Shown here piece by piece: positions 1 through 64,000 of a stretch of 64,000 bases of DNA; within the stretch, counting starts at the first letter, position 1, and the number at the start of each line of letters is the position of its first letter. The notes beneath the pieces are model-generated. The model searched no databases. It saw only the letters and a list, made by a program, of their open reading frames with translations, and was not told the DNA's origin. The DNA comes from Halorientalis salina (GTDB lineage: Archaea; Halobacteriota; Halobacteria; Halobacteriales; Haloarculaceae). The stretch lies in contig NZ_SOSC01000003.1 of assembly GCF_005049285.1 (NCBI RefSeq), forward strand, positions 248,001-312,000, in the 5' to 3' direction. The translations under genes were made by a program, and so were the position numbers.

Positions 1-167
1 CCCCGATAGACCAGATACCCGCCGATACCGAGAAACCCGGCCACGAACGCACCAACCCCGGCGAGGAAGCCCCCGGCCCACGAGAACGGGAGAATCCGCT
101 CTACGAGCACGTCGACGGCTCTCTCGGCGATGCCTCCGTCACTGTCGTCCGCGTCTGTTACTGCCAC
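1..167 (-). CDS. N-terminal part of a membrane protein, cut by the window edge
   Basis: Reading leftwards from a GTG at 165-167 there is an open frame to the window edge with no stop. About 20 acidic and polar residues are followed by an amphipathic stretch and then a hydrophobic glycine-rich segment (residues about 31-53) that looks like a transmembrane helix. Function cannot be told from 55 residues. The frame, the acidic N-terminus and a start about 55 bp from the SDR stop support a real gene. The GTG start is inferred, because no in-frame ATG is visible nearby. Confidence 0.55.
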   Translation of the reverse strand, partial: MAVTDADDSDGGIAERAVDVLVERILPFSWAGGFLAGVGAFVAGFLGIGGYLVYR

Positions 168-221
168 ACCGGGAAGCCGACCGGGTATAAAAAAAGCGTT
201 CCGGGGCCTGTTCGAGATCTG

Positions 222-959
222 TCATACGCGCTCGGGGAGCCACCCGCCCGAAACTTCCACGTTGGCACCGCTGACGTAGTCGCTGTCCGGCGCGAGGAAA
301 AAGAGTAGGGGCTGTATCATGTCCTCGTAACTCGCGGGTCGGCCGCGCGGCAGGTCCTCGGGGAACTCGTCGGAGTTCTCGACGACGTACGGCGAGACGG
401 CGTTGACAGTGATACCGTCGTCGGCGGTGTCGGCCGCGAGCATCCGCGTGAACATCAACACGCCCGTCTTCGCGACGAAGTAGGGGAAGTTCTTCGGGTT
501 CGCCAGAGCCCGGTCGGCGCTGGCGTAGCCCACGTTGACGATGCGGCCGTCTCCCTGCTCGCGCATCCCCGGGAGCGCCCGCTTCGAGCAGAGATAGGTC
601 CCGTTGAGGTTCGTCTCGACGACCGTCTGCCAGGTCTCGAAGGCCATCGACTCCCAGTGTTCGGGCGCGAACGCGCCGACGTTGTTGACCAGCACGTCGA
701 CGGCCCCGAGGTCGGCCTCGACGGCGTCGAACAGCGCGTCGACCGCGTCGGGGTCGGTCACGTCCGCCTGGGCCGTCGTCACGTCGACGTCGGCCGCGCG
801 AGCGGCATCCGCGACTTCCTCGGCGGCGTCGTCGCTCGACCGGTAGTGGACGGCCACGTCGGCCCCACAGGCCGCCAGCGCGAGGAGGTACTCCCGGCCG
901 AGGCCCTTTGCGCTCCCAGTCACGAGTGCGGTCCGTCCGGCAAGGTCGGGTGCGAGCAT
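222..959 (-). CDS. Short-chain dehydrogenase/reductase (SDR family oxidoreductase)
   Basis: A 245-residue classical SDR, the usual family length. The Rossmann cofactor motif TGSAKGLG is at residues 14-21 and NNVG (the NNAG motif) is at 92-95. The catalytic Tyr-x3-Lys is at Y160/K164, and S147 sits 13 residues before the Tyr as expected. The protein should be a soluble NAD(P)(H)-dependent oxidoreductase. The closest general resemblance is to 3-oxoacyl-ACP reductase-like SDRs, but the substrate cannot be inferred. The ATG at 957-959 is the natural start because the glycine motif begins 13 residues later. It is a single gene, transcribed towards the window start, with about 210 bp between it and the acnA stop. 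Confidence 0.9.
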   Translation of the reverse strand: MLAPDLAGRTALVTGSAKGLGREYLLALAACGADVAVHYRSSDDAAEEVADAARAADVDVTTAQADVTDPDAVDALFDAVEADLGAVDVLVNNVGAFAPEHWESMAFETWQTVVETNLNGTYLCSKRALPGMREQGDGRIVNVGYASADRALANPKNFPYFVAKTGVLMFTRMLAADTADDGITVNAVSPYVVENSDEFPEDLPRGRPASYEDMIQPLLFFLAPDSDYVSGANVEVSGGWLPERV

Positions 960-1173
960 ACGCTTGCTTCGGGTCGAACCGGTTTAATCGGGGGTGTCCA
1001 GTGCCCCGCACACCTGACGGAGCCAGCCACAGGGGGCACTGGACGGAGACACGTCGAGTTCGGAGCCGGCCGCCCCGGTGGCAGCCGTCACGAGAATATG
1101 GGACAGCACGTCCGCACGTCGTGCGCGCCGTCGGCACGGCGAGCGCGACGGGTGTTATGGGTTCGTGCCGCGC

Positions 1174-3888
<2,715 letters not shown>

Positions 3889-3908
3889 ACTAGAGCTACC
3901 ACCCTCCC

Positions 3909-3919
3909 GATTATTAATC
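3909..3919 (-). promoter_or_regulatory. TATA-like promoter element of acnA
   Basis: GATTAATAATC (minus strand) is a near-perfect palindrome centred about 26 bp upstream of the acnA ATG, the position expected for an archaeal TATA box with the start codon at or next to the transcription start. This suggests a leaderless mRNA. The rest of the 229-bp gap up to 4118 shows no gene. Confidence 0.5.
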
Positions 3920-4105
3920 GTCTTATTCTTCCCAGATACTGAGATATGGCAATAATCGCTTTTTCGGAGGTTCTCCAGCCCGTTTGGGAGTTAGCAGCAG
4001 GTGTTTCCCTCGACCGGTTCGCTCCCTGCCGGCGTGCACACTCACGAAGGGTTTGCAGCGCCGATCGTGCCAGGTGTGGCGGGTGACGGGAGTGAGTGAC
4101 CCCGG

Positions 4106-4120
4106 CGAAAAAGGTGGTCA
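4106..4120 (-). terminator. Stop-codon-linked T-tract after the RND exporter gene
   Basis: On the minus strand the exporter's TGA stop continues as TGACCACCTTTTT. Nearly the same string follows the aconitase gene at 33809 and the DUF151 gene at 59895. Archaeal transcription can terminate on T-runs, so this probably is the 3' end of the exporter operon. No strong hairpin follows here, unlike at the other two sites. Confidence 0.5.
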
Positions 4121-6667
4121 GTCGTCGCCGTCAGCGTCCGGTTCGGGGCCGGGCACCGAGGTCGCGGGTTCGGGCCCCAGTTCGGGCGAACCGGTGTGTC
4201 GGCGCTGTCCGATGCTGTGGGGCGCCCATCGGTCCCAGAGCGCCAGCACGGCGGGGAGGACGAACACCGACGTGAGGAACGCGTAGACGATGCTGATGGC
4301 GGTCAGAATGCCGAACTGACCGATGGCGGGGAACAGCGCCAGCGCGAGGACGCCGATGCCGAAGACGGTGGTGAACATGCTGCCCATCAGCGCGCCGCCG
4401 GTCCCGCGGACCGTGCGGTCGAGCGCGGGGATCAGTGGCCGCTCCTTGCGCTCGTCGGCGAAGCGGTGGACGACGTGGACGGAGTAGTCGATCCCCAGGC
4501 CGATGGTGATCGCCAGCATCGTCGCGGTGATGGAGTTGAAGGGGATGCTCAGGAACCGCATGGTCGCGGCCAGCAGGGTCACCGTCACCACGATGGGGAT
4601 GACGTTCGCGATGCCCAGCGTCGCCTCGCCCTCCAGCACCCAGTAGATGAACAGGAGGAACAGCGTCGCGCCCGCCAGGGCGACCGCGAGGCTCGTGATC
4701 GCCGACTCGAAGATCACGCCCGAGACCGCCTGGAAGACGACGATCTCGCCGGTCGCGATGGCCGTATACCGGAAGCGGTCCGCCACCGCGCGCGTGTCGT
4801 CGGTGACCTCCTGCTGGGTCGCGTCGGACTCGACCGTGTAGACGACGCGGGCGCTCCGCCGGTCCTCGGTCATGTACTGCAGCGCCTGGTCCCGGGCCGA
4901 CGAGGAGAGCAGGGTGTCGTAGACTTCACCCAGGTTGTCGTCGGGGACGCCGTCGTCGTCGCGGTCGTTGCGGTCGACGAGCGCGGCGAACTCCTCGTCG
5001 CGCTCGGCGTGGTCCTGAATAACCGTGACGATGCTCGTGCTGTCGGCCCGCCGCCCCTCGTCGGTGACGAAGCTGTCGGGCGGGTTCTTCCCGGCCGAGT
5101 GGATCTGTTCTAGGGCCGTGTCCTTCGTCATCGCCCCCTCGACGTAGACGGTGGCGGAGTCGCTCTGGGTCGAGGCGAACTTGTCCTCGAGGAAGTTCGT
5201 CTGGGAGGTGACGCTGTACTCGTGTGGTTTGAACGGTTCGGGCAACTCCATCATCCAGTCGGGGTTCTCCTCGGGCGGCAGGAAGTCCTCCTGCTCGAAG
5301 GAGGTGCTGACGCCGGTCGCGTAGTAGCCGGCCCCGACACTGCCGACCAGCACGAGGACGAGGAAGATCGCCGGGGCTCGGTCAGCGACGATGACGCCAC
5401 CCCTGAGGACGCGGCTGAACGCCGACCCCTCCGAGCCCAGCGGCGTCTCGCTCATCTGCGGGATCGGGTAGCGCTCGCGCAACCGGTCGATGTACACCTT
5501 CGCCGCGGGCAGGAAGACGCCGAAGATGAGGAACGTGAAGACGATCCCGATCGAGGCGACCACGCCGAAGTCCTTGATCGGCCCGAGCTGGCTCGTGAGG
5601 TTTGCGGCGAAGCCGATGACGGTCGTCCCGGTGACGATGAAAAAGGCCACCAGCAACTGGTCGGTCGTGATCCGCATCGAGGTCTCGACGTCTTTCCCCA
5701 GGACCCGCTCCTCGCGGTAGCGGTTGATGGCGTGGATACCGAAGTCGATGCCGACCGCCAGCAACAGCGGCGGCACCGCGATGAGCATCTGGCTGAACGG
5801 GATGCCGGCCAGACCCATGAACCCGAAGGTCCAGATAATCCCCATCGCCAGCGAGACGACGCCGAGCAACAGGTCGACGAGGTCCCGGTAGGCGATCACC
5901 AGGAAGAAGGTGATGAAGATCACCGCCGCGGGAACGACGATCAACAGCGAGTCGGTGATGACGTTCGTGAACTCGCTGGCGATGATCCCCGAGCCGAAGA
6001 CGTCGATGCCGTTCCCGCTATCGGAGGACTCGACGATGAACTGGGACTGCTCCTGGAGCGGTGTCAGCGGACTGGAGCCGCCCTGCCCGGAGCTCTGGGA
6101 GATGCCGGCCGGCACGTCGTGGGTGACCAACCCGATCGTCGCCGTCGCGGAGGCCGACCGACGGTTGAAATCGGTACTCACGAGCGTCGAAAACCGCGGG
6201 TTCTCCTCGGCCGCGCGAGACACTGCCGCTTCGATCTGTGACGGGGTCGCTCCCTCGACGGCGTCGATCTGCGCGTCGGTCGTCGTCGCGGTCGGATCCA
6301 GCTGCCGGGCGACGATGCCCGCGGCGCTCGACGTCGAGGAGACGCGCAGTCCGTTCTGGTCTTCGAGCTGTTCCTGGGTCCGAAGCATCCGCAACAGGGA
6401 CGGCTTCGAGAGGACGTTCTGGTCAGACTGAATGAGCTGCGTGTTCCCGCTGTCGGTCGCGAACGGGTCCTCGAAGTCGTCGTTGACGGCGGAAAAGGCC
6501 TCCTCCGCGGGGAGTCCGGTCGTGAACTGGGAGGTCCCGGCAGAGGTGCCGACGCTCCCCAATCCCATCCCGAAGACGACGGTCAGGACGAGGAACGCGA
6601 GGATGATCCGGCCCGGTCGCTCGACGATGGTCTCGTCGACGCGGTCGATGATGCGCTGGTAATCCAT
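4118..6667 (-). CDS. RND/MMPL-family exporter
   Basis: An 849-residue polytopic membrane protein with the duplicated RND layout. One transmembrane helix near residues 20-40 is followed by a large extracytoplasmic loop (about 45-220). Five helices follow at about 225-400, then another helix near 430-450, a second large loop and five helices at about 640-830. The segments VGIDFGIHAINRYREER and IGLGIDYSVHVVHRFADER are the repeated TM4-type motifs of the archaeal HAE3/MMPL branch. It is expected to use the ion gradient to move hydrophobic or lipid-like substrates. It lies 18 bp downstream of the secreted protein gene at 6686-8614, in one operon behind TetR-type operators. The substrate is unknown. 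Confidence 0.88.
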   Translation of the reverse strand: MDYQRIIDRVDETIVERPGRIILAFLVLTVVFGMGLGSVGTSAGTSQFTTGLPAEEAFSAVNDDFEDPFATDSGNTQLIQSDQNVLSKPSLLRMLRTQEQLEDQNGLRVSSTSSAAGIVARQLDPTATTTDAQIDAVEGATPSQIEAAVSRAAEENPRFSTLVSTDFNRRSASATATIGLVTHDVPAGISQSSGQGGSSPLTPLQEQSQFIVESSDSGNGIDVFGSGIIASEFTNVITDSLLIVVPAAVIFITFFLVIAYRDLVDLLLGVVSLAMGIIWTFGFMGLAGIPFSQMLIAVPPLLLAVGIDFGIHAINRYREERVLGKDVETSMRITTDQLLVAFFIVTGTTVIGFAANLTSQLGPIKDFGVVASIGIVFTFLIFGVFLPAAKVYIDRLRERYPIPQMSETPLGSEGSAFSRVLRGGVIVADRAPAIFLVLVLVGSVGAGYYATGVSTSFEQEDFLPPEENPDWMMELPEPFKPHEYSVTSQTNFLEDKFASTQSDSATVYVEGAMTKDTALEQIHSAGKNPPDSFVTDEGRRADSTSIVTVIQDHAERDEEFAALVDRNDRDDDGVPDDNLGEVYDTLLSSSARDQALQYMTEDRRSARVVYTVESDATQQEVTDDTRAVADRFRYTAIATGEIVVFQAVSGVIFESAITSLAVALAGATLFLLFIYWVLEGEATLGIANVIPIVVTVTLLAATMRFLSIPFNSITATMLAITIGLGIDYSVHVVHRFADERKERPLIPALDRTVRGTGGALMGSMFTTVFGIGVLALALFPAIGQFGILTAISIVYAFLTSVFVLPAVLALWDRWAPHSIGQRRHTGSPELGPEPATSVPGPEPDADGDD

Positions 6668-6685
6668 AGATGGGGAAATTCGGGG

Positions 6686-8614
6686 TTACCGGAACCGCAT
6701 GTAGCCGCCGATGCCGACGACTGCCGCGACACCGAGTCCGACCAGTATCAGCGGGAAGCCGCCGCCACTGCCCTCCTTCTCGGTGACGGTCACCGGCACC
6801 CGGTAGGAGTCCGAGACGAGCGTGTCACCGTCCTCGTCGTCGTACTGGAAGTCCATCGACACGGGGTAGGCCTTCGGGCTCGCGCCGCTGGCCGAGACGG
6901 TGAAGCTGATGTTCTTGGTTTCACCGGGCTCTAGCTCGGCGATGAAGGCGTCGGAGTCGCTGGCCGAGATCGGGCTGTCGGCGAACAGCTTCGCCGAGAT
7001 GTCCGTCAGCGTCTCGTTGGCCGTGTTCGTCACCGCGACTTCGAGGTCGGTGCTCCCGCCGTTCGTGAGATTGCCCTTCCGTACGTCCACGTCGAAGGTG
7101 CTGGACTTATCGCCGACCTGCTGGCGGGTCACGAGCGAGTCGCCCTGGCGGGTCTCGTCCTCGGTGTTGCGGTACTCGGTGGTAAAGGAGAACTGTCGCG
7201 GCCCGGACGCCGCACCGTCGCTGATCTCGACGGCGAAGTCGAAGTCGGCGGACTCACCGGGCTGGAGGGTCCCAACCGAATACTCCCGCTCGGTGGGGTT
7301 GACGTTCTCGTTCTCGGTCGCGAAGCGCACGACGACGTCGCGGGCGGTCGTCTCGCCGTCGTTGGTGATCGTCCCGCGCAGCGTCCGTTCCTCGCCCACG
7401 CGGAGGTCGCTCGAGACGTTACTGAGCGAGAACTCCATCTCGGGGAGCGGCGTCACGCCCAGCGAGACGGGCCGGGAGGTTCCCGAGTCGTCGTTTTCGT
7501 CGTCGAAGGCGACGCTGGATTCCAGGGCGTAACTGCGCGTGTCCGCGCCCTCCGTGGCCGTGGCGTCGAACTCGACGGTTCTGGTCTCGCCGGCCGCCCA
7601 GTCGCCGACGAACCGGCTGGCCGAACTGGACTCGCCGAAGACGATGTCGGAGCTTCTGCTTTCCAAGTTGACCGTCGCGTCGTTGACGTCGATAGCCCCG
7701 TCGTTACGCATCGTCACCGCGACGGTGCCGGTGTCGCCCACCGCCACGTCGCTCTCGGTCTCAAGCACGCTGAAGCGCTGTTCGGTCAGCGGCGTCACAC
7801 CGAGCGTGAGAGGGTTCGATTCGTATCCCACGCCGTCGCTGTCCTCGAAGTTCGCGGTCGCCGTGAAGGCGTAGCTCTGTTCTTTCGCGCTGCTCGAGGC
7901 GAGGACCTGGTACTCGACCGTTCTGGTCTCGCCGGGTTCCCAGTTGCCGACGTAGCGCGTCGACGTGGTCGCGCCGTTGCCGAAGGTGAGGTCGCCGTTC
8001 GGGGAGGCGAGTTCGACCGTCGTGTCGCTGGCCGCCTCGGTCCCGGTGTTCTCCATGGTCACCTCGGCCGTCCCCGAGGCGCCGACTCGCACGTCGGTCT
8101 CGGTGTCGACGACCTCGAAGTTCGCCCTGTCGTCGACGACGACTTCCACGTCGTAGCGCTCTGTTTCGGTCTTCTCGTTTCTCGTGCCCTCCGTCTCGCT
8201 GATCGAGGACGTGTACTTGTACTCGACGACGGCCTCCATCTCGTAGGTGCCCGGCTCGGCGTCCTCGTCGACGGAGATGTCGAATCCGAAGGGTGCCGAC
8301 TGTCCCTGCGGGAGCTGGCCGGTGGTCTGGGAGCCACTGCGGACCGAGATCGGCGCGCCGTCGGACTCAAGTTCCACCTCGACCCCGCGTGCGGTCGTGA
8401 CCTCGCTGTTCAGGCTCGGGTTCGTCGACGAGCCCGATTCGAGGTTCCCGGTGTTCGTCAGTTTGACAGTTAGCTCAGTGTCCTCCCCCGGCGTCAGCCT
8501 GTCGTTCGGAACGGACGCGTCGATGTCCGGACTCCCGTTTACCGACGCCAGCACTGGCGTCGGAACGAGCAGCGATGCAACGACCAACAGGACGGCGATC
8601 TGTGTACCCCTCAT
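6686..8614 (-). CDS. Secreted COG1361-like protein with repeated immunoglobulin-like domains, RND partner
   Basis: The 642-residue protein has a signal peptide (residues 1 to about 24) and several repeats of about 120 residues. The repeats share patterns such as ETRTVEY/ETRTVEF and SNPLTLGVTPL/SRPVSLGVTPL, typical of CARDB/NEW3-like beta-sandwich domains of S-layer-type COG1361 proteins. It ends in a C-terminal transmembrane helix followed by a basic tail (GGYMRFR). It should be anchored outside the membrane with its domains facing the cell wall. It is the first gene of the RND operon, so it may act as a periplasm-like adaptor for the exporter (inference). The start at 8614 is favoured because two operators sit 10 and 39 bp upstream. 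Confidence 0.8.
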   Translation of the reverse strand: MRGTQIAVLLVVASLLVPTPVLASVNGSPDIDASVPNDRLTPGEDTELTVKLTNTGNLESGSSTNPSLNSEVTTARGVEVELESDGAPISVRSGSQTTGQLPQGQSAPFGFDISVDEDAEPGTYEMEAVVEYKYTSSISETEGTRNEKTETERYDVEVVVDDRANFEVVDTETDVRVGASGTAEVTMENTGTEAASDTTVELASPNGDLTFGNGATTSTRYVGNWEPGETRTVEYQVLASSSAKEQSYAFTATANFEDSDGVGYESNPLTLGVTPLTEQRFSVLETESDVAVGDTGTVAVTMRNDGAIDVNDATVNLESRSSDIVFGESSSASRFVGDWAAGETRTVEFDATATEGADTRSYALESSVAFDDENDDSGTSRPVSLGVTPLPEMEFSLSNVSSDLRVGEERTLRGTITNDGETTARDVVVRFATENENVNPTEREYSVGTLQPGESADFDFAVEISDGAASGPRQFSFTTEYRNTEDETRQGDSLVTRQQVGDKSSTFDVDVRKGNLTNGGSTDLEVAVTNTANETLTDISAKLFADSPISASDSDAFIAELEPGETKNISFTVSASGASPKAYPVSMDFQYDDEDGDTLVSDSYRVPVTVTEKEGSGGGFPLILVGLGVAAVVGIGGYMRFR

Positions 8615-8623
8615 GATTCTGAT

Positions 8624-8637
8624 TGAATATTCATTCA
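8624..8637. promoter_or_regulatory. TetR operator copy 1 (exporter side)
   Basis: TGAATATTCATTCA is a dyad-like 14-mer, 10 bp upstream of the start codon of the secreted-protein gene. It matches two further copies at 8653 and 8731 with one difference each. It lies just downstream of the predicted transcription start, where a bound repressor would block RNA polymerase. Confidence 0.7.
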
Positions 8638-8652
8638 GCCGCTTGTTCTGAT

Positions 8653-8666
8653 TGAATGTTCATTCA
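8653..8666. promoter_or_regulatory. TetR operator copy 2 (exporter promoter)
   Basis: TGAATGTTCATTCA, extended to a perfect TTGAAT/ATTCAA dyad around it. Its centre is 29 bp from that of copy 1. It sits between the exporter TATA-like box (8668-8680) and the inferred transcription start, a classic repressing position. Confidence 0.7.
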
Positions 8667-8667
8667 A

Positions 8668-8680
8668 CACTAAAAGCTTT
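8668..8680 (-). promoter_or_regulatory. TATA-like box of the RND exporter operon
   Basis: AAAGCTTTTAGTG on the minus strand is the only AT-rich block upstream of the 8614 gene. A transcription start about 26 bp downstream, near 8647, would give a leader of roughly 33 nt. Operators 1 and 2 then flank the start. Confidence 0.45.
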
Positions 8681-8714
8681 CCACTTGCCGACAGGGTCAG
8701 GGCCGATACGAAGA

Positions 8715-8724
8715 CTTATTTAAT
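8715..8724 (+). promoter_or_regulatory. TATA box of the tetR gene
   Basis: CTTATTTAAT is centred about 26 bp before 8745. This predicts transcription beginning almost at the ATG at 8747, so a leaderless mRNA. It also argues against the upstream ATG at 8723, which would lie within the promoter. Confidence 0.6.
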
Positions 8725-8730
8725 GGTGAT

Positions 8731-8744
8731 TGAATATTCAGTCA
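8731..8744. promoter_or_regulatory. TetR operator copy 3 (autoregulation site)
   Basis: TGAATATTCAGTCA lies between the tetR TATA box and the predicted start codon at 8747, ending 2 bp before it. A protein bound here would block transcription of tetR itself, so negative autoregulation is expected. Confidence 0.7.
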
Positions 8745-8746
8745 AC

Positions 8747-9361
8747 ATGGCCTCTCCGATGGAGTTGTTCGACGAGGAGCCAGGGAGTACTCGCGAGGCC
8801 ATCATGCAGGCGACGTACGCGGCGCTCGCGAAACACGGGTACGCGGACCTGACGATCCAGCGCATCAGCGACGAGTTCGACAAGAGCAAGTCGCTGCTCT
8901 ACCACCACTACGAGAGCAAGGACGCGCTGCTCGTGGATTTCATGGGGTTCATGCTCGAACGGATCGAGGACACCATCCCCATCGAACAGCAGGAAAACGC
9001 CTACGAACAGCTCGTGTTGGTGTTCGACCAGGTCTTCGACGAGTTGTTCGCCGAACCCGACTTCTTGCGCGCGCTGCTGGAACTGCGGACCCAGGCCGCC
9101 ACCGACGAGACCTACCGCCAGGAGTTCAGCGACAACGAGGCGTACATCAGAGCCAGGCTCGCCGACATCATCCGGGCCGGCATCGAGGAAGGGACCTTCC
9201 GCGAGGTCGACCCCGCCCGAACCGCCGAGTTGATTCTGACGCTCATCGACGGGGCCGTGCTTCGCCAGGCGACCATCGACGACATCGACATCGATCTGAT
9301 TCGTGACGAGTTGGTCAACTACGCCCGACTCCGACTGCTGACCGACGAGGCCGACGTTTAG
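8747..9361 (+). CDS. TetR/AcrR-family transcriptional regulator
   Basis: The 204-residue protein has the usual TetR length and an N-terminal helix-turn-helix: TREAIMQATYAALAKHGYADL, then IQRISDEFDKSKSLLYHHYESK, residues about 15-60. The remainder is the all-helical ligand-binding and dimerisation domain. It is divergent from the RND exporter operon, and three copies of a TGAATnTTCA-type operator occupy the shared control region. The simplest reading is a ligand-responsive repressor of the exporter and of itself. Start 8747 was chosen over the in-frame ATG at 8723 because the TATA box and operator 3 lie over the latter. The inducer is not predictable. Confidence 0.9.
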   Translation: MASPMELFDEEPGSTREAIMQATYAALAKHGYADLTIQRISDEFDKSKSLLYHHYESKDALLVDFMGFMLERIEDTIPIEQQENAYEQLVLVFDQVFDELFAEPDFLRALLELRTQAATDETYRQEFSDNEAYIRARLADIIRAGIEEGTFREVDPARTAELILTLIDGAVLRQATIDDIDIDLIRDELVNYARLRLLTDEADV

Positions 9362-9756
9362 TCCCGTCTGGCCCGGCGTTTCCACGCCCCTTCCTGAGCG
9401 CGCTCGGCGACGTGGCGCTGCCCGTCGGCGACCCGCTCGCGCGTTTCTGCCTCGAAGGCCCTGATGTCGTCCAGGAACTCCGCCTGGAAACTCTCCAGCA
9501 CGTCGTAGGACCAGCGGTCGTCGTCGATGACGCCCCGCGGCAGGTACTCGTCCCGGAGCGCGTCCGCCAGGTCGTCGAAGCCACAGTCCCGGAGCAGGCC
9601 CTCGGCCTCGGCCAGGTGATCCATGGCGTGGCCGGTGTTGTGGTGGAACTCGACCAGGTGGCCGTGGGCGCGGTGCAACCACTCCAGGCCGAGTTCGACC
9701 TGGTGGAGCGCCTCGCGTTCACCCTCGCTTATGGCTGTCTCCTCGTCGCTGGACAT
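9358..9756 (-). CDS. Uncharacterised acidic haloarchaeal protein, helical
   Basis: The 132-residue soluble protein is rich in Glu, Asp and His. The central segment (about residues 26-50) carries closely spaced histidines (HRAHGHLVEFHHNTGHAMDH) that could bind a metal or simply line a helical bundle. No signal peptide or membrane segment is visible. The gene converges on tetR and overlaps its stop by 4 bp (9358-9361), so the two mRNAs meet tail to tail. I do not recognise the family. Confidence 0.65.
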   Translation of the reverse strand: MSSDEETAISEGEREALHQVELGLEWLHRAHGHLVEFHHNTGHAMDHLAEAEGLLRDCGFDDLADALRDEYLPRGVIDDDRWSYDVLESFQAEFLDDIRAFEAETRERVADGQRHVAERAQEGAWKRRARRD

Positions 9757-9869
9757 GAGTTATGCTAGCGTTCCACGAGGCTTGAACCTGGCGCGGCCAC
9801 GCCGGCAGCCCGGGCCGTCGGAGTCGGGGGAACCACAACCCATAGGTGCGCGACGACGGAACGGAACGT

Positions 9870-11351
9870 ATGCGACGCCGCCAGTTCCTGTCCGCGACCG
9901 CCGGCCTATCGCTCTCCGCTGGGGTCGCCCTCGGTGCCCCCGCCAGCCGCGCTCGACAGCAATCCGGCGATGTCCCCTTCGAACCGGTCGGGACGGTCGC
10001 CGTCGACGGCATCAAGGAAGCCGTCGTCGACCCCGACGGGACCACCGTCTACGCCGCCGTCAGCGACGGGTTCGCCACCCTCGACGTCTCCGACCCGGCG
10101 AACCCGACCCTACTCGCCGAGCGTAGCGGCCTGCTCGCCGACCGCGAGAACGGCCCCATTCAGCAGATCTACGACGTCAAAGTCGACGGCGACCGACTGG
10201 TAGTCGTCGGGCCGGCCAACCCGAAACAGGACGCGCTCAACGCGGCCGTGTTCTACGACGTCTCCGACCCCGCCGCGCCACAGCAGCTGGGCGTCTACGA
10301 GACGGACTACCCCATCCACAACTGCGACTTCGCGGACGGCATCGCCTATCTGACCGGCAATCGTCGGGCCCGAAACGACCTGGAGCTGATCGCCGATCCC
10401 AGCGACCCGCGCTCGGTCGGCTCCTGGTCCATCGTCGATCACAACGAGCGATGGGCGGACGTGTATCCCGGCCTGCGAACCCTCCACGACGTCTACGTCC
10501 AGGACGGCCGCGCGTATCTCGCTCACTGGGACGCCGGGACCTGGATCGTCGACGTGTCCCAACCGTCGTCTCCGACGCTCGTCTCTCGGGTTCGCGGCCG
10601 ATCGGCCGATGAACTCGCGTCGTACGGCCGGACGCAGGGCGCGCTCGAATCCATCAGACCCCCGGGCAACGACCACTACGTCGCCGTCGACGACGACGCG
10701 TCGGTACTGGGGATCGGCATGGAGTCGTGGGCGTACAGAAACCAGGGTGGCCCGAGCGGCATCGAACTCTGGGACATCTCGGACCCGAACAACCCCAGTC
10801 GGCGCTCGACCATCGACCCGCCGCCGACGTCGAACCCGAACTATCGGGGCGAGTGGACCACCTCGCACAACTTCGAGTTCGTCGACGACCGCCTCTACAC
10901 CTCGTGGTACCGGGGCGGCGTCAAGGTGTTCGACGTGAGCGATCCTGACTCACCCACGGAGATCGCCGCGTGGCGCGACTCCGAGACGACGAGTTTCTGG
11001 ACCGCGCAGGTGGCGGGCGACGCCGTCGTGGCGTCGAGCGGCATCGACCGCAACCAGGAGACCACCATCCCCGACCGACTCGTCACGTTCCCGGTCCCTG
11101 GAGCCGACGTCGACGTGCCGACCGAGACGCCGGCACTGGGGACAGGGACCAGAACCGACACGGGGACGGCCAAAGGGGCGGACACGAACACGGACGGTGA
11201 GACAGAGGCGAGTCCGACCGACCGCACGGAATCGGCGGCAAACGAAACGGCCGAAACGACGACGTCGGACGCCAGCGGTCCCGGGTTCGGCGTCCTCGCC
11301 GCGCTCGCGGGAGTCGGGGTCGGTGCCTGGAACGGCTACAGAAAGCGCTAG
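9870..11351 (+). CDS. Tat-exported LVIVD-repeat protein with PGF-CTERM anchor
   Basis: The 493-residue protein starts MRRRQFLSATAG, a twin-arginine signal peptide, which is why the ATG at 9870 is preferred to one eight codons upstream. Five or more LVIVD-type beta-propeller repeats follow, with signatures such as LDVSDPANPTLL, YDVSDPAAPQQLG, WDISDPNNPSRRS and FDVSDPDSPTEIA. A long Thr/Glu/Asp linker (about residues 410-465) leads to a C-terminal GPGFG, a hydrophobic helix and an Arg/Lys tail. This is the PGF-CTERM signal processed by archaeosortase for lipid attachment. A cell-surface protein is therefore expected. What it binds is unknown. Confidence 0.85.
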   Translation: MRRRQFLSATAGLSLSAGVALGAPASRARQQSGDVPFEPVGTVAVDGIKEAVVDPDGTTVYAAVSDGFATLDVSDPANPTLLAERSGLLADRENGPIQQIYDVKVDGDRLVVVGPANPKQDALNAAVFYDVSDPAAPQQLGVYETDYPIHNCDFADGIAYLTGNRRARNDLELIADPSDPRSVGSWSIVDHNERWADVYPGLRTLHDVYVQDGRAYLAHWDAGTWIVDVSQPSSPTLVSRVRGRSADELASYGRTQGALESIRPPGNDHYVAVDDDASVLGIGMESWAYRNQGGPSGIELWDISDPNNPSRRSTIDPPPTSNPNYRGEWTTSHNFEFVDDRLYTSWYRGGVKVFDVSDPDSPTEIAAWRDSETTSFWTAQVAGDAVVASSGIDRNQETTIPDRLVTFPVPGADVDVPTETPALGTGTRTDTGTAKGADTNTDGETEASPTDRTESAANETAETTTSDASGPGFGVLAALAGVGVGAWNGYRKR

Positions 11352-11453
11352 TGGGGCTTCAGATCTGAACTCCCATATTTATTCTAGAAACTGATATTTG
11401 AAGGGGCAGTAGCTCTGCGTAAGTTTTTGGGTACCACCGCTGATATCTCTCTT

Positions 11454-12167
11454 GTGGAACAAGATAGTGAAACGTACGGAAACCTGAGGCTAAGCATCCG
11501 GGACTATCTTCGCAAATCGGTCATCACCGGAACCGCTATTGTTCTTCCTGTTTTGATAACTGCCGTATTGTTTTTATTTATTGTCAATTTTCTCTCACAG
11601 CTGTTGAATCCACTGGTTATCCCGATTCAGGAGGGGCCAGGGGATACATCCCCTTTTGTATCAAAACTCATAGCGATTGTCGTGCTGTTCGGCATCATCT
11701 TTTTTGTCGGCGCATTTACCGAATCTCGTGTCGGTGGTGACCGACTGAAACGGAACTTGGACGCCACTATGGCACAGATTCCTGGTATTCGATCTATCTA
11801 CAGCCCGCTGGATCAGATCAGTACGATGTTGCTCGAAGGTGATACCCAGAATTTCCAGGACGTGCTCCTCGTGGAGTATCCGAAAGAGGGATCGTATTCG
11901 GTTGCATTCCAGACATCAACCCCTCCAGAGATGATCGAACAAACAACGGAGGAGGACGATATGCTCACTGTTTTCCTACCGATGGGTCCGAACCCATTCA
12001 TGGGTGGATTTATTCTCCACATGTCCGAGGACGAAGTCTATCCGCTTGACCTCTCCGTCGAGGAGGGGGTTTCGTCGATCATTTCCTTCGGCGTCGCAGT
12101 CGAGATCGACGACCATCCGCCTGATGTCCCCATCGACCTGGATAAAGTGACAAAAGACGACGCATAA
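11454..12167 (+). CDS. DUF502-family membrane protein (low-GC gene)
   Basis: The 237-residue protein has two strong transmembrane helices (about residues 25-45 and 68-88) and the DUF502 signatures SRVGGDRLKRNLDATMAQIPGIRSIY and PMGPNPFMGGF. DUF502 proteins are widespread, uncharacterised inner-membrane proteins. The start is uncertain. The GTG at 11454 is favoured, while a TTG at 11427 in the same frame would fit a leaderless start behind an AT-rich box near 11392-11400. Base use is clearly unlike the neighbours: two adjacent 60-bp lines count about 48% and 37% G+C, and codons often end in A or T. This suggests recent acquisition. Confidence 0.8.
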   Translation: MEQDSETYGNLRLSIRDYLRKSVITGTAIVLPVLITAVLFLFIVNFLSQLLNPLVIPIQEGPGDTSPFVSKLIAIVVLFGIIFFVGAFTESRVGGDRLKRNLDATMAQIPGIRSIYSPLDQISTMLLEGDTQNFQDVLLVEYPKEGSYSVAFQTSTPPEMIEQTTEEDDMLTVFLPMGPNPFMGGFILHMSEDEVYPLDLSVEEGVSSIISFGVAVEIDDHPPDVPIDLDKVTKDDA

Positions 12168-12270
12168 GGAGTTGTAAAAGGGGGTGTCTATCTTCTGAGT
12201 CCTGCACGGATCTATGTGCCAACTCTGAAACAGATGCCGTTGTTTCGCTGTCCTCGATAAGATCCACGCG

Positions 12271-13716
12271 CTAGAGCGCGTTCTCGACGGCCGCGGCGAC
12301 GCCGCGAGCCTTCTCGGCCAGGTCCTCGGAGACGGATCCGGCGGCGACGGCCGCGTCGAGTTCCGCGTCGTCGACCCGTTCGACGGCCCCGTCGCCGTGT
12401 TTGACCACGTCGACGTGGAGGTCGACGTACCGCACGGTGTCGGGGAACACCTCGACCGGCGTGCAGACGTTGACGTAGGTCCCCTTGCGCTCGTTGTCGG
12501 CGTCCCGGTACACCGTCGCGTACCACCAGCGGCCCTCCTTGAACTTCGTCACCGCCACGTCGCCGGCCTCGATGTCGACCCCCAGCGCGTCGAGGGTTCC
12601 ACCCGGCGTGAGTTCGCGCCGGAGCGTGAGCGTGCCTCCCGAATCGAACTCGGCGACCTCGCCCCGGCCGAGACTGATGTATCGCCCGTCGGGCTTGCCG
12701 TGGCCGATCTCGACGCTGTCACCGTCCCGGGGGCCGAACTGTCGGGTCACCACGCCGAACGGGAAGTCGGCGTCGCCGTCGCCGGCGGCCCCGCCGCAGA
12801 GCGCCTCGGCGAAGTCGACGGCCGCGCTGGCCCGGTCGTCGCCGGCCTTGATGCGGTGGTGGCCCGGCATCGTCGATACGGTCTCTGATCGCTTTTCGTC
12901 GAGTTCGAAGCGGGACTCGCGGCCGAACCAGCACCACAGCGTCGCCGACCCCGCCCAGACCGTCGCGGGTGCCGCGTCGTCCGGGTCGGCTGCGCTCGCG
13001 AGTGCGTCCTCGATGGCCTCGGCCCGGGCGTTCGTCGCGGCCAGCGCGTCGTCGAGCGCGTCGAAGGCCGCATCGTCGGCCAGGTGGCCCCAGCGGACGC
13101 CCCAGCCATCGAGCGGGTCCGACGAGATGAGGTCGACGATGTCCGCCGCGCCCGTCCCCGAGCGCCCCGTTCGCCCGCGGACGAGTCTGGCCAGCGGCCC
13201 GGGGAGTTTCAGATCCGTGTCCAGCAGCGGCCGGTCCGATTCCCACGGCGCGGCCGGTTCGCGGACCTGAACCCGCAGGCGGTCGCCTTCCGTGACGTGG
13301 TCCGCGGAGTTGTCGAACGGCAGGAACCCCTCGCCACCGCTGGCGGCGACGGCTCCCAACTCCGCGGCCGGCTCGACGCCGTCGCCCAGATCCACGACGG
13401 CACCGCTGCCCAGCGTCTCCCGCACCACGCCGTCGAACACCGCGTCCCGTGGCGTCGGGTCCGCCCAGACGAACGCGTCAAGCCCCACGTCGGCCAGCAG
13501 CTCCGCGATCGCCGTGACGGACGCCTCGCGCCCGACGACGCCCACGCCCTGTCGGTCGGCGGTGGTCTCGACGCCGGCGTCGGCCGGGACGAGCGGGAAC
13601 TCGGTCTCGAAGCGGTCGGCGATGGCGTCGGAGGCCTGCACCACCGAGCAGTCCTCGCGGTCGGAAAGCAGCGCGGTCAGCGCAGTGCTGTAGATGCCGC
13701 GGACGCGGACGTTCAT
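12271..13716 (-). CDS. FAU-1-like RNA-binding protein / ribonuclease (RNase E/G-like, DUF402)
   Basis: The 481-residue protein matches the archaeal FAU-1 (AU-rich RNA-binding protein) layout. An N-terminal region resembling the RNase E/G fold with an embedded S1-like segment (about residues 85-170, VDLGDGVEPAAELGAV through VTEGDRLRVQV) is followed by a C-terminal DUF402 domain. The latter contains DVAVTKFKEGRWWYATVYRD and VFPDTVRYVDLHVDVV. Family members bind AU-rich RNA, and an endoribonuclease role has been reported for a thermococcal homologue. The start overlaps the stop of the 124-residue gene upstream by 4 bp (ATGA), so the two are translationally coupled. Confidence 0.8.
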   Translation of the reverse strand: MNVRVRGIYSTALTALLSDREDCSVVQASDAIADRFETEFPLVPADAGVETTADRQGVGVVGREASVTAIAELLADVGLDAFVWADPTPRDAVFDGVVRETLGSGAVVDLGDGVEPAAELGAVAASGGEGFLPFDNSADHVTEGDRLRVQVREPAAPWESDRPLLDTDLKLPGPLARLVRGRTGRSGTGAADIVDLISSDPLDGWGVRWGHLADDAAFDALDDALAATNARAEAIEDALASAADPDDAAPATVWAGSATLWCWFGRESRFELDEKRSETVSTMPGHHRIKAGDDRASAAVDFAEALCGGAAGDGDADFPFGVVTRQFGPRDGDSVEIGHGKPDGRYISLGRGEVAEFDSGGTLTLRRELTPGGTLDALGVDIEAGDVAVTKFKEGRWWYATVYRDADNERKGTYVNVCTPVEVFPDTVRYVDLHVDVVKHGDGAVERVDDAELDAAVAAGSVSEDLAEKARGVAAAVENAL

Positions 13717-14087
13717 AGGGCGTCGGGGTCCGTGCTGAACTTCACGCGGTCGTGGACCGTCGGGCCAAGCGTCAGCTCGACGGTGTCGTCGGTGAGGACG
13801 CGGCCGCCCTCGACGTAGACTCCCCAGCCGTCGAACTTGAGATAGCCCCGCAGGTCGTCGGCGTGGGTGTAGAGGTCGATGTACTCGACGGTGTGTTCGA
13901 CGATTTCGCTGCTACTGTGGGCGATGTCCATGTCCGAGTGGACGGTGTCGAGTCCATCGAAGAACGCTTCGAGTTCCCCGGCGGTCTCCCGGGTCGCCTC
14001 GACGACCGACTCCGAGACCGCGGCGATCTCGTCGGTGTCGAGGCCGGCCTCGCGGAGTGCCCCCTGCGTGCGCTGGTCGAAGTGCAT
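13713..14087 (-). CDS. Uncharacterised haloarchaeal protein coupled to FAU-1
   Basis: The 124-residue soluble, acidic protein shows no signal peptide or membrane helix. Its second half is predicted to be beta-rich (YLKFDGWGVYVEGGRV and VELTLGPTVHDRVKFSTD). It overlaps the FAU-1-like gene by 4 bp (ATGA) and is transcribed first, so a role linked to RNA metabolism is possible. I cannot name the family. Confidence 0.7.
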   Translation of the reverse strand: MHFDQRTQGALREAGLDTDEIAAVSESVVEATRETAGELEAFFDGLDTVHSDMDIAHSSSEIVEHTVEYIDLYTHADDLRGYLKFDGWGVYVEGGRVLTDDTVELTLGPTVHDRVKFSTDPDAL

Positions 14088-14136
14088 ACGATGGGCTACG
14101 AACGGCGGGCTTGAAAACGTCGCGAAAACGGGCGGC

Positions 14137-14295
14137 CTACACCAGGAGGTTCAGGATCAGGATGCCGAAGCCCAGGAAGGCACCGGTCGCGAACACCGTC
14201 CGCGGGTCGATGCGAATCGCGTTGTTGTCCTCGGCGTCGAAATACCGGACGAGGCCGGCACTGGACATCAGCCCCCCGCCATCATTGCTACTCAT
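14137..14295 (-). CDS. secG: Preprotein translocase subunit Sec61-beta (SecG)
   Basis: A 52-residue protein that matches archaeal Sec61-beta throughout. It starts [20 protein letters not shown], contains the hallmark AIRIDPRTV, and ends with one tail-anchor transmembrane helix (about residues 35-52) and no further residues. It forms the SecYE-beta protein-conducting channel in the cytoplasmic membrane. It lies about 50 bp upstream of the FAU-1 pair on the same strand and may be co-transcribed with it. A start at the ATG on the minus strand at 14293-14295 gives the full conserved N-terminus. Confidence 0.92.
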
Positions 14296-14413
14296 ACTCC
14301 TCACTCTCGGGTGACGCCGCCTAAGCTTTTCGCATCGAGGGCACCCCTCCGCCGGTCGATACGCCCAGTGGAAACGCTTATCCGGGCCGCTGGGTTACGA
14401 TTCGAACAGACCG

Positions 14414-14680
14414 ATGACAGTCACGCTCAAGGATTTCTACGCTGACTGGTGTGGTCCGTGCAAGACGCAGGACCCCATCTTGGAGGAACTGGAAACCGAG
14501 TGGGAGGCAGTCGAGTTCGAGAAGGTCAACGTCGACGAGGAACAGGACGTGGCCAACGAGTACCAGGTCCGCTCGCTACCGACCCTCATCGTCGAGAACG
14601 ACGACGGCATCGTCGACCGGTTCGTCGGCGTCACGCAGGCCGACGACATCGAGGACGCACTCGAGAAAGCCAGCGCCTAA
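14414..14680 (+). CDS. Thioredoxin-family protein
   Basis: The 88-residue minimal thioredoxin has FYADWCGPCK with the CGPC redox centre at residues 14-17 and the cis-proline loop RSLPTLIV near 55-62. It lacks the first beta strand and helix of standard thioredoxins of about 105 residues, a short form common in haloarchaea. It should be a cytoplasmic disulfide reductase. The gene is divergent from secG. A T5 run about 20 bp after the stop may end the transcript. Confidence 0.9.
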   Translation: MTVTLKDFYADWCGPCKTQDPILEELETEWEAVEFEKVNVDEEQDVANEYQVRSLPTLIVENDDGIVDRFVGVTQADDIEDALEKASA

Positions 14681-14752
14681 CCGGCGATCCCGTTTTTCGT
14701 TTCCTCACACCACTGTCGAGAACCATCCACGCGGTCGAGTCCGGCCGGCGGC

Positions 14753-15274
14753 TCAGAGTACTTCCCGGTTACACGAGCCACAGAGCGTCTCCTCTTTGAC
14801 GTCGACCTCTCGCACCGTCGGCGAGAAGTTCATCACGCAGCGTTTGTTGTCGCAGTGTTCGAGCCCGAGCGTGTGGCCGATCTCGTGGACGACTTCCTTC
14901 CGAACCCGATCGGAGAAGATGTCCTCGGCCGACCGGTTGGAGAAGCCGCCGTCCGAGGAGGTCTGTAAGCGGTACGTGGAGATGACGCTCCCGTTCCCGT
15001 CGAGATAGGCCAGGCCGAAGACGTAGTTACGCCGGCGGTAGAACAGATCCTTCGGAGTGATGGCGATGTTCTTTTCGCCCGAGCCGGTCCGGCTGGCGAG
15101 TTCGATGAACTCCTCTGCGCGGAACTGGTCGCGATTGGCATCGTACGACCCGTCGGGGACGGGCTGTTCGTCGTGGACCGTTACGTCGCAGTCGTAGACG
15201 GTCCGCAGCCCGGCCGAGCCCTCCCGCTTGACCATCGCGGGGACCTCGCCGACCGGCACGATGTCGACGTGCAT
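14753..15274 (-). CDS. amzA: Archaemetzincin (zinc metalloprotease)
   Basis: The 173-residue protein carries the archaemetzincin signature HEIGHTLGLEHC followed by x4-CVMNF. Here the catalytic zinc is bound by three His and the Glu is the general base. A second structural zinc site is built by the Cys residues after it, ending in CGSC near the C-terminus. The start at MHVDIVPVG (15274) is the conserved family start; an upstream in-frame ATG adds 11 residues that do not fit. It is a predicted intracellular aminopeptidase-like metzincin. Its physiological substrate is unknown. It is divergent from the UPF0146 gene with a 39-bp gap, so the two promoters must overlap. Confidence 0.92.
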   Translation of the reverse strand: MHVDIVPVGEVPAMVKREGSAGLRTVYDCDVTVHDEQPVPDGSYDANRDQFRAEEFIELASRTGSGEKNIAITPKDLFYRRRNYVFGLAYLDGNGSVISTYRLQTSSDGGFSNRSAEDIFSDRVRKEVVHEIGHTLGLEHCDNKRCVMNFSPTVREVDVKEETLCGSCNREVL

Positions 15275-15313
15275 GCCAACGCCTATGACGGGCCTACCCA
15301 TAAACATCCCGCC

Positions 15314-15715
15314 GTGCCCCTATCTCGCCGCGATACCCTCGTCGACTACCTGGCCGCCTTCGACGCGCTCGTCGAGGTCGGCGTCGGCAACCGTCCCGAC
15401 GTGGCCGAGGCCCTCGCCGATCGCGGCTGTACCGTCGTCGCCACCGACATCTACGACCGGCCGGTCCCCGACGGCGTCCGGTTCGTCCGCGACGACGTGA
15501 CCGACCCCGACGAGTCCGTCTACGCCGACGCCGACGCCGTCTACGCGCGCAACCTCCCGCCGGAGCTCCACCGGCCGACGCGAGAGGTCGCTCGCCGGCA
15601 CGACGCGGCGTTCTGTTTCACCACGCTCGGCGGCGAGCAACCGCTGGTTCCCGTTCACCGGGAGACAGTCGTCGAGGGGACGCTGTTCGTGGCCGACGGC
15701 GACCGCCCGGCCTGA
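15314..15715 (+). CDS. UPF0146-family protein
   Basis: The 133-residue protein resembles the UPF0146 family, a Rossmann-like fold related to methyltransferases but short. The pattern [19 protein letters not shown], then [10 protein letters not shown] and VRDDVTDPD, mimics SAM-binding motifs I and II. A GTG at 15314 ([13 protein letters not shown]) is the likely start, because the upstream extension in this frame overlaps the divergent amzA gene. Function is unknown. The family occurs almost only in archaea. Confidence 0.75.
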
Positions 15716-15771
15716 CCTCACCGCTCGAAGAACCGGAAGCGATTTTGAACCCCCGGGTCCTTGCCTCTGCC

Positions 15772-16644
15772 ATGCAGGCAGATGCGGTCGTGCTCGACAT
15801 CGACGGCGTGCTCGTCGACGTCGCCGACTCGTACCGCCGAGCCATCGTCGAATCGGTCGAGACGGTGTACAGCGACACCATCGAACGCGAGGACATCCAG
15901 GCGTTCAAAGACGCCGGTGGGTTCAACAACGACTGGGAACTGACGTACGCGGCCGCGCTGTACGTCCTGGCTCGCCAGTACGGCTTCGACCGGGACGTCG
16001 AGGGGTTCACCGACATGATCGCCGCGACCGGCGGCGGCCTCTCGGCGGCCGAGACGGTGATCGTCGACGCCGTGGGGCCGGCCGAGCGCGAACGCATCTA
16101 CGACGCCTGGGACAAGGCGCGACTCCGGGACGTGTTCCAGCAGCGCTACCTCGGTACCGACCTGTACCGGGAGCTCGAAGGCGGCGACCCGGACCTCGAC
16201 GCGACGGGATTCATACACGACGAGCCGGTGTTGATCGACCCCGAGGCGATCAACCGGCTCACGAACGAGTTCGCGGTCGGTGTGCTCACCGGTCGCCCCG
16301 CCGCCGAGGCCGACATCGCCCTGGAGCGGGTCGGGCTGGACGTGCCCGACGGCCATCGGTTCACGATGGACGACTGGGAGGAGGGGAAACCACACCCGCG
16401 GGCGCTGACGACGCTCGCCGACCGACTCGACGCCGAGACGGTGACGTTCACCGGCGATACGTTGGACGACGTTCGGACGGCGGTCAACGCCGCCGAGGCC
16501 GACCCGGACCGTACGTACCACGGCATCGGCGTGCTGACGGGCGGGCTCACCGGGGAGTCGGGCCGGCGGAAGTACGAGCGGGCGGGCGCGGACCTGGTGC
16601 TCGATTCGGTCAACGATCTGCCCGGCGTCCTCGAATCGACCTGA
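15772..16644 (+). CDS. HAD-superfamily hydrolase (TIGR01548-like)
   Basis: The 290-residue protein starts ATG-Gln-Ala with the HAD nucleophile motif I DIDGVLVD at residues 7-14. Motif II is likely VLTGRP (about 178-183) and the downstream KPHPRAL plus FTGDTLDDV segment provides Lys and the motif IV acids. It is probably a Mg-dependent phosphatase of subfamily IA with an unusual cap ([13 protein letters not shown]). An in-frame ATG nine codons upstream is less likely, as it adds residues before the first strand. The substrate is unknown; family members are often called phosphoglycolate-phosphatase-like. Confidence 0.82.
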
Positions 16645-16701
16645 GTTTCGACGGGGAGGGGTACCGAAACTGATTCTTCGGGCGCGGCCCGTGTGTCACG
16701 C

Positions 16702-17106
16702 ATGAACGACGACCCGGTGGTCATCAAACCGGCCGTCCTGGCCTGGGCGCTCGGGTTCGGCGTCTTTCTCGCGTTCGCCGGCGCGTCGGCCATCGGCCCA
16801 CCGGACCCGGTCACCCAACTGTTCGTCGCGGGTCCGCTCCTCGTCGTCGTCGTACCCGTGATCTATCTCGTCCTCGACGCGGACGACGTGGCCCGTCACG
16901 ACGAGAAATCGCGGGTCCCGCTCCCGTATCTGGTCGTCGTCACGCTGACGAGCGTGCTCGCGTCGATCCTGGTGCCGCTTCCCGAAACCGGGCTCTCGGC
17001 CATCGTCGGCCGCGGCCTGGCGTTCCTGCTCTCCTTCGGAGCCGTCTCGTGGCTCGCCATCCAGTACAGTCTCGATACCGACGAGACGGCCCTGTCGACG
17101 GAGTGA
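16702..17106 (+). CDS. Small four-helix membrane protein
   Basis: The 134-residue protein has four hydrophobic segments at about residues 8-28, 38-58, 74-92 and 98-116, with a charged loop DADDVARHDEKSR between the second and third. No recognisable domain is present. It stands alone, between the HAD hydrolase and the macro-domain gene, on the same strand. Start ATG 16702; a GTG nine bases upstream is also in frame. Confidence 0.6.
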   Translation: MNDDPVVIKPAVLAWALGFGVFLAFAGASAIGPPDPVTQLFVAGPLLVVVVPVIYLVLDADDVARHDEKSRVPLPYLVVVTLTSVLASILVPLPETGLSAIVGRGLAFLLSFGAVSWLAIQYSLDTDETALSTE

Positions 17107-17182
17107 GCCACGCACCCGGAGCCCGGACCGCGGCGAGCGGACTGGAGCAAATTTCACAACGCGCGAGGCCGCAGTGACACGC

Positions 17183-17689
17183 ATGGATTTCAGCGTCGTA
17201 CAGGGAGACATCGCAGCACAGCGCGCGGACGCGCTGGTCAACGCCGCGGGGACGAGCCTCAGGATGGGCAGCGGCGTCGCCGGCGCACTCAGGCGCGGCG
17301 CGAACGGACCGATCAACGAGGAAGCCATGTCGAAGGGGCCGGTCGATCTGGGCGAAGTCGCCGTCACGGACGCCTACGATCTGGACGCCGAACACGTGAT
17401 CCACGCGGCGGCGATGCCACACTACGGCGACGGTCGCGCGACCCCCGAGAGCATTCGACAGGCGACCGCGAACGCGCTCGAACGGGCCGACGACCTGGGC
17501 TGTGAGTCCGTCGTACTCCCGGTCCTGGGCACGGGGGCCGCCGGGTTCGAGTTCGAGCGCGGTGCCCGGCTGGTCTGTGAGGCAGTCGACGACTACGACC
17601 CGGGAACGCTCACGGACGTCCGCGTCATCGGGTACGGCGACAGTGAAGTCGAACAACTCCGGGAGATCGCGGCCGACCTCCAGGGCTAG
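17183..17689 (+). CDS. Macro-domain (ADP-ribose binding) protein
   Basis: A 168-residue stand-alone macro domain. The N-terminal MDFSVVQGDIAAQRADALVN leads into NAAGTSLRMGSGVAGALRR, the ADP-ribose-contacting loop, and the phosphate loop VLGTGAAGFEFERG follows near residue 117. Such proteins bind or hydrolyse ADP-ribose derivatives (mono-ADP-ribosyl-protein or O-acetyl-ADP-ribose deacetylation). The catalytic Asn of MacroD-type hydrolases is plausibly in NAAGTSL. ATG 17183 is preferred over a GTG at 17174. Confidence 0.85.
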   Translation: MDFSVVQGDIAAQRADALVNAAGTSLRMGSGVAGALRRGANGPINEEAMSKGPVDLGEVAVTDAYDLDAEHVIHAAAMPHYGDGRATPESIRQATANALERADDLGCESVVLPVLGTGAAGFEFERGARLVCEAVDDYDPGTLTDVRVIGYGDSEVEQLREIAADLQG

Positions 17690-17734
17690 TCGGCCGCCGC
17701 GGGACTTAACGCGGTCGGGTCCCTAGGGCGGGAC

Positions 17735-18283
17735 ATGAGCGAGACCGACGGCTCCGAGCGAGCGACGCTCGCGGGCGGCTGTTTCTGGTGTATCGAGGCG
17801 GCGATGAAGGAACTCGACGGCGTCGTCTCGGCCGTGTCGGGCTACGCCGGGGGTCACGTCGACGACCCGACTTACGAGGCGGTCTGTCGCGAGGAAACCG
17901 GCCACGCCGAAGCGGTCCAGGTGACCTACGACCCCGGAGAGATCGAGTACGCGGACCTGCTCGAGGTGTTTTTCAGCGTCCACACCCCGACGACGAAAGA
18001 CCGCGAGGGCCCGGACGTGGGCAGCCAGTACCGATCCGCGGTGTACTATCACGACGAGGCCCAGCGCGAGACCGTCGAGCAATTCATCGCGGATCTCGAA
18101 GCCGAAGGGGTCTACGACGACCCCATCGTGACGGAAGTCGAACCCCTGGAGCGGTTCTGGGAGGCCGAGGCCTATCACCAGGACTACTTCGAGAAGAACC
18201 CGAACAAACCCTACTGTGCGGCCAACGTCCGGCCGAAAGTCGAGAAGGTCCGAGACCAGTTCGCCGGCGCGGCGACGAAGTAG
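17735..18283 (+). CDS. msrA: Peptide-methionine (S)-S-oxide reductase
   Basis: The 182-residue protein has the MsrA active-site motif GGCFWCIEAAM (catalytic Cys in GCFWC, residues about 14-18), the family signatures GYAGGHVDDPTYEAVCREETGHAEAV and YRSAVYYHDEAQ, and the C-terminal KPYCAANVRPK with a possible resolving Cys. It repairs oxidised methionine in proteins, in the cytoplasm. It follows the macro-domain gene on the same strand with a 45-bp gap and converges on the 18289 gene five bases after its stop. Confidence 0.95.
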   Translation: MSETDGSERATLAGGCFWCIEAAMKELDGVVSAVSGYAGGHVDDPTYEAVCREETGHAEAVQVTYDPGEIEYADLLEVFFSVHTPTTKDREGPDVGSQYRSAVYYHDEAQRETVEQFIADLEAEGVYDDPIVTEVEPLERFWEAEAYHQDYFEKNPNKPYCAANVRPKVEKVRDQFAGAATK

Positions 18284-18288
18284 GATCG

Positions 18289-19791
18289 TTAGCGCCGCCG
18301 TGCGAGCAGTCCGAACAGCGAGAGGATCGCAGCGACGGCGACGCCAGCGGTGAAGCCCGGCCCGTTCGCGGCCGTGATCGTGTAGGGAGTGAAGCTACCG
18401 GTCCCGGTAGCGTCGGCGGTCGTCGGAGCCGTACTCCGTCCGTCCGTCTCGGATCCGGTTCGCGTCGTCTCGACAGTGGTCGTGGTGTCGTCGGTCGGTT
18501 CGGTGGTCGACGTCGACGGTGGTCGGGTCGTCACGGCCGGCGTTCCGGTCGTCCCGGTCACGTCGACGACCGCCGAGACGGGCTCGCCGTCGGCCCGATA
18601 CGGGCGGTCGAGCCCGTTCCGATCGAAGACCTGGTCGCCGTCGATGTCGACGTACGCGCTCACGTGGAGCGTGTCGGCCTTGACGGGTTGCGTGAACTGG
18701 ACGGTCAGATCGGTGTACGTGCCGCGTTCGAGGTAGCGGTTCCCCACGATGGGGCCGTCGGGACCGCCGGCCCGGACGATCAGGAACCCGTTCTGTGAGA
18801 GGTTGGTGCGGTCGACGCGGATCCTGTCTTTGGTCTCGATCCGGGCAGGGACGGTCAGTTCCGCGGTGAGGTTCGGAATGCGTCCCTCGGCTTTGCCCAC
18901 GTTCCGGTCGCCGTTCCTGACGACGACGATCAGTGGCACCCCGCCGGACACGTCGACCAGGTCGAACGACGCGGTGAACTCGGGCTGGGAGCGACCCGTC
19001 ACGCGGACCGTCCGGCTCCGCTGGAACGGTTCGGGCCCGGTTCCGGTGAGTTCGACCCGAAGTTCCGTCCCGGGTGCGAGCGTCGTCTGGGCGCGGACCC
19101 GCTGGTCGGGCATCGGGTACAGGACTGGGCTGTTGCCGCGCTCGCCGACGTCGAACTCGACGGCGACCGGGAAGACGAGGAGGCTCCCGTTCGCCGCGTG
19201 GTCGTCGAAGTCGAACTCGAGCTGGTAGCCGTCGCCGGACTCGACCGGTCGCGTCTCCTCGTCGTCGGGGCGCTCGTTCCCGTTCGCGTCGAGCGTCGTC
19301 TCGACCGCCGAGAGGTCGACGACCAGGTGGTACGCCCCGTCGCCGGCCCGCGCGACCGAGACCGCCTCCGGATCGTTCAGGGAGAAGACCTTTCGCGTGT
19401 CGTTATCGGCGGTGTACCCCTCGACGGCGGTCAGCGACGCGCGGTCGCTTTCGAGCAGCGAGTGGAACTTCGCCGTCGTCCCGTTCCCCGGCTGTGACTC
19501 GACCGCGGTTTCGAGGCCGGGGGCGCTCACTTCGACGACGAGCGTGTCCGAAAGCGTCGTGTGTGACCGCGCCGTGAGGTTCACGTCCCCGTACTCGTCG
19601 GTCGTCTCGGCACCCTGCATCGACGCCAGGTCGCTCCCCGGCGCGACGAAGACGGTCAGGTTCGCCTCCTCGTCGGCTGCCTGCTCGGTTCCCCCCTCGG
19701 CCGTCGGTGATCCAGCCGCGACGCCGACGCCCAGCGACAGGGCAATGGCGACGAGCGCGACCGCGACAGCCATCGTCCGAACGCGCTGCAT
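18289..19791 (-). CDS. PGF-CTERM surface protein (BGTF / DUF7282-like)
   Basis: The 500-residue secreted protein has a signal peptide (residues 1 to about 26), then a beta-rich body. The segment DTRKVFSLNDPEAVSVARAG to VVDLSAVETTLDANGN resembles the haloarchaeal BGTF surface domain. A later part (about 310-400) with NGFLIVRAGGPDGPIVGNRYLERG resembles the DUF7282 type. A Thr/Ser/Pro-rich stalk (about 410-465), probably glycosylated, precedes NGPGFTAGVAVAAILSLFGL plus Arg residues, a PGF-CTERM sorting signal. It should be lipid-anchored on the cell surface. The binding partner is unknown. Confidence 0.82.
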   Translation of the reverse strand: MQRVRTMAVAVALVAIALSLGVGVAAGSPTAEGGTEQAADEEANLTVFVAPGSDLASMQGAETTDEYGDVNLTARSHTTLSDTLVVEVSAPGLETAVESQPGNGTTAKFHSLLESDRASLTAVEGYTADNDTRKVFSLNDPEAVSVARAGDGAYHLVVDLSAVETTLDANGNERPDDEETRPVESGDGYQLEFDFDDHAANGSLLVFPVAVEFDVGERGNSPVLYPMPDQRVRAQTTLAPGTELRVELTGTGPEPFQRSRTVRVTGRSQPEFTASFDLVDVSGGVPLIVVVRNGDRNVGKAEGRIPNLTAELTVPARIETKDRIRVDRTNLSQNGFLIVRAGGPDGPIVGNRYLERGTYTDLTVQFTQPVKADTLHVSAYVDIDGDQVFDRNGLDRPYRADGEPVSAVVDVTGTTGTPAVTTRPPSTSTTEPTDDTTTTVETTRTGSETDGRSTAPTTADATGTGSFTPYTITAANGPGFTAGVAVAAILSLFGLLARRR

Positions 19792-19862
19792 CTACCTACC
19801 GTTCCGTGAGCGAACATATGAGTGCTGGGGTACGAACAGTCTCCCGAGAGGTCAGTCCACTA

Positions 19863-21482
19863 TCACTCCAGCGGCCCCTCCAGCACGTCGATCACTCGGG
19901 ATTCGAGCAGGCCGCTTGCGACCAGTGCGTCCACGCGCTCGATGTCGGGACTGGGCGGCCGGTCAGCGGTCAGGGGGTCGACAACCTCGCGGACCGCCGC
20001 GACGGCCGCGCCGGTCCCGACGCCGTGAGAGAGCGCATCGTCGACGTACTCGGCGGCCTCGGTCGCACAGAGCAGTTCGATGGCGACGACGGTCCGCGCG
20101 TTCTCGACGGCGGTCTCGGCCTCGAAAGCCGACTGGGCGCTCATGCTGACGTGGTCCTCCTGGTTGCCGCTGACGGGAACGTTGTCGACGGCAGGGCGAC
20201 CCGTGGACCTGGCTTCGTCGACGAGCGCCGCGGCGGCGTACTGGGCGAGCATGTACCCCGAGCGCACGCCGCTGTCGGCCGCGAGGAAGGGCGGCAGATG
20301 TGACTCCTGAACGTTGGGGTTCAGCAGGCGGTCGACGCGGCGCTCACAGATGGCCCCGAGGTCGGCCATCGCGCCGGCGAGGTAGTCGAGTCGATGGGCC
20401 AGCACTGCGCCGTGGAAGTTCCCGCCCGAGAGGACCGCCACGTCCTCGCTGCCGGTGGCGTAGTCGTTGACGTCCTCGCGCGGGTAGACCAGCGGGTTGT
20501 CCGTGGCGCTGTTGCACTCGGTCTCGATGGCCTCGCGGAGGTGGGCGACGGCACCCCTGGCCGCGCCGTGGACCTGCGGGAGACACCGGATCGAGTAGGC
20601 GTCCTGCACCCGGTCGCAGTTGCGGTGTGACTCGACGATTTCGGAGTCGGCCGTGAGCCGCTTGACGTTGCGGGCGCTGGCGGCCTGGCCGTCGTGGGGT
20701 CGCACCGCCGAGATCGCGGCGTCGGCGGCGGCGGTCGATCCCATCGTCACCTCCGTCGTGAGCGCGCCCGCGAGGTCGGCCATCCGGACCGCCCGGGCGG
20801 CGTCGTGGACCAGCAAGGCCCCGACGCCGCAGGTGAGTTGCGTCCCGTTGATGAGTGCCAGCCCCTCCTTGGGGGCGAGTTCGAGCGGGTCGAGGCCGGC
20901 GGCGTCGAGGGCGTCGTCGCCGGGGAGTCGTTCGGGGTCGGCGTCGTCGGCCCGTCGAACGTCGGCCTCGCCCTCGCCGATCAGGACCAGCGCCATGTGC
21001 GCCAGCGGCGCGAGGTCGCCGCTGGCTCCGAGGCTCCCCCGCGAGGGGACGACAGGATGGACGCCCTCGTTGAGCATGGTCTGGAGGTGGTCGACCACGA
21101 TCTCTCGAACGCCGGAGTATCCCTTGACGAGCGTGTTCAGTCGGGTGGTCATCATCGCGCGGACCTCCGCGCGGGACAGTTCCCGGCCGACACCCGCGGC
21201 GTGGCTGCGGACGAGGTTGACCTGGAGGTCGGCGAGTTTGTCGCGGGAGATGCGCTCGGTCACCAGCTCGCCGAAGCCGGTGTCGACGCCGTAGACCGCC
21301 TCGTCGGTGTCGAGGAGTTCCGTGACGCGCTCGCGGGCGGCGCGGACGGCGTCGCGCCCGTCGTCCGTGATCTCGACGGGTGCGTCCTCGCGGGCGACGG
21401 CGACCACGTCCTCGACGGTCAGCGTCTCGCCATCGATCGCGACTCGATCCGGGAGCGATCCGGGGGACGGCGTGTCGGTCAC
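19863..21482 (-). CDS. hutH: Histidine ammonia-lyase
   Basis: The 539-residue enzyme has the MIO-forming Ala-Ser-Gly in SLGASGDLAPLAH and the catalytic tyrosine region YGVDTGFGELV near residue 63. It deaminates L-histidine to urocanate, the first step of the Hut pathway. It is the last gene of hutUGIH. Its ATG overlaps the hutI stop by 4 bp, so translation is coupled. Length is normal for the family (about 500-525 plus a short N-terminal extension). Confidence 0.97.
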   Translation of the reverse strand: MTDTPSPGSLPDRVAIDGETLTVEDVVAVAREDAPVEITDDGRDAVRAARERVTELLDTDEAVYGVDTGFGELVTERISRDKLADLQVNLVRSHAAGVGRELSRAEVRAMMTTRLNTLVKGYSGVREIVVDHLQTMLNEGVHPVVPSRGSLGASGDLAPLAHMALVLIGEGEADVRRADDADPERLPGDDALDAAGLDPLELAPKEGLALINGTQLTCGVGALLVHDAARAVRMADLAGALTTEVTMGSTAAADAAISAVRPHDGQAASARNVKRLTADSEIVESHRNCDRVQDAYSIRCLPQVHGAARGAVAHLREAIETECNSATDNPLVYPREDVNDYATGSEDVAVLSGGNFHGAVLAHRLDYLAGAMADLGAICERRVDRLLNPNVQESHLPPFLAADSGVRSGYMLAQYAAAALVDEARSTGRPAVDNVPVSGNQEDHVSMSAQSAFEAETAVENARTVVAIELLCATEAAEYVDDALSHGVGTGAAVAAVREVVDPLTADRPPSPDIERVDALVASGLLESRVIDVLEGPLE

Positions 21483-22714
21483 GCCGCACCCTCTCGCCGG
21501 TGAACGACCCGGCCGTCTTTCAAGACCCGCTCGACAGTGTTCACGCCGAAATTGTACGGGACGTGGACGTGTGACGGTGCGTCGAGGACGAGCAAATCAG
21601 CGGGTGCGCCCTCGGCGAGCGTCCCGGTCCCGTCGTCGCGGTTCAGGGCGGCCGCCCCCCGGTTCGTCGCCGCGACCATCGCGTCGGCGGGGGTCATCCC
21701 CATCGCGGTACAGCCCAGCGCCACTGCGAACTGCATGCTCTGGGAGTAGCAGTTCGGGTTGAAGTCGGTCGCGAGCGCGGGCGGCGCGCCGGCCGCCGCG
21801 AACGTGTCGGGGTCGGCGTAGTCGGCCCCCAGCGAGAACGCCGTCCCGGGCAGAAGCACCGGCGTCACGCCCGCGTCGGCCAGCGCTTGAGCGTCCGCCT
21901 CGGTCGCGTGCAGGAGGTGGTCGGCGCTGGCAGCCCCGAGGTCGGCGGCCAGCGCTGCACCCCCCAGTCTGGTGAACTCCTCGGCGTGGACTTTCGGCGT
22001 CAGGCCGTGGTCCCGACCTGCTTCGAGTACACGCCGGGACTGCTCGACGGTGAAGACGTCCGCCTCGCAGAAGGCGTCGCAGAACTCGGCGACGCCCTGG
22101 TCGGCGACCGCCGGGAGCTGCTCGTCGATCACCTCGTCGACGTAGTCGTCGGCGTCCCGGTCCTCGGGGACGGCGTGGGCACCCATGAACGTCGGCACCA
22201 CGTCGACCGGGTGGGCGTCGTCGGCGCGGTCGATGACCGCGAGCATCCGCAACTCCGTCTCGCGGTCCAGCCCGTACCCCGATTTCACCTCGACGGTCGT
22301 CGTCCCGTGTGCGAGCATCGTGTCGAGGTGGTCGAGCAGGTTCGAGAGCAGCGTCTCGTCGCTGGCCGCTCGGACCGCCCGGACCGTCCGGAGGATGCCG
22401 CCGCCCTCGGCGAGTATCTCCTGGTAGGTCTTCCCTCGGAGTTTCGCGGCGAACTCGTCGGCCCGGTCGCCGGCGAACAGCGCGTGGGTGTGGGCGTCGA
22501 CGAATCCCGGGACGACCGCGCGACCGTTGGCGTCGATAGCCCGTGCGGCGTTCTCGGGCGGGTACTCGCGAGTCACGTCGTCGGTCGGGCCGACGGCCGC
22601 GATCCGGCCGTCGACCACGGCGATGGCGGCGTCCTCGCGGATCCCGGGGGCTGTGGGTGCGGGGGCGGTCAGGACCTCGCTCGCGTCGTGGAGTACGGCA
22701 TCCAGGTCAGCCAT
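21479..22714 (-). CDS. hutI: Imidazolonepropionase
   Basis: The 411-residue amidohydrolase opens the imidazolone ring to N-formimidoyl-L-glutamate, step 3 of histidine breakdown. The metal-binding motif [13 protein letters not shown] is near residue 67. [20 protein letters not shown] and the later KVHAEEF give the other ligands and substrate contacts. Start ATG 22714 ([10 protein letters not shown]) overlaps the end of hutG by 8 bp; an in-frame ATG seven codons upstream would extend further into hutG and is less likely. Confidence 0.95.
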
Positions 22715-23678
22715 CGCTCGCCTCCCAGTCGGCACGGGCGGTGAGCGCCGACAGGAAGTGAGCCACCGCGCGTGCGCCCGCCCTCACGGTTCGGTCGCTC
22801 TCGTCCAGCGGCGGGGCACACTCGACGACCTCGAACCCGGCGACCCGGTCGTCGGTCGCCAGGAGTCGAACCAGCCGATACAGTTCCCGCGTGGTGAGGC
22901 CGCCGGGCGTCGGCGCGCTCACGCCGGGGGCGGCCGTAGCGTCCAGCACGTCCATATCGAGGCTCAGATAGACGGTGTCGACGGACGCCATCGCCTCGCG
23001 CAGGCGGTCGGCCGCGGTTACGGTGTCCATCCCCACCTCGTCGGCGGTGACGATGGTCCCCCCGCGGCCCGTGACGTACTCGGCGTACTCGGTACTCGTC
23101 TCGAAGTGGCGCGCGCCGGCGACGGCGAAGGCGTCCAGGCCTGCCTCGTGGAGTTGTCGATAGGGCGTCCCGCTCGTGGGTTCCCCGCGGACCTCCCGGC
23201 AGTCGAGGTGGGCGTCGAAACTCACGACGCCGACCGACCCGCGCTCGACCAGCGGCGCGACGTTGGCGTAGGTCAACGAGTTGTCACCCCCGAGGAAGAC
23301 CGGGAGCGCCCCACGGTCGTAGATGCTGGCGGCCACGTCTCGAACGGTGGCCTGGACCTCGCTGGAGCGCATGGTGGTCCACTCGCCGGCGATGGCCGCG
23401 ATATCGCCGAGGTCGCCGACCGACCTGACCGGTCCCGCGTCGAAGTGGTGGGTCTTGGTCGCCGCCAGCTCCCGACGGAGGGCAGCGGGCCCCTCGCTCG
23501 CTCCAGGGCGGCCCAGCACCGCGCCGTCGTACGGTTCGCCGACCAGGACCGCCCGCTCCTCGGCGGCGGTTTCAAGCGTCGCGGGGAATATCACGTCGCC
23601 GAACTGCTCGTCGTTCGGATCCGAGGAGTCACCGTCCCACGCGGGCGGTTGCGTGAACGGGTGGTCGCGCCCGCTCAT
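22707..23678 (-). CDS. hutG: Formimidoylglutamase (arginase/ureohydrolase family)
   Basis: The 323-residue protein of the arginase fold hydrolyses N-formimidoyl-glutamate to glutamate and formamide, step 4 of the Hut pathway. Metal motifs [10 protein letters not shown] (near residue 153) and SLDMDVLD (near 235) are intact. The first motif reads [12 protein letters not shown], where most family members have His (GGDHS or GGGHE); Asn replaces that manganese ligand here. It sits between hutU and hutI with 4- and 8-bp overlaps, so the assignment is firm despite this change. Confidence 0.93.
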
Positions 23679-25420
23679 GAGTCCTCCTCCCGCATCGGGA
23701 TCGACACGCCCGACGCCTCGGCCTCCGCGATCGCGTCCTCGTAGCCGGCGTCAGCGTGCCTGACCACGCCCATCCCGGGGTCAGTCGTGAAGACCCGTCG
23801 GGCCTTCTCGGCGGCCAACTCGGTGCCGTCGAGGACGACGTGGTTGTTCGCGTGCAGCGCGTTCCCGATGCCGACGCCGCCCCCGTCGTGGACACTGACG
23901 ATGTCCGCGCCGGCCGCACAGTTCAACAGGGCGTTCAGGATCGGCCAATCGGCGACGGCGTCCGAGCCGTCTTGCATCGCCTCGGTCTCGCGGTTGGGCG
24001 AGGCGACGCTGCCCGCGTCGAGGTGGTCGCGCGTGACGACGATGGGTGCCGAGATCGCCCCGTCGGCCACCAGCTCGTTGATGCGAAGGGCGAAGCGAGC
24101 GCGCTCGGTGAGCCCCTCGGGATCGTCTTCGGACCGGTAGCCCAGCCAGCAGACTCGCGAGGGCAGGCCCTGAAACGCGACTTGCTCCTGTGCGAGGTCG
24201 ATCCAGCGATGCAGGGCGTCTTTCTCGGGGAACAGGTCCTTGACGGCCTCGTCGGTCCGGTGGATGTCCGCGGGGTCGCCCGAGAGGGCCACCCACCGGA
24301 AGGGGCCCTTTCCCTGGCAGAACAGGGGCCGGATGTACGCCGGGACGAAGCCCGGATAGTCGAATGCACGGTCCATCCCGCGGTGCTCGGTGACCTGCCC
24401 GCGGATGTTGTTGCCGTACTCGAAGGCCACCGCACCCCGCTCCTGCAGGTCGAGGATGGCTTCGACGTGGCGTTCCATGGTGTCGAGGGCGTCCTCGCGG
24501 TAGGTGTCGGGGTCCCGCTCGCGCAACTCGTCGGCCTCCGCCACGGAGTAGCCCGACGGGTAGTATCCCTCTAACTCGTCGTGGGCACTGGTCTGGTCGG
24601 TGACCACGTCGGGGATCACCTCGCGCTCGATGAGTCTCTCCAGGAAGTCCGCGGCGTTCGTGTGGACCCCGATGCTGTACGGCTCCCCCCGGTCGGCGTG
24701 TTCGCGGGCCTGTCGGATGGCCGCGTCGAGGTCGTCGGTCTTGGCCTCGAGGTAGCCCGTCTCGATGCGGCGGTCGATGCGGGCCTCGTCGACCTCCGCG
24801 GCAATGCAGACCCCCCGGTTCATCGTCACCGCCAGCGGTTGCGCGCCGCCCATCCCGCCGAGGCCGCCCGTCGCCACGATCTTGCCTTCGAGCGAATCGT
24901 CCCCGAACTCCTGGCGAGCAAGTTCCGCCAGCGTCTCGAAGGTGCCCTGGATGATGCCCTGGGTACCGATGTAGGCCCACGACCCGGCGGTCATCTGGCC
25001 GTACATGATCAGGCCCTTCGCTTCGAGTTCGTGGAACTGTTCCCAGGTGTCCCACTTCCCGACGAGGTTGGAGTTGGCGATGAGGACCCGCGGGGCGCGC
25101 TCGTGGGTCTCGAATCGGCCCACCGGCTTGCCCGACTGGACCAGGAGGGTTTCGGCGTCGCCCAGGTCGCGCAACTCGGCGAGGATGGCGTCGTAGGCGT
25201 CCCAGGACCGGGCTGCGCGGCCGGTCCCACCGTAGACGACCAGATTTTCGGGCTTTTCGGCGACCTCCGGGTCCAGGTTGTTGTTGAGCATGCGGAGGGC
25301 CGCCTCCTGTCGCCAGCCCCGGCACTCGATGTCGGTCCCGGTCGGCGCACCCCGGTACTCGCGCCACTGCGCCGAGGGCTCGCCGACGCCGTGGCCCGAC
25401 CCCTCTGTGTGCTGTGCCAT
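23675..25420 (-). CDS. hutU: Urocanate hydratase (urocanase)
   Basis: The 581-residue NAD-dependent enzyme converts urocanate to imidazolonepropionate. Typical segments are [50 protein letters not shown] (NAD-binding glycine loop) and [16 protein letters not shown] (active-site region, including the conserved Cys). Start ATG 25420 ([11 protein letters not shown]) matches the family; the upstream in-frame extension is Arg-rich and unlike a haloarchaeal protein. It is the first gene of hutUGIH. I see no clear TATA box before it. Confidence 0.96.
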
Positions 25421-25551
25421 GCCACCACATAGGGAACGGTTCGACGTAACTGTTGGGCGACCGAACGATGCGGCGACGATAGTCGTGGAGAAACAGGGGA
25501 CGGAAAACCGACGACATCCGCCACCGCGGACCAGCGGACGGCGACCCAGCC

Positions 25552-25923
25552 TCACTCGGCGCCGAGGCCGTCGAGGAGGTATCGCGCGCCGGTTTCGGTG
25601 GTCGCCAGCGGCACGTCGTGAACGTCACAGACGCGCAGGAGCGCGGAGATGTCGGGTTCGTGGGGCTGTGCGGTCAGGGAATCACGGAGGAAGACGATAC
25701 CGTCGACGGCACCGTCGGCGACTTCGCTGGCGATCTGCACGTCGCCCCCGAGCGGGCCGGAAGCCTTGCGTTCGACGGTCAGGTCGGTCTCCTCGGTGAT
25801 GCGCTGGCCGGTCGTGCCGGTGCCCAGCAGGTCCCAGTCGGCGAGTGTGGCCTCGTACTCGCTAACCAGGTCGATGATGTCGGGTTTCTTCTCGTCGTGG
25901 GCGATGAGTGCGACGCGCGCCAT
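25552..25923 (-). CDS. mgsA: Methylglyoxal synthase
   Basis: A 123-residue protein of the MGS-like domain. It starts [13 protein letters not shown], a conserved segment that supplies the phosphate-binding His and Lys, and includes [25 protein letters not shown] and [17 protein letters not shown], which carry the catalytic Asp residues. It turns dihydroxyacetone phosphate into methylglyoxal and phosphate. It is upstream of hutU on the same strand but 131 bp away, so it may have its own transcript. It is divergent from the Bat-like regulator. Confidence 0.93.
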
Positions 25924-26038
25924 GGGCTCTAGATGCGAGTCCGGGCACGTAGCCGTTCCCCCCGAGCGCCGGAATCAAATCCTGAAACCTCGCCGCGAGA
26001 TTTATCTCAGGGGGGGTCGTTGCTCCGATATCTGACGC

Positions 26039-28495
26039 ATGGGACGGAGCCAGCGGGTTCTCGTGGTGGACCCGAATAGCGGGACGGACCGGCGGATCGC
26101 AGCGGCAGTCGAATCGCTCGACGGAGTGACAGTCGAGACTGTCTCGGCCGACGCGGTCGGCGACGAACTCGACGACGAGAACGCCTGTGTCGTGACGGAA
26201 CACACGGCAGACGGTCCCGACGGACTCGCAGTGCTCGAAACGGTACGGGCGAGTCACGGGACCGTCCCGGTGGTCGCAGTGCTCGACGCGGACGTGGCAG
26301 CGAGCGCGACCGACCTGCTGGACGCCGGGATACACGAGGTGGTCCAGCGGACCGGCGACTGGGAGGGACTGCTCCGACGGCGCGTCGAGCGGGCGCTGGA
26401 GACGGCCGGCCGCGAGGCGCGACTGGAGACCTACGAGACCATCGTCGAGACGATGGATGAAGGGGCGTTCGTCCTGGACGAAGACGGGAAACGGGTCTTC
26501 GTCGACGAGCGGACGGCCGACCTGTTCGACCGGTCGAAAGCGGAGTTGCTCGACGCGACGGCCGAGAGCTACGCCGAGGAGGGAATCATCGACGATGGGG
26601 CGCTCACGCAGTACCAGCAGCGCCGGGACGCGGTGCTGTCGGGCGACAGCGACAGCGAACAGCTGGAAATCGAGATGGACCTGCCGACGACCGACGGACG
26701 AGTCACGGCGGAGACGCGACTCAGCCGGATCGACCGGACCGGGAGCGACGGGGCCGCCGTCGGCATCAGCCGGGACATCTCCGAGCGCAAGGAACTGGAA
26801 CGCCAGCTCCGGGAGAGCGAACTCGCACTGCGTGAACTCTCGGCGGTCTCCGCGCGTTCGGACCTGCCCTTCGAGGAGAAGGTCCAGCACGTCCTCGATA
26901 TCGGGCGGGAACGCGTCGGACTGGAGTCGGCGTTCCTGGCGGTCATCGACCCGAAGGCCGATCCCGAGACCGGCGGGTTTCGGGTCGTCGTCGACGACGG
27001 CAACGACGAGCAGTTCGCCGAGCGGACCGACCAGCCGCTGTCGGAGACGTACTGTCGGAAGACCATCGACGCCCAGGGGCCGCTGGCGGTCAGTGACGCC
27101 CGAGCGGAGGGCTGGGCGGACGACCCCGCCTACGAGCGGTACGGGCTGGGGTGTTACCTCGGCGGGACCGTGACCGTCGACGGGGAGCTGTACGGAACGC
27201 TCTGTTTCGCCGCGCGCCAGCCCCGCGAGGAGCCCTTCACCGAGAGCGAGCGCCAGTTCGTCGAGTTGCTCACCCAGTGGGTCAGCTACGAACTCGCACG
27301 CCGCCAGCGCGAGGGGGAGCTCCGCCAGTTGCTCGCCCGCATCAACGGCCTCATCCGGGACGTCATCGAGGTGCTCGTCGAGTCCTCGACCCGGGAGGAG
27401 ATCAACGAGCGCGCCTGCGACCTCCTCGCGGGGGTCGAGGGGTACGACCTCGCGTGGATCGGCGACGTCGACGTCGACGGGAACGCGCTCACGCCGACCG
27501 CGTGGGCCGGCGATGCCGACGTCGACATCGGGGACCTGTCGCTCCCTCTCGACGCCGACGACCCGGGACCGAGCGTGCGAGCGCTTCGGGAGGGCACTAC
27601 CCAGCATCGCGAGTTCGCCGCCGGGGAGCCGATCGGGGAGTTCGGCGGCGAACCGGCACAGGGGTTCCGGACGGCCATCGCGGTCCCGCTCGCGTACAAG
27701 GACACCCAGTACGGCGTGATGAGCGTCTACACGACCGATCCCGATACCTTCAACGCACACGAACAGGCCGTGCTCTCGGCGCTCGGGCGGGCGATCGCCA
27801 ACGCGTACAACGCCATCGAGACCGGGCGCATCCTCGGGACCGACCAGGTCATCGAGCTGCAGTTCACCGTCGGCGACGACGCCCTGCTGTTCAACCGCAT
27901 CGCGACCGCCGTGGACTGTGAACTGTCCTACGCGGGCTCGGTGTACCAGCCCGACGGCTCCCTGCGACTGTTCGCGGAAACGACGGGGGCCGCCGCCGAC
28001 GCGGTGCTTTCGGCGGCCGAGGACGCCGGCGTGGAGACGGCGGCCTGTCTCGCAGACGAGGACCAACAGCTGTTCGAGTTCGTCGTCAGGGACGCGTTCG
28101 TCGAGACCATCGCCGACCGCGGGGCGGTGATGCAGACGCTCGACAGCGAGAACGGGCAGGCGCACGTGACCGTCGAACTGCCGGCGAAAGCCAGTGCTCG
28201 CGAGTTCTTCGAGTTCGTGGCCGACCGGTACGACGATACCGACCTCGTCGGCTACCACGAACACAACCGCCCGGTCGAGACCCGCCAGGAGTTCCGCGCC
28301 GCGCTCGAAGACCGGCTGACCGACCGCCAGCAGACCGCGCTCCAGTCGTCGTATCTCAGCGGCTTCTTCGAGTGGCCCCGCCCGGTCTCCGGGGACGAAC
28401 TCGCCGAGTCCATGGACATCTCCCGGCCCACCTTCCACCAGCACCTCCGGGCCGCCGAGCGAAAGGTGTTCGAGGAACTGTTCGACCCCGAGTGA
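26039..28495 (+). CDS. Bacterio-opsin activator-like transcription regulator (receiver-like, PAS, GAF, HTH_10)
   Basis: An 818-residue multidomain sensor-regulator. Residues about 5-118 form a receiver-like domain, but LVVDPNSG at the acidic pocket and VVTEHTADGPDG at the phosphoacceptor position show it is degenerate. A PAS domain (about 130-255) is followed by one GAF domain (about 270-425) and a second GAF/bacterio-opsin-activator region (about 430-740). The C-terminus (about 762-815) is HTH_10 with GDELAESMDISRPTFHQHLR. It should bind DNA in response to small-molecule, light or redox input. No cognate kinase is adjacent on the same strand; a histidine kinase converges on it. An AT-rich box near 26000-26012 would give a nearly leaderless mRNA. 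Confidence 0.88.
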   Translation: MGRSQRVLVVDPNSGTDRRIAAAVESLDGVTVETVSADAVGDELDDENACVVTEHTADGPDGLAVLETVRASHGTVPVVAVLDADVAASATDLLDAGIHEVVQRTGDWEGLLRRRVERALETAGREARLETYETIVETMDEGAFVLDEDGKRVFVDERTADLFDRSKAELLDATAESYAEEGIIDDGALTQYQQRRDAVLSGDSDSEQLEIEMDLPTTDGRVTAETRLSRIDRTGSDGAAVGISRDISERKELERQLRESELALRELSAVSARSDLPFEEKVQHVLDIGRERVGLESAFLAVIDPKADPETGGFRVVVDDGNDEQFAERTDQPLSETYCRKTIDAQGPLAVSDARAEGWADDPAYERYGLGCYLGGTVTVDGELYGTLCFAARQPREEPFTESERQFVELLTQWVSYELARRQREGELRQLLARINGLIRDVIEVLVESSTREEINERACDLLAGVEGYDLAWIGDVDVDGNALTPTAWAGDADVDIGDLSLPLDADDPGPSVRALREGTTQHREFAAGEPIGEFGGEPAQGFRTAIAVPLAYKDTQYGVMSVYTTDPDTFNAHEQAVLSALGRAIANAYNAIETGRILGTDQVIELQFTVGDDALLFNRIATAVDCELSYAGSVYQPDGSLRLFAETTGAAADAVLSAAEDAGVETAACLADEDQQLFEFVVRDAFVETIADRGAVMQTLDSENGQAHVTVELPAKASAREFFEFVADRYDDTDLVGYHEHNRPVETRQEFRAALEDRLTDRQQTALQSSYLSGFFEWPRPVSGDELAESMDISRPTFHQHLRAAERKVFEELFDPE

Positions 28496-28727
28496 GCGCC
28501 TAACGAGTTGGGTACAATCGGTTTATCATTACGCGTCGTCACTGAGAGTGCGGTACCTGCCGATTCGGGAACACCCGAAGGCTCCACACGTTCCGGGTCG
28601 GTAGCCGCACCGACGCCAGGCCACCGTCACGGCACATCCCGCAACCCAAATCACCACACGGCTCCTGTAACCGCGTGCCGGACGGTCGGCGCAGGTGTCT
28701 CTCCCTCTCTCTCCGATTCCCGACGGA

Positions 28728-31088
28728 TCAGCCGTCGGTTTCGTCGGGAGCAACGATGTCGACGCCGCTCACCGTGAACCGAGCACCGCCGCCGTCGCTT
28801 TCGGACACGGAGACGGACCAGCCGTGCGCGTCCGCGATCGTCTCGACGATGTCGAGACCGAACCCGGTTCCCTCCTCAGTAGTGGAGTAGCTCGCCTCGA
28901 ACACCCGGTCTCGCTCGTCCGGTGGGATGCCGGGGCCGTCGTCAGCGACGTAGAACCCGGCCGGGTCGGCTTTCGCACCGTCCGGCGTCGACGGCCGGCT
29001 CCCGGTCGTCAGGCCGACGGTGACGGTCACGCCGTCGCCGGAGCTCTCCGAGTTTTCGCTCCCGGTAGCACCGTGCTCGACTGCGTCCTGACGAGCCTGC
29101 GAGTCAGGGCTCGTGGAGCCATGCTCGACTGCGTTGCGAAGGAGGTTCTCGAACAGCGAGTAGAGCCGGTTCCGGTCGGCGACGACGCTGGCGTCGGTCG
29201 ACACCGAGAGCGTGGACTCGCCGGTCCGGATCGTCGACCAGACCTCCCGTGCGACCGACTCGATCGCCACGGGTTCGGTCTCCTCGACCACGCGCCCCTG
29301 GCGGGCGAGTTCGAGCACGTCCTCGATGAGGTCGTCCATGCGGTCGAAGGCCGACCGGGCCTTCCGGTAGTGGAGGTCTTCACCGGTCTCGTGGAGCAGT
29401 TCGGTCCGTTCCCGGGCGACGGTGAGCGGCCCGCGGAGGTCGTGAGAGACGACGCTCGCGAACTCGTCGAGTCGTTCGTTCTGGCGTTCCAGTTCCCGTT
29501 CGTACTGTCGGCGTTCGGTGATATCGCGAACGACGCCGGCGGTCCCGCGGTAAGTGCCGTCGTCGTCAGTGAGGATGCGGAACCGGACCTCGCAGGGACG
29601 GGACTCGCCATCGGCCGTCTGCAGGTTGATGTCGAGCGAGCCCACGTCGCGGTCGGTCGTCCGCAACTCGTCACGGACCGCCAGGGCGTGTTCGACGTCC
29701 GCGTCGGAGAGGACGAGCGTCGCCGACGAGCCGACCAGGCGGTCGCGGTCGTAGCCGGTCAGGTCCGTCATCGCGTCGTTGACGGTGACGAACTCGAGGT
29801 CCTCGTCGGCGACGTAGACGCCGTCCCCGACCGTCTCGATCATCGTCTCGTACTGTTCGAGTTCGCGCTCGCGCTCCTTGCGGTCCGTGATGTCGACCAG
29901 CGCACCGAGCAGCGCTGGTTCACCCTCGTACTCGATGACGCCACTGTGAACCTCGAAGTCGAAGCGGCTGCCGTCCTTCCGGACGCCGGTCAGTTCGTAC
30001 TGCAACTGGCCCACGTCGCCCTGCTCGCGGCGACGGATGTTCTCGCGCAGTCTGTCGTGGTCTGCCTCGGCGACGATGTCGAAGGCAGTCATCCCGTCGG
30101 TGAGCTCCTCGGGCGTGTACCCGAAGATGCTGGCGGCTTTCGGGTTTATGTACTCGATGACGCCGTTCCGGATGATGTAGATGCCAAAGAGGTCCTGTTC
30201 GACGACGCGGCGATAGCGCTGTTTGGCCTGGCGGAGCTGTCCCTCGCGTTCCTTTTGCTCCGTGATGTCGGTAACGACCCCCTCGAGAACGGCAGTCCCG
30301 TCGTCGGCCGTGTCGACGGCCCGCCCCTGTTCCCAGACCCACCGAATATCGCCCTGCTTGGTCTCGATGCGGTACTCCAGTTTGTACGGAACGCCCTCCT
30401 CGATCGCGGCCTGGACCGCGTCCCAGACCTCCTGGCGGTCGTCGGGATGGATGACGTCTTCGGCGTAGGTGATCGCACCGGCCGTGAGTGCTTCCTTCGA
30501 ATACCCCGATATGTCGAGCGACCCGTCGCTGACGAACTCCATGGGCCAGTCGGGCTCGTTCCGACACCGGTAGACCATCCCCGGGAGGTTGCTCATCAGC
30601 GTCGAGAGCACGCGCTCGCTCTCTTCCAGCGCGTCGGCCGTGCGCTGTTCCCCGACGGCTCGCTCGATGCGGTTCGCGAGGACGGTGTACTGGTCGGTGC
30701 CGACTTCCTTCTGGAGGTAGTCCGTGACGCCGGCCGAGATGGCCTCGCTGGCGATCTCCTCGCTGCCTTTCCCGGTAAAGAGGATGAAGGGGAGATCGGG
30801 GTCGGACTCCCGGACGGCTTCGAGGAACTCGAGGCCGTTCATCCCGGGCATGTCGTAGTCGCTGACGATGCAGTCGATCGGTTCCTCGGCCAGTCGGTCG
30901 AGCGCCTCGGGCGCACTGGTCTCGGTGACGACCGAGAGGTGCTCCGAGGTCTTCTCCAGCCACAGCGCCGCCGTCTCGCCGAGGCTCGGTTCGTCGTCGA
31001 CGTGTAGCACGCGGATCCGCGTCGGGCCCGACGAAACCACCGATTCCCGGTCGACCCGGTCGTCCGCCCCGTCGCTCATTGAGCGCAT
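28728..31088 (-). CDS. Hybrid histidine kinase: receiver, three PAS domains, HisKA, HATPase
   Basis: The 786-residue soluble kinase starts with an intact receiver domain (acidic pair D31/D32, phosphoacceptor D77 in SDYDMPG, Lys in FTGKGSEEIA). Three PAS domains follow at about 155-285, 295-410 and 415-535. The HisKA H-box VVSHDLRGPL and HATPase motifs NAVEHG (N), DDGPGIPPDE (G1) and GTGFGLDIVE (G2) complete it. The N-box is followed by an extra loop that repeats its own sequence (AVEHGST...DAVEHGAT). No membrane segment is present, so it senses cytoplasmic signals. The start is either ATG 31088 or ATG 31079; an AT-rich ATTATA box near 31105-31112 supports a leaderless transcript for either. 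Confidence 0.9.
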   Translation of the reverse strand: MRSMSDGADDRVDRESVVSSGPTRIRVLHVDDEPSLGETAALWLEKTSEHLSVVTETSAPEALDRLAEEPIDCIVSDYDMPGMNGLEFLEAVRESDPDLPFILFTGKGSEEIASEAISAGVTDYLQKEVGTDQYTVLANRIERAVGEQRTADALEESERVLSTLMSNLPGMVYRCRNEPDWPMEFVSDGSLDISGYSKEALTAGAITYAEDVIHPDDRQEVWDAVQAAIEEGVPYKLEYRIETKQGDIRWVWEQGRAVDTADDGTAVLEGVVTDITEQKEREGQLRQAKQRYRRVVEQDLFGIYIIRNGVIEYINPKAASIFGYTPEELTDGMTAFDIVAEADHDRLRENIRRREQGDVGQLQYELTGVRKDGSRFDFEVHSGVIEYEGEPALLGALVDITDRKERERELEQYETMIETVGDGVYVADEDLEFVTVNDAMTDLTGYDRDRLVGSSATLVLSDADVEHALAVRDELRTTDRDVGSLDINLQTADGESRPCEVRFRILTDDDGTYRGTAGVVRDITERRQYERELERQNERLDEFASVVSHDLRGPLTVARERTELLHETGEDLHYRKARSAFDRMDDLIEDVLELARQGRVVEETEPVAIESVAREVWSTIRTGESTLSVSTDASVVADRNRLYSLFENLLRNAVEHGSTSPDSQARQDAVEHGATGSENSESSGDGVTVTVGLTTGSRPSTPDGAKADPAGFYVADDGPGIPPDERDRVFEASYSTTEEGTGFGLDIVETIADAHGWSVSVSESDGGGARFTVSGVDIVAPDETDG

Positions 31089-31143
31089 CTATGGCGGGTC
31101 GGTGTATAATTGTGTTCCCGATTCGACAGCTCGATATCCCGCC

Positions 31144-31608
31144 CTAGAGGTGTTCGCCCTGATAGGAACCGTCGTAGGTCCCCTCGTGGTCGGCACCCGC
31201 AAGGACCAGTTGAGCGATCCGTGCCCCGCGTTCGAGTTCGATGTCGTAGTGGACTTCGAGGAGTCCCTCACCGCGCCCCTCGTATCCCGCGTCCCAGACG
31301 GCCGTATCCAGCATGCAGGAGTTGCGCAACAGTGACGACCGGGGATAGAGGAAGCCGACGTGTTCCTCGGGGATGGTGATCGTCTCCCCGTACCGGACGA
31401 TGTAGCCGCCGGGCGGGAGCCGGTAGACGCCGTCCTCGTCGGGGTCGAGTTCCCGTCGGTCGCCGATGGTTTTGCCGTCACGTTCGAGACGCCCCGGACT
31501 CGTCTGTTCGAAGACGGCCCCGAGCGTGAGGTCGACGCCGTTGGGCTGAACCTGTGAGTCCCGAAGCTCGCCGAGCTGGTCGGCCAGGAACGCGCCACTC
31601 CTGAACAT
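31144..31608 (-). CDS. dut: Archaeal dUTP diphosphatase of the dCTP-deaminase fold
   Basis: The 154-residue protein matches the archaeal dUTPase subfamily of the Dcd/Dut fold. It starts MFRSGAFLADQLGELRDSQV and carries QPNGVDLTL, GFLYPRSSLLRNSCMLDTA and WDAGYEGRGEGLLEVH, with the nucleotide-binding tail AGADHEGTYDGSYQGEHL. It hydrolyses dUTP to dUMP, keeping uracil out of DNA. It is shorter than true dCTP deaminases (about 190 residues). Start ATG 31608 gives the conserved N-terminus; the Arg-rich in-frame extension upstream is not part of it. Confidence 0.9.
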   Translation of the reverse strand: MFRSGAFLADQLGELRDSQVQPNGVDLTLGAVFEQTSPGRLERDGKTIGDRRELDPDEDGVYRLPPGGYIVRYGETITIPEEHVGFLYPRSSLLRNSCMLDTAVWDAGYEGRGEGLLEVHYDIELERGARIAQLVLAGADHEGTYDGSYQGEHL

Positions 31609-31840
31609 GGCTGGTCGAGCAACGAGCGCGGGCAAAAACGTGCCGGTCCGGGCCGCCCGCCGCCGACGCCGGGCGTTTCGTGGGTTCGAAGGGAGAATGT
31701 AGCACATACCTCGGTAAAAAGCTGTTCGTGAAGGGGACGAAAGGCGTCTAAGGGATACTAGTACTGGGGGATTCGCCGGAATACACTAATTGGATTAACT
31801 CGCATGATTTATGTCCACGGACCGTCCACGCACAGACGTT

Positions 31841-33811
31841 ATGGGACAGACGCTTACGGAAAAGATTCTCGACGACCACCTCGTCGAGGGAGAACTCGAG
31901 ACCGGTGAGGAGATCGGTATCGAGATCGATCAGGTCCTCACACAGGACACGACTGGGACGCTCGTATGGCTGCAGTTCGAGGCGCTCGGCCTGGACGAAG
32001 TCCAGACCGAACTCGCCGCGCAGTACTGCGACCACCAGACCTACCAGTTCGACTTCAAGAACACGGACGACCACCGCTTCCTGCGCTCGGCGGCCGGCAC
32101 CTTCGGTGCGTACTTCTCCCGGCCCGGCAACGGTATCTGTCACAACGTCCACAAGGAGAACTTCGCCGCCCCCGGCAAGACGCTCCTGGGTTCGGACTCC
32201 CACACCCCGACCCCCGGCGGCCTCGGTCAGCTCGCCATCGGGTCCGGTGGCCTGGACGTCGCCGTCGCGATGGGTGGCGGCCCGTACTACATCGAGATGC
32301 CCGAAGTCGTCAACGTCCGACTCGAAGGCGAACTGCCCGCGTGGGCGACCGCCAAGGACGTCATCTTGGAGATGCTCCGTCGCCTCTCGGTCAAAGGCGG
32401 CGTCGGCAAGATCTTCGAGTACACCGGCCCGGGCGTCGAGAGCCTCTCGGTGCCCGAGCGGACGACCATCACCAACATGGGGACCGAGCTCGGTGCCACG
32501 TCCTCCGTGTTCCCGACCGACGAGCAGACCGAGGACTACCTCGCCCGTCAGGGTCGCGAGGACGAGTTCGTCGACATCGGCCCCGACGAGGACGCCGACT
32601 ACGACGACCAGATCGTCATCGACCTCTCGGATCTGGAGCCGCTCATCGCCGAGCCGTCGATGCCCGACAAGGTCGTCCCGGTCCGCGAAGTCGCGGGGCA
32701 GGACGTCGACCAGGTCATGATCGGTTCCTGTACGAACGGCGGCTACGAGGACATCCTCCCGAGCGCGAAGATGCTCGAAGGCCGCAGCATCGAGCCCGAC
32801 ACCGAGATGATCGTCGCACCCGGCTCGAAGAAGGCCAGCGAGATGCTCGCCCGTGAAGGCTGGACGGCCGAGATGATGGCCGCCGGCGTCAACTACTCCG
32901 AGGCGACGTGTGGTGCCTGTATCGGCATCGGCCACGTCCCCTCCAGCGACTCCGTCTCCCTGCGGACCTTCAACCGCAACTTCGAGGGTCGCTCCGGGAT
33001 CGAGGACGACAACGTCTACCTCTGTTCGCCCGAGGTCGCGACCGCCGCGGCCATCAAAGGCGAGATCGTCGACCCGCGTGACCTGGCCGACGAACTCGGC
33101 GACCTGGAGGACCCAGGCTTCGAGCTCCCCGACGCCTACGAGGGCGCGGAGAACGACATCATCACGCCGGACGACCCCGTCGACGACGAACTCGTCAAGG
33201 GGCCGAACATCGGCGACGTCCCGCTGAAAGACGAGCTCGACGCCCATCTCGAAGGGCCGACGCTCCTCAAGATGCCGGACAACATCACGACCGACCACAT
33301 CATCCCTGCAACGCAGGACATCCTGATGTACCGGTCGAACATCCCGAAGCTCTCCGAGTTCACGCTCTCGCGTGTCGACGAGGACTTCGCACAGCGCGCA
33401 CTCGACAGTGACGGCGGCTTCCTCGTCGCCGGCGAGAACTACGGTCAGGGGTCCTCCCGCGAGCACGCGGCCCTCTGTCCGATGTATCTCGGTGTCGAGG
33501 GCGTCCTCGCACAGAGCTTCGCCCGCATCCACAAGGCGAACCTCTTCAACTTCGGTCTCATCCCGCTCGAGATCGACGCCGAGGACTACGAGCAGATCGA
33601 GGAAGGCGACAACATCGAGATCGTCGACGACGTCGCCGAGGCGGTTCGGTCCGGCCAGGAGGAGTTCACCGTTCGCGTGAACGACGACTGGGAACTGACC
33701 GCCGAACTCGACGCCTCCGAGCGCGAACGCCAGATCCTCGCCGACGGTGGGAAGCTCTCCCACACGAAAAAGCAGGCCGAGGACGGCAGCGGCGCGCCTG
33801 CTGACGACTGA
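31841..33811 (+). CDS. Aconitate hydratase, short archaeal/mitochondrial-like type
   Basis: The 656-residue enzyme starts MGQTLTEKILDDHLVEG and is the form common in haloarchaea. Cluster-binding cysteines are in SCTNGGYEDI (near residue 295) and TCGACIGIGH (near 355). Substrate motifs GSDSHTPTPGG and GQGSSREHAA are present. Unlike the 904-residue AcnA at 1174 it lacks the long linker. It belongs to the TCA cycle unless AcnA carries that load. ATG 31841 is chosen over the one at 31811 because the family N-terminus starts there; a GATTTATG box centred near 31809 would place the transcript start just before it. The stop codon opens a 3' hairpin array. Confidence 0.93.
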   Translation: MGQTLTEKILDDHLVEGELETGEEIGIEIDQVLTQDTTGTLVWLQFEALGLDEVQTELAAQYCDHQTYQFDFKNTDDHRFLRSAAGTFGAYFSRPGNGICHNVHKENFAAPGKTLLGSDSHTPTPGGLGQLAIGSGGLDVAVAMGGGPYYIEMPEVVNVRLEGELPAWATAKDVILEMLRRLSVKGGVGKIFEYTGPGVESLSVPERTTITNMGTELGATSSVFPTDEQTEDYLARQGREDEFVDIGPDEDADYDDQIVIDLSDLEPLIAEPSMPDKVVPVREVAGQDVDQVMIGSCTNGGYEDILPSAKMLEGRSIEPDTEMIVAPGSKKASEMLAREGWTAEMMAAGVNYSEATCGACIGIGHVPSSDSVSLRTFNRNFEGRSGIEDDNVYLCSPEVATAAAIKGEIVDPRDLADELGDLEDPGFELPDAYEGAENDIITPDDPVDDELVKGPNIGDVPLKDELDAHLEGPTLLKMPDNITTDHIIPATQDILMYRSNIPKLSEFTLSRVDEDFAQRALDSDGGFLVAGENYGQGSSREHAALCPMYLGVEGVLAQSFARIHKANLFNFGLIPLEIDAEDYEQIEEGDNIEIVDDVAEAVRSGQEEFTVRVNDDWELTAELDASERERQILADGGKLSHTKKQAEDGSGAPADD

Positions 33812-33932
33812 CCACGTTTTTACTTCGGTGGGTTCGCTTCGCGAACCTCACCTCGTAAAAACGTGGGCGAAAAACACCTGCTCGCTCCCCGTTGGCTCGC
33901 GAGCAGAGAACCACCTCGCACGCTCCGCGTGC
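33809..33932 (+). terminator. Stop-linked T-tract and three-hairpin array after the aconitase
   Basis: The TGA stop runs directly into CCACGTTTTTAC (33812-33823), whose exact complement is at 33855-33866. Inside lies a second perfect stem, GGTTCGC/GCGAACC (33831-33847). Two more hairpins follow: CTGCTCGC/GCGAGCAG (33878-33906) and GCACGC/GCGTGC (33918-33932). The first 15 bases match the 3' ends of the exporter gene (4120) and the DUF151 gene (59895). It is probably a terminator or RNA-stabilising 3' structure. Confidence 0.65.
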
Positions 33933-34000
33933 TCGGCGGACGCTAATTCTCGATTTCTTTTGCCGCGCTATCGCTGACAGCGACATGTACCGAACAGTTC

Positions 34001-35326
34001 ATGATGGCGGAGCAACGTATCCGAGCCGTGCGCAGGACGATTCCGCGACGAGTGGTTCTCAGCGGCATCGCGGCCGGTGCAGCGGGACTGGCCGGCTGTT
34101 CGAGCGATAGCACGGGTACCACGGCGGACCCGGACGAGGAGTCGACGCCGGACAGCGACCGACCGGCGGAAGAGCAACCGGAGGAGGAGACGCCCACCGA
34201 CCGGGGAACGCCGGCACCGGTGGAAGCGACGGTCGTCGACACGACGGACCCGCCGGAGGACAGGGACATCGAGCCGTCGGTGACCTTCGAGATCACCAAC
34301 AACACCGACGAGCGGCTGCTGGCGGCGCGCATGGAGTACAAGGAGTCGGCCGTGGTCACGGGCACCTTCTTCGACCTGGCGCCCAACGAGACTCGGACCC
34401 ACGAGGTCGACTACCCCTATCCGGACCCGAACGACCCAGTCACAGTCCCCGACCAGTGGACCTGGTTCCCCGGAGACGACCTCAGTCGGTTCGAAGACGA
34501 CGCGCCCGCGGTCGAGCGGCCGGTGTCGACCGACGACGGCTGGTACCACGCGGTCGAGAACCGATCGGACATGGCTCTCGACGACGTGGAAGAGGTTCAG
34601 GCCATCGGCACCCACGACTTCAGGAACGACCTGGAACTCGACGGCGCGGTTTCGGACGGGCAGTTACTGATCGACACGGTCGAGTATCCGCCGGCCCCGT
34701 GGGAGTACAGTTGGGAGGTCGAACTGACTGGCGTAACCGGAACGGAGCGGTTCCCCGTGAGCGTCCCGCCGCTGGAGCCCTCGATCGAGGACGTGACCGT
34801 CGAGACGACGGAACTCGAGGAGGGCGACCGACAGTACGGGCTCCAGTCGGTGGACGTGGATATCGCCGGAGCGACCGGCGGACCGGTCTTCAACGCCGAG
34901 GTGCGGCTCTACCAGACCGGCGACAGCCTCCAGACGTACGACGGTGGCGAAGAGCCGGATTTCAACCCGATCGGCTGGGAGGACACGACCGCCCCGCGTG
35001 CGCCGTCGTTTCTCGGCCTCGCGGAGCTGACGGTCGGGGACGAGCACGACGGGGCCGATACGATCTTCGACGCTGGAGACACCGTCGATCGAAGCGACAT
35101 GACCCGGACCGTCTCGTTCCAGCGCGAAAACAGGAACGTTCGGGGTATCGTGTTGAGTCACCACAGCTTCGAGCCGATGGGAGACCGCGGTGCCGACGAG
35201 AAAATGGGACTCGACGGGTTCGAGTTACCGCTCGACGAGGACGAGCGAGTCGGGGCGATGCTCGTCTGCGGGAACTGCGTCCTGGACTACGAGACGTCGG
35301 CGTCGTTCGCCAGTCAGATCAAATAA
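34001..35326 (+). CDS. Tat lipoprotein of unknown function
   Basis: The 441-residue protein has a twin-arginine signal (RRTIPRRVVLSGIAAGAAG) ending in the lipobox LAGC at about residue 33, then a Thr/Asp/Glu/Pro-rich linker to about 80. It should be lipid-anchored outside the membrane. Two or three beta-rich modules follow: VTFEITNNTDERLLAARMEY near 95 looks like an FxLYD or CARDB-type extracellular domain, and WEYSWEVELTGVTGTE near 245 a second. Near the end, CGNCVLDYE has a CxxC pair. I cannot assign a function. Confidence 0.75.
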   Translation: MMAEQRIRAVRRTIPRRVVLSGIAAGAAGLAGCSSDSTGTTADPDEESTPDSDRPAEEQPEEETPTDRGTPAPVEATVVDTTDPPEDRDIEPSVTFEITNNTDERLLAARMEYKESAVVTGTFFDLAPNETRTHEVDYPYPDPNDPVTVPDQWTWFPGDDLSRFEDDAPAVERPVSTDDGWYHAVENRSDMALDDVEEVQAIGTHDFRNDLELDGAVSDGQLLIDTVEYPPAPWEYSWEVELTGVTGTERFPVSVPPLEPSIEDVTVETTELEEGDRQYGLQSVDVDIAGATGGPVFNAEVRLYQTGDSLQTYDGGEEPDFNPIGWEDTTAPRAPSFLGLAELTVGDEHDGADTIFDAGDTVDRSDMTRTVSFQRENRNVRGIVLSHHSFEPMGDRGADEKMGLDGFELPLDEDERVGAMLVCGNCVLDYETSASFASQIK

Positions 35327-35359
35327 AATCAGTCGTCGGGCCGGTCGTCGCGGTGTGTC

Positions 35360-35441
35360 ATACGGAATGCTGTAGAACGTTTCCGCATCGACCGCCCGAC
35401 TGCGGGCGGTCGTAGCGGTAAACAGCTACAGCAAACCGTAT
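35360..35441. repeat. 82-bp nested palindrome, copy A (3'-end element)
   Basis: A long interrupted palindrome with four nested arms: ATACGG/CCGTAT, GCTGTAG/CTACAGC, GTTTCCGC/GCGGTAAAC (imperfect) and GACCGCCCG/GCGGGCGGTC, with a 2-3 base loop. A homologous copy lies at 51590-51672. In both, the minus-strand stop codon TGA of a different gene sits eight bases beyond the second arm, in the shared string GGCCTGA. It also lies 33 bp after the lipoprotein stop on the other strand, so it could serve both convergent genes as a terminator. Confidence 0.75.
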
Positions 35442-35683
35442 CAGGCCACGAGCCCGTGCCAGTCGCAGTCCACACACCCCAGCAGTCCCTGGCCGTCGAC
35501 GACACTGCTCTCACACTCGGGACAGGTCGAGACGTCGATCGACACGGTCTCGTAGTCGACAGTCAGCCGGTCTACCACCGTCACATCGGTCGGTTCGTGT
35601 TGAAGCACCATCTGGAGACACCTCGGGTCGAGATACCACGCCACCACCTCGTGACGCCGTTCGACCGCACCCGTAACTACCAC
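35441..35683 (-). CDS. Small zinc-ribbon protein
   Basis: The product is up to 80 residues. The C-terminal part has two CxxC knuckles, STCPECESSV and GLLGCVDCDW, spaced as in a rubredoxin-like zinc ribbon. The start is uncertain. The GTG at 35683 fits a leaderless transcript from the TTTATATAC-like box at 35706-35715, whereas ATG 35611 (MVLQHEPTDV) gives a 56-residue form with its own TATA box at about 35688-35697. The stop TGA is embedded in palindrome A. It may bind nucleic acid or a protein partner; function is unknown. Confidence 0.6.
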   Translation of the reverse strand: MVVTGAVERRHEVVAWYLDPRCLQMVLQHEPTDVTVVDRLTVDYETVSIDVSTCPECESSVVDGQGLLGCVDCDWHGLVA

Positions 35684-35990
35684 CCGTTCATATAAATCGA
35701 TGACCGTTTATATACCCCCGAACCGCCGGACGTGAGTCGGTCGGCGTGATGGCCTTATATGCATATTAGCACCATCGTCCGCGGGGCGGACTGGTCAGTG
35801 TGGCCACTGGCAGAACAGTCAGTGGAGTGGGGTCACGCTGTTTCGAGAGTGGTGGCTCGGGAAAGGTCCTCGTCACAAGGGGCTCAGAGGGGGTAACTGT
35901 TCGTCACTGCCACCAGTGGTAGTTTCTAGTCCGTGGCTGAAAAGCAATCCGTTCGGCCACCAACCAGTAGTACTTATTTTGTGAGGAGTG
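35684..35990. other. Gene-free AT-richer segment with promoter boxes, small hairpin and direct repeat
   Basis: No convincing gene. It holds two TATA-like boxes for the leftward zinc-ribbon gene (near 35692 and 35711), a perfect ATATGCATAT palindrome near 35758, the hairpin GTCCGC/GCGGAC near 35781, and copy 1 of the 72-bp direct repeat (35883-35954) that brackets hicBA. Confidence 0.6.
35883..35954. repeat. 72-bp direct repeat, copy 1 (left of hicBA)
   Basis: It matches 36633-36704 at 63 of 72 positions without gaps. A 25-bp identical block starts CTCAGAGGGGGTAACT and a 23-bp identical block ends CAATCCGTTC; the differences are concentrated in the middle. The repeats are in the same orientation, 750 bp apart, and enclose hicBA. 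Confidence 0.8.
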
Positions 35991-36236
35991 TCATCGGCTC
36001 TGATCAACCCACTCGCAGAACGAATGAAAGTCTTCAGCACCGGCCTGGTCGGCAATATCCTGCAGTGTTCCTGTCGGAATCGGGTCTGCTTTCGGAACCG
36101 TCACAGTCCGAACCTCGCCAGTGTCTGGGTTCTCGTACCGGAGTGTCGTATGGCTTCCCTTGCCACCGACGGGGACGAACCCGTGTTTAGTGAGTGCTTT
36201 GAGTACGTCCGTCGAAGAAAACGTCGTCCGGACCAC
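35991..36236 (-). CDS. hicA: HicA-type toxin (mRNA interferase)
   Basis: The 81-residue protein starts at GTG 36236, one base after the hicB stop. It has the HicA dsRBD-like fold signature STDVLKALTKHGFVPVGGKG followed by SHTTLRYENP, with the catalytic His in KGSH, and a TVPKADPIPTGTLQDI strand-helix end. HicA toxins cleave mRNA and are neutralised by HicB. The gene order antitoxin-toxin (hicB first) is less usual than hicAB but known. The longer in-frame extension upstream overlaps hicB and is not real. Confidence 0.85.
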   Translation of the reverse strand: MVRTTFSSTDVLKALTKHGFVPVGGKGSHTTLRYENPDTGEVRTVTVPKADPIPTGTLQDIADQAGAEDFHSFCEWVDQSR

Positions 36237-36237
36237 G

Positions 36238-36516
36238 TTATTCCAGCCACGGCGGCGGGCCGTCACTGCCGATCTCGACATCGATGCCCTGCTCGGCGAG
36301 ATATGCCTCGGGATCATCGATCTCCTCACCCTCACCAAAGTGGCTATCGAGGGCATCGGCGAGCTGGCGGAGTGCTTCAACTTCGGTATCGCCGAACGAT
36401 GCGACACCGGATTCGACGTGCCGTGCAGTCACGCGGCCGTCGTCCTCGTGGACGAACTCGACACCTGCCGGCGGTGTGCGGTCACCATCACCGCCACCGT
36501 CGGCGTCTGTGCTCAT
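36238..36516 (-). CDS. hicB: HicB-type antitoxin
   Basis: The 92-residue acidic protein has the degenerate RNase-H-like HicB core: VEFVHEDDGRVTARHVESGVASFGDTEVEALRQLADALD. It starts at ATG 36516 (MSTDADGGGDGD) about 25-30 bp downstream of a CTTATG box near 36544, so it is nearly leaderless. It should bind and inhibit HicA encoded one base downstream. No separate C-terminal DNA-binding domain is obvious, so autoregulation would need another element. Confidence 0.8.
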   Translation of the reverse strand: MSTDADGGGDGDRTPPAGVEFVHEDDGRVTARHVESGVASFGDTEVEALRQLADALDSHFGEGEEIDDPEAYLAEQGIDVEIGSDGPPPWLE

Positions 36517-36957
36517 ACCTGAAATCAGGGTAGAGTCGTACATAAGTCCTCGGCCATCCAGATGAAGCCAACTGAAAGCTAATCATTGTCGAGATCCCGC
36601 CAAAACGACCGATCTATTAATAGAAACTGGGTCTCAGAGGGGGTAACTGTTCGTCACGGCCACCAGAAACAGGTTGCAGTTCGTGGCTGAAAAGCAATCC
36701 GTTCCCGCACCAGTTCCAGATCACACAGATGAGACTATCGTGAACGACGTGAGTCGTCATCACTACCACTTTGCGGACGGAATCAGATACAATCGCAAGA
36801 AAGAGTACAGCCAGTGCGGTCGCGGTGAGTACAGGCACCGTTGCCATTGTTGACACTTGGCAGTCAGCAACCCCCTGTTCAGCGTAGAACGTGATTGTCA
36901 GCCGGAACTGGTGGCAGAACATATAAACCGGAGTCTGGCAATGTTGACGCAATTACG
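36517..36957. other. Gene-poor segment containing direct repeat copy 2
   Basis: It lies between hicB (leftward) and the PiT gene (rightward). It contains the hicB promoter region, repeat copy 2 (36633-36704) and AT-richer DNA. A leftward frame (36847 to 36617) would encode a short hydrophobic segment followed by a tail, GLLFSHELQPVSGGRDEQL, that copy 1 also encodes in part. I regard this as repeat-derived rather than a gene. A TATATAAAC-like box near 36920 probably serves the PiT gene. Confidence 0.5.
36633..36704. repeat. 72-bp direct repeat, copy 2 (right of hicBA)
   Basis: Gap-free partner of 35883-35954 (63/72 identical). It sits 117 bp upstream of the hicB start. Together the two copies delimit a segment of about 820 bp holding only hicBA. 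Confidence 0.8.
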
Positions 36958-38202
36958 ATGGTGGCACTCCTGACCGTCGTCGGTATCCTCGTCGCTGTAT
37001 TCGTCGGGTTCAACATTGGCGGCTCATCCACGGGCGTGGCATTCGGCCCTGCAGTCGGCTCACGCCTCGTTCGGAAGGCAACTGCGGGGGCGTTGTTCGT
37101 TGGCTTCGGCTTTTTCGGGGCGTGGACCGTCGGACGGAACGTCATCGCGACGATGAGTAGCAGTATCGTGCCGGCAGCCCAGTTCACGCCCATCGCCAGT
37201 GTCGCCGTTCTGTTCTTTACCGGCGCATCGCTGTTGATATCGAATCTCTATGGCGTCCCGGCCTCGACGTCGATGACCGCTGTGGGTGCCATCGTCGGAC
37301 TGGGCCTCGCGTCCGGCACCCTCAATCAGGCGCTGATGTTCGTTATCGTCTCGGCCTGGATCGTCGCCCCACTGATATGTTTGGGTATCGGGGTCGTGGT
37401 CGGCCGCTATATTTACCCCTATCTCGACCGCTACATCGCGTTTACGACGTTCAACCTCCACTTCATCCAATTCGACCGATCAGGAGCGATTCCACGACCG
37501 TTTATCAATCCGAACGCATCACTGCAGGATATCATCGGGTCACTCTCGGTCGTCATCATCGGCTGTTACATGGCGTTCTCGGCTGGGGCGTCGAACGCTG
37601 CGAACGCCGTCGCCCCCCTCGTCGGTTCGGGCGGATCGCTCACCGTCAATCAGGGCGTCCTGCTCGCGGTGGGAGCCTTCGGGTTGGGTAGTTTCACTAT
37701 CGCCCGTCGCACGCTGGAAACGGTTGGAGACGATATCACGGAGCTACCGATTCTCGCTTCACTGATCGTTTCCCTGGTCGGTGGAACGGTTATCACCATT
37801 CTCTCGTTTCTCGGGATTCCAGCGAGTCTCGCCGTCAGTACGACCTCGACGATCATCGGGCTCGGATGGGGTCGAGCGAGCCGGACCGCGACTCTGGTAG
37901 AGTTAGCGACGCCATCGCCCGACCGTCCAGAGGTAGCAGTCTCGACTGGCGCATTGGTCACCTCACGCGCCGAGGATGCTCCTGCCGGGCCGACCATCGG
38001 GGACATTGCCCGAGAAGAGAAAGCGGCCGAGAAGCCAGATGAGATCCCGGACGTCCCAGATGTCGGCGCCGAAGGGCCGGCGGATCTCGACGAGCGAAGT
38101 CTCTTCGACCCGGCGGCGGCCAAGCGTATCGTGACGATGTGGGTGTTGACGCCGTCGCTGGCGATCGTCGCTTCATACCCGGTGTTCGCGTTCCTGTTAT
38201 GA
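36958..38202 (+). CDS. Inorganic phosphate transporter, PiT family
   Basis: A 414-residue membrane protein with about ten helices in two inverted halves. The PiT signatures appear as VGFNIGGSSTGVAFGPAVGS (residues about 16-35) and FSAGASNAANAVAPLVG (about 210-226). A cytoplasmic acidic loop (about 325-385) separates the last helices. The usual GANDxxN aspartates are replaced (GFNIGGS and GASNAAN), which may reflect a subfamily. It is probably a low-affinity phosphate symporter. ATG 36958 is preferred because the first helix starts there. Its GC content is lower than that of most genes here. Confidence 0.82.
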   Translation: MVALLTVVGILVAVFVGFNIGGSSTGVAFGPAVGSRLVRKATAGALFVGFGFFGAWTVGRNVIATMSSSIVPAAQFTPIASVAVLFFTGASLLISNLYGVPASTSMTAVGAIVGLGLASGTLNQALMFVIVSAWIVAPLICLGIGVVVGRYIYPYLDRYIAFTTFNLHFIQFDRSGAIPRPFINPNASLQDIIGSLSVVIIGCYMAFSAGASNAANAVAPLVGSGGSLTVNQGVLLAVGAFGLGSFTIARRTLETVGDDITELPILASLIVSLVGGTVITILSFLGIPASLAVSTTSTIIGLGWGRASRTATLVELATPSPDRPEVAVSTGALVTSRAEDAPAGPTIGDIAREEKAAEKPDEIPDVPDVGAEGPADLDERSLFDPAAAKRIVTMWVLTPSLAIVASYPVFAFLL

Positions 38203-38588
38203 GTGGAACTCACTGACGGTGGCAGCCGTCCGCTCCCAGCATGGGCAGCCAGGCGGCCGGACACACAACGACCTGCGTTTGGCGGCATATGGCACCAACA
38301 CACCGCAGCGCCGAGTCCCGTCTTACCCAGCCACGGTCTACTCGGTCGCTCGATAATCTCAGGTGACACTCACACCGATTGCACTATTGTCCTCGGTGAC
38401 TGCGACCCCAATACCTGCAACGGACCCGTGACCTCCGCTCTGGTCTTCGGGTCTCGAGATGTTCCGCCCAACCACTACCGGGGCGGGTTCACAATAGAGC
38501 CGTGGCCCACTCCGCAACTGCTCAGTGATCGACGACGTCACCGTGACCCATATTCGTTTGCTCACACTGTATCCCTGTCCAGCGGCTC
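38203..38588. other. 386-bp segment without a convincing gene
   Basis: Between the PiT gene and the leftward gene at 38589. A leftward open frame ending at 38359 reads SITEQLRSGPRLYCEPAP and onwards in protein-like composition for about 58 codons but has no plausible start, so it may be a gene remnant. Nothing else is visible; composition is less GC-rich than the core. Confidence 0.4.
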
Positions 38589-38855
38589 TTAGAGCGGTTC
38601 GACACGAAACACGTAATCCGCGTAACTGCCATCGAGATTCGCCGGACTCTCTTCGTCGGCATGCTCTTGACAGAGAACGGCCTCTGCCTCGACGGCACCG
38701 TGTCCGGTTTCTTCCTGATATCGTTCGAGGACGACAAACGTCGCCCTCTCGGTGCAGCCGCGACGGTGGCACTCGGGAACCGAGTCCGAGACACCGTCCT
38801 CGCGTCGGTTCTCGTCGTCTACTCGATCCTCGCTCGCATTTTCCGTGTCTGCCAT
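38589..38855 (-). CDS. Small Cys/His protein, uncharacterised
   Basis: The 88-residue protein has an acidic N-terminal third (MADTENASEDRVDDENRR) followed by PECHRRGCTERATFVVLERY and VLCQEHADEES. C-x4-C and C-x2-H pairs could form one zinc site. The C-terminus GSYADYVFRVEPL is beta-like. A TTATG box centred about 27 bp before ATG 38855 supports a leaderless start and rules out the ATG seven codons upstream. Function unknown; similar small proteins are common in haloarchaea. Confidence 0.65.
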   Translation of the reverse strand: MADTENASEDRVDDENRREDGVSDSVPECHRRGCTERATFVVLERYQEETGHGAVEAEAVLCQEHADEESPANLDGSYADYVFRVEPL

Positions 38856-39095
38856 CCCTGCCTCGTAGAGAAGCAAGCGGCATAATGCTGTGGTCGGTCG
38901 TGATCTCGGTGCTGCATGCGCGTTTTGTATGTCGACCGAACCAAAGGAAACCGGCGAGGTTTTCGAGGTCCATTTTCATTTTATACCGTATATTAGGACA
39001 GACACACAGTTTCTAGACTTTCTTAGCTAAATACTGGTACTAAGTCCCACAGTAGGTTTAAGTTCGTCCACCAGGAAGGTGGAAGTGAGCAACTC

Positions 39096-39275
39096 ATGTC
39101 ACTCAGGTCATTGACGGCGACACTGACACTGTATCGCAGCGGAACGCTCACCCTGGAGGAAGCGGCCAGGCGGAGTGGTGTTTCGAGTACTAAGCTGGTG
39201 TCAGAGCTTCGTTCCCGCGGGATTCCGGTCCGTGAGGAACTCCAGGCGGACACGGTCGAGCGGTCGCGGACCTGA
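39096..39275 (+). CDS. 59-residue HTH microprotein (UPF0175/DUF7317-like)
   Basis: ATG 39096 opens a 59-residue frame starting MSLRSLTATLTLYRSGTLTL and continuing EEAARRSGVSSTKLVSELRS, a single helix-turn-helix of the kind found in archaeal UPF0175-type antitoxin-like or regulatory microproteins, then RGIPVREEL. A GGTTTAAG box at about 39055 would start transcription near 39082, leaving a short leader containing GGAAGTGAG as a possible ribosome-binding site. No toxin partner is visible next to it. Confidence 0.7.
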   Translation: MSLRSLTATLTLYRSGTLTLEEAARRSGVSSTKLVSELRSRGIPVREELQADTVERSRT

Positions 39276-39473
39276 CTGCCGTCGGTGTCCAGTCCGACGG
39301 GCCGGCGCGAACCAGACGGCGGCGCCCCGTCCGACACGACGCCGTCCCGTCCGTCGCGATCGGGTCGTCGGCGCGGAACAGGGGAGTACGGGCAGTCTAT
39401 ATCACCAACGACCGAGATGCGTCCGGGGCGACAAGCAGCCGACTTATTTGCCGTGCGGTCCCTACAAGAGACA

Positions 39474-40220
39474 ATGACAGTTCGACACGACGGACTCACC
39501 GTCGAGTGGCTGGGCTACGCCACCCTCCGACTCGCCGGGGAGGACACTGTCGTCTACATGGACCCCGGCCGCTACGGCGTCCTGGCTGGCCAGTGGGAAC
39601 CGGACACCGAGGGGATCGGTCACCCGCCGACCCGCGACTACCGCCCCGAGGACGGCGACGTCGTCTGCGTGACCCACGTCCATCACTACGACCCCGACGG
39701 CATCGAACGCGTCGCCAGCGAGGACGCCACGATCGTCACCTACGAAGGCATCGACGGCCAGGACGTCGACCGTGACCTCCCGCCGATCGTCGAGTTGCCC
39801 TACGAGGTCCGGGAGGTCGGGATGGAGGAGAGCCTGACCGTCGACGGCGTTCCGATCTGGACGATTCCGGCATATAACGAGCGCGACGGTCCCCACACCC
39901 GTCCCGACGGCACGCCGTACCACCCGAAGGGATTCGGCTGTGGCTACATCGTTTCCGTCGAAGGCACCAGAGTCCTCTGGACCGGCGACACCGACGTACT
40001 CCCGGGACACAAACACGTCGACGTCTCCCTGTTCTGTCCGCCCATCGGCCAGCGGTTCACGATGAACCGGCAGGAAGCCGCCGCGCTCGCGGCCGTGATG
40101 GACCCCGACCTCGTCTTGCCCATCCACTACAACACGTTCTCGAACCTCGAAGCCGACTCTCGGGCCTTCGCCGCCGACGTGGCCGAGTCCGGGGTTCCGG
40201 TCGTGCTCGACGAGTCCTGA
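39474..40220 (+). CDS. Metallo-beta-lactamase-fold hydrolase (UlaG/L-ascorbate lactonase-like)
   Basis: A 248-residue MBL-fold protein. VTHVHHYDPDGIERV (residues about 63-77) is the HxHxDH-type metal motif in the variant HVHHYD; VLWTGDTDVLPG supplies the bridging Asp and LPIHYNTF the last His. This pattern fits the UlaG-like branch of metal-dependent hydrolases. ATG 39474 lies about 27 bp from a CTTATTTG box, so the mRNA is probably leaderless. The substrate is unknown. Confidence 0.85.
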   Translation: MTVRHDGLTVEWLGYATLRLAGEDTVVYMDPGRYGVLAGQWEPDTEGIGHPPTRDYRPEDGDVVCVTHVHHYDPDGIERVASEDATIVTYEGIDGQDVDRDLPPIVELPYEVREVGMEESLTVDGVPIWTIPAYNERDGPHTRPDGTPYHPKGFGCGYIVSVEGTRVLWTGDTDVLPGHKHVDVSLFCPPIGQRFTMNRQEAAALAAVMDPDLVLPIHYNTFSNLEADSRAFAADVAESGVPVVLDES

Positions 40221-40232
40221 CCCGGCACGCGC

Positions 40233-41507
40233 CTACTGCCCCCAGTCCCGTCTCGCGCTGTGTTCGTCAGCGATAGCGCGAACGTCCTCACCGTCCAGCA
40301 GTCCCCGCTCGGTAACGACGCCGTCGAGCAGTTCGGCCGGCGTCACGTCGAACAGCGGCACCGACACGTCGAGGTCGGCGTCCCCGTCGTAGACGGTCTC
40401 GGAATCGGCGGATTCGAGCATCGGCTCCGTCCCGGGGCTGATCTTGTCGCTGGCCGCCACGGCGTAGACAGGGATGTCTTCGTGTGCGCCCGCGAGTGCA
40501 GCCGCACGCGACCCGACCTTGTTGACGACGCTTCCGTCGGGGAGAACCGTGTCGGCACCGAAAAGCACGGCGTCGTAATCGCCGTCGGCGAGGGCCCACG
40601 CCAGCCCAGCGTCGGATACGAGGGTCACGTCCACGCCGTCGGCGGCGAGTCGCTCAGCGACGCCGACGCCCTCGCCGCCCGGCCTGGACTCGGCCACGAG
40701 GACTGACTCGGGGTCCCCGCGAGCGAGCGCAGTCGAAACGGTGCCCGACCGCGAGAGCGTGGCGACCCGAGCGTCCGCGAGTCGCTCCCCGGCAGCCTCG
40801 GCCGCGGTGTCGTCGGCAGCCAGTGCGTCCGCGATGGCGTCGTGAGCTGCCTCCTCGACGGCACCAGGCGTTCGGTCGTCGGCGGCCGCCGCCATCACGC
40901 GGTTGACGCGGTTTTCGACCACGGTCATCGAGGGCCGCGCAGCGAGCAACTCCCGGGCCAGTGCCGCGAGCGTGTCCCAGTCGCCGGTCCCGTGTTCGAC
41001 GGCGAGAGCGGCCTCGTCCCGGAGGGTTTCGAGCGCCCGGACGGAGAGATACGCCGCACCGTGATCGCGGTCCGCAGCCACCGTCTCGACGGTCGGTCGC
41101 ACCCGGTCGTAGGAGGTCCAGAGGTCTGGGACCGTCTCACGACGGAGGATCTCCGTGGGTGGAACCCACTCGTACTCGGCGGTCTCCTCGTTGGTTGTCA
41201 CCGACCGATGCTCGCAGTCGAACAGGAACGGGTGGACGACCCAGCGCGTCCCGCGGTCGGCGTCCTCGACCGGAAACGATTGCCCCCGACGGACGAGGGA
41301 GACGGCGTCGGCCAGATCGGCCTCTTCGGCGATCTCCTGGCGTGCCGCCTGCTCGGGGTCACGGTCGCTGGCACCGTCCCGTTCGGCGACGTGGCCCGCG
41401 ACTGCGCCCCACTGGCCGGCGTAGGAGCCGACGGCCTCGCTCCGGCGGAACAGCAGGACAGCCCCCCGATTTCGAAGGAAACATGTGACGACGTGCGTGT
41501 CCGCCAT
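40233..41507 (-). CDS. Nudix domain fused to an eIF2B-like domain
   Basis: A 424-residue two-domain protein. Residues about 5-140 are a Nudix fold (LFRRSEAVGSYAGQWGAVAG, then RQEIAEEADL). The Nudix box is longer than usual, its REU is QEI and the final Gly is replaced, so catalysis is uncertain. Residues about 165-424 are an eIF2B alpha/beta/delta-type domain with GADTVLPDGSVVNKVGS and VPLFDVTPAELL. The family also includes ribose-1,5-bisphosphate isomerase and methylthioribose-1-phosphate isomerase, but the isomerase Cys is not apparent (VATLSRSGTVS). The ATG at 41507 is favoured over one nine codons upstream. Confidence 0.82.
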   Translation of the reverse strand: MADTHVVTCFLRNRGAVLLFRRSEAVGSYAGQWGAVAGHVAERDGASDRDPEQAARQEIAEEADLADAVSLVRRGQSFPVEDADRGTRWVVHPFLFDCEHRSVTTNEETAEYEWVPPTEILRRETVPDLWTSYDRVRPTVETVAADRDHGAAYLSVRALETLRDEAALAVEHGTGDWDTLAALARELLAARPSMTVVENRVNRVMAAAADDRTPGAVEEAAHDAIADALAADDTAAEAAGERLADARVATLSRSGTVSTALARGDPESVLVAESRPGGEGVGVAERLAADGVDVTLVSDAGLAWALADGDYDAVLFGADTVLPDGSVVNKVGSRAAALAGAHEDIPVYAVAASDKISPGTEPMLESADSETVYDGDADLDVSVPLFDVTPAELLDGVVTERGLLDGEDVRAIADEHSARRDWGQ

Positions 41508-41594
41508 GCCGAGGAGGTCGGACGGGACGGACAAAAGTTCGGGGTCGATGGGTTACAGGGACGACTTTTGTAGCTGGCCGGGAAACCGAGGGAC

Positions 41595-42086
41595 ATGAAC
41601 GTCGCCATCATCAGCGACACGCACATCCCCTCGCGTGCGAACCGCATCCCGACCTGGGTTCGGGAACGCGTCCGGTCGGCCGACCACGTGATCCACGCCG
41701 GCGACTTCGACAGCAGGGACCCGCTGGCGACCATCGAAGACCTCGCGGCCGGGTTGACGGCCGTCTCGGGGAACATGGACCGAGGCCTGGGATTGCCGTC
41801 GGTGGCGACCGTCGACCTGGGTGGGGTCGAGTTCGTCGTCACCCACGGCACCGGAAGCAAGACGGGGTACGAACAGCGCGTCGCGAGGACAGTCCGGGAT
41901 CACGCGAGCGAGGGGCCGACGGTCGGCGTCTCGGGGCATACGCACGAACTACAGGATACCACCGTCGAGGGCGTACGACTGCTCAATCCCGGGAGCGCGA
42001 CCGGCGCTGCACCGGCGACGAGCACGTCGATGCTGACGGCCCGAGTTACGGACGGGGAACTGACCGTCGAAGTACACGAGCGGTAA
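41595..42086 (+). CDS. YfcE-type metallophosphoesterase
   Basis: The 163-residue protein has the calcineurin-like phosphoesterase motifs: ISDTHIPS (D-x-H), HAGDFDS (GD), SGNMDRG (GN-x-D), VTHGT and SGHTHELQ (GHxH). Single-domain YfcE/MJ0936-type enzymes hydrolyse phosphodiesters with a di-metal centre, usually Mn or Ni. It is divergent from the Nudix-eIF2B gene, with 87 bp between the two starts. The physiological substrate is unknown. Confidence 0.9.
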   Translation: MNVAIISDTHIPSRANRIPTWVRERVRSADHVIHAGDFDSRDPLATIEDLAAGLTAVSGNMDRGLGLPSVATVDLGGVEFVVTHGTGSKTGYEQRVARTVRDHASEGPTVGVSGHTHELQDTTVEGVRLLNPGSATGAAPATSTSMLTARVTDGELTVEVHER

Positions 42087-42235
42087 CCCGCCGTCACTGA
42101 CGTGAGCGTCGAGAGTGAGAAACCGGAAACCACAGCGAGGAGGAACCACGCCGTGGCTCGGATGTGGTCCGGCGTTGGGGGAGTGGGGAACCGGACCCGT
42201 GGTGTTGGGGGTACGAGAGTGAACGGTGACCCGGG

Positions 42236-42610
42236 CTACGCCGTCGACCCGCCGAAGACCGCGTGTCCAGCGGACCGCAGGACGTAGCTGGCGAAGACTG
42301 CGTCGATCGGTGCCATGAACAGCCCGTAGAACAGCGGGAAGCCGTTCATCCTGCTGAGAAACAGGAAGGGGAGCAACAGGAACCGGCCGAAGAACAACAT
42401 CATCACGACCTCGCTGAACGCCAGCGTCTCGTCGACCGCGTACGCCAGCAGGAACAGGTTCATCGGCGCCATCCAGATCAGCGGGAGCATCACCGACCGG
42501 GTCTGGGTCGTCAGGAACCACACCTCGACCGTGATCAGCGCGAGGATGCCCGCCAGGACCGACAGGTCGACGCCGGGAACGTCGAGTCGATTACGAGTTG
42601 CAGTTGCCAT
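42236..42610 (-). CDS. Small membrane protein, four helices
   Basis: The 124-residue protein has hydrophobic segments at about residues 15-33, 40-58, 65-83 and 92-110 and few charges outside the first 14 residues. No domain is recognised. It is preceded by AT-rich DNA that could hold its promoter and converges with the phosphoesterase gene. Confidence 0.6.
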   Translation of the reverse strand: MATATRNRLDVPGVDLSVLAGILALITVEVWFLTTQTRSVMLPLIWMAPMNLFLLAYAVDETLAFSEVVMMLFFGRFLLLPFLFLSRMNGFPLFYGLFMAPIDAVFASYVLRSAGHAVFGGSTA

Positions 42611-42919
42611 CGTGGGTCACCGTGTACTCGATAGTTCCCCTGTTCCCCCACTTTAATCTATTGCCAATAAGTGATATATCCATCCGGACAATAGCCGGTA
42701 TTTTATATACCACATATAAAAACACCCGCGCATTCACGATTCTCAGATTTCCGATACTTCGGGCCGTCGATGTCCGGTCGTTTATTCCGATAGGCACCAG
42801 TTCGGGGCTCTCGGGACCCCGCAGAACCGACCGCGCGCAAATAACCAGTATTTTTTGCCGCCTTTGGCCGGACTTGCTCCTAACGCGGTCCTTTTTGGCG
42901 GTCACTCCACAGTGGGGGT
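42611..42919. other. AT-rich divergent intergenic region upstream of cofE
   Basis: 309 bp without a credible gene. It contains the AT-rich stretches TTTTATATACC (about 42711) and TATTTATTCC (about 42779), the latter on the leftward side. These are probably the promoters of the 42610 gene and of cofE. No repeat or hairpin stands out. Confidence 0.5.
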
Positions 42920-43678
42920 ATGGAGGTCTTCGCGGTTCCGGGACTCCCGGAAGTGCAGGCGGGCGACGACCTGGCGAGTCTCATCGCCGAGCGGGTCACC
43001 CTCCGGCCGGACGACGTGGTCCTCGTAGCCAGTACCGTCGTCTCGAAGGCCGAGGGCCGCGGGGCGAATTTCGACGAGTTCCCCGCGAGCGACCGCGCCG
43101 AGCGCATCGCCGACCGATTCGAGCGGGCGACCGGCGAGTCGAAGGACCCCCGGTTCGCCCAGGCGGTACTGGAGGAGAGTACGGACCTGCTCATCGAATC
43201 CCCGTTCCTGTTGACGCGGACGCAGTTCGGGCACATTACGGTGAACGCAGGCATCGACCGATCGAACGTGCCCGGCGCGGACCTGCTCTTGTTGCCCGAG
43301 GACCCGACGGCGAGCGCCGAGGCGCTCCACGAGGCGTTGGGCGTGCCGGTCGTCGTGACCGACACGTCCGGGCGGCCGTTCCGCCACGGCCAGCGCGGCG
43401 TCGCGCTCGGCTGGGCCGGGATGCCGGCGAGTCGCGACTGGCGTGGCGAGTCAGACCGCGACGGACGCGAACTCGGCGTGACCGTCCAGGCGGTGGTCGA
43501 CGAACTGGCCGCCGCGAGCAACCTCGTCGCCGGCGAAGGGGCGGGCGGGACGCCCGTAACCGTCGTCCGGGACTGGGCGTTCGGCGACCACGCCGGCAGC
43601 GACGAACTGTATCGGGACCGCGAGGACGACCTCGTGCGGCAGGCGCTCGAAGCGTGGCAGCACGGAGACGACTCATGA
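42920..43678 (+). CDS. cofE: Coenzyme F420-0:L-glutamate ligase
   Basis: The 252-residue enzyme adds glutamate residues to F420-0 with GTP. Family segments are PEVQAGDDLASLIAE, ESPFLLTRTQFGHITVNAGIDRSN, LLPEDPTASAEALHEAL, VVVTDTSGRPFRHGQRGVALG and GWAGMPASRDWRGESDRDG. Its TGA overlaps the ATG of mer by 4 bp, so the F420 maturation enzyme and an F420-dependent reductase are translationally coupled. Non-methanogenic haloarchaea do make F420, so this is consistent. Confidence 0.95.
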   Translation: MEVFAVPGLPEVQAGDDLASLIAERVTLRPDDVVLVASTVVSKAEGRGANFDEFPASDRAERIADRFERATGESKDPRFAQAVLEESTDLLIESPFLLTRTQFGHITVNAGIDRSNVPGADLLLLPEDPTASAEALHEALGVPVVVTDTSGRPFRHGQRGVALGWAGMPASRDWRGESDRDGRELGVTVQAVVDELAAASNLVAGEGAGGTPVTVVRDWAFGDHAGSDELYRDREDDLVRQALEAWQHGDDS

Positions 43679-44643
43679 AGGCAATCGAACTCACCCCGGA
43701 ACATCCAGTCGAAGAGATCACCGACCTGGCAGTCCAGGCCGAAGAGACCGGTTTCGACGCCGTCTTCGCGGCCTGCCACTACTTCAATCGCGACCCGTTC
43801 GTGACGCTGTCGCGGATCGCCGACGCCACCGACGACGTGAGACTCGGCCCGGCGGCGGCCAACCCCTACGACAGCCATCCCCTGACGCTGGCGTCGCGGG
43901 TCGCGACGCTCCAGGAGGTCAGCGACGGTCGCGCGGTCATGGGCGTCGGACCCGGCGACCGCTCGACGCTCTCCGCCCTCGGCGTCGAGCGCGACAAACC
44001 GCTCCGCCGAGTGCTGGAGACGTTCAAGACCGCCCAGGACCTCTGGGCCGGCGAGTCCGTGGACCTCGACGGCACCTTCCAGGCGAACGACGCGACCCTG
44101 GAGTACGAAGTCCCCGGCACGATTCCCGTCTACGTCGGCGCACAGGGCCCACACATGATCCGGATGGCCGCCAAACACGCCGACGGCGTCCTCTACAACG
44201 GCTCGCACCCGCGCGACTTCGCGTGGGCGGCCGAACAGGTCGAAAAAGGGCTCGACGAGCGGCCCGACGGGCGAGGCGAGTTCGATTTTGCCGCCTACGC
44301 GAGCGTCAGCATCGCCGAAGACGGCGAGGCCGCACGCGAGGCCGCTCGACCGCCCGTGGCTTTCATCGCCGGCGGGGCCGCGCCGCCGGTGCTGGACAGA
44401 CACGACCTGGACCGGGAACGCGCCGAGGCGGTCGGTGCGGCGATCGAGGCCGGCGAGTTCAGCGAGGCGTTCGGGCTGGTCACCGAGGAGATGATCGAGG
44501 CGTTCTGCATCGCGGGGACGCCAGAGGAGGTCGAGGAAAAGATCGCGGCAGTCCGGGAGTACACCGACAGCTTCGTGGTCGGGTCGCCGCTGGGGCCGGA
44601 CCTGGAAACGGCGATCGACCTGGCGGGCGAGGTCCTCAGCTGA
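43675..44643 (+). CDS. mer: F420-dependent 5,10-methylenetetrahydromethanopterin reductase-like enzyme (LLM family)
   Basis: A 322-residue TIM-barrel luciferase-like oxidoreductase. It starts MKAIELTPEHPVEEITDLAV. RLGPAAANPYDSHPLTLASR and GRAVMGVGPGDR are the Mer/LLM cofactor segments, and FCIAGTPEEVEEKIAAV follows near residue 280. In methanogens Mer reduces methylene-H4MPT with F420H2. In haloarchaea, which use a folate-type C1 carrier, the homologue may act on methylenetetrahydrofolate (inference). ATG 43675 follows cofE by the ATGA overlap. Confidence 0.88.
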   Translation: MKAIELTPEHPVEEITDLAVQAEETGFDAVFAACHYFNRDPFVTLSRIADATDDVRLGPAAANPYDSHPLTLASRVATLQEVSDGRAVMGVGPGDRSTLSALGVERDKPLRRVLETFKTAQDLWAGESVDLDGTFQANDATLEYEVPGTIPVYVGAQGPHMIRMAAKHADGVLYNGSHPRDFAWAAEQVEKGLDERPDGRGEFDFAAYASVSIAEDGEAAREAARPPVAFIAGGAAPPVLDRHDLDRERAEAVGAAIEAGEFSEAFGLVTEEMIEAFCIAGTPEEVEEKIAAVREYTDSFVVGSPLGPDLETAIDLAGEVLS

Positions 44644-44842
44644 GGTCCGGCGTCACGAAGTCCGCGACCGCACCGAGCGCGAGGATGCCGAACGCCAGCA
44701 TAGCGCCGCCGATGAACAGCCCCCCGAACAGGATGGAGACGACACTCAGTGGGTCCGAGAGGATGGCTCCGATGATCTCAGACAGCGCGACGGTGGAGGA
44801 TTCGGTGGCCAATGGCACGATAGTACTGGTGAGGTCAACCAT
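44636..44842 (-). CDS. Small membrane protein (68 residues)
   Basis: A short N-terminal polar segment is followed by two adjacent hydrophobic stretches (residues about 20-36 and 38-60, SILFGGLFIGGAMLAFGI). It ends within the stop of mer (8-bp convergent overlap). It resembles other haloarchaeal small membrane proteins with a single Gly-rich hairpin. Function unknown. Confidence 0.55.
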   Translation of the reverse strand: MVDLTSTIVPLATESSTVALSEIIGAILSDPLSVVSILFGGLFIGGAMLAFGILALGAVADFVTPDLS

Positions 44843-44925
44843 ACTGGCGGTAGCGAGCGGTGGTACTTGTGTCTCGTGGTTCGGGACCCGCCAGCGCTAA
44901 GGTCTCGGCCGACAGAGGCCGGACC

Positions 44926-45228
44926 ATGGACGACGCCTCGCTGGACGACTTTCTCGACGACGGCGACGCGTCCGAGGAGGCCGAGAGGAGCGACGACACC
45001 GAGACGCCAGCCGAAGCCGAACCCGACACGACGACGTCCGAAGCTGACTCCGAAGGGGACCGAGACGACGAGGACGCCGGGGCGGTCGACCCTGGGGTCG
45101 TCAAGCCGGCGACCTCGACGTACGCCTGGAGCGGGGAGGCGGTCGCGTGTGCGGCCTGCGGCGAACCGGTCGAGCGGCGGTGGCGCGACGACGCCGGGTT
45201 GGTCTGTCGGGCGTGTAAGGAGTGGTAA
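44926..45228 (+). CDS. Small C-terminal zinc-ribbon protein with acidic N-terminus
   Basis: The 100-residue protein has the first two thirds highly acidic and low in complexity (Asp, Glu, Thr, Ser). It ends with TYAWSGEAVACAACGEPVER and RDDAGLVCRACKEW, giving two CxxC pairs for one zinc. Such tails are common in haloarchaeal proteins, where the acidic part is probably disordered. ATG 44926 (MDDASLDDFLDDG) is the natural start. Function unknown. Confidence 0.7.
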   Translation: MDDASLDDFLDDGDASEEAERSDDTETPAEAEPDTTTSEADSEGDRDDEDAGAVDPGVVKPATSTYAWSGEAVACAACGEPVERRWRDDAGLVCRACKEW

Positions 45229-45241
45229 GTATCGGTATAGA

Positions 45242-45276
45242 GACTGCAGCGACCGGGACAATTAGGTGCTGCAGTC
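45242..45276. repeat. Inverted repeat with 9-bp arms, after the zinc-ribbon gene
   Basis: Perfect arms GACTGCAGC (45242-45250) and GCTGCAGTC (45268-45276) flank a 17-bp AT-richer loop. It lies 14 bp after the stop at 45228 and 145 bp before moxR. It could be a terminator or an operator; no T-run follows. Confidence 0.55.
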
Positions 45277-45323
45277 CTATGTAACGGGTGTGAGTGCAGT
45301 TGCAAGCCGTACACAACCGGGTT

Positions 45324-45342
45324 CCCGGACTGACCGTCCGGG
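45324..45342. repeat. Hairpin upstream of the moxR operon
   Basis: CCCGGAC (45324-45330) and GTCCGGG (45336-45342) with a 5-bp loop. It lies 79 bp before the moxR start, in a region without an obvious TATA box. It may be a leader hairpin or regulator site. Confidence 0.4.
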
Positions 45343-45420
45343 TGTCATGCGAGGACAAAGCACTTGTCGCTCGCATCGACAGACCGGAACAACCGCCCTC
45401 CATCACACCCCGAGATAGTC

Positions 45421-46383
45421 ATGACTGACGCAGACACATCGAGCGCCGGTCGGCGAGCGGACGATCCCGTCGAGGAAGCCGGTGCCCTGGCCCGCCGCGT
45501 CGCAGCGAACGTCGAGGAGGTCATCGTCGGCCACCACGACCAGATCGAACACATCCTTACCGCCCTGCTCGGGCGCGGACACGTCCTCTTAGAGGACGTT
45601 CCCGGCGTGGGGAAGACGATGCTCGCCCGGTCGGTCGCGGCCTCCTTCGACGGGTCGTTCAAACGCGTCCAGTTCACGCCGGACCTGCTGCCCTCCGACA
45701 TCACCGGCGTCAACGTGTTCAACCAGAAGACACAGGAGTTCGATTTCCGCCCCGGTCCCGTGTTCGCGAACGTGGTGCTGGGCGACGAGATCAATCGCGC
45801 GCCGCCCAAGACACAGAGCGCGCTCCTGGAAGCCATGGAGGAAACGCAGGTGACCGTCGACGGGGAGACCTACGAGATGCCCGCGCCCTTCACGGTCATC
45901 GCGACCCAGAACACTGTCGAGCGCGACCGGACCTACGAACTCCCGATGGCCGAACTCGACCGGTTCATGAAGAAACTTCACCTGGGCTACCCCGGGCAGG
46001 ACGACGAGGCCGCGATGCTCGACCGCGTCGTCGGGAACCACCCCATCGAGGACCTCTCGGCGGTCGCCACGCTCGACGACCTCCGGGACGCCCGGCAGGC
46101 GGTCGCGACCGTCACCGTCGAGGAAGCCGTCCGGGAGTACGTCACCAGACTGGCGGGCTACACCCGCGAACACGCCCAGCTCGGGGTGAGTCCGCGCGGG
46201 TCCATCGCGCTCCTGCGGGCCGCCCAGGCGCGTGCGGCGCTTTCCGGCCGATCCTACGTCGTGCCGGACGACATCCAGACCGAAGCGTGGGTCGTCATGC
46301 CCCACCGGATCCAGACCGCGACGGCCGAGACCACCGGGGTCGACGTCGTCTCGGGCGCGCTGGAGACCGTCCCGGTAGAATGA
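45421..46383 (+). CDS. MoxR-type AAA+ ATPase
   Basis: A 320-residue MoxR AAA ATPase. Walker A is LEDVPGVGKTMLARS (residues about 57-71), Walker B LGDEINRAPPKTQSALLEAM, and IATQNTVERDRTYELPMAELDRF is sensor 1 with the arginine region. MoxR proteins act as chaperones for assembling or activating partner proteins with vWA or DUF58 domains. Its TGA overlaps the start of the DUF58 gene by 4 bp (ATGA), and that gene overlaps the transglutaminase gene the same way, so the three form one translationally coupled operon. Confidence 0.9.
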   Translation: MTDADTSSAGRRADDPVEEAGALARRVAANVEEVIVGHHDQIEHILTALLGRGHVLLEDVPGVGKTMLARSVAASFDGSFKRVQFTPDLLPSDITGVNVFNQKTQEFDFRPGPVFANVVLGDEINRAPPKTQSALLEAMEETQVTVDGETYEMPAPFTVIATQNTVERDRTYELPMAELDRFMKKLHLGYPGQDDEAAMLDRVVGNHPIEDLSAVATLDDLRDARQAVATVTVEEAVREYVTRLAGYTREHAQLGVSPRGSIALLRAAQARAALSGRSYVVPDDIQTEAWVVMPHRIQTATAETTGVDVVSGALETVPVE

Positions 46384-47432
46384 CGCTCAGACCGACCGTC
46401 CGCGGCGTCACCGTCGCCGTCGTCGGTGGCGGCGCGATCGGCATGGCCTACGCGGCCGGGCCGCGAGCGCTGAACGCCATCGCCGCGCCCGCGGTCGTCG
46501 CACTGCTGGCTGCCGGGATCCAGATCGTCCTGTCGAATGTACCCGAGATCGAACGGTCGCCGCCGCCAGCCGGCTTCCCCGGCGAGCGCCGGACGGTGAC
46601 CCTCGACGTGAGCGGCAGCGACGTCGCCCGCGTCGTCGATGCGCTCCCGGAGGGGGTCCGGGCGTTCGACGGCGAGATGCGGGCGACGCTGCCGGCGACC
46701 GTCAGTTACGACGTGGAACTCGGGGCACGCGGGGAGTGGACGCTCGGGCCGCCGACGGTCGCGATGACCGACGTGCTGGGACTGTTCGTCCGGACGCGGC
46801 AGGTCGACGCCACGACGAGCGTGCTCGTCTACCCGCGGGTGTACGACCTCACGAACCACGAGGCGCTCGCCGGACTGTTCACGCACGGGACGACGAACGA
46901 CCGCCAGGCGTTCGACAGCATCCGCGAGTACGCCCCGGGCGACCCGCTGCGGGACGTCCACTGGAAGTCCAGCGCCAAGCGCGGTGACGACGAGCTCGTC
47001 GTCAAGCAGTTCGTCGCCGAGGAGGCGACCGACGAGTTCCACCTCGTCGCGGGCGCGGAACCGGGCCACGCCGACGCGATGGCCTCGGGCGCGGCGAGCG
47101 TCGCGCTCCTGGCGCTACAGGCCGGGCTGTCGGTGTCGGTCACCTGTCCGGCCGGGCGGGTCCAACCAGGCCGCGGGGAGTCCCACCGACAGCACGTCCT
47201 CGAACTCCTCGCGCGCACGGGCGATGGGTACGTCGACGAGGACGCACGGAAGCGGGCGGACGTGACCGTCACCGCCGGCGACGGCGGCGTCGTCCTGACC
47301 GTCGACGGCCAGGAGCACGCGCTGGACCTCTGGTCGACGGGCGGGCAGGCGACGGCGACCGACGGCGGTCGGCCTCGAACCGGGACCCACGCACCGGCGA
47401 CGGGAGCGACCGCGGGAGGTGCGGACCGATGA
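46380..47432 (+). CDS. DUF58-domain protein (MoxR partner)
   Basis: The 350-residue protein has two N-terminal transmembrane helices (about 8-24 and 26-42), then a DUF58 domain with VYPRVYDLTNHEALAGLFTHG and FDSIREYAPGDPLRDVHWKSSAKRGD. DUF58 is related to vWA folds and is often partnered with MoxR. A flexible Thr/Gly/Asp tail ends the protein. It is the middle gene of the operon; the start at 46380 overlaps the moxR stop. The membrane location fits work on cell-surface protein assembly (inference). Confidence 0.85.
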   Translation: MTLRPTVRGVTVAVVGGGAIGMAYAAGPRALNAIAAPAVVALLAAGIQIVLSNVPEIERSPPPAGFPGERRTVTLDVSGSDVARVVDALPEGVRAFDGEMRATLPATVSYDVELGARGEWTLGPPTVAMTDVLGLFVRTRQVDATTSVLVYPRVYDLTNHEALAGLFTHGTTNDRQAFDSIREYAPGDPLRDVHWKSSAKRGDDELVVKQFVAEEATDEFHLVAGAEPGHADAMASGAASVALLALQAGLSVSVTCPAGRVQPGRGESHRQHVLELLARTGDGYVDEDARKRADVTVTAGDGGVVLTVDGQEHALDLWSTGGQATATDGGRPRTGTHAPATGATAGGADR

Positions 47433-49645
47433 GTACCGGGACTGGGTCGGGCGCCAGCCACGCGAGCGAGACCGAAACGGACGCAGGAAGTCGGTTCTCG
47501 CCGCGCCGGCTGGCACTGGTCTCGGCGGGGACGCTCGTGTTCTCGTTCGTGGCCGCGCTCTATCAGATCATCGACGTGGTCGGCGACCCCACCACGTTCG
47601 TCGTGGTCGTCGGGGGATCGCTGTTCCTGGCGACGGCCCTCTCGCGGGTGCTCCGGGCGCGAACCGCGTTCACCATCGGGGTCGTCCTGCTGGTGGGGGG
47701 CATCTGGTCGTACGCGTCCGCGCTGGGCGTGGACGTGTTCGCGATGCAGGACTCGATCATCAACGACGTCATGTCGCTGCTGACCGGGCTGTCGGTCCTC
47801 CGACTGGAGATGATCGAACTGTGGGTGGTGTCGGTGACGCCCGCGCCGGTGTTTCTGACGTGGTATCTGGCCATGCGAAGCCGGTACGTCGCCACCGTCG
47901 TGGCCGGGGGCGCGACGCTCACCTTCTTCGTCCTGACCGGGGACGTGGGGACGACCGTCGCGCTGCTTGGCGTCCTGGGGGCGGCGGGGACCATCGGCTT
48001 CGGTCGGCTCGACCGGTTCGGCGGCGACCACTCCGCGACGGACGTGCTCGCGGTCGTGCTGGCGGTGATGGTCGTGCTCACGCTGACGGTCAGCGTCGTC
48101 CCGGGCGGGACGAGCCAGCCGTTCCAGTTGCTCGGGGCGGGCGGCGACCGGACCATGGAGGCGAGCCTGATCAACAACGACCAGCGGCTCACCGTCCAGG
48201 GGAGCATCGAACTGTCGCCAGAGGTCCGCTTTACCGTCGAGAGCGACGAGCGGGCCTACTGGCGGGTCGGGGCCTACAACCGGTACACGGGCGACGGCTG
48301 GGTCCGAAGCGGGTCCGCCCAGGAGTACCCGGGGCAGTTGCCGGGTCCGCCGGGCCGAACCGAGACGATCGACCAGCGGGTCGTCGTCGAGTCACGGCTC
48401 AACGCGATGCCGGCGGCCTGGCGACCGGTCAGCGTCTCCGACACCGACAACGCGATGGTGTCGAGACTGGCCGGCCTCCAGCCGGCGAGACCGTTCACCG
48501 CCGGCGACAGCTACCGCGTGACGAGCCGGCAGCCGGACGCGACGGTGGCGGAACTGCAAGAGGCAGGCGAGGACTATCCGGACGACATCGAGGACCGGTA
48601 CACGCAGTTGCCGGCGAGCACGCCCGACCGCGTCGAGGACAGGACCGACCGCGTCACCGACGGCGCTGACAACCCCTACGAGACGGCGACGCGGATCGAA
48701 CAGCACCTCGAAGAGGGGAAGGCCTACTCGCTGGACGTCGAGCGGCCCGACGGGAACATCGCCGACTCCTTCCTCTTCGAGATGGAGCAGGGGTACTGCA
48801 CCTACTACGCGACGACGATGGTGACGATGCTGCGCACCCAGGACATCCCGGCGCGGTTCGTCACCGGCTACACGCCCGGTGAGGAGACCGGCGACGGCGA
48901 GTACGTGGTCCGCGGGCTGGATTCACACGCCTGGGTCGAGGTGTACTTCCCAGAGACCGGGTGGGTGAAGTTCGACCCGACGCCGGCCGGGCCCCGTAGC
49001 GAGGCCGAACAGTCCCGTCTCGAAGACGCTGGCGTCTCCGACACCGACGTCGACACCGGCGACGACGACGAGGAGGAAACCGAGACGCCGACCGACACGC
49101 CGGACCCGCTGACCGACGACACGCCGACGACCCGGAGCGCGACCGACCCCAGGGACGGCCCCGGTGGGATCACCGCCACGGACACCGTCACCGAGGAAAC
49201 GACTGCCCCGTCCCGGACGGCGAACGCGTCGGGTGGGGGGAGTGGCGGGCTTCCACTGCCGGAGTTGCCGTCGGGCGAACAACTGGCGCTCGGTGCCGTC
49301 GTGCTCGTCGGTCTCGCGGCGGGGATCCGACGGACAGGTGCGGCCGAACGGGCGTATCGCGCCGTGTGGCTCCGCTGGCAGCCCCGGCGGGACCCGGCGA
49401 GCGACGTCGAGCGGGCGTTCGAGCGCCTGGAGTACGTCCTGGCACGGGAACACCGGCCGCGACGCCCCGGCGAGACGCCGCGCCAATACCTGGATTCGAT
49501 CGACGCCGACGAGCGCGCCCGAGCGCTCTACGACCGATACGAGCGGGTTCGGTACGCCGGCGAGGTCTCAGAGCAGGTGGCCGAGGACGCGGTCGGGCTC
49601 GCAGACCGGATCGTCAGCGATCGGACCGGCCGCTTCGGGAGTTGA
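47429..49645 (+). CDS. Transglutaminase-like membrane protein (TgpA/DUF3488 type)
   Basis: A 738-residue protein with six or seven N-terminal helices (residues about 30-220) and then an extracellular transglutaminase core. The catalytic Cys is in EQGYCTYYATTMVTMLRTQD, the His in LDSHAWVEVYFPE and the Asp in KFDPTPAG. A Thr/Asp-rich linker, another helix (about 610-635) and a C-terminal helical DUF4129-like domain follow. In bacteria this set is the TgpA family linked to MoxR and DUF58. The cell-surface substrate is unknown. Confidence 0.88.
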   Translation: MSTGTGSGASHASETETDAGSRFSPRRLALVSAGTLVFSFVAALYQIIDVVGDPTTFVVVVGGSLFLATALSRVLRARTAFTIGVVLLVGGIWSYASALGVDVFAMQDSIINDVMSLLTGLSVLRLEMIELWVVSVTPAPVFLTWYLAMRSRYVATVVAGGATLTFFVLTGDVGTTVALLGVLGAAGTIGFGRLDRFGGDHSATDVLAVVLAVMVVLTLTVSVVPGGTSQPFQLLGAGGDRTMEASLINNDQRLTVQGSIELSPEVRFTVESDERAYWRVGAYNRYTGDGWVRSGSAQEYPGQLPGPPGRTETIDQRVVVESRLNAMPAAWRPVSVSDTDNAMVSRLAGLQPARPFTAGDSYRVTSRQPDATVAELQEAGEDYPDDIEDRYTQLPASTPDRVEDRTDRVTDGADNPYETATRIEQHLEEGKAYSLDVERPDGNIADSFLFEMEQGYCTYYATTMVTMLRTQDIPARFVTGYTPGEETGDGEYVVRGLDSHAWVEVYFPETGWVKFDPTPAGPRSEAEQSRLEDAGVSDTDVDTGDDDEEETETPTDTPDPLTDDTPTTRSATDPRDGPGGITATDTVTEETTAPSRTANASGGGSGGLPLPELPSGEQLALGAVVLVGLAAGIRRTGAAERAYRAVWLRWQPRRDPASDVERAFERLEYVLAREHRPRRPGETPRQYLDSIDADERARALYDRYERVRYAGEVSEQVAEDAVGLADRIVSDRTGRFGS

Positions 49646-49696
49646 GGGGGTAGCGAGCGGCCGGACCGACGCTCTCGTGTGCGGGTTCCCGACAGT

Positions 49697-49706
49697 GTTT
49701 AATAGG
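49697..49706 (+). promoter_or_regulatory. TATA box of the aIF1/SUI1 gene
   Basis: GTTTAATAGG is centred 28-30 bp before the ATG at 49731, so the mRNA is probably leaderless, as for several genes in this window. Confidence 0.55.
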
Positions 49707-49718
49707 TTGATTTCGTAG

Positions 49719-50024
<306 letters not shown>

Positions 50025-50075
50025 CCTCTCTTTCACTCGGCCGGTTCGCCGGCCCGGGTATCGCTATCTAAACTC

Positions 50076-50155
50076 ATACTGTTGGCTATACCTTCGTGAA
50101 CGATTTCGGCACCCCGTCGTGCCGAATCTGTTCACGTACGTATAGCCGGGAGTAT
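50076..50155. repeat. 80-bp nested palindrome, copy C (same architecture, different sequence)
   Basis: Nested arms ATACT/AGTAT (50076-50080, 50151-50155), GGCTATAC/GTATAGCC (50084-50091, 50140-50147), GTGAAC/GTTCAC (50096-50101, 50130-50135) and TCGGCAC/GTGCCGA (50106-50112, 50119-50125), with a 6-bp loop. It lies between the aIF1 stop and the minus-strand rhodanese stop (TGA 50157-50155), sharing its last base with it. Sequences differ from copies A and B, but the length, arm order and stop-codon position agree. Confidence 0.7.
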
Positions 50156-50511
50156 CAAAACGGAGCCGACGGCCCTTCGTCGGATCCCGAACTCTCCCCG
50201 TCGCGAGCCACCGGTCCGTCCCACTCGTCTAACCCGCCCGCGAGACTCACGGCCGTCCCGTCGTCGATTCCTTCGTAGGAATTGATGAGGCGTGCAGCCT
50301 GGATGCTGGATTTACCGTGGGGGCAGACCGTGACGATGCGGTCGGCGTCGGTCAGTCGGTCGACCTCACCGGTGAGTTCCCCGAGCGGGAGGTTCTCGCT
50401 GCCGGGGATGTGGCCGTGGCGGAAGCCGTGGGGCGATCGGATGTCGACCACGCGGAGCGAGTCCTCGTCGAGTCGGTCCTGCAGCGTCTCGGGTCCGATT
50501 TCCTCGACCAT
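50155..50511 (-). CDS. Single-domain rhodanese-like protein
   Basis: A 118-residue rhodanese fold: VVDIRSPHGFRHGHIPGSENLPL (residues about 21-43) and the active-site loop VTVCPHGKSSIQAA with the catalytic Cys at about 63. The C-terminal tail is Ser/Glu/Gly-rich. It could carry sulfane sulfur or act as a regulatory domain. The ATG at 50511 shares one base with the Nudix gene's TGA (TGATG), so translation is coupled. Confidence 0.88.
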   Translation of the reverse strand: MVEEIGPETLQDRLDEDSLRVVDIRSPHGFRHGHIPGSENLPLGELTGEVDRLTDADRIVTVCPHGKSSIQAARLINSYEGIDDGTAVSLAGGLDEWDGPVARDGESSGSDEGPSAPF

Positions 50512-51143
50512 CAGAGCAAACCGTCCTCCTTGGCGAGCAAGAGTCCTTCGATCGTGGCGTCGTTGGCCGGCTCGCGGCGGGCGACGTCGAGGGCGTCCTC
50601 GACGGGGACGGTCGTCACGTCGAGGAACTCGTTGTCGTCCAGGTCGTCCTCGACCGGTTCCAGGCCCTCGGCGAAGACGATCCCGCGGCGGTGGCGCAGA
50701 ACGCCCGTCGAACACCAGAACTCCTCGATGAGGGACGTGCCGGCGGCGTCGAAGCCGGTCTCCTCGCGGAGTTCGCGCGCGCCGGCGGTCGTGTAGGACT
50801 CGCCGTCCTCGACGATGCCGGCCGGGAGTTCGAGGCACTGTTCCCTGATGGTCGGCCGGTACTGGTCGACCATCACGAGGTGAGGAATGCCCTCGGTCCC
50901 CTGGACGGCCGGTCCCTCGACGACCGCGACGATGACGACGGCCGGGGGCAGATCGGCCCAGTAGTAGGACTTCTCGGAGCCGTCGGGCTGTCGGACGCGG
51001 TCGTAGCCGCCGGTGTACCAGCCGGTGTCGTACTCGGCCGCCGAGTCGACGACCGGCCAGTCGTGGTCCGGCGGGGCGCGGGACGGGTCGCGGTCGGAAT
51101 CGAACCGGCCGGGAACCGGGTCGGAGTCCTCGGAGTCGGTCAT
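50511..51143 (-). CDS. Nudix hydrolase (ADP-ribose pyrophosphatase-like)
   Basis: A 210-residue protein with a complete Nudix box, GIVEDGESYTTAGARELREE followed by TGF, near residue 110. YYWADLPPAVVIVAVVE and VMVDQYRPTIREQCLELPAG resemble ADP-ribose pyrophosphatases. It probably hydrolyses ADP-ribose or a related nucleoside diphosphate derivative. It is in the middle of a four-gene leftward operon: the gene ending at 51140 overlaps its start by 4 bp, and its own stop shares a base with the rhodanese start. Confidence 0.9.
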   Translation of the reverse strand: MTDSEDSDPVPGRFDSDRDPSRAPPDHDWPVVDSAAEYDTGWYTGGYDRVRQPDGSEKSYYWADLPPAVVIVAVVEGPAVQGTEGIPHLVMVDQYRPTIREQCLELPAGIVEDGESYTTAGARELREETGFDAAGTSLIEEFWCSTGVLRHRRGIVFAEGLEPVEDDLDDNEFLDVTTVPVEDALDVARREPANDATIEGLLLAKEDGLL

Positions 51144-51538
51144 GGTGATCGTGTTATCTCAAGTCTGTACACCGTATTGTTCTGTCGGACGTAGATGGTG
51201 TCGCCGTCGACGGCGCTCGCGTTGCGCTGTGAGAGCGCGTCGCGTTCGTCGAACGGCGAGTGCGTGAACGCGCCCTTGACGCCGATGGGCCCCTTCCAGT
51301 ACGGGTCGGACTGACCCGACTCGGTGGCTGAGGCGTTCGCCAGGGCAGTCATCGTGTACGGATACCGGTCGCCCGGGAGGTCGGCGGCGTCGATGGCGGT
51401 CCGGTTCTCCTCGATCGGCGTTGCGGTGAGGTAGTAGGGGTCGCCGCTCTTGAGGTAGGTCGGGACGGCACCGAGCGCGAGCAGGAGGGCGATGACGACC
51501 AGCAGACCGAGAATCAGGTTCCGCGTGACGCGGCGCAT
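51140..51538 (-). CDS. Small exported or membrane-anchored protein
   Basis: The 132-residue protein has an N-terminal hydrophobic helix (RNLILGLLVVIALLLALGAV, residues about 6-25) after two or three Arg, then an extracytoplasmic domain with NxT/NxS sites (for example NRT, NAS, NNT) and the tail DGDTIYVRQNNTVYRLEITRSP, which is beta-rich. ATG 51538 is used, since it begins just before the helix. It overlaps the Nudix gene start by 4 bp. Function unknown. Confidence 0.7.
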   Translation of the reverse strand: MRRVTRNLILGLLVVIALLLALGAVPTYLKSGDPYYLTATPIEENRTAIDAADLPGDRYPYTMTALANASATESGQSDPYWKGPIGVKGAFTHSPFDERDALSQRNASAVDGDTIYVRQNNTVYRLEITRSP

Positions 51539-51589
51539 ACCTGTCGTTGGGACGAGACGGGGAAAATCGTAGCGGAATCGGCGCTCGAC

Positions 51590-51672
51590 GTATCCGGACC
51601 GCTGTACGTCATTTCCGGATCGACTGCCCGAAAGCGGGCGGTCGTACCGATAAACAGTGACAGCGATCCGTC
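51590..51672. repeat. Nested palindrome copy B (homologous to copy A)
   Basis: The same element as 35360-35441: CGCTGT(acg)TCA/TGACAGCG (51600-51611, 51658-51665) and GACTGCCCG/GCGGGCGGTC (51622-51642) around a short loop. The outer arms have decayed. The right end reads GATCCGTC then TCAGGCC; the minus-strand TGA of the DUF5809 gene (51675-51673) lies at exactly the same position as the zinc-ribbon stop in copy A. Confidence 0.75.
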
Positions 51673-52101
51673 TCAGGCCGTCTCGATCACGACGTCCCGG
51701 TAGACGCTGCCGAAGGCCTGCCGGCGGAGCGTGCCGACGGCGGCGGCCTCGCGGTCCTGGAACGTTGCGGCGACGACCCTCTCGGCGAAGGGGACGCCGT
51801 GCCAGACGACCCGGTCGACGTTCTCGCTGCCGATCTCCTCGACCGCGTAGTCGGGGTGGTCCGAACACCAGTCCTCGAACTCCTCGCGCGTTCCGACGTT
51901 GACTTCGAGCAGCGAGGCGAAGATGGCCTCACGGGCGGTCTCGACGACAGCACCGGTGACGCGGTCGTCGTACTCCGATTTGTCGAAGTCCATCGCCTTC
52001 GTGACCTCGCGGACGGTCGTCTGGGCGGTCGGCCCGACTGCCTCGTAGCGCTCGCGCGTCTCCTCGGCGGTCGTCGGCGAAAAGAATCCCTCGGTGTGCA
52101 T
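51673..52101 (-). CDS. DUF5809-like haloarchaeal protein
   Basis: The 142-residue soluble protein starts MHTEGFFSPTTAEETRERYE and contains VTKAMDFDKSEYDDRVTGAVVETARE, NVGTREEFEDWCSDHPDY and VERVVAATF-like segments typical of a haloarchaea-specific family. It occurs next to the C2H2-like protein below, a pairing I recall as DUF5809/DUF5810 in haloarchaea (from memory). It ends in palindrome B. Function unknown. Confidence 0.7.
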   Translation of the reverse strand: MHTEGFFSPTTAEETRERYEAVGPTAQTTVREVTKAMDFDKSEYDDRVTGAVVETAREAIFASLLEVNVGTREEFEDWCSDHPDYAVEEIGSENVDRVVWHGVPFAERVVAATFQDREAAAVGTLRRQAFGSVYRDVVIETA

Positions 52102-52125
52102 AGAGGGGACTGTGGGCTCCCGGAA

Positions 52126-52614
52126 TTACTCGGTTTCGGCTTCGTCCCCGTCGTCGGCGTCGTCGTCGAGCATCCGCTCGGTCATCTGCTGGGCCTCCTG
52201 GAGGATCCGCTCGGCCTGGTCGTCGAGTTCGCGGTCGCGCTCGGCGCGGTCCCGGGCATCGGCCGCGAACTGCGGTTCGTCGTCGAACAGCGCGCCCGAG
52301 CGCTCGGATGCGGGGTCTCGGCCGTGGTCGTGATCGTGGTCGTGGTCCCCCGTCGCGTCGCTGGATCGGGCCCCGCCGCCCGTCTCCCGTCGGTCGACGG
52401 TGTCCTCGAACACCTGCGGGAACTCGGCGTCCTCGGCCAGGTCGGAGACGGTGTCGGCGAGCGCGTCGGCGTCGGATTCCTGCCAGTCCGGGGCGTGTTC
52501 GTCGAGCCACGCCTCGTGGTCGGCGTTCCCGAGCATCGCAGTAAAGGCGAGGTGGTTCGCGAGGTGTTCGGCGTCGGACTGGGGGTCCCCGCACACTGGA
52601 CAGGCGTATCCCAT
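52126..52614 (-). CDS. DUF5810-like protein with N-terminal zinc finger
   Basis: The 162-residue protein starts MGYACPVCGDPQSDAEHLANH, a C2H2-type zinc knuckle (C5, C8, H17, H21). A very acidic, His-rich central stretch (DHDHDHDHGRD, residues about 90-100) and a C-terminal coiled-coil-like helix (DRELDDQAERILQEAQQMTE) follow. It is transcribed 24 bp upstream of the DUF5809-like gene in the same operon. Probably a nucleic-acid or protein-binding adaptor; no function known. Confidence 0.72.
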   Translation of the reverse strand: MGYACPVCGDPQSDAEHLANHLAFTAMLGNADHEAWLDEHAPDWQESDADALADTVSDLAEDAEFPQVFEDTVDRRETGGGARSSDATGDHDHDHDHGRDPASERSGALFDDEPQFAADARDRAERDRELDDQAERILQEAQQMTERMLDDDADDGDEAETE

Positions 52615-52642
52615 GGCTGGGAGAAGGCAGCGGCGACGGAAA

Positions 52643-53128
52643 TCAGTTGTTACCGTCGATGTCCGCGAGCATCACCAGCGCGTCCTCGCCGTTGTCGTAG
52701 TACCGCGGGATCGTCCGGGCGTGGTCGAACCCGAAGGTCTCGTAGAGCGACCGCGCGGTGTCGTTGGACTCCCGGACCTCCAGTTTCACCGAGGCGACCC
52801 CCTGGGCGGCGAGGACGCCGAGCGCCCGCTCCAGGAGGAGCGTGCCGACGCCCTGGCCCCGCTGGTCCGGGTGGACGGCGATGTCCTTGATGTGGCCGAG
52901 CGGTTTCCCGTGGTTCGGGACCGAATCGGCGACGACGTAGCCCGCGATGCCGCGGCCGAACTCCGCGACCAGAAAGCCCGGCTCGCCGACGTACCGCTCG
53001 AAGGCGGCGAAGGGCCACGGCTGGGGGAAGGAAGCTTTCTCGATCCGAAAGATCGCCAGCAGGTCGGCCTTGACCGCCTGCCGAACCGTCGGCGTCCCCG
53101 GACTCGATTCGGATGCAGGCGTTGTCAC
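52643..53128 (-). CDS. rimI: RimI-type ribosomal protein/N-terminal alanine acetyltransferase
   Basis: A 161-residue GNAT-fold protein: IEKASFPQPWPFAAFERYVG is the RimI substrate loop. AVHPDQRGQGVGTLLLERA is the acetyl-CoA-binding RxxGxG/A motif, and EVRESNDTARSLYETFGF completes the fold. RimI homologues in archaea acetylate protein N-termini. It begins about 270 bp from engB. The start is ATG 53128 (MTTPASESSPGTP); the upstream extension is not conserved. Confidence 0.88.
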   Translation of the reverse strand: MTTPASESSPGTPTVRQAVKADLLAIFRIEKASFPQPWPFAAFERYVGEPGFLVAEFGRGIAGYVVADSVPNHGKPLGHIKDIAVHPDQRGQGVGTLLLERALGVLAAQGVASVKLEVRESNDTARSLYETFGFDHARTIPRYYDNGEDALVMLADIDGNN

Positions 53129-53238
53129 GGTGCCACCTACGACACCCGCCCACTAAGCCCCATCGGCCGTGTACGTACCGCTCATACCCCATCGAACCCA
53201 CCGGAAGATTGATTGGTATCACGCGTGAAAACTCAGGC

Positions 53239-53254
53239 GCACCCGTTCGGGTGC
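53239..53254. terminator. Hairpin in the engB-rimI gap
   Basis: GCACCC/GGGTGC around a GTTC loop (53239-53254). The 268-bp gap runs 53129-53396. On the minus strand the hairpin is followed by GCCTGAGTTTTC, so it could end engB transcripts before rimI. The gap otherwise holds C-rich DNA and no gene that I can support. Confidence 0.35.
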
Positions 53255-53396
53255 CACCCCCAACACCCCCCTCTACCCCCGTTTTCTACAGTTCGAGTGC
53301 TAACAGAGCCATCTGACGGCGAGGCCTGCCGGGAAGGAGCTGAGTTCGTTACCGATTATTTCAAATATTGATACGTGTTGCCGGAGAGAAGAGCAA

Positions 53397-54014
53397 TCAG
53401 AAGAACTTCAGGAGGTCGTCGCGCTGCTGGTCGTGGAGGTTGTCACCGACGGCGTCGGTGAGCGCGTCGATGCTGCCGCGCTTCGCGGTGATGGGTGCGA
53501 TGGTGTCCTGCCACTGCTTCCAGGGCGGATAGAGGCCAAGGCGGTCACAGAGCGCGTCGAGTCGCTCGTCCTCGTCGTCGACCTTGTCCATCTTGTTGAC
53601 CGCGACGACGACGGGAATCTCCAGTTCCTGCAGGAAGTGGAACATCTCCACGTCGTGGGGGATCTCGTCGGGACCGGAGTGGCGATCGATGATGTCGATG
53701 ACGGCCTTCCCGTCGACGACGAGGATCGCGGTCAGGATCTCCTCGGCGTGGGTCTCCAGGTAGCGGACGATCTCGGTTTTGATCTCCTCGCGGACGTCGT
53801 CGGGGACGCCCGACATGAAGCCAAAGCCCGGCAGGTCCGTGATGACGAAGTCCTCGCTGGTCCAGTCGTAGTGGTTGGGCTGGCGGGTGACGCCAGGTCG
53901 TTGCCCCGTATCGAAGGTGTGGCCGGTCAGTTCGCGCATCAGCGTGGACTTGCCGACGTTGGACCGTCCGACGAGTACCACTTCCGCGCTCCGATCCGGC
54001 CGCGACTCGAACAT
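53397..54014 (-). CDS. engB: GTP-binding protein EngB (YsxC/YihA)
   Basis: The 205-residue TRAFAC-class GTPase has P-loop GRSNVGKST (residues about 16-24), switch I/G2 [14 protein letters not shown]3 [10 protein letters not shown] and G4 NKMDKVD. Bacterial EngB is needed for assembly of the large ribosomal subunit; archaeal homologues are assumed to act similarly. It starts divergently to the P450 gene, 153 bp away. Confidence 0.92.
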
Positions 54015-54167
54015 ACCCGCGGTAGGCGACTGGCCCGGATAAGCGTGGCGAGCGCCGCGTCCGAGCGGGGTCGATCACTTCGATAAGCCGGCCTTACCGG
54101 CGAGGTCGGCCGGACGGCCGCGGTAACCAGCGTATAGTTACCCGTCCACGCGTCTCACCCTCGTGGG

Positions 54168-55373
54168 ATGGCGAACGCGAGTCACCGTCAGGCCGTGGCG
54201 ATGCCCGAGGCCCTCTCGACGCGAGCGGCGCGGCTCGAACCGTTCGACTGGTACCGGGAGATGCGCGCCGAAACACCGGTCCGATACGACGACGACCGAC
54301 GGGTCTGGGACGTCTTCCGCTACGACGACGTCAGGCGGGTCCTCGCCGATTCGGAGACGTTCGCCGCGGACCCGTCCCGAACCGACGGCATCGGGTTCAC
54401 CGACGGGGCGCGACCGCAGTCGCTCCGGGGGAGCGACCCGCCGCGTTCGGCGTTGATACAGAGTCTCGACGGTGATCGGTTCCAGTCCGACACCGTCGAT
54501 GCGCTCGCGCCACACGTTCGCGGGATCGCCGACGAGTTACTCGACGACGCCACCGACGGCGGGCGACTCGACGTGGTGGGGGACCTGGCCGCGCCGCTTT
54601 CGGCCGTCGTCGTCGCGGAGTTGCTGGGCGTCCCGACCGACGACCGCGACCGGTTCGAGCAGTGGTCTGCGGCCCTGGTCACGGACGCGGGCACGGGAGC
54701 GACCGCGGAGCGCCCGCACGGGACGATCCGCGAGGTCCGGGCGTACGTCGCGGACCGCCTCGAACAGCGGCGGGCCATCCCCCGAGACGACCTCCTCACG
54801 CACGTCGCGACGACGGGTCCCGACGGGCACCGCCCGAGCGAAGGCGACGTACTGAACGACTGTCTCGACTTGCTCGGAACAGCGACCGCCACGACCACCG
54901 CCCTCGTCGGGAACGCCGTCCGCTCGTTGGACGAACAGCCCACCCGCTACGAGGAAGTCGCCGGCGACCGCGACGCGCTCGCGGCAACGATCGAGGAGGT
55001 CCTGCGCTACCGGTCGCCGGTCCAGGCGCTGCCCCGCGTCGCGACGACCGATACCGAACTCCGGGGCCACGCCATCGAGGCCGGCGACCCGGTCGTCGCC
55101 TGGCTCGGGTCGGCCAACCGCGACGAGGCGCAGTTCGACGACCCAGACGCGTTCCGCCCGGACCGTCGACCGACCGGACACGTCGCGTTCGGGCACGACA
55201 GCCACTGTGGCCCGGACGGATCACTGACGCGGCTCCAGGCCCGTGTCGCACTGGGTCGGTTGCTCGCCCGACTCGACGGGATCGAGGTGGTCGACGAGCC
55301 GCTCGAACCGATGCCGAGCGCGTTCTACTGCGGCGTCGAGCGGTTACCGATCCGGTTCGACGCGGCGGACTGA
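54168..55373 (+). CDS. Cytochrome P450-family protein with altered heme-binding loop
   Basis: The 401-residue protein of bacterial-type P450 length has the K-helix ExxR in IEEVLRYRSPVQA (near residue 277), a PERF-like segment DAFRPDRRPTGHVAFG and an L-helix LQARVALGRLL. The cysteine loop is F341-G-H-D-S-H-C347-G, whereas the consensus is FGxGxHxCxG. The loop is one residue shorter between His and Cys, and the central Gly is Asp. The I-helix acid before Thr appears replaced by Ala (GTATATTTAL). The fold seems intact, but normal oxygenase chemistry is doubtful. It may be a divergent P450 with a non-monooxygenase role. It is divergent from engB and 72 bp upstream of the DUF389 gene. Confidence 0.82.
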   Translation: MANASHRQAVAMPEALSTRAARLEPFDWYREMRAETPVRYDDDRRVWDVFRYDDVRRVLADSETFAADPSRTDGIGFTDGARPQSLRGSDPPRSALIQSLDGDRFQSDTVDALAPHVRGIADELLDDATDGGRLDVVGDLAAPLSAVVVAELLGVPTDDRDRFEQWSAALVTDAGTGATAERPHGTIREVRAYVADRLEQRRAIPRDDLLTHVATTGPDGHRPSEGDVLNDCLDLLGTATATTTALVGNAVRSLDEQPTRYEEVAGDRDALAATIEEVLRYRSPVQALPRVATTDTELRGHAIEAGDPVVAWLGSANRDEAQFDDPDAFRPDRRPTGHVAFGHDSHCGPDGSLTRLQARVALGRLLARLDGIEVVDEPLEPMPSAFYCGVERLPIRFDAAD

Positions 55374-55445
55374 CGGCTCCGGGCGTCGGGCCGGCCGGCT
55401 CCGCGTTTCCCGACGTTATTTGCCCCCGCCCCACGAGAGGCGACT

Positions 55446-56744
55446 GTGCGGCTCGTTCAGGTCACTATTCCCACAGGCAAACGCGACGCGATTCTCGGTG
55501 CGCTCGACGACGAGGGCGTCGACTACGTCGTCACCGACGAGACCAGTGGCCGAGAGTACACCGCGGTCGTCTACGCACCGTTACCGACGCAGGCGGTCGA
55601 GCCCGTCCTCGAACAGCTCCGGGAGGTGGGCATCGACGACGAGGCCTACACGGTCGTGATGGAGGCCAGCACGGTCGTCTCCCGTCAGTTCGAGGAACTC
55701 GAAGAGCGCTACGCCGAGGAGGAAGACGAGGACCGTATCGCTCGCCAGGAGCTGAAGGCGCGGGCCCGTGACCTGGCCCCCTCGATTCGGATCTACGTCG
55801 CGATGACGGTCATCAGCGCCATCATCGCGACGGCTGGCCTGCTGCTGGACTCGCCGGCCGTCGTCGTCGGCTCGATGGTCATCGCACCGCTCATCGGCCC
55901 GGCGATGGCCGCCAGCGTGGGGACCGTCATCGACGAACAGGACCTCTTCGTCCGGGGAGTGAAACTCCAGGTGCTCGGGATGAGCATGGCCGTCGTGAGC
56001 GCAGCCGTGTTCGCGATTGTCATCCGCTACACCCACCTGGTCCCGCCGGGGATCGACGTCACGGCCGTCCCGGAGATCCAGGAACGGCTGGCCCCCGATT
56101 TCCTCTCGCTGGCCATCGCCTTCGGGGCCGGCATCGCCGGCGCGCTGTCGCTGTCGGCGGGCGTCTCCTCGGCCATCGTCGGGGTGATGATCGCCGTCGC
56201 GCTCATTCCGCCGGCCGCAACCGTCGGCATCGGCATCGCCTGGGGGCTGCCGATGGTGAGCCTCGGCTCGGGCATCCTCGCGCTGGTCAACGGCCTCTCC
56301 ATCAACGTCGCCGCGATCGCCGTCCTCTGGTACAACGGCTACCGGCCGGAGCGGTGGTTCCGCTTCGACGAGGCCCGCAGCGCGATGCTCAAACGCGTCG
56401 CCGTCCTGCTGGTGGCCATCGGCGTCCTCTCGGTGTTCCTCGGCGGCGTCACCTACACCACCTACCAGAACGCCGTGACCGAGGAGGACATCCGAACCGA
56501 CATCGAGACCGTCGTCGGAAGCGAGGAGTACGAATCGGTGACGCTGCTGTCGACGGACGTCGAGTTCTCGGAGGGCGTGGTGTTGCAACAGCCCGAGGCC
56601 GTCATCGTCACTGTCGGCGTCCCACCTGATATCGACGAGCGAGCGAGCGGCCTCGCGAACAGAATCGACGACCGCATCGAGCGCACGACCGGGTACGACA
56701 TCGACGTGCAGGTTCGATACGTCACGACCGAGCGCGCGACCTGA
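55446..56744 (+). CDS. DUF389 family membrane protein (TIGR00341)
   Basis: A 432-residue protein: an N-terminal domain of about 110 residues starting VRLVQVTIPTGKRDAILGAL is followed by helices at about 118-330 containing the DUF389 core VGSMVIAPLIGPAMAASVG and SLSAGVSSAIVGVMIAVALIPPAATVG, and another soluble domain at the end. DUF389 proteins are uncharacterised, but the repeated G/P-rich helices suggest a transporter-like membrane protein. GTG 55446 is the start. The stop is 2 bp before the converging NOG1 gene's stop. Confidence 0.88.
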   Translation: MRLVQVTIPTGKRDAILGALDDEGVDYVVTDETSGREYTAVVYAPLPTQAVEPVLEQLREVGIDDEAYTVVMEASTVVSRQFEELEERYAEEEDEDRIARQELKARARDLAPSIRIYVAMTVISAIIATAGLLLDSPAVVVGSMVIAPLIGPAMAASVGTVIDEQDLFVRGVKLQVLGMSMAVVSAAVFAIVIRYTHLVPPGIDVTAVPEIQERLAPDFLSLAIAFGAGIAGALSLSAGVSSAIVGVMIAVALIPPAATVGIGIAWGLPMVSLGSGILALVNGLSINVAAIAVLWYNGYRPERWFRFDEARSAMLKRVAVLLVAIGVLSVFLGGVTYTTYQNAVTEEDIRTDIETVVGSEEYESVTLLSTDVEFSEGVVLQQPEAVIVTVGVPPDIDERASGLANRIDDRIERTTGYDIDVQVRYVTTERAT

Positions 56745-56746
56745 GT

Positions 56747-57712
56747 TTAGTTCTCGTCGAAGGGCAGTTCCGGCTCGTACCCGACCGCGTCGACGGCCGC
56801 ATCCAGCACGGTATCGACGTTCTCGCCTTCGGTGACGCTCATGTAGTAGTCGGCCTCGACGTCCCGCGAGCGGTCGCTCTTGTTACAGACGGTCAGGACC
56901 GGCGCGTCCTCGAACTGCTCGACCAGCGCGTCCCGGAGCTGCAACTGGACCTCGATGGGGTAGCCACACTCCCCGCTGGCGTCGAGGAAGACCAGCACCG
57001 CGTCGGCGAGGTGTTCGACCGCGCTGACGGCCTGGGACTCGATCTCGTTTCGATCCTCCGGCGGGCGGTCGAGCAGCCCGGGCGTGTCCACCAGCTGATA
57101 GCGGATGTGGTCGCGCTCGATGTGGCCCACGCGGATCTCCGTGGTGGTGAACGGGTAGGAGGCCGTCTCGTTGCGCGCGTTCGTCACGCGATTGACGAAG
57201 GAGGACTTCCCGACGTTGGGGTAGCCCGCGACGACGATGGTCGGCTCGTCGGGGCGGATATCCGGCAGGTCCCGCAGCGCGTTGCGGGCCTCGTTGACCG
57301 CCAGCAGGTCGTCCTCGACCTCCTCGACGATGTCGGCGACCCTGGCGAACGCCTGTTTGCGCAGTTTCTTGGCCCCCTCGGCGTCGACGTTCCGGAAGCG
57401 GGTCTGGTACTCGTCGCGGATCGAGTCGGCCTTGCGACTGGCCCACATCAGCTCCGAGAGGTGCTGGCGGAGGTCGTCGACCCCGACGATGGCGTCGATG
57501 AGTTCGTAATAAAAGGGGTCGAGATCGTCGATGTCCGGCCAGGCGGTGACGACGTTCTCGAGGTTGTCCGAGACGATGTTCGACGCCGTCTGGAGCATCG
57601 ACTGCTGGGCCTCGTAGCCGGATTTCGCCCGGCCCGCGCGTGCTGCCCGGGAGAAGGCCTTGTCGATCAACTCCTCCGACGTGGGCGTCGTCGGGAGGTC
57701 CTCGAGAATCAT
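56747..57712 (-). CDS. NOG1-family GTP-binding protein
   Basis: A 321-residue OBG-like GTPase: the helical N-terminal domain (residues about 1-155) is followed by P-loop GYPNVGKSSF, G2/G3 region SYPFTTTEIRVGHIE and DTPGLLDRPPEDRN, and G4 NKSDRSRD. Nog1 acts in large ribosomal subunit assembly in eukaryotes; archaeal forms lack the long C-terminal extension and are assumed to work on the ribosome. A CTTTTATGG box about 27 bp before the ATG suggests a leaderless mRNA. Confidence 0.92.
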   Translation of the reverse strand: MILEDLPTTPTSEELIDKAFSRAARAGRAKSGYEAQQSMLQTASNIVSDNLENVVTAWPDIDDLDPFYYELIDAIVGVDDLRQHLSELMWASRKADSIRDEYQTRFRNVDAEGAKKLRKQAFARVADIVEEVEDDLLAVNEARNALRDLPDIRPDEPTIVVAGYPNVGKSSFVNRVTNARNETASYPFTTTEIRVGHIERDHIRYQLVDTPGLLDRPPEDRNEIESQAVSAVEHLADAVLVFLDASGECGYPIEVQLQLRDALVEQFEDAPVLTVCNKSDRSRDVEADYYMSVTEGENVDTVLDAAVDAVGYEPELPFDEN

Positions 57713-57862
57713 TTGCTATGCGTAACAGATACGGCCATAAAAGGGCGTCCGTTCGAACCGGGTCTGTGACGGGACCCCGCACGTGAGTCGCCCATATCAC
57801 ACGACCATCCAGCAGCGACGCCGACACCGTTGCTTTTCTCTCCGGACGCCCAACCGGGAGGC

Positions 57863-58225
57863 ATGACAAACTGGCGCGCCGTCGGTATCGGCTTCCTCGT
57901 CAGCATCGTCGCCGGCCTCTTCGCGTTCGCCCTTCCCGTGATCGGCCACATCGGTGCGGGACTGATCGGCGGCTTCGCCGCGGGCTACGTCGCCGGCGGC
58001 GGCATCGGGAGCGGCACCTGGCACGGACTGCTGGCGGGTGCTATCGGCGGCATCGTCCTCGCCGCCCTGTTCGGCCTCGGCGCGGGATTCGTCGGGAGCA
58101 TCGCCGCCGGCCCGGTCGGGGGCTTCCTCGGCGCGAGCGTGTTCGTCGTCGGTGCCGTCATCGCGCTCGTCCTGGCGATCGACAGCGCCATCGGCGGCGC
58201 GGTCGGCGGGTTGCTGGCCCGATGA
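57863..58225 (+). CDS. DUF5518-like glycine-rich membrane protein
   Basis: A 120-residue, very hydrophobic protein with three or four Gly/Ala-rich helices (residues about 7-30, 33-55, 60-85, 90-112). DUF5518 proteins are common in haloarchaea, with no known function; their Gly/Ala-rich helices suggest small oligomeric membrane proteins. ATG 57863 (MTNWRAVGIGFLVS) is preferred over an in-frame ATG eleven codons upstream. Confidence 0.78.
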   Translation: MTNWRAVGIGFLVSIVAGLFAFALPVIGHIGAGLIGGFAAGYVAGGGIGSGTWHGLLAGAIGGIVLAALFGLGAGFVGSIAAGPVGGFLGASVFVVGAVIALVLAIDSAIGGAVGGLLAR

Positions 58226-58316
58226 TTTTTCATAAATATCGACCAGTATTGTGTATTGTGTAACCTATATAGACCAGTCCACAACATTCATAACACATGC
58301 AGGGCAACAAGTGACC

Positions 58317-58490
58317 ATGAGCCAGGAAGCTCGATCGGTCGATGGACGGGTGAGGGAGCGCCGGGACATCGTCTCAGTAGTCGACGAAAGCGAGGCAGGT
58401 CGTGACTACGTCATCGCGGACATCAGCCGAGACGGCTCCTGGCTGTCGGTGGCAGAGCGGGAAACCGTCTCGTTGAACGCCCACCGCTAG
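58317..58490 (+). CDS. 57-residue acidic haloarchaeal protein
   Basis: A soluble 57-residue protein: MSQEARSVDGRVRERRDIVS, then VVDESEAGRDYVIADISRDG and SWLSVAERETVSLNAHR. A decayed copy of its last third lies upstream of hisE (59202-59354). A TATATAG box near 58265 suggests a 25-nt leader. Its stop overlaps the stop of a converging hisE fragment by 2 bp, exactly as the decayed copy overlaps hisE. Function unknown. Confidence 0.65.
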   Translation: MSQEARSVDGRVRERRDIVSVVDESEAGRDYVIADISRDGSWLSVAERETVSLNAHR

Positions 58491-58585
58491 AAGCGCCGCT
58501 CGCGCAGTTCTTCGAGATCTACGTCTTCCATCGACAGCACGACGAGCATGGATATCTCGTCGCGGTCGTCCGCAACGCCGTGGGC
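58487..58585 (-). pseudogene. Decayed fragment of hisE (C-terminal third)
   Basis: The minus strand reads AHGVADDRDEISMLVVLSME followed by DVDLEELRERRF and a stop. HisE at 59351 ends DDDRDEIAHEAADIVYHMLV, LLSMKDMDVEALRTELRDRR. The DDRDEI block and the MLV-LSM-D-D-E-LR pattern match, with a short internal deletion in the fragment. At DNA level GATATCTCGTCGCGGTCGTC-like and CATCGACAGCA(c/a)GACGAGCAT blocks agree almost completely. The rest of the gene has been replaced by other sequence. Confidence 0.7.
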
Positions 58586-58590
58586 ACTGA

Positions 58591-59175
58591 TTATTCAGTC
58601 CCGGTGTTCGCGGCGACGATGCCGCCGATAGCACCGAAGACGGCGGGGAAGACGACACCCGCCAGCAGAATCGCCGGCAGGAGTTCGGGTTCCCCGCTGA
58701 AGCTGGCACCGAACCCTTCCGTCGAGACGCGGAACAGCACCGCGCCGATGGCCGAGAGCACCAGATACGGCGGGACGACGAGCGCGCCGACGACCGCGCC
58801 GTTTGCCGTCTCGGAGACACCTTGCGACCGGCCGATAGCTAACCCGGAACCGACCAGTAGCGCCACCGGGACGAGGTACAGAAGCGGCGAGAACCCGTCA
58901 CCGCCGATGTACGATACCGTACTCGACCCACCGAATCCGAGAAAATCGCCCGAAACGACGATTTCGACGAAGTGGCTGTTGAAAAACACCCATCCGGCGA
59001 AGTCGATGACGCTACCAGCGTCACCGGTATTGTTGGATATCTCGCCCAGTCTGGAGTCCTCGAGACGCACGAGGACGACGAGGGCCGTGAGTACGTAGCC
59101 GGCTATCCACGCGGCAGCGCCGGCGATGGCACCCTCTACGAGCGGAAGGTCGTCGGAGTCGATTGTCGGGGACAC
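58591..59175 (-). CDS. Uncharacterised membrane protein, four or five helices
   Basis: The 194-residue protein has hydrophobic segments at about residues 14-36, 90-110, 118-140 and 168-188, plus an extracytoplasmic stretch (about 42-85) rich in Gly, Ser and Asp. GTG 59175 is the start. A TTTTTTATAACG box lies 20-30 bp before it on the minus strand, which predicts a leaderless transcript. The gene sits between the two halves of an apparent duplication and may have arrived with it. Function unknown. Confidence 0.65.
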   Translation of the reverse strand: MSPTIDSDDLPLVEGAIAGAAAWIAGYVLTALVVLVRLEDSRLGEISNNTGDAGSVIDFAGWVFFNSHFVEIVVSGDFLGFGGSSTVSYIGGDGFSPLLYLVPVALLVGSGLAIGRSQGVSETANGAVVGALVVPPYLVLSAIGAVLFRVSTEGFGASFSGEPELLPAILLAGVVFPAVFGAIGGIVAANTGTE

Positions 59176-59194
59176 GGCCAGAGGAACAGCTTCC

Positions 59195-59206
59195 GTTATA
59201 AAAAAC
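59195..59206. promoter_or_regulatory. TATA-rich box shared by diverging transcripts
   Basis: GTTATAAAAAAC reads as a TATA box in both directions. On the minus strand it lies about 26 bp before the GTG at 59175. On the plus strand it precedes the remnant of the small gene by the same distance, perhaps the relic of its former promoter. Confidence 0.5.
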
Positions 59207-59354
59207 GTTCGGTCGATGGGTCGATACCGACGACACAGGACGGCGGCTCGACGTACACCCGGTAGGCGACGTCTGGCTGTCGATCGTCGAGTCGGAGGCG
59301 GGCGCGTTGAACGCCCCCGAGCGAACCGACGAGTGCAAAAACAGCAGCAGTTAG
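59202..59354 (+). pseudogene. Decayed copy of the 57-residue gene, start lost
   Basis: This plus-strand frame has no start codon. It reads VDTDDTGRRLDVHPVGDVWL followed by SIVESEAGALNAPE. The intact gene at 58317 reads VDESEAGRDYVIADISRDGS and WLSVAERETVSLNA at the same positions. The stop (TAG 59352-59354) overlaps the hisE stop, as in the intact pair. The lack of a start and a two-residue gap suggest it is no longer expressed as a protein. Confidence 0.6.
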
Positions 59355-59650
59355 CGGCGGTCGCGCAGTTCCGTGCGGAGGGCTTCGACGTCCATGTCCT
59401 TCATCGACAGCAAGACGAGCATGTGGTAGACGATGTCGGCGGCCTCGTGGGCGATCTCGTCGCGGTCGTCGTCCTTGGCAGCGAGCAGGAGTTCGGTCGA
59501 CTCCTCGCCGAGTTTCTCCAGCACCGCGTTCTCGCCTTTCTCGTGGGTGAACAGCGAAGCAGTGTAGGAATCCTCGGGCAGGTTCTCCTTGCGGTCCTCG
59601 ATGACGGCGAACAGGTCGTCGAGGACGGCGTCGGTGTCGTCCATGTCCAT
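59351..59650 (-). CDS. hisE: Phosphoribosyl-ATP diphosphatase
   Basis: A 99-residue all-alpha NTP-pyrophosphohydrolase of the MazG/HisE fold. ENAVLEKLGEESTELLLAAK carries the EExxE metal-binding motif and DDDRDEIAHEAADIVYHMLV the downstream metal-binding ExxD part. It cleaves PR-ATP to PR-AMP in histidine biosynthesis. It is separate from hisI here. No other his gene is in the window. The stop overlaps the stop of the decayed gene on the other strand. Confidence 0.92.
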   Translation of the reverse strand: MDMDDTDAVLDDLFAVIEDRKENLPEDSYTASLFTHEKGENAVLEKLGEESTELLLAAKDDDRDEIAHEAADIVYHMLVLLSMKDMDVEALRTELRDRR

Positions 59651-59741
59651 CCCTGCACACTACTGGGCCATGACTTCTTCGCAGGAGCGTCGTGAGCCGG
59701 GGTTCATAGGGCGACTACACCAGCATCCGCGCGAGCAGGGA

Positions 59742-59895
59742 GGGACCGGAGGTCCCTCTTGCAGCCGGACGTAGTCCGGCGACGAAGCCGAGCGCGGTTC
59801 ACGCGCCCGGAGGGCGCGCCTTTTTTGGTCCAGATTTTTTACCGGGGTTTGAGGGTCGCGGTGCGACCCGAGGACCTCGGTAAAAAAGGTGGTTA
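59742..59895 (-). terminator. Stop-linked T-tract and four-hairpin array after the DUF151 gene
   Basis: Reading leftwards from the DUF151 stop: TAACCACCTTTTTTACCG, whose outer arm pairs with CGGTAAAAAA (59835-59844 with 59878-59887) around a perfect GGGTCGC/GCGACCC hairpin (59853-59869). Then come GCGCCC/GGGCGC (59803-59817, next to a T6 run at 59821), CCGGAC/GTCCGG (59765-59779) and GGGACC/GGTCCC (59742-59756). The layout mirrors that after the aconitase at 33809. The gap 59651-59741 to the hisE start holds nothing else I can name. Confidence 0.6.
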
Positions 59896-60339
59896 GACCT
59901 CCATCACTTCGCGGATGTCCTCGAGATCGTCGAACTCGTCGGGATCGCGCCGGCCGTCCTCGAAGACGTGGTCGGCGACTTCGATGGGGGCGTTGGTCCG
60001 GGCCGCAAGCGCCAGCGAGTCGCTGGGGCGGGCGTCGACGACGACGCCGTCCCGGGGCGTCGCGAGGTGGACGTCCGCGAGGTAGGTGCCGTCCTCGATA
60101 TCGCGGACGACGACGCGCTCGACGCGGCCGCCGAGTTCCTCGACGATGTCCAGCGTGAGGTCGTGGGTCAGCGGGCGGCCGATGTCCTCGGCGTCCAGCC
60201 CGCGGGCGATGCTGGCGGCCTCGTCGAAGCCGATGAAGATGGGGAGGAAGTCGGGTTCGTCGTCGGGTGCCAGCAGCACGACCGGGACGGGGCCGGTCGG
60301 CGTGCTCGCGACTCGGACCCCCTCGATTGCGGCGTCCAT
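59893..60339 (-). CDS. DUF151 / bifunctional nuclease-family protein
   Basis: A 148-residue BFN-type protein: VRVASTPTGPVPVVLLAPDD, then FLPIFIGFDEAASIARGLDAE, LTHDLTLDIVEELGGRVERV and ADVHLATPRDGVVVDARPSDSLALAARTNAPIEV. Plant homologues have nuclease activity; the prokaryotic role is unsettled. The in-frame ATG at 60339 (MDAAIEGVRV) is the conserved start. The stop codon begins the T-tract and hairpin array. It lies just downstream of pdxT on the same strand (57 bp). Confidence 0.88.
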   Translation of the reverse strand: MDAAIEGVRVASTPTGPVPVVLLAPDDEPDFLPIFIGFDEAASIARGLDAEDIGRPLTHDLTLDIVEELGGRVERVVVRDIEDGTYLADVHLATPRDGVVVDARPSDSLALAARTNAPIEVADHVFEDGRRDPDEFDDLEDIREVMEV

Positions 60340-60396
60340 ACGGGTCCCAGGTGACGCGCCGGGAAAAAGGCACACCTCCGGGCCGCCAGCCCCGTG

Positions 60397-60987
60397 CTAC
60401 CCGTGTACCGTCTCGAAGAAGGCCAGTCCGTGGAGCCGGTGGTCGGTGGTGAGTTCCGGGTGGAAGGAGGTGCCGACGACCGGCCCCTGCCGGACCGCGA
60501 CCGGGCGGCCGTCCCACTCGGCCAGCACCTCGGCGTCGCCCACGTCCTCGATGAGGGGCGCGCGGATGAACACCGCGTGGAAGGGGTCGTCGAGGCCCGT
60601 GACGTCGAGCGGTGCCTCGAAGCTGTCCTTCTGCCGGCCGAAGGCGTTGCGCTCGACGCTGACGTCCAGCAGGCCCAGCGAGTCGACGCGCTCGTCGTTG
60701 GCGTCCGCCGAGAGTACGATGAGCCCGGCACAGGTCGCAAGCACCGGCTTCCCGTCGTCGACGTGCGCTTCGATCTCCTGGGCGATCCCCTCGCGATGGA
60801 GCAGTCGGGAGATGGTCGTCGACTCGCCGCCGGGCAACAGGAGCAGGTCGCAGTCGGGAACGATCCCGGACTGGCGGATCTCGCGGACTTCGGCGGTCTC
60901 GTCGTGAGCGAGGGCGGCCGCCCGAATCGCATCGGCGTGTTCGCTGACGTCGCCCTGGACGGCGACGACGCCTGCCGTGACAGTCAT
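60397..60987 (-). CDS. pdxT: Pyridoxal 5'-phosphate synthase glutaminase subunit
   Basis: The 196-residue class I glutaminase starts MTVTAGVVAVQGDVSEHADA. PGGESTTISRLL is the oxyanion loop, VLATCAGLIVL carries the nucleophile Cys (about residue 86) and VVGTSFHPELT the His-x-Glu of the triad. With PdxS it makes PLP from glutamine, ribose-5-phosphate and glyceraldehyde-3-phosphate. No pdxS is in the window. The second ATG (60987) is taken as start; one codon upstream is also an ATG. Confidence 0.95.
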   Translation of the reverse strand: MTVTAGVVAVQGDVSEHADAIRAAALAHDETAEVREIRQSGIVPDCDLLLLPGGESTTISRLLHREGIAQEIEAHVDDGKPVLATCAGLIVLSADANDERVDSLGLLDVSVERNAFGRQKDSFEAPLDVTGLDDPFHAVFIRAPLIEDVGDAEVLAEWDGRPVAVRQGPVVGTSFHPELTTDHRLHGLAFFETVHG

Positions 60988-61078
60988 CACTCGCCGTAGG
61001 TCGGGCAGCGAAAAAACCCCACCGTTTGCGGCCGGACAGCGGTCGCTCCCGGTCGTGAAAACGCACGACAGAACGAGC

Positions 61079-61201
61079 TCAGTCGTCGGCGGGCGTCGGT
61101 TCGGCGGCGTCGGCTTCCGCGGTCGCCTCGTCGTCGGTCTCCTGGTCGTCAGTCGGCGGCGCAGTGTACATAATGCCGCGACTGGCGCTGTAGCGTGTCA
61201 T
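61079..61201 (-). CDS. 40-residue acidic microprotein
   Basis: A short leftward frame from ATG 61201: MTRYSASRGIMYTAPPTDDQ and then an Asp/Glu/Ala-rich tail ending AEPTPADD. A TTATATTC box near 61258 and GGTGGTGAG about 15-23 bp before the ATG (possible ribosome-binding site) support expression. A longer in-frame start at 61297 would add Ile/Arg/Asn-rich residues spanning the promoter box and is unlikely. It could be a small conserved haloarchaeal protein; no function known. Confidence 0.45.
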   Translation of the reverse strand: MTRYSASRGIMYTAPPTDDQETDDEATAEADAAEPTPADD

Positions 61202-61349
61202 TACCGTACGGACCAACTCACCACCGAAAAGGCTAGTCCTAAATCGGATTAAAAGAATATAATCATTATTCGTCTCTTGATGAGAGCCGGCGTGCATCGG
61301 CGTGGCCGGGAGCCAAAGCGTTAGGTGTGCGCCGGGCTACCGTGCGAAC

Positions 61350-62378
61350 ATGGCAGAGAGACGCGACCCGGTCGAGGCCAGGACCGACGGGTCGACGGAC
61401 CTCTACGAGATCTCGGACTGGGAGGTCAGGTCGGGTTTCGATCGATTCGCCGTCTGGCTCTACGAGATGGTTGTCTCCGCGGTCAGATGGGGTGTCATCA
61501 CGCTTGCAGTACTCATCCTCATCGGCCAGTTCGCCCTGGGCGGGTTCGGCCTGCTGGCCGACCCCCGCGTCGGGGCATTCGTGTTGCTGTCGGTCGTCCC
61601 CGCGTTCGTTCTGGCGGCGTACCTCTGGTACGCGGACGTTACGGCCGCCGAACCGCTCGAAGCGTTGGTCGCGACGTTCCTGCTCGGCATCCTGTTTGCC
61701 AGCTTCGCCGGCATCCTCAACAGCCGGCTCGGCGGCATCGCGTCGGGGCTTGGGTCGGGCTTCGGTGCAGTCCCCGTCCTGGGCGTGCTTGCCCTCTATT
61801 TCCTGGTCGTCGGCCCGGTCGAGGAGGTCGTCAAACTGCTCGCAGTCCGCTTGCACGCCTACCGGGCCGAATCGTTCAACGCGGTCATCGACGGCGCGGT
61901 CTACGGCGCGGTCGCCGGCCTGGGTTTCGCCACGATCGAGAACGCCCTCTACATCACCCAGTCGGTCGAGTCGCTGGCCCAGTCGATGAACCTCATCGAG
62001 GCCGGCGCAGGCATCACGACGGTTCGAGCACTCGCCGGCCCGGGCCACGTCATCTACTCGGGCTTTGCGGGCTACTACCTCGGACTGGCGAAGTTCAATC
62101 AGGAACATGCCGGCCCCCTCGTCGTGAAGGGTGTCACCATCGCCGCGCTCATCCACGGGGCCTACAACACCTCGGCGACGGTGCTGGTCCCGGCGGTCGC
62201 GGAGGTGCTCACGGGCGTCTCGCAGTTCGCCGTCTTCTTCGGGTTCGTCGTCGTCTACGACGGCCTCTTCGGCTATCTGCTCGTCCGAAAGCTCTCGAAG
62301 TACAACAACGCCTACCGCGACGCCAGCAGTTCCGACCGGGAGGGCACGATCAGTTCCGAACGCACCGAGTTCGAGTAG
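61350..62378 (+). CDS. PrsW-family intramembrane glutamic protease-like protein
   Basis: The 342-residue membrane protein has seven to nine helices. PVEEVVKLLAVR (residues about 160-171) is the EExxK motif of the PrsW/Abi-like superfamily; GFATIENALYITQS and GPGHVIYSGFAGYYLG carry the second Glu/Asn and the His. PrsW in Bacillus cleaves an anti-sigma factor; the haloarchaeal substrate is unknown. ATG 61350 is preferred over one 16 codons upstream. The stop abuts the converging riboflavin synthase stop. Confidence 0.88.
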   Translation: MAERRDPVEARTDGSTDLYEISDWEVRSGFDRFAVWLYEMVVSAVRWGVITLAVLILIGQFALGGFGLLADPRVGAFVLLSVVPAFVLAAYLWYADVTAAEPLEALVATFLLGILFASFAGILNSRLGGIASGLGSGFGAVPVLGVLALYFLVVGPVEEVVKLLAVRLHAYRAESFNAVIDGAVYGAVAGLGFATIENALYITQSVESLAQSMNLIEAGAGITTVRALAGPGHVIYSGFAGYYLGLAKFNQEHAGPLVVKGVTIAALIHGAYNTSATVLVPAVAEVLTGVSQFAVFFGFVVVYDGLFGYLLVRKLSKYNNAYRDASSSDREGTISSERTEFE

Positions 62379-63005
62379 CTACTCCTCGGCGTACTTTTCG
62401 GCGTACGGAGTTTGTGCGTCACCGGCCTCACTGCCCAGCATCGACTCGACGTACTTGGCGACCACGTCCACCTCGATGTGGACCGGGTCCCCGACCGACT
62501 TCGCCGAGAGCGTCGTCAACTCGTAGGTCGCCGGGATGATCGCGACGCCGAAATCGTCGTCTAGATCGGCGACAGTGAGACTGATCCCGTCGACCGTGAC
62601 CGACCCCTTCTCGACGAGGTACCGTTCGAGGCCTTCGGGAACCGAAAAGCGGAACTCCCAGTCATCTCCAATCTCATCAATCGCGGTCACCTCGGCGGTG
62701 CCGTCGACGTGCCCCTGAACGAAGTGGCCGTCGAAGCGGCCGTCGGCCGGCAGCGCCCGCTCGACGTTCACGATGTCGTCCTCGGCGACGGTCCCGAGAT
62801 ACGTGCGCTCGACGGTCTCCTGTGAGAGGAAGAGGTCGAACCAATCACTCCCGAACTCCTCGACGGTCAGACAGGCGCCGTTGATCGCGATGGATTGTCC
62901 GTGATGCAGGTCGTCCAGGTCGGCCTGGACGCGCACGCGGCGGCCGCCCTCGTCGTCCTCGGTGTCGAGAACTGTCCCAGTCTGCTCGACGATGCCGGTG
63001 AACAT
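62379..63005 (-). CDS. ribE: Riboflavin synthase, alpha subunit
   Basis: The 208-residue protein has two lumazine-binding repeats, each with a conserved start and glycine pattern: MFTGIVEQTGTVLDTEDDEG then GQSIAINGACLTV, and FVQGHVDGTAEVTAIDEIGD then KGSVTVDGISLTV. It dismutates 6,7-dimethyl-8-ribityllumazine to riboflavin and acts as a trimer. It is the bacterial-type enzyme, not the small RibC type of methanogens. The stop is directly adjacent to the prsW stop, tail to tail. Confidence 0.95.
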   Translation of the reverse strand: MFTGIVEQTGTVLDTEDDEGGRRVRVQADLDDLHHGQSIAINGACLTVEEFGSDWFDLFLSQETVERTYLGTVAEDDIVNVERALPADGRFDGHFVQGHVDGTAEVTAIDEIGDDWEFRFSVPEGLERYLVEKGSVTVDGISLTVADLDDDFGVAIIPATYELTTLSAKSVGDPVHIEVDVVAKYVESMLGSEAGDAQTPYAEKYAEE

Positions 63006-63056
63006 ACACGCCGGTAGGGGCGGCGGGGCGAAAGGCGTTGTTCATTCCCTGGCGGG

Positions 63057-63467
63057 TCAGTCGGCGTTGGCGTCCTCGAACAGCGACGAGGACCGGTAGC
63101 CGACGATCATCTCGTGGACGAACAGACCCCCGAGGAGAACGGCGGCGAGCCCACCCAGGACGAGTCGTCCGAGGCCGTCGACGCCGTCGATCCCGTCGAC
63201 GACCCCGTACAGCCAGAGTATCCACAGCCCGGAAAAGAGCAGGCTCACGCGGATGCGCGTCCCCGGCGGGACGTTCTCGGTTTCGTCACCCGTCGCCGCC
63301 AGATACAGCTGTGGCAGCAGGAACGGGAGGATCGGGAAAAACAGGACGCTGACGACCGCTCCCTGGGTCGTCCGGAGTCCGACCTCGAGGACGAAGCCGG
63401 CGACGATCAGGAGGCACACCGAGAGGGCGAGTCCGGTGAGGTACACGCGGGTTTCGCGGGAGACCAT
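63057..63467 (-). CDS. Uncharacterised membrane protein, four helices
   Basis: The 136-residue protein has hydrophobic segments at about residues 10-30, 40-58, 74-92 and 98-118 and a short Asp-rich C-terminus. ATG 63467 (MVSRETRVYLTG) fits the first helix better than an in-frame ATG nine codons upstream. Function unknown. It has a divergent neighbour at 63564. Confidence 0.65.
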   Translation of the reverse strand: MVSRETRVYLTGLALSVCLLIVAGFVLEVGLRTTQGAVVSVLFFPILPFLLPQLYLAATGDETENVPPGTRIRVSLLFSGLWILWLYGVVDGIDGVDGLGRLVLGGLAAVLLGGLFVHEMIVGYRSSSLFEDANAD

Positions 63468-63563
63468 ACGCGACTCGACGCATCCGGCGAACAAAAAGAC
63501 AGCGCAGTGACTGGATCAGGGGTCGCATCGCTTTTGTCCGCTGGCCCTGAAGGCCACGACGAC

Positions 63564-63824
63564 ATGGACACGGGCATCGTCGGCATGATCACGCAACTGG
63601 GGACCGTCGCCATCGCCGCGACCATCGGGATGATGGGACTCGACTTCTTCTTTCGCGGCCAGCGACTCCTCGGCGGCGGGTTCGTCGCCTTCGCGGTCCT
63701 GATGGTGCTCGTCGAGGAGTACATCACGACGCCGGGCGACGTCGCCGGCGATCTCGCGGCGTCGGTCGTCGGGACGGTCGCGAAAGAACCCGAACGCGAG
63801 TCCGACTCCGAGCGCAGCGAGTGA
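63564..63824 (+). CDS. Small membrane protein with charged C-terminus
   Basis: The 86-residue protein has two hydrophobic segments (residues about 8-28 and 36-52, VAFAVLMVLVEEYITTPGD), then a Glu/Ser/Asp-rich tail (KEPERESDSERSE). ATG 63564 begins just before the first segment. It converges with the helicase gene, one base before its stop. Similar two-helix proteins are common in haloarchaea; function unknown. Confidence 0.6.
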   Translation: MDTGIVGMITQLGTVAIAATIGMMGLDFFFRGQRLLGGGFVAFAVLMVLVEEYITTPGDVAGDLAASVVGTVAKEPERESDSERSE

Positions 63825-64000
63825 TTACTGGGCCGGGAGCGGCTCTTTGGCTTCCTCGAGCAGTTGCTCGAGGGTCTTCTCACTGGGTTCGTTCTCCAGC
63901 AGGACGTCGACGGGCAGCGTCGGCGCGCCGTCGACCAGCCCTTCGAGCAGGACGAGTCGTTCCCGGGCGCGGCTCATCCCGACGTAGAAGACGCGCCGTT
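63825..64000 (-). CDS. C-terminal end of a UvrD/Rep-type DNA helicase (partial)
   Basis: The minus strand reads RRVFYVGMSRARERLVLLEG, helicase motif VI of superfamily 1 (UvrD/Rep/PcrA), followed by the end of the protein, LVDGAPTLPVDVLLENEPSE and EQLLEEAKEPLPAQ. The Arg finger (SRARE) is intact. The rest lies beyond the window. Helicase type (UvrD, Rep or a PD-(D/E)XK-less relative) cannot be settled from 58 codons. Confidence 0.8.
   Translation of the reverse strand, partial: RRVFYVGMSRARERLVLLEGLVDGAPTLPVDVLLENEPSEKTLEQLLEEAKEPLPAQ

Follow-up and report, generated by a model that had tools for sequence, protein, structure and literature searches.

The locus lies within a window of 64,000 nucleotides from the haloarchaeon Halorientalis salina and comprises, in order, a GTPase gene (minus strand), a DUF5518 gene (plus), a DUF7556 gene (plus), a fragment of hisE termed hisE' (minus), a membrane-protein gene termed MEM (minus), a DUF7556 remnant (plus) and hisE (minus), with two more minus-strand genes upstream of hisE. 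Genes around the locus are provisionally labelled pdxT, 'bfn' and NOG1. The DUF5518 membrane protein (57863-58225, plus strand; PF17647, 53.9 bits) is encoded by the native convergent neighbour of hisE, also found in the congeners G001, G002 and G006, and is followed by an AT-rich leader (58226-58316, plus strand; 37% GC) which probably contains the DUF7556 promoter and in which a search for a notable fold found none. The intact DUF7556 gene, which belongs to an accessory subfamily, occupies 58317-58490 on the plus strand and has 57 codons. It is met tail to tail by hisE' (58487-58590, minus strand), a 33-codon fragment of the hisE 3' end with no start codon and with two in-frame internal gaps. 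MEM (58591-59175, minus strand; 194 codons) separates this pair from a second one, made up of a DUF7556 pseudogene (59206-59354, plus strand), which has lost its start, carries a deletion of about 40 nt with a frameshift and ends at a displaced stop, and the intact hisE (59351-59650, minus strand), the only copy in the genome and presumably encoding the phosphoribosyl-ATP diphosphatase of histidine biosynthesis. DUF7556 and MEM are the only credible genes in 58226-59350. Judged from sequence, hisE, the extra DUF7556 gene and MEM are most likely working at present and both fragments inert; hisE and the DUF7556 gene far from it would each be expressed and functional.

A preliminary description of the locus had recognised two convergent pairs of the same genes, the left with an intact 57-residue gene and a hisE cut down to 33 codons, the right with an intact hisE and a small gene lacking its start, and the family assignments bear this out. 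The left DUF7556 protein matches PF24433 over positions 1-56 of 56 (57.8 bits, cut-off 27), and the right hisE product matches both PF01503 (PRA-PH; 74.1 bits, cut-off 21.3) and TIGR03188 (95.1 bits, cut-off 42.7), being the sole PRA-PH match of the genome. The left hisE' has no full PRA-PH domain, start codon or Pfam match; it reads SAHGVADDRDEISMLVVLSMEDVDLEELRERRF* on the minus strand, is homologous to the C-terminus of hisE, and its two in-frame gaps measure about 27 and 12 nt. The right-hand DUF7556 frame facing hisE, VDTDDTGRRLDVHPVGDVWLSIVESEAGALNAPER, likewise has no Pfam match and no intact start. It ranked third, with 15.0 bits, when a home-made DUF7556 profile was run against all hisE loci, and on these sequence comparisons it is classed as a homologous pseudogene. 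Its upstream end matches, at 13 of 14 positions, the stretch of the left gene that codes for RSVDG (58332-58345 with 59206-59219), and 13 was reached in none of 300 random stretches, so the remnant formerly extended almost to the start of the gene.

The left and right halves share five matching segments of 14-53 nt, all in the same order. Downstream of the 13/14 match just described, 58430-58482 pairs with 59264-59316 (38/53), 58492-58550 with 59353-59371 (17/19) and 59375-59423 (39/49), and 58554-58570 with 59454-59470 (17/17), which makes the copies 72-100% identical by segment, with gaps. The joint local alignment of the halves reaches a score of 127.5, whereas the null (about 2,900 random window stretches) averages 46 and peaks at 89; the duplication itself is real. 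Although the genome is a draft (3.66 Mb in 23 contigs), it is highly improbable that a misjoined assembly or spurious similarity accounts for the pattern, given a joint alignment far above the null, an order of flanking genes that is the same in congeners, and the fact that collapsed or duplicated reads cannot yield diverged copies.

The preliminary description explained the two halves by an ancestral linkage, in which a full DUF7556-hisE pair was duplicated and then decayed in a complementary fashion. Homologous halves with one intact gene each fit that proposal, as do the presence of both genes in the same orientation in each half, a DUF7556 remnant that was formerly near full length, and stop codons overlapping by 2 nt in both pairs. 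However, the likeness of the overlaps does not reflect simple descent, since they were reached by different routes: on the left, hisE' overruns the usual end of hisE by one codon (F), whereas the right-hand DUF7556 frame continues about nine codons beyond the usual end of its family and stops at a TAG supplied by the 3' end of hisE itself, and the spacing of the DUF7556/hisE junction differs by 27 nt between the halves. The truncations likewise give no support to the part of the proposal that calls for two full modules. Both abut MEM: some 30 nt separate the DUF7556 remnant from the start of MEM, and on the other side the homology of hisE' extends to no more than about 10 nt from the stop codon of that gene, which leaves hardly any room for lost DNA there. 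No trace of the N-terminal half of a second hisE is left beside MEM, nor would there be space for one.

Comparison with other haloarchaea does not reveal the ancestral pair. The survey took in 131 further hisE loci, all distinct and haloarchaeal; downstream sequence ran to 1.4 kb or more in 127 of them and to 5 kb or more in 71, and DUF7556 adjoins hisE in none. The only other match to the DUF7556 profile above 12 bits in hisE loci (L284) lies about 6 kb from hisE. Across 57 genomes of the family, DUF7556 and hisE matches are never nearer than about 5 kb to one another among the matches listed, and in the 21 genomes with close relatives of the DUF7556 gene of the window, hisE is located elsewhere. 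No single convergent DUF7556-hisE pair was found in any outgroup of the survey; in congeners, hisE either abuts DUF5518 or has a PAS-kinase-like gene after it. DUF5518 and hisE end about 12, 3 and 2 bp from each other in G001, G002 and G006, against 1125 bp in the window, and in three congeners a PAS/histidine-kinase-like gene of 471-475 codons replaces DUF5518 in the slot between hisE and the GTPase gene (L112, 1815-3236; L114, 1512-2939; L113, on the reverse strand). The slot of H. marina is occupied by a short insert, next to which lies a copy of the hisE tail. As far as the data reach, the DUF7556-hisE linkage is thus local to this lineage, and duplication of an ancestral full pair followed by complementary decay appears quite unlikely.

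The gene between the two pairs had been described as unrelated to them, which holds, and it is also foreign. MEM belongs to no family in Pfam or NCBIfam. Its product shares 80, 75 and 73% identity with proteins from genus g57, which belongs to another family (f4), and 71% with one from G047 of its own family, whereas identity within its own genus does not exceed 48%. A maximum-likelihood tree joins MEM and those four proteins in a clade with support of 100/100, far from the congeners. By identity pattern and tree, MEM is therefore classed as a xenologue that was acquired horizontally. Its GC3 (0.77) is close to that of DUF7556 (0.76), and native neighbours have about 0.90-0.92. The nearest relatives of the DUF7556 gene of the window are about 45% identical and come from outside the genus, mostly from another family and from genus g14; a further DUF7556 gene of the same genome lies on contig C18, so the copy in the window is an extra one. 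A search of the literature on DUF7556 found none. Several sources for the segment were considered and rejected. Joint import of MEM and DUF7556 from the MEM donor does not fit relatives of MEM that have neither DUF7556 nor hisE beside them, a plasmid source does not fit a MEM that is unmatched in the plasmid collection, and a phage source does not fit a segment with no DNA match in the phage collection.

This foreign composition of MEM and DUF7556 is also what would be expected of the main rival explanation, a xenologous recombination at the 3' end of hisE. An incoming haloarchaeal hisE tail with DUF7556, and perhaps MEM, would have made one half native and the other foreign, and the copies would never have been duplicated in this genome. 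Strongly diverged copies (the 38/53 and 39/49 segments) fit such an origin. Changes between hisE' and hisE fall at codon positions 1, 2 and 3 in numbers of 4, 0 and 5, and this avoidance of second positions, which also fits, is a weak hint that hisE' may have diverged as a functional gene elsewhere. Among 143 hisE sequences, the best DNA match of hisE' is by a narrow margin the hisE of its own genome (score 89.5), followed closely by the hisE of a genus-g14 genome (L199; 86). The two DUF7556 copies are each other's closest relatives at the protein level (first of 86, with a lead of one point), but at the DNA level their mutual closeness ranks only seventh of 86 and copies from other genera are as close, which leaves room for two separate origins. 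However, no candidate donor with DUF7556 adjoining hisE was found, the closest MEM relatives offer no such arrangement either, and the top match of hisE' is still the native hisE. Import by recombination is accordingly rated as possible but somewhat unlikely.

The reading preferred here, to which a probability of about 0.55 is given, is that a foreign-type island of 1.1 kb was inserted in this lineage, together with a duplication of the hisE tail only, and that decay followed. The slot is empty in congeners, the ancestry of MEM is foreign, the repeats are collinear and both truncations abut MEM. The island would have entered the intergenic slot that separates hisE from the convergent DUF5518 gene, bringing an accessory DUF7556 gene and MEM. 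In the course of this, a partial direct repeat would have arisen that took in DUF7556 and, of hisE, the 3' portion alone (some 130 nt of the original), such that MEM with its promoter ended up between the repeat copies. In the copy on the hisE side, DUF7556 would have lost its start to the junction with MEM and then decayed, and the far copy would have kept an intact DUF7556 gene beside no more than the tail of hisE. The order of these events is inferred, and insertion and duplication may have taken one step or two. The survival of one whole gene on each side would thus be due to the positions at which the repeat ends, rather than to complementary decay of two full modules. A full second hisE need not be assumed, since hisE' ends so near the MEM stop. 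The rearrangement is best read as local and recent, not as the trace of an ancient gene partnership, and the case illustrates that the look of ancient linkage with reciprocal loss can result from a single local insertion with a partial repeat.

The locus resembles known cases in haloarchaea where single lineages gained genes in a conserved intergenic slot: content that varies and is foreign in base composition lies between conserved flanks, here hisE with its upstream genes and, across the slot, DUF5518 with the GTPase gene. It differs from them in the partial direct repeat, taken from the tail of the adjoining gene, that borders the insert. In this last respect it may resemble integrative elements that enter the 3' ends of genes, where the tail is copied at the far end of the insert and the target gene stays intact. 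Unlike those elements, the segment has no gene for an integrase or other recombinase (none was found in 58226-59350), its repeats are strongly diverged and the repeat includes DUF7556. Attachment at a tRNA gene was considered as well and rejected, there being no tRNA between 50 and 64 kb of the window.

Copies of the hisE tail alone are a commoner, recurrent event at hisE in other haloarchaea, so a lost full hisE need not be assumed on this ground either. At least nine other loci have tail-only copies of 22-53 nt a short way downstream of hisE (L227, L049, L223, L053, L054, L211, L189, L289 and L050, some of them from mutually close relatives); two of them, L211 of H. marina and L227 of H. regularis, are from Halorientalis, and the best score in upstream controls was 38. 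In most of these loci the copied stretch, about 48 nt with the stop codon, recurs 94-116 bp downstream. At L189 (about 1749-1900, downstream of hisE), there are at least three tandem repeats of a 52-bp unit in which the final 22 nt of the gene are included. Counting against the preferred explanation, the tail copy in the window is longer than those of the other species and has no adjoining palindrome, and it may have a different cause; a mechanism shared by the window copy and the others is a guess.

Each Halorientalis genome has 9-30 exact copies of the palindrome in question, CCACGTTTTT-N20-50-AAAAAGGTGG, and reversed controls have none. In eight of nine tandem palindrome pairs that were analysed, the end of a long ORF falls within the repeat unit, which for most of these eight takes in the last 48-90 nt of the gene, the nine having been chosen for being pairs and so giving no measure of frequency. 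In a separate set, the sequence preceding the palindrome reappears within 8 nt after it in 7 of 18 cases, against 1-2 of 85 mismatched pairs; this set is small and consists partly of hisE loci already known. At L320-L325, L327 and L328, and at hisE in L227, L049, L223, L053, L054, L211 and L050, the 3' tails of genes are found as direct repeats beside the palindrome. The tails measure about 33-90 nt with the stop codon, and in some cases they form tandem arrays whose period is 128-188 bp. The locus resembles these tail and hairpin duplications in having the hisE tail, stop included, repeated just downstream, but its copy is longer, lacks the palindromic element and encloses a membrane-protein gene; a motif scan found no CCACGTTTTT...AAAAAGGTGG element between 58590 and 59350.

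A wider process in Halobacteria might be proposed, in which the last 20-90 nt of a gene including the stop would be copied downstream, usually with the palindrome. Such a process is at present speculative and rather unlikely, and the same may be said of the idea that the tail copy in the window is one of its outcomes. It is apparently undescribed, in that a search of the literature on related duplications or haloarchaeal intergenic palindromes found no description. If true, gene 3' ends would be recurrent seeds for tandem duplication and for the capture of foreign genes, and confirmation across genomes would point to a mechanism that reshapes gene ends and opens intergenic slots to foreign genes. 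Gene-tail duplication beside the palindrome is perhaps a lead of more interest than the locus itself. In the window, a copy or relative of the palindrome lies at 59822-59892, just after the ORF upstream of hisE, and a complete copy lies near 33.9 kb (33867, minus strand). A tail copy of that upstream ORF (59893-60375) was considered and rejected, its alignment score of 15 being under the null mean of about 20. Two further palindrome copies (L309 and L314, around 1501) have a sequence like the 3' end of a tRNA repeated on both sides.
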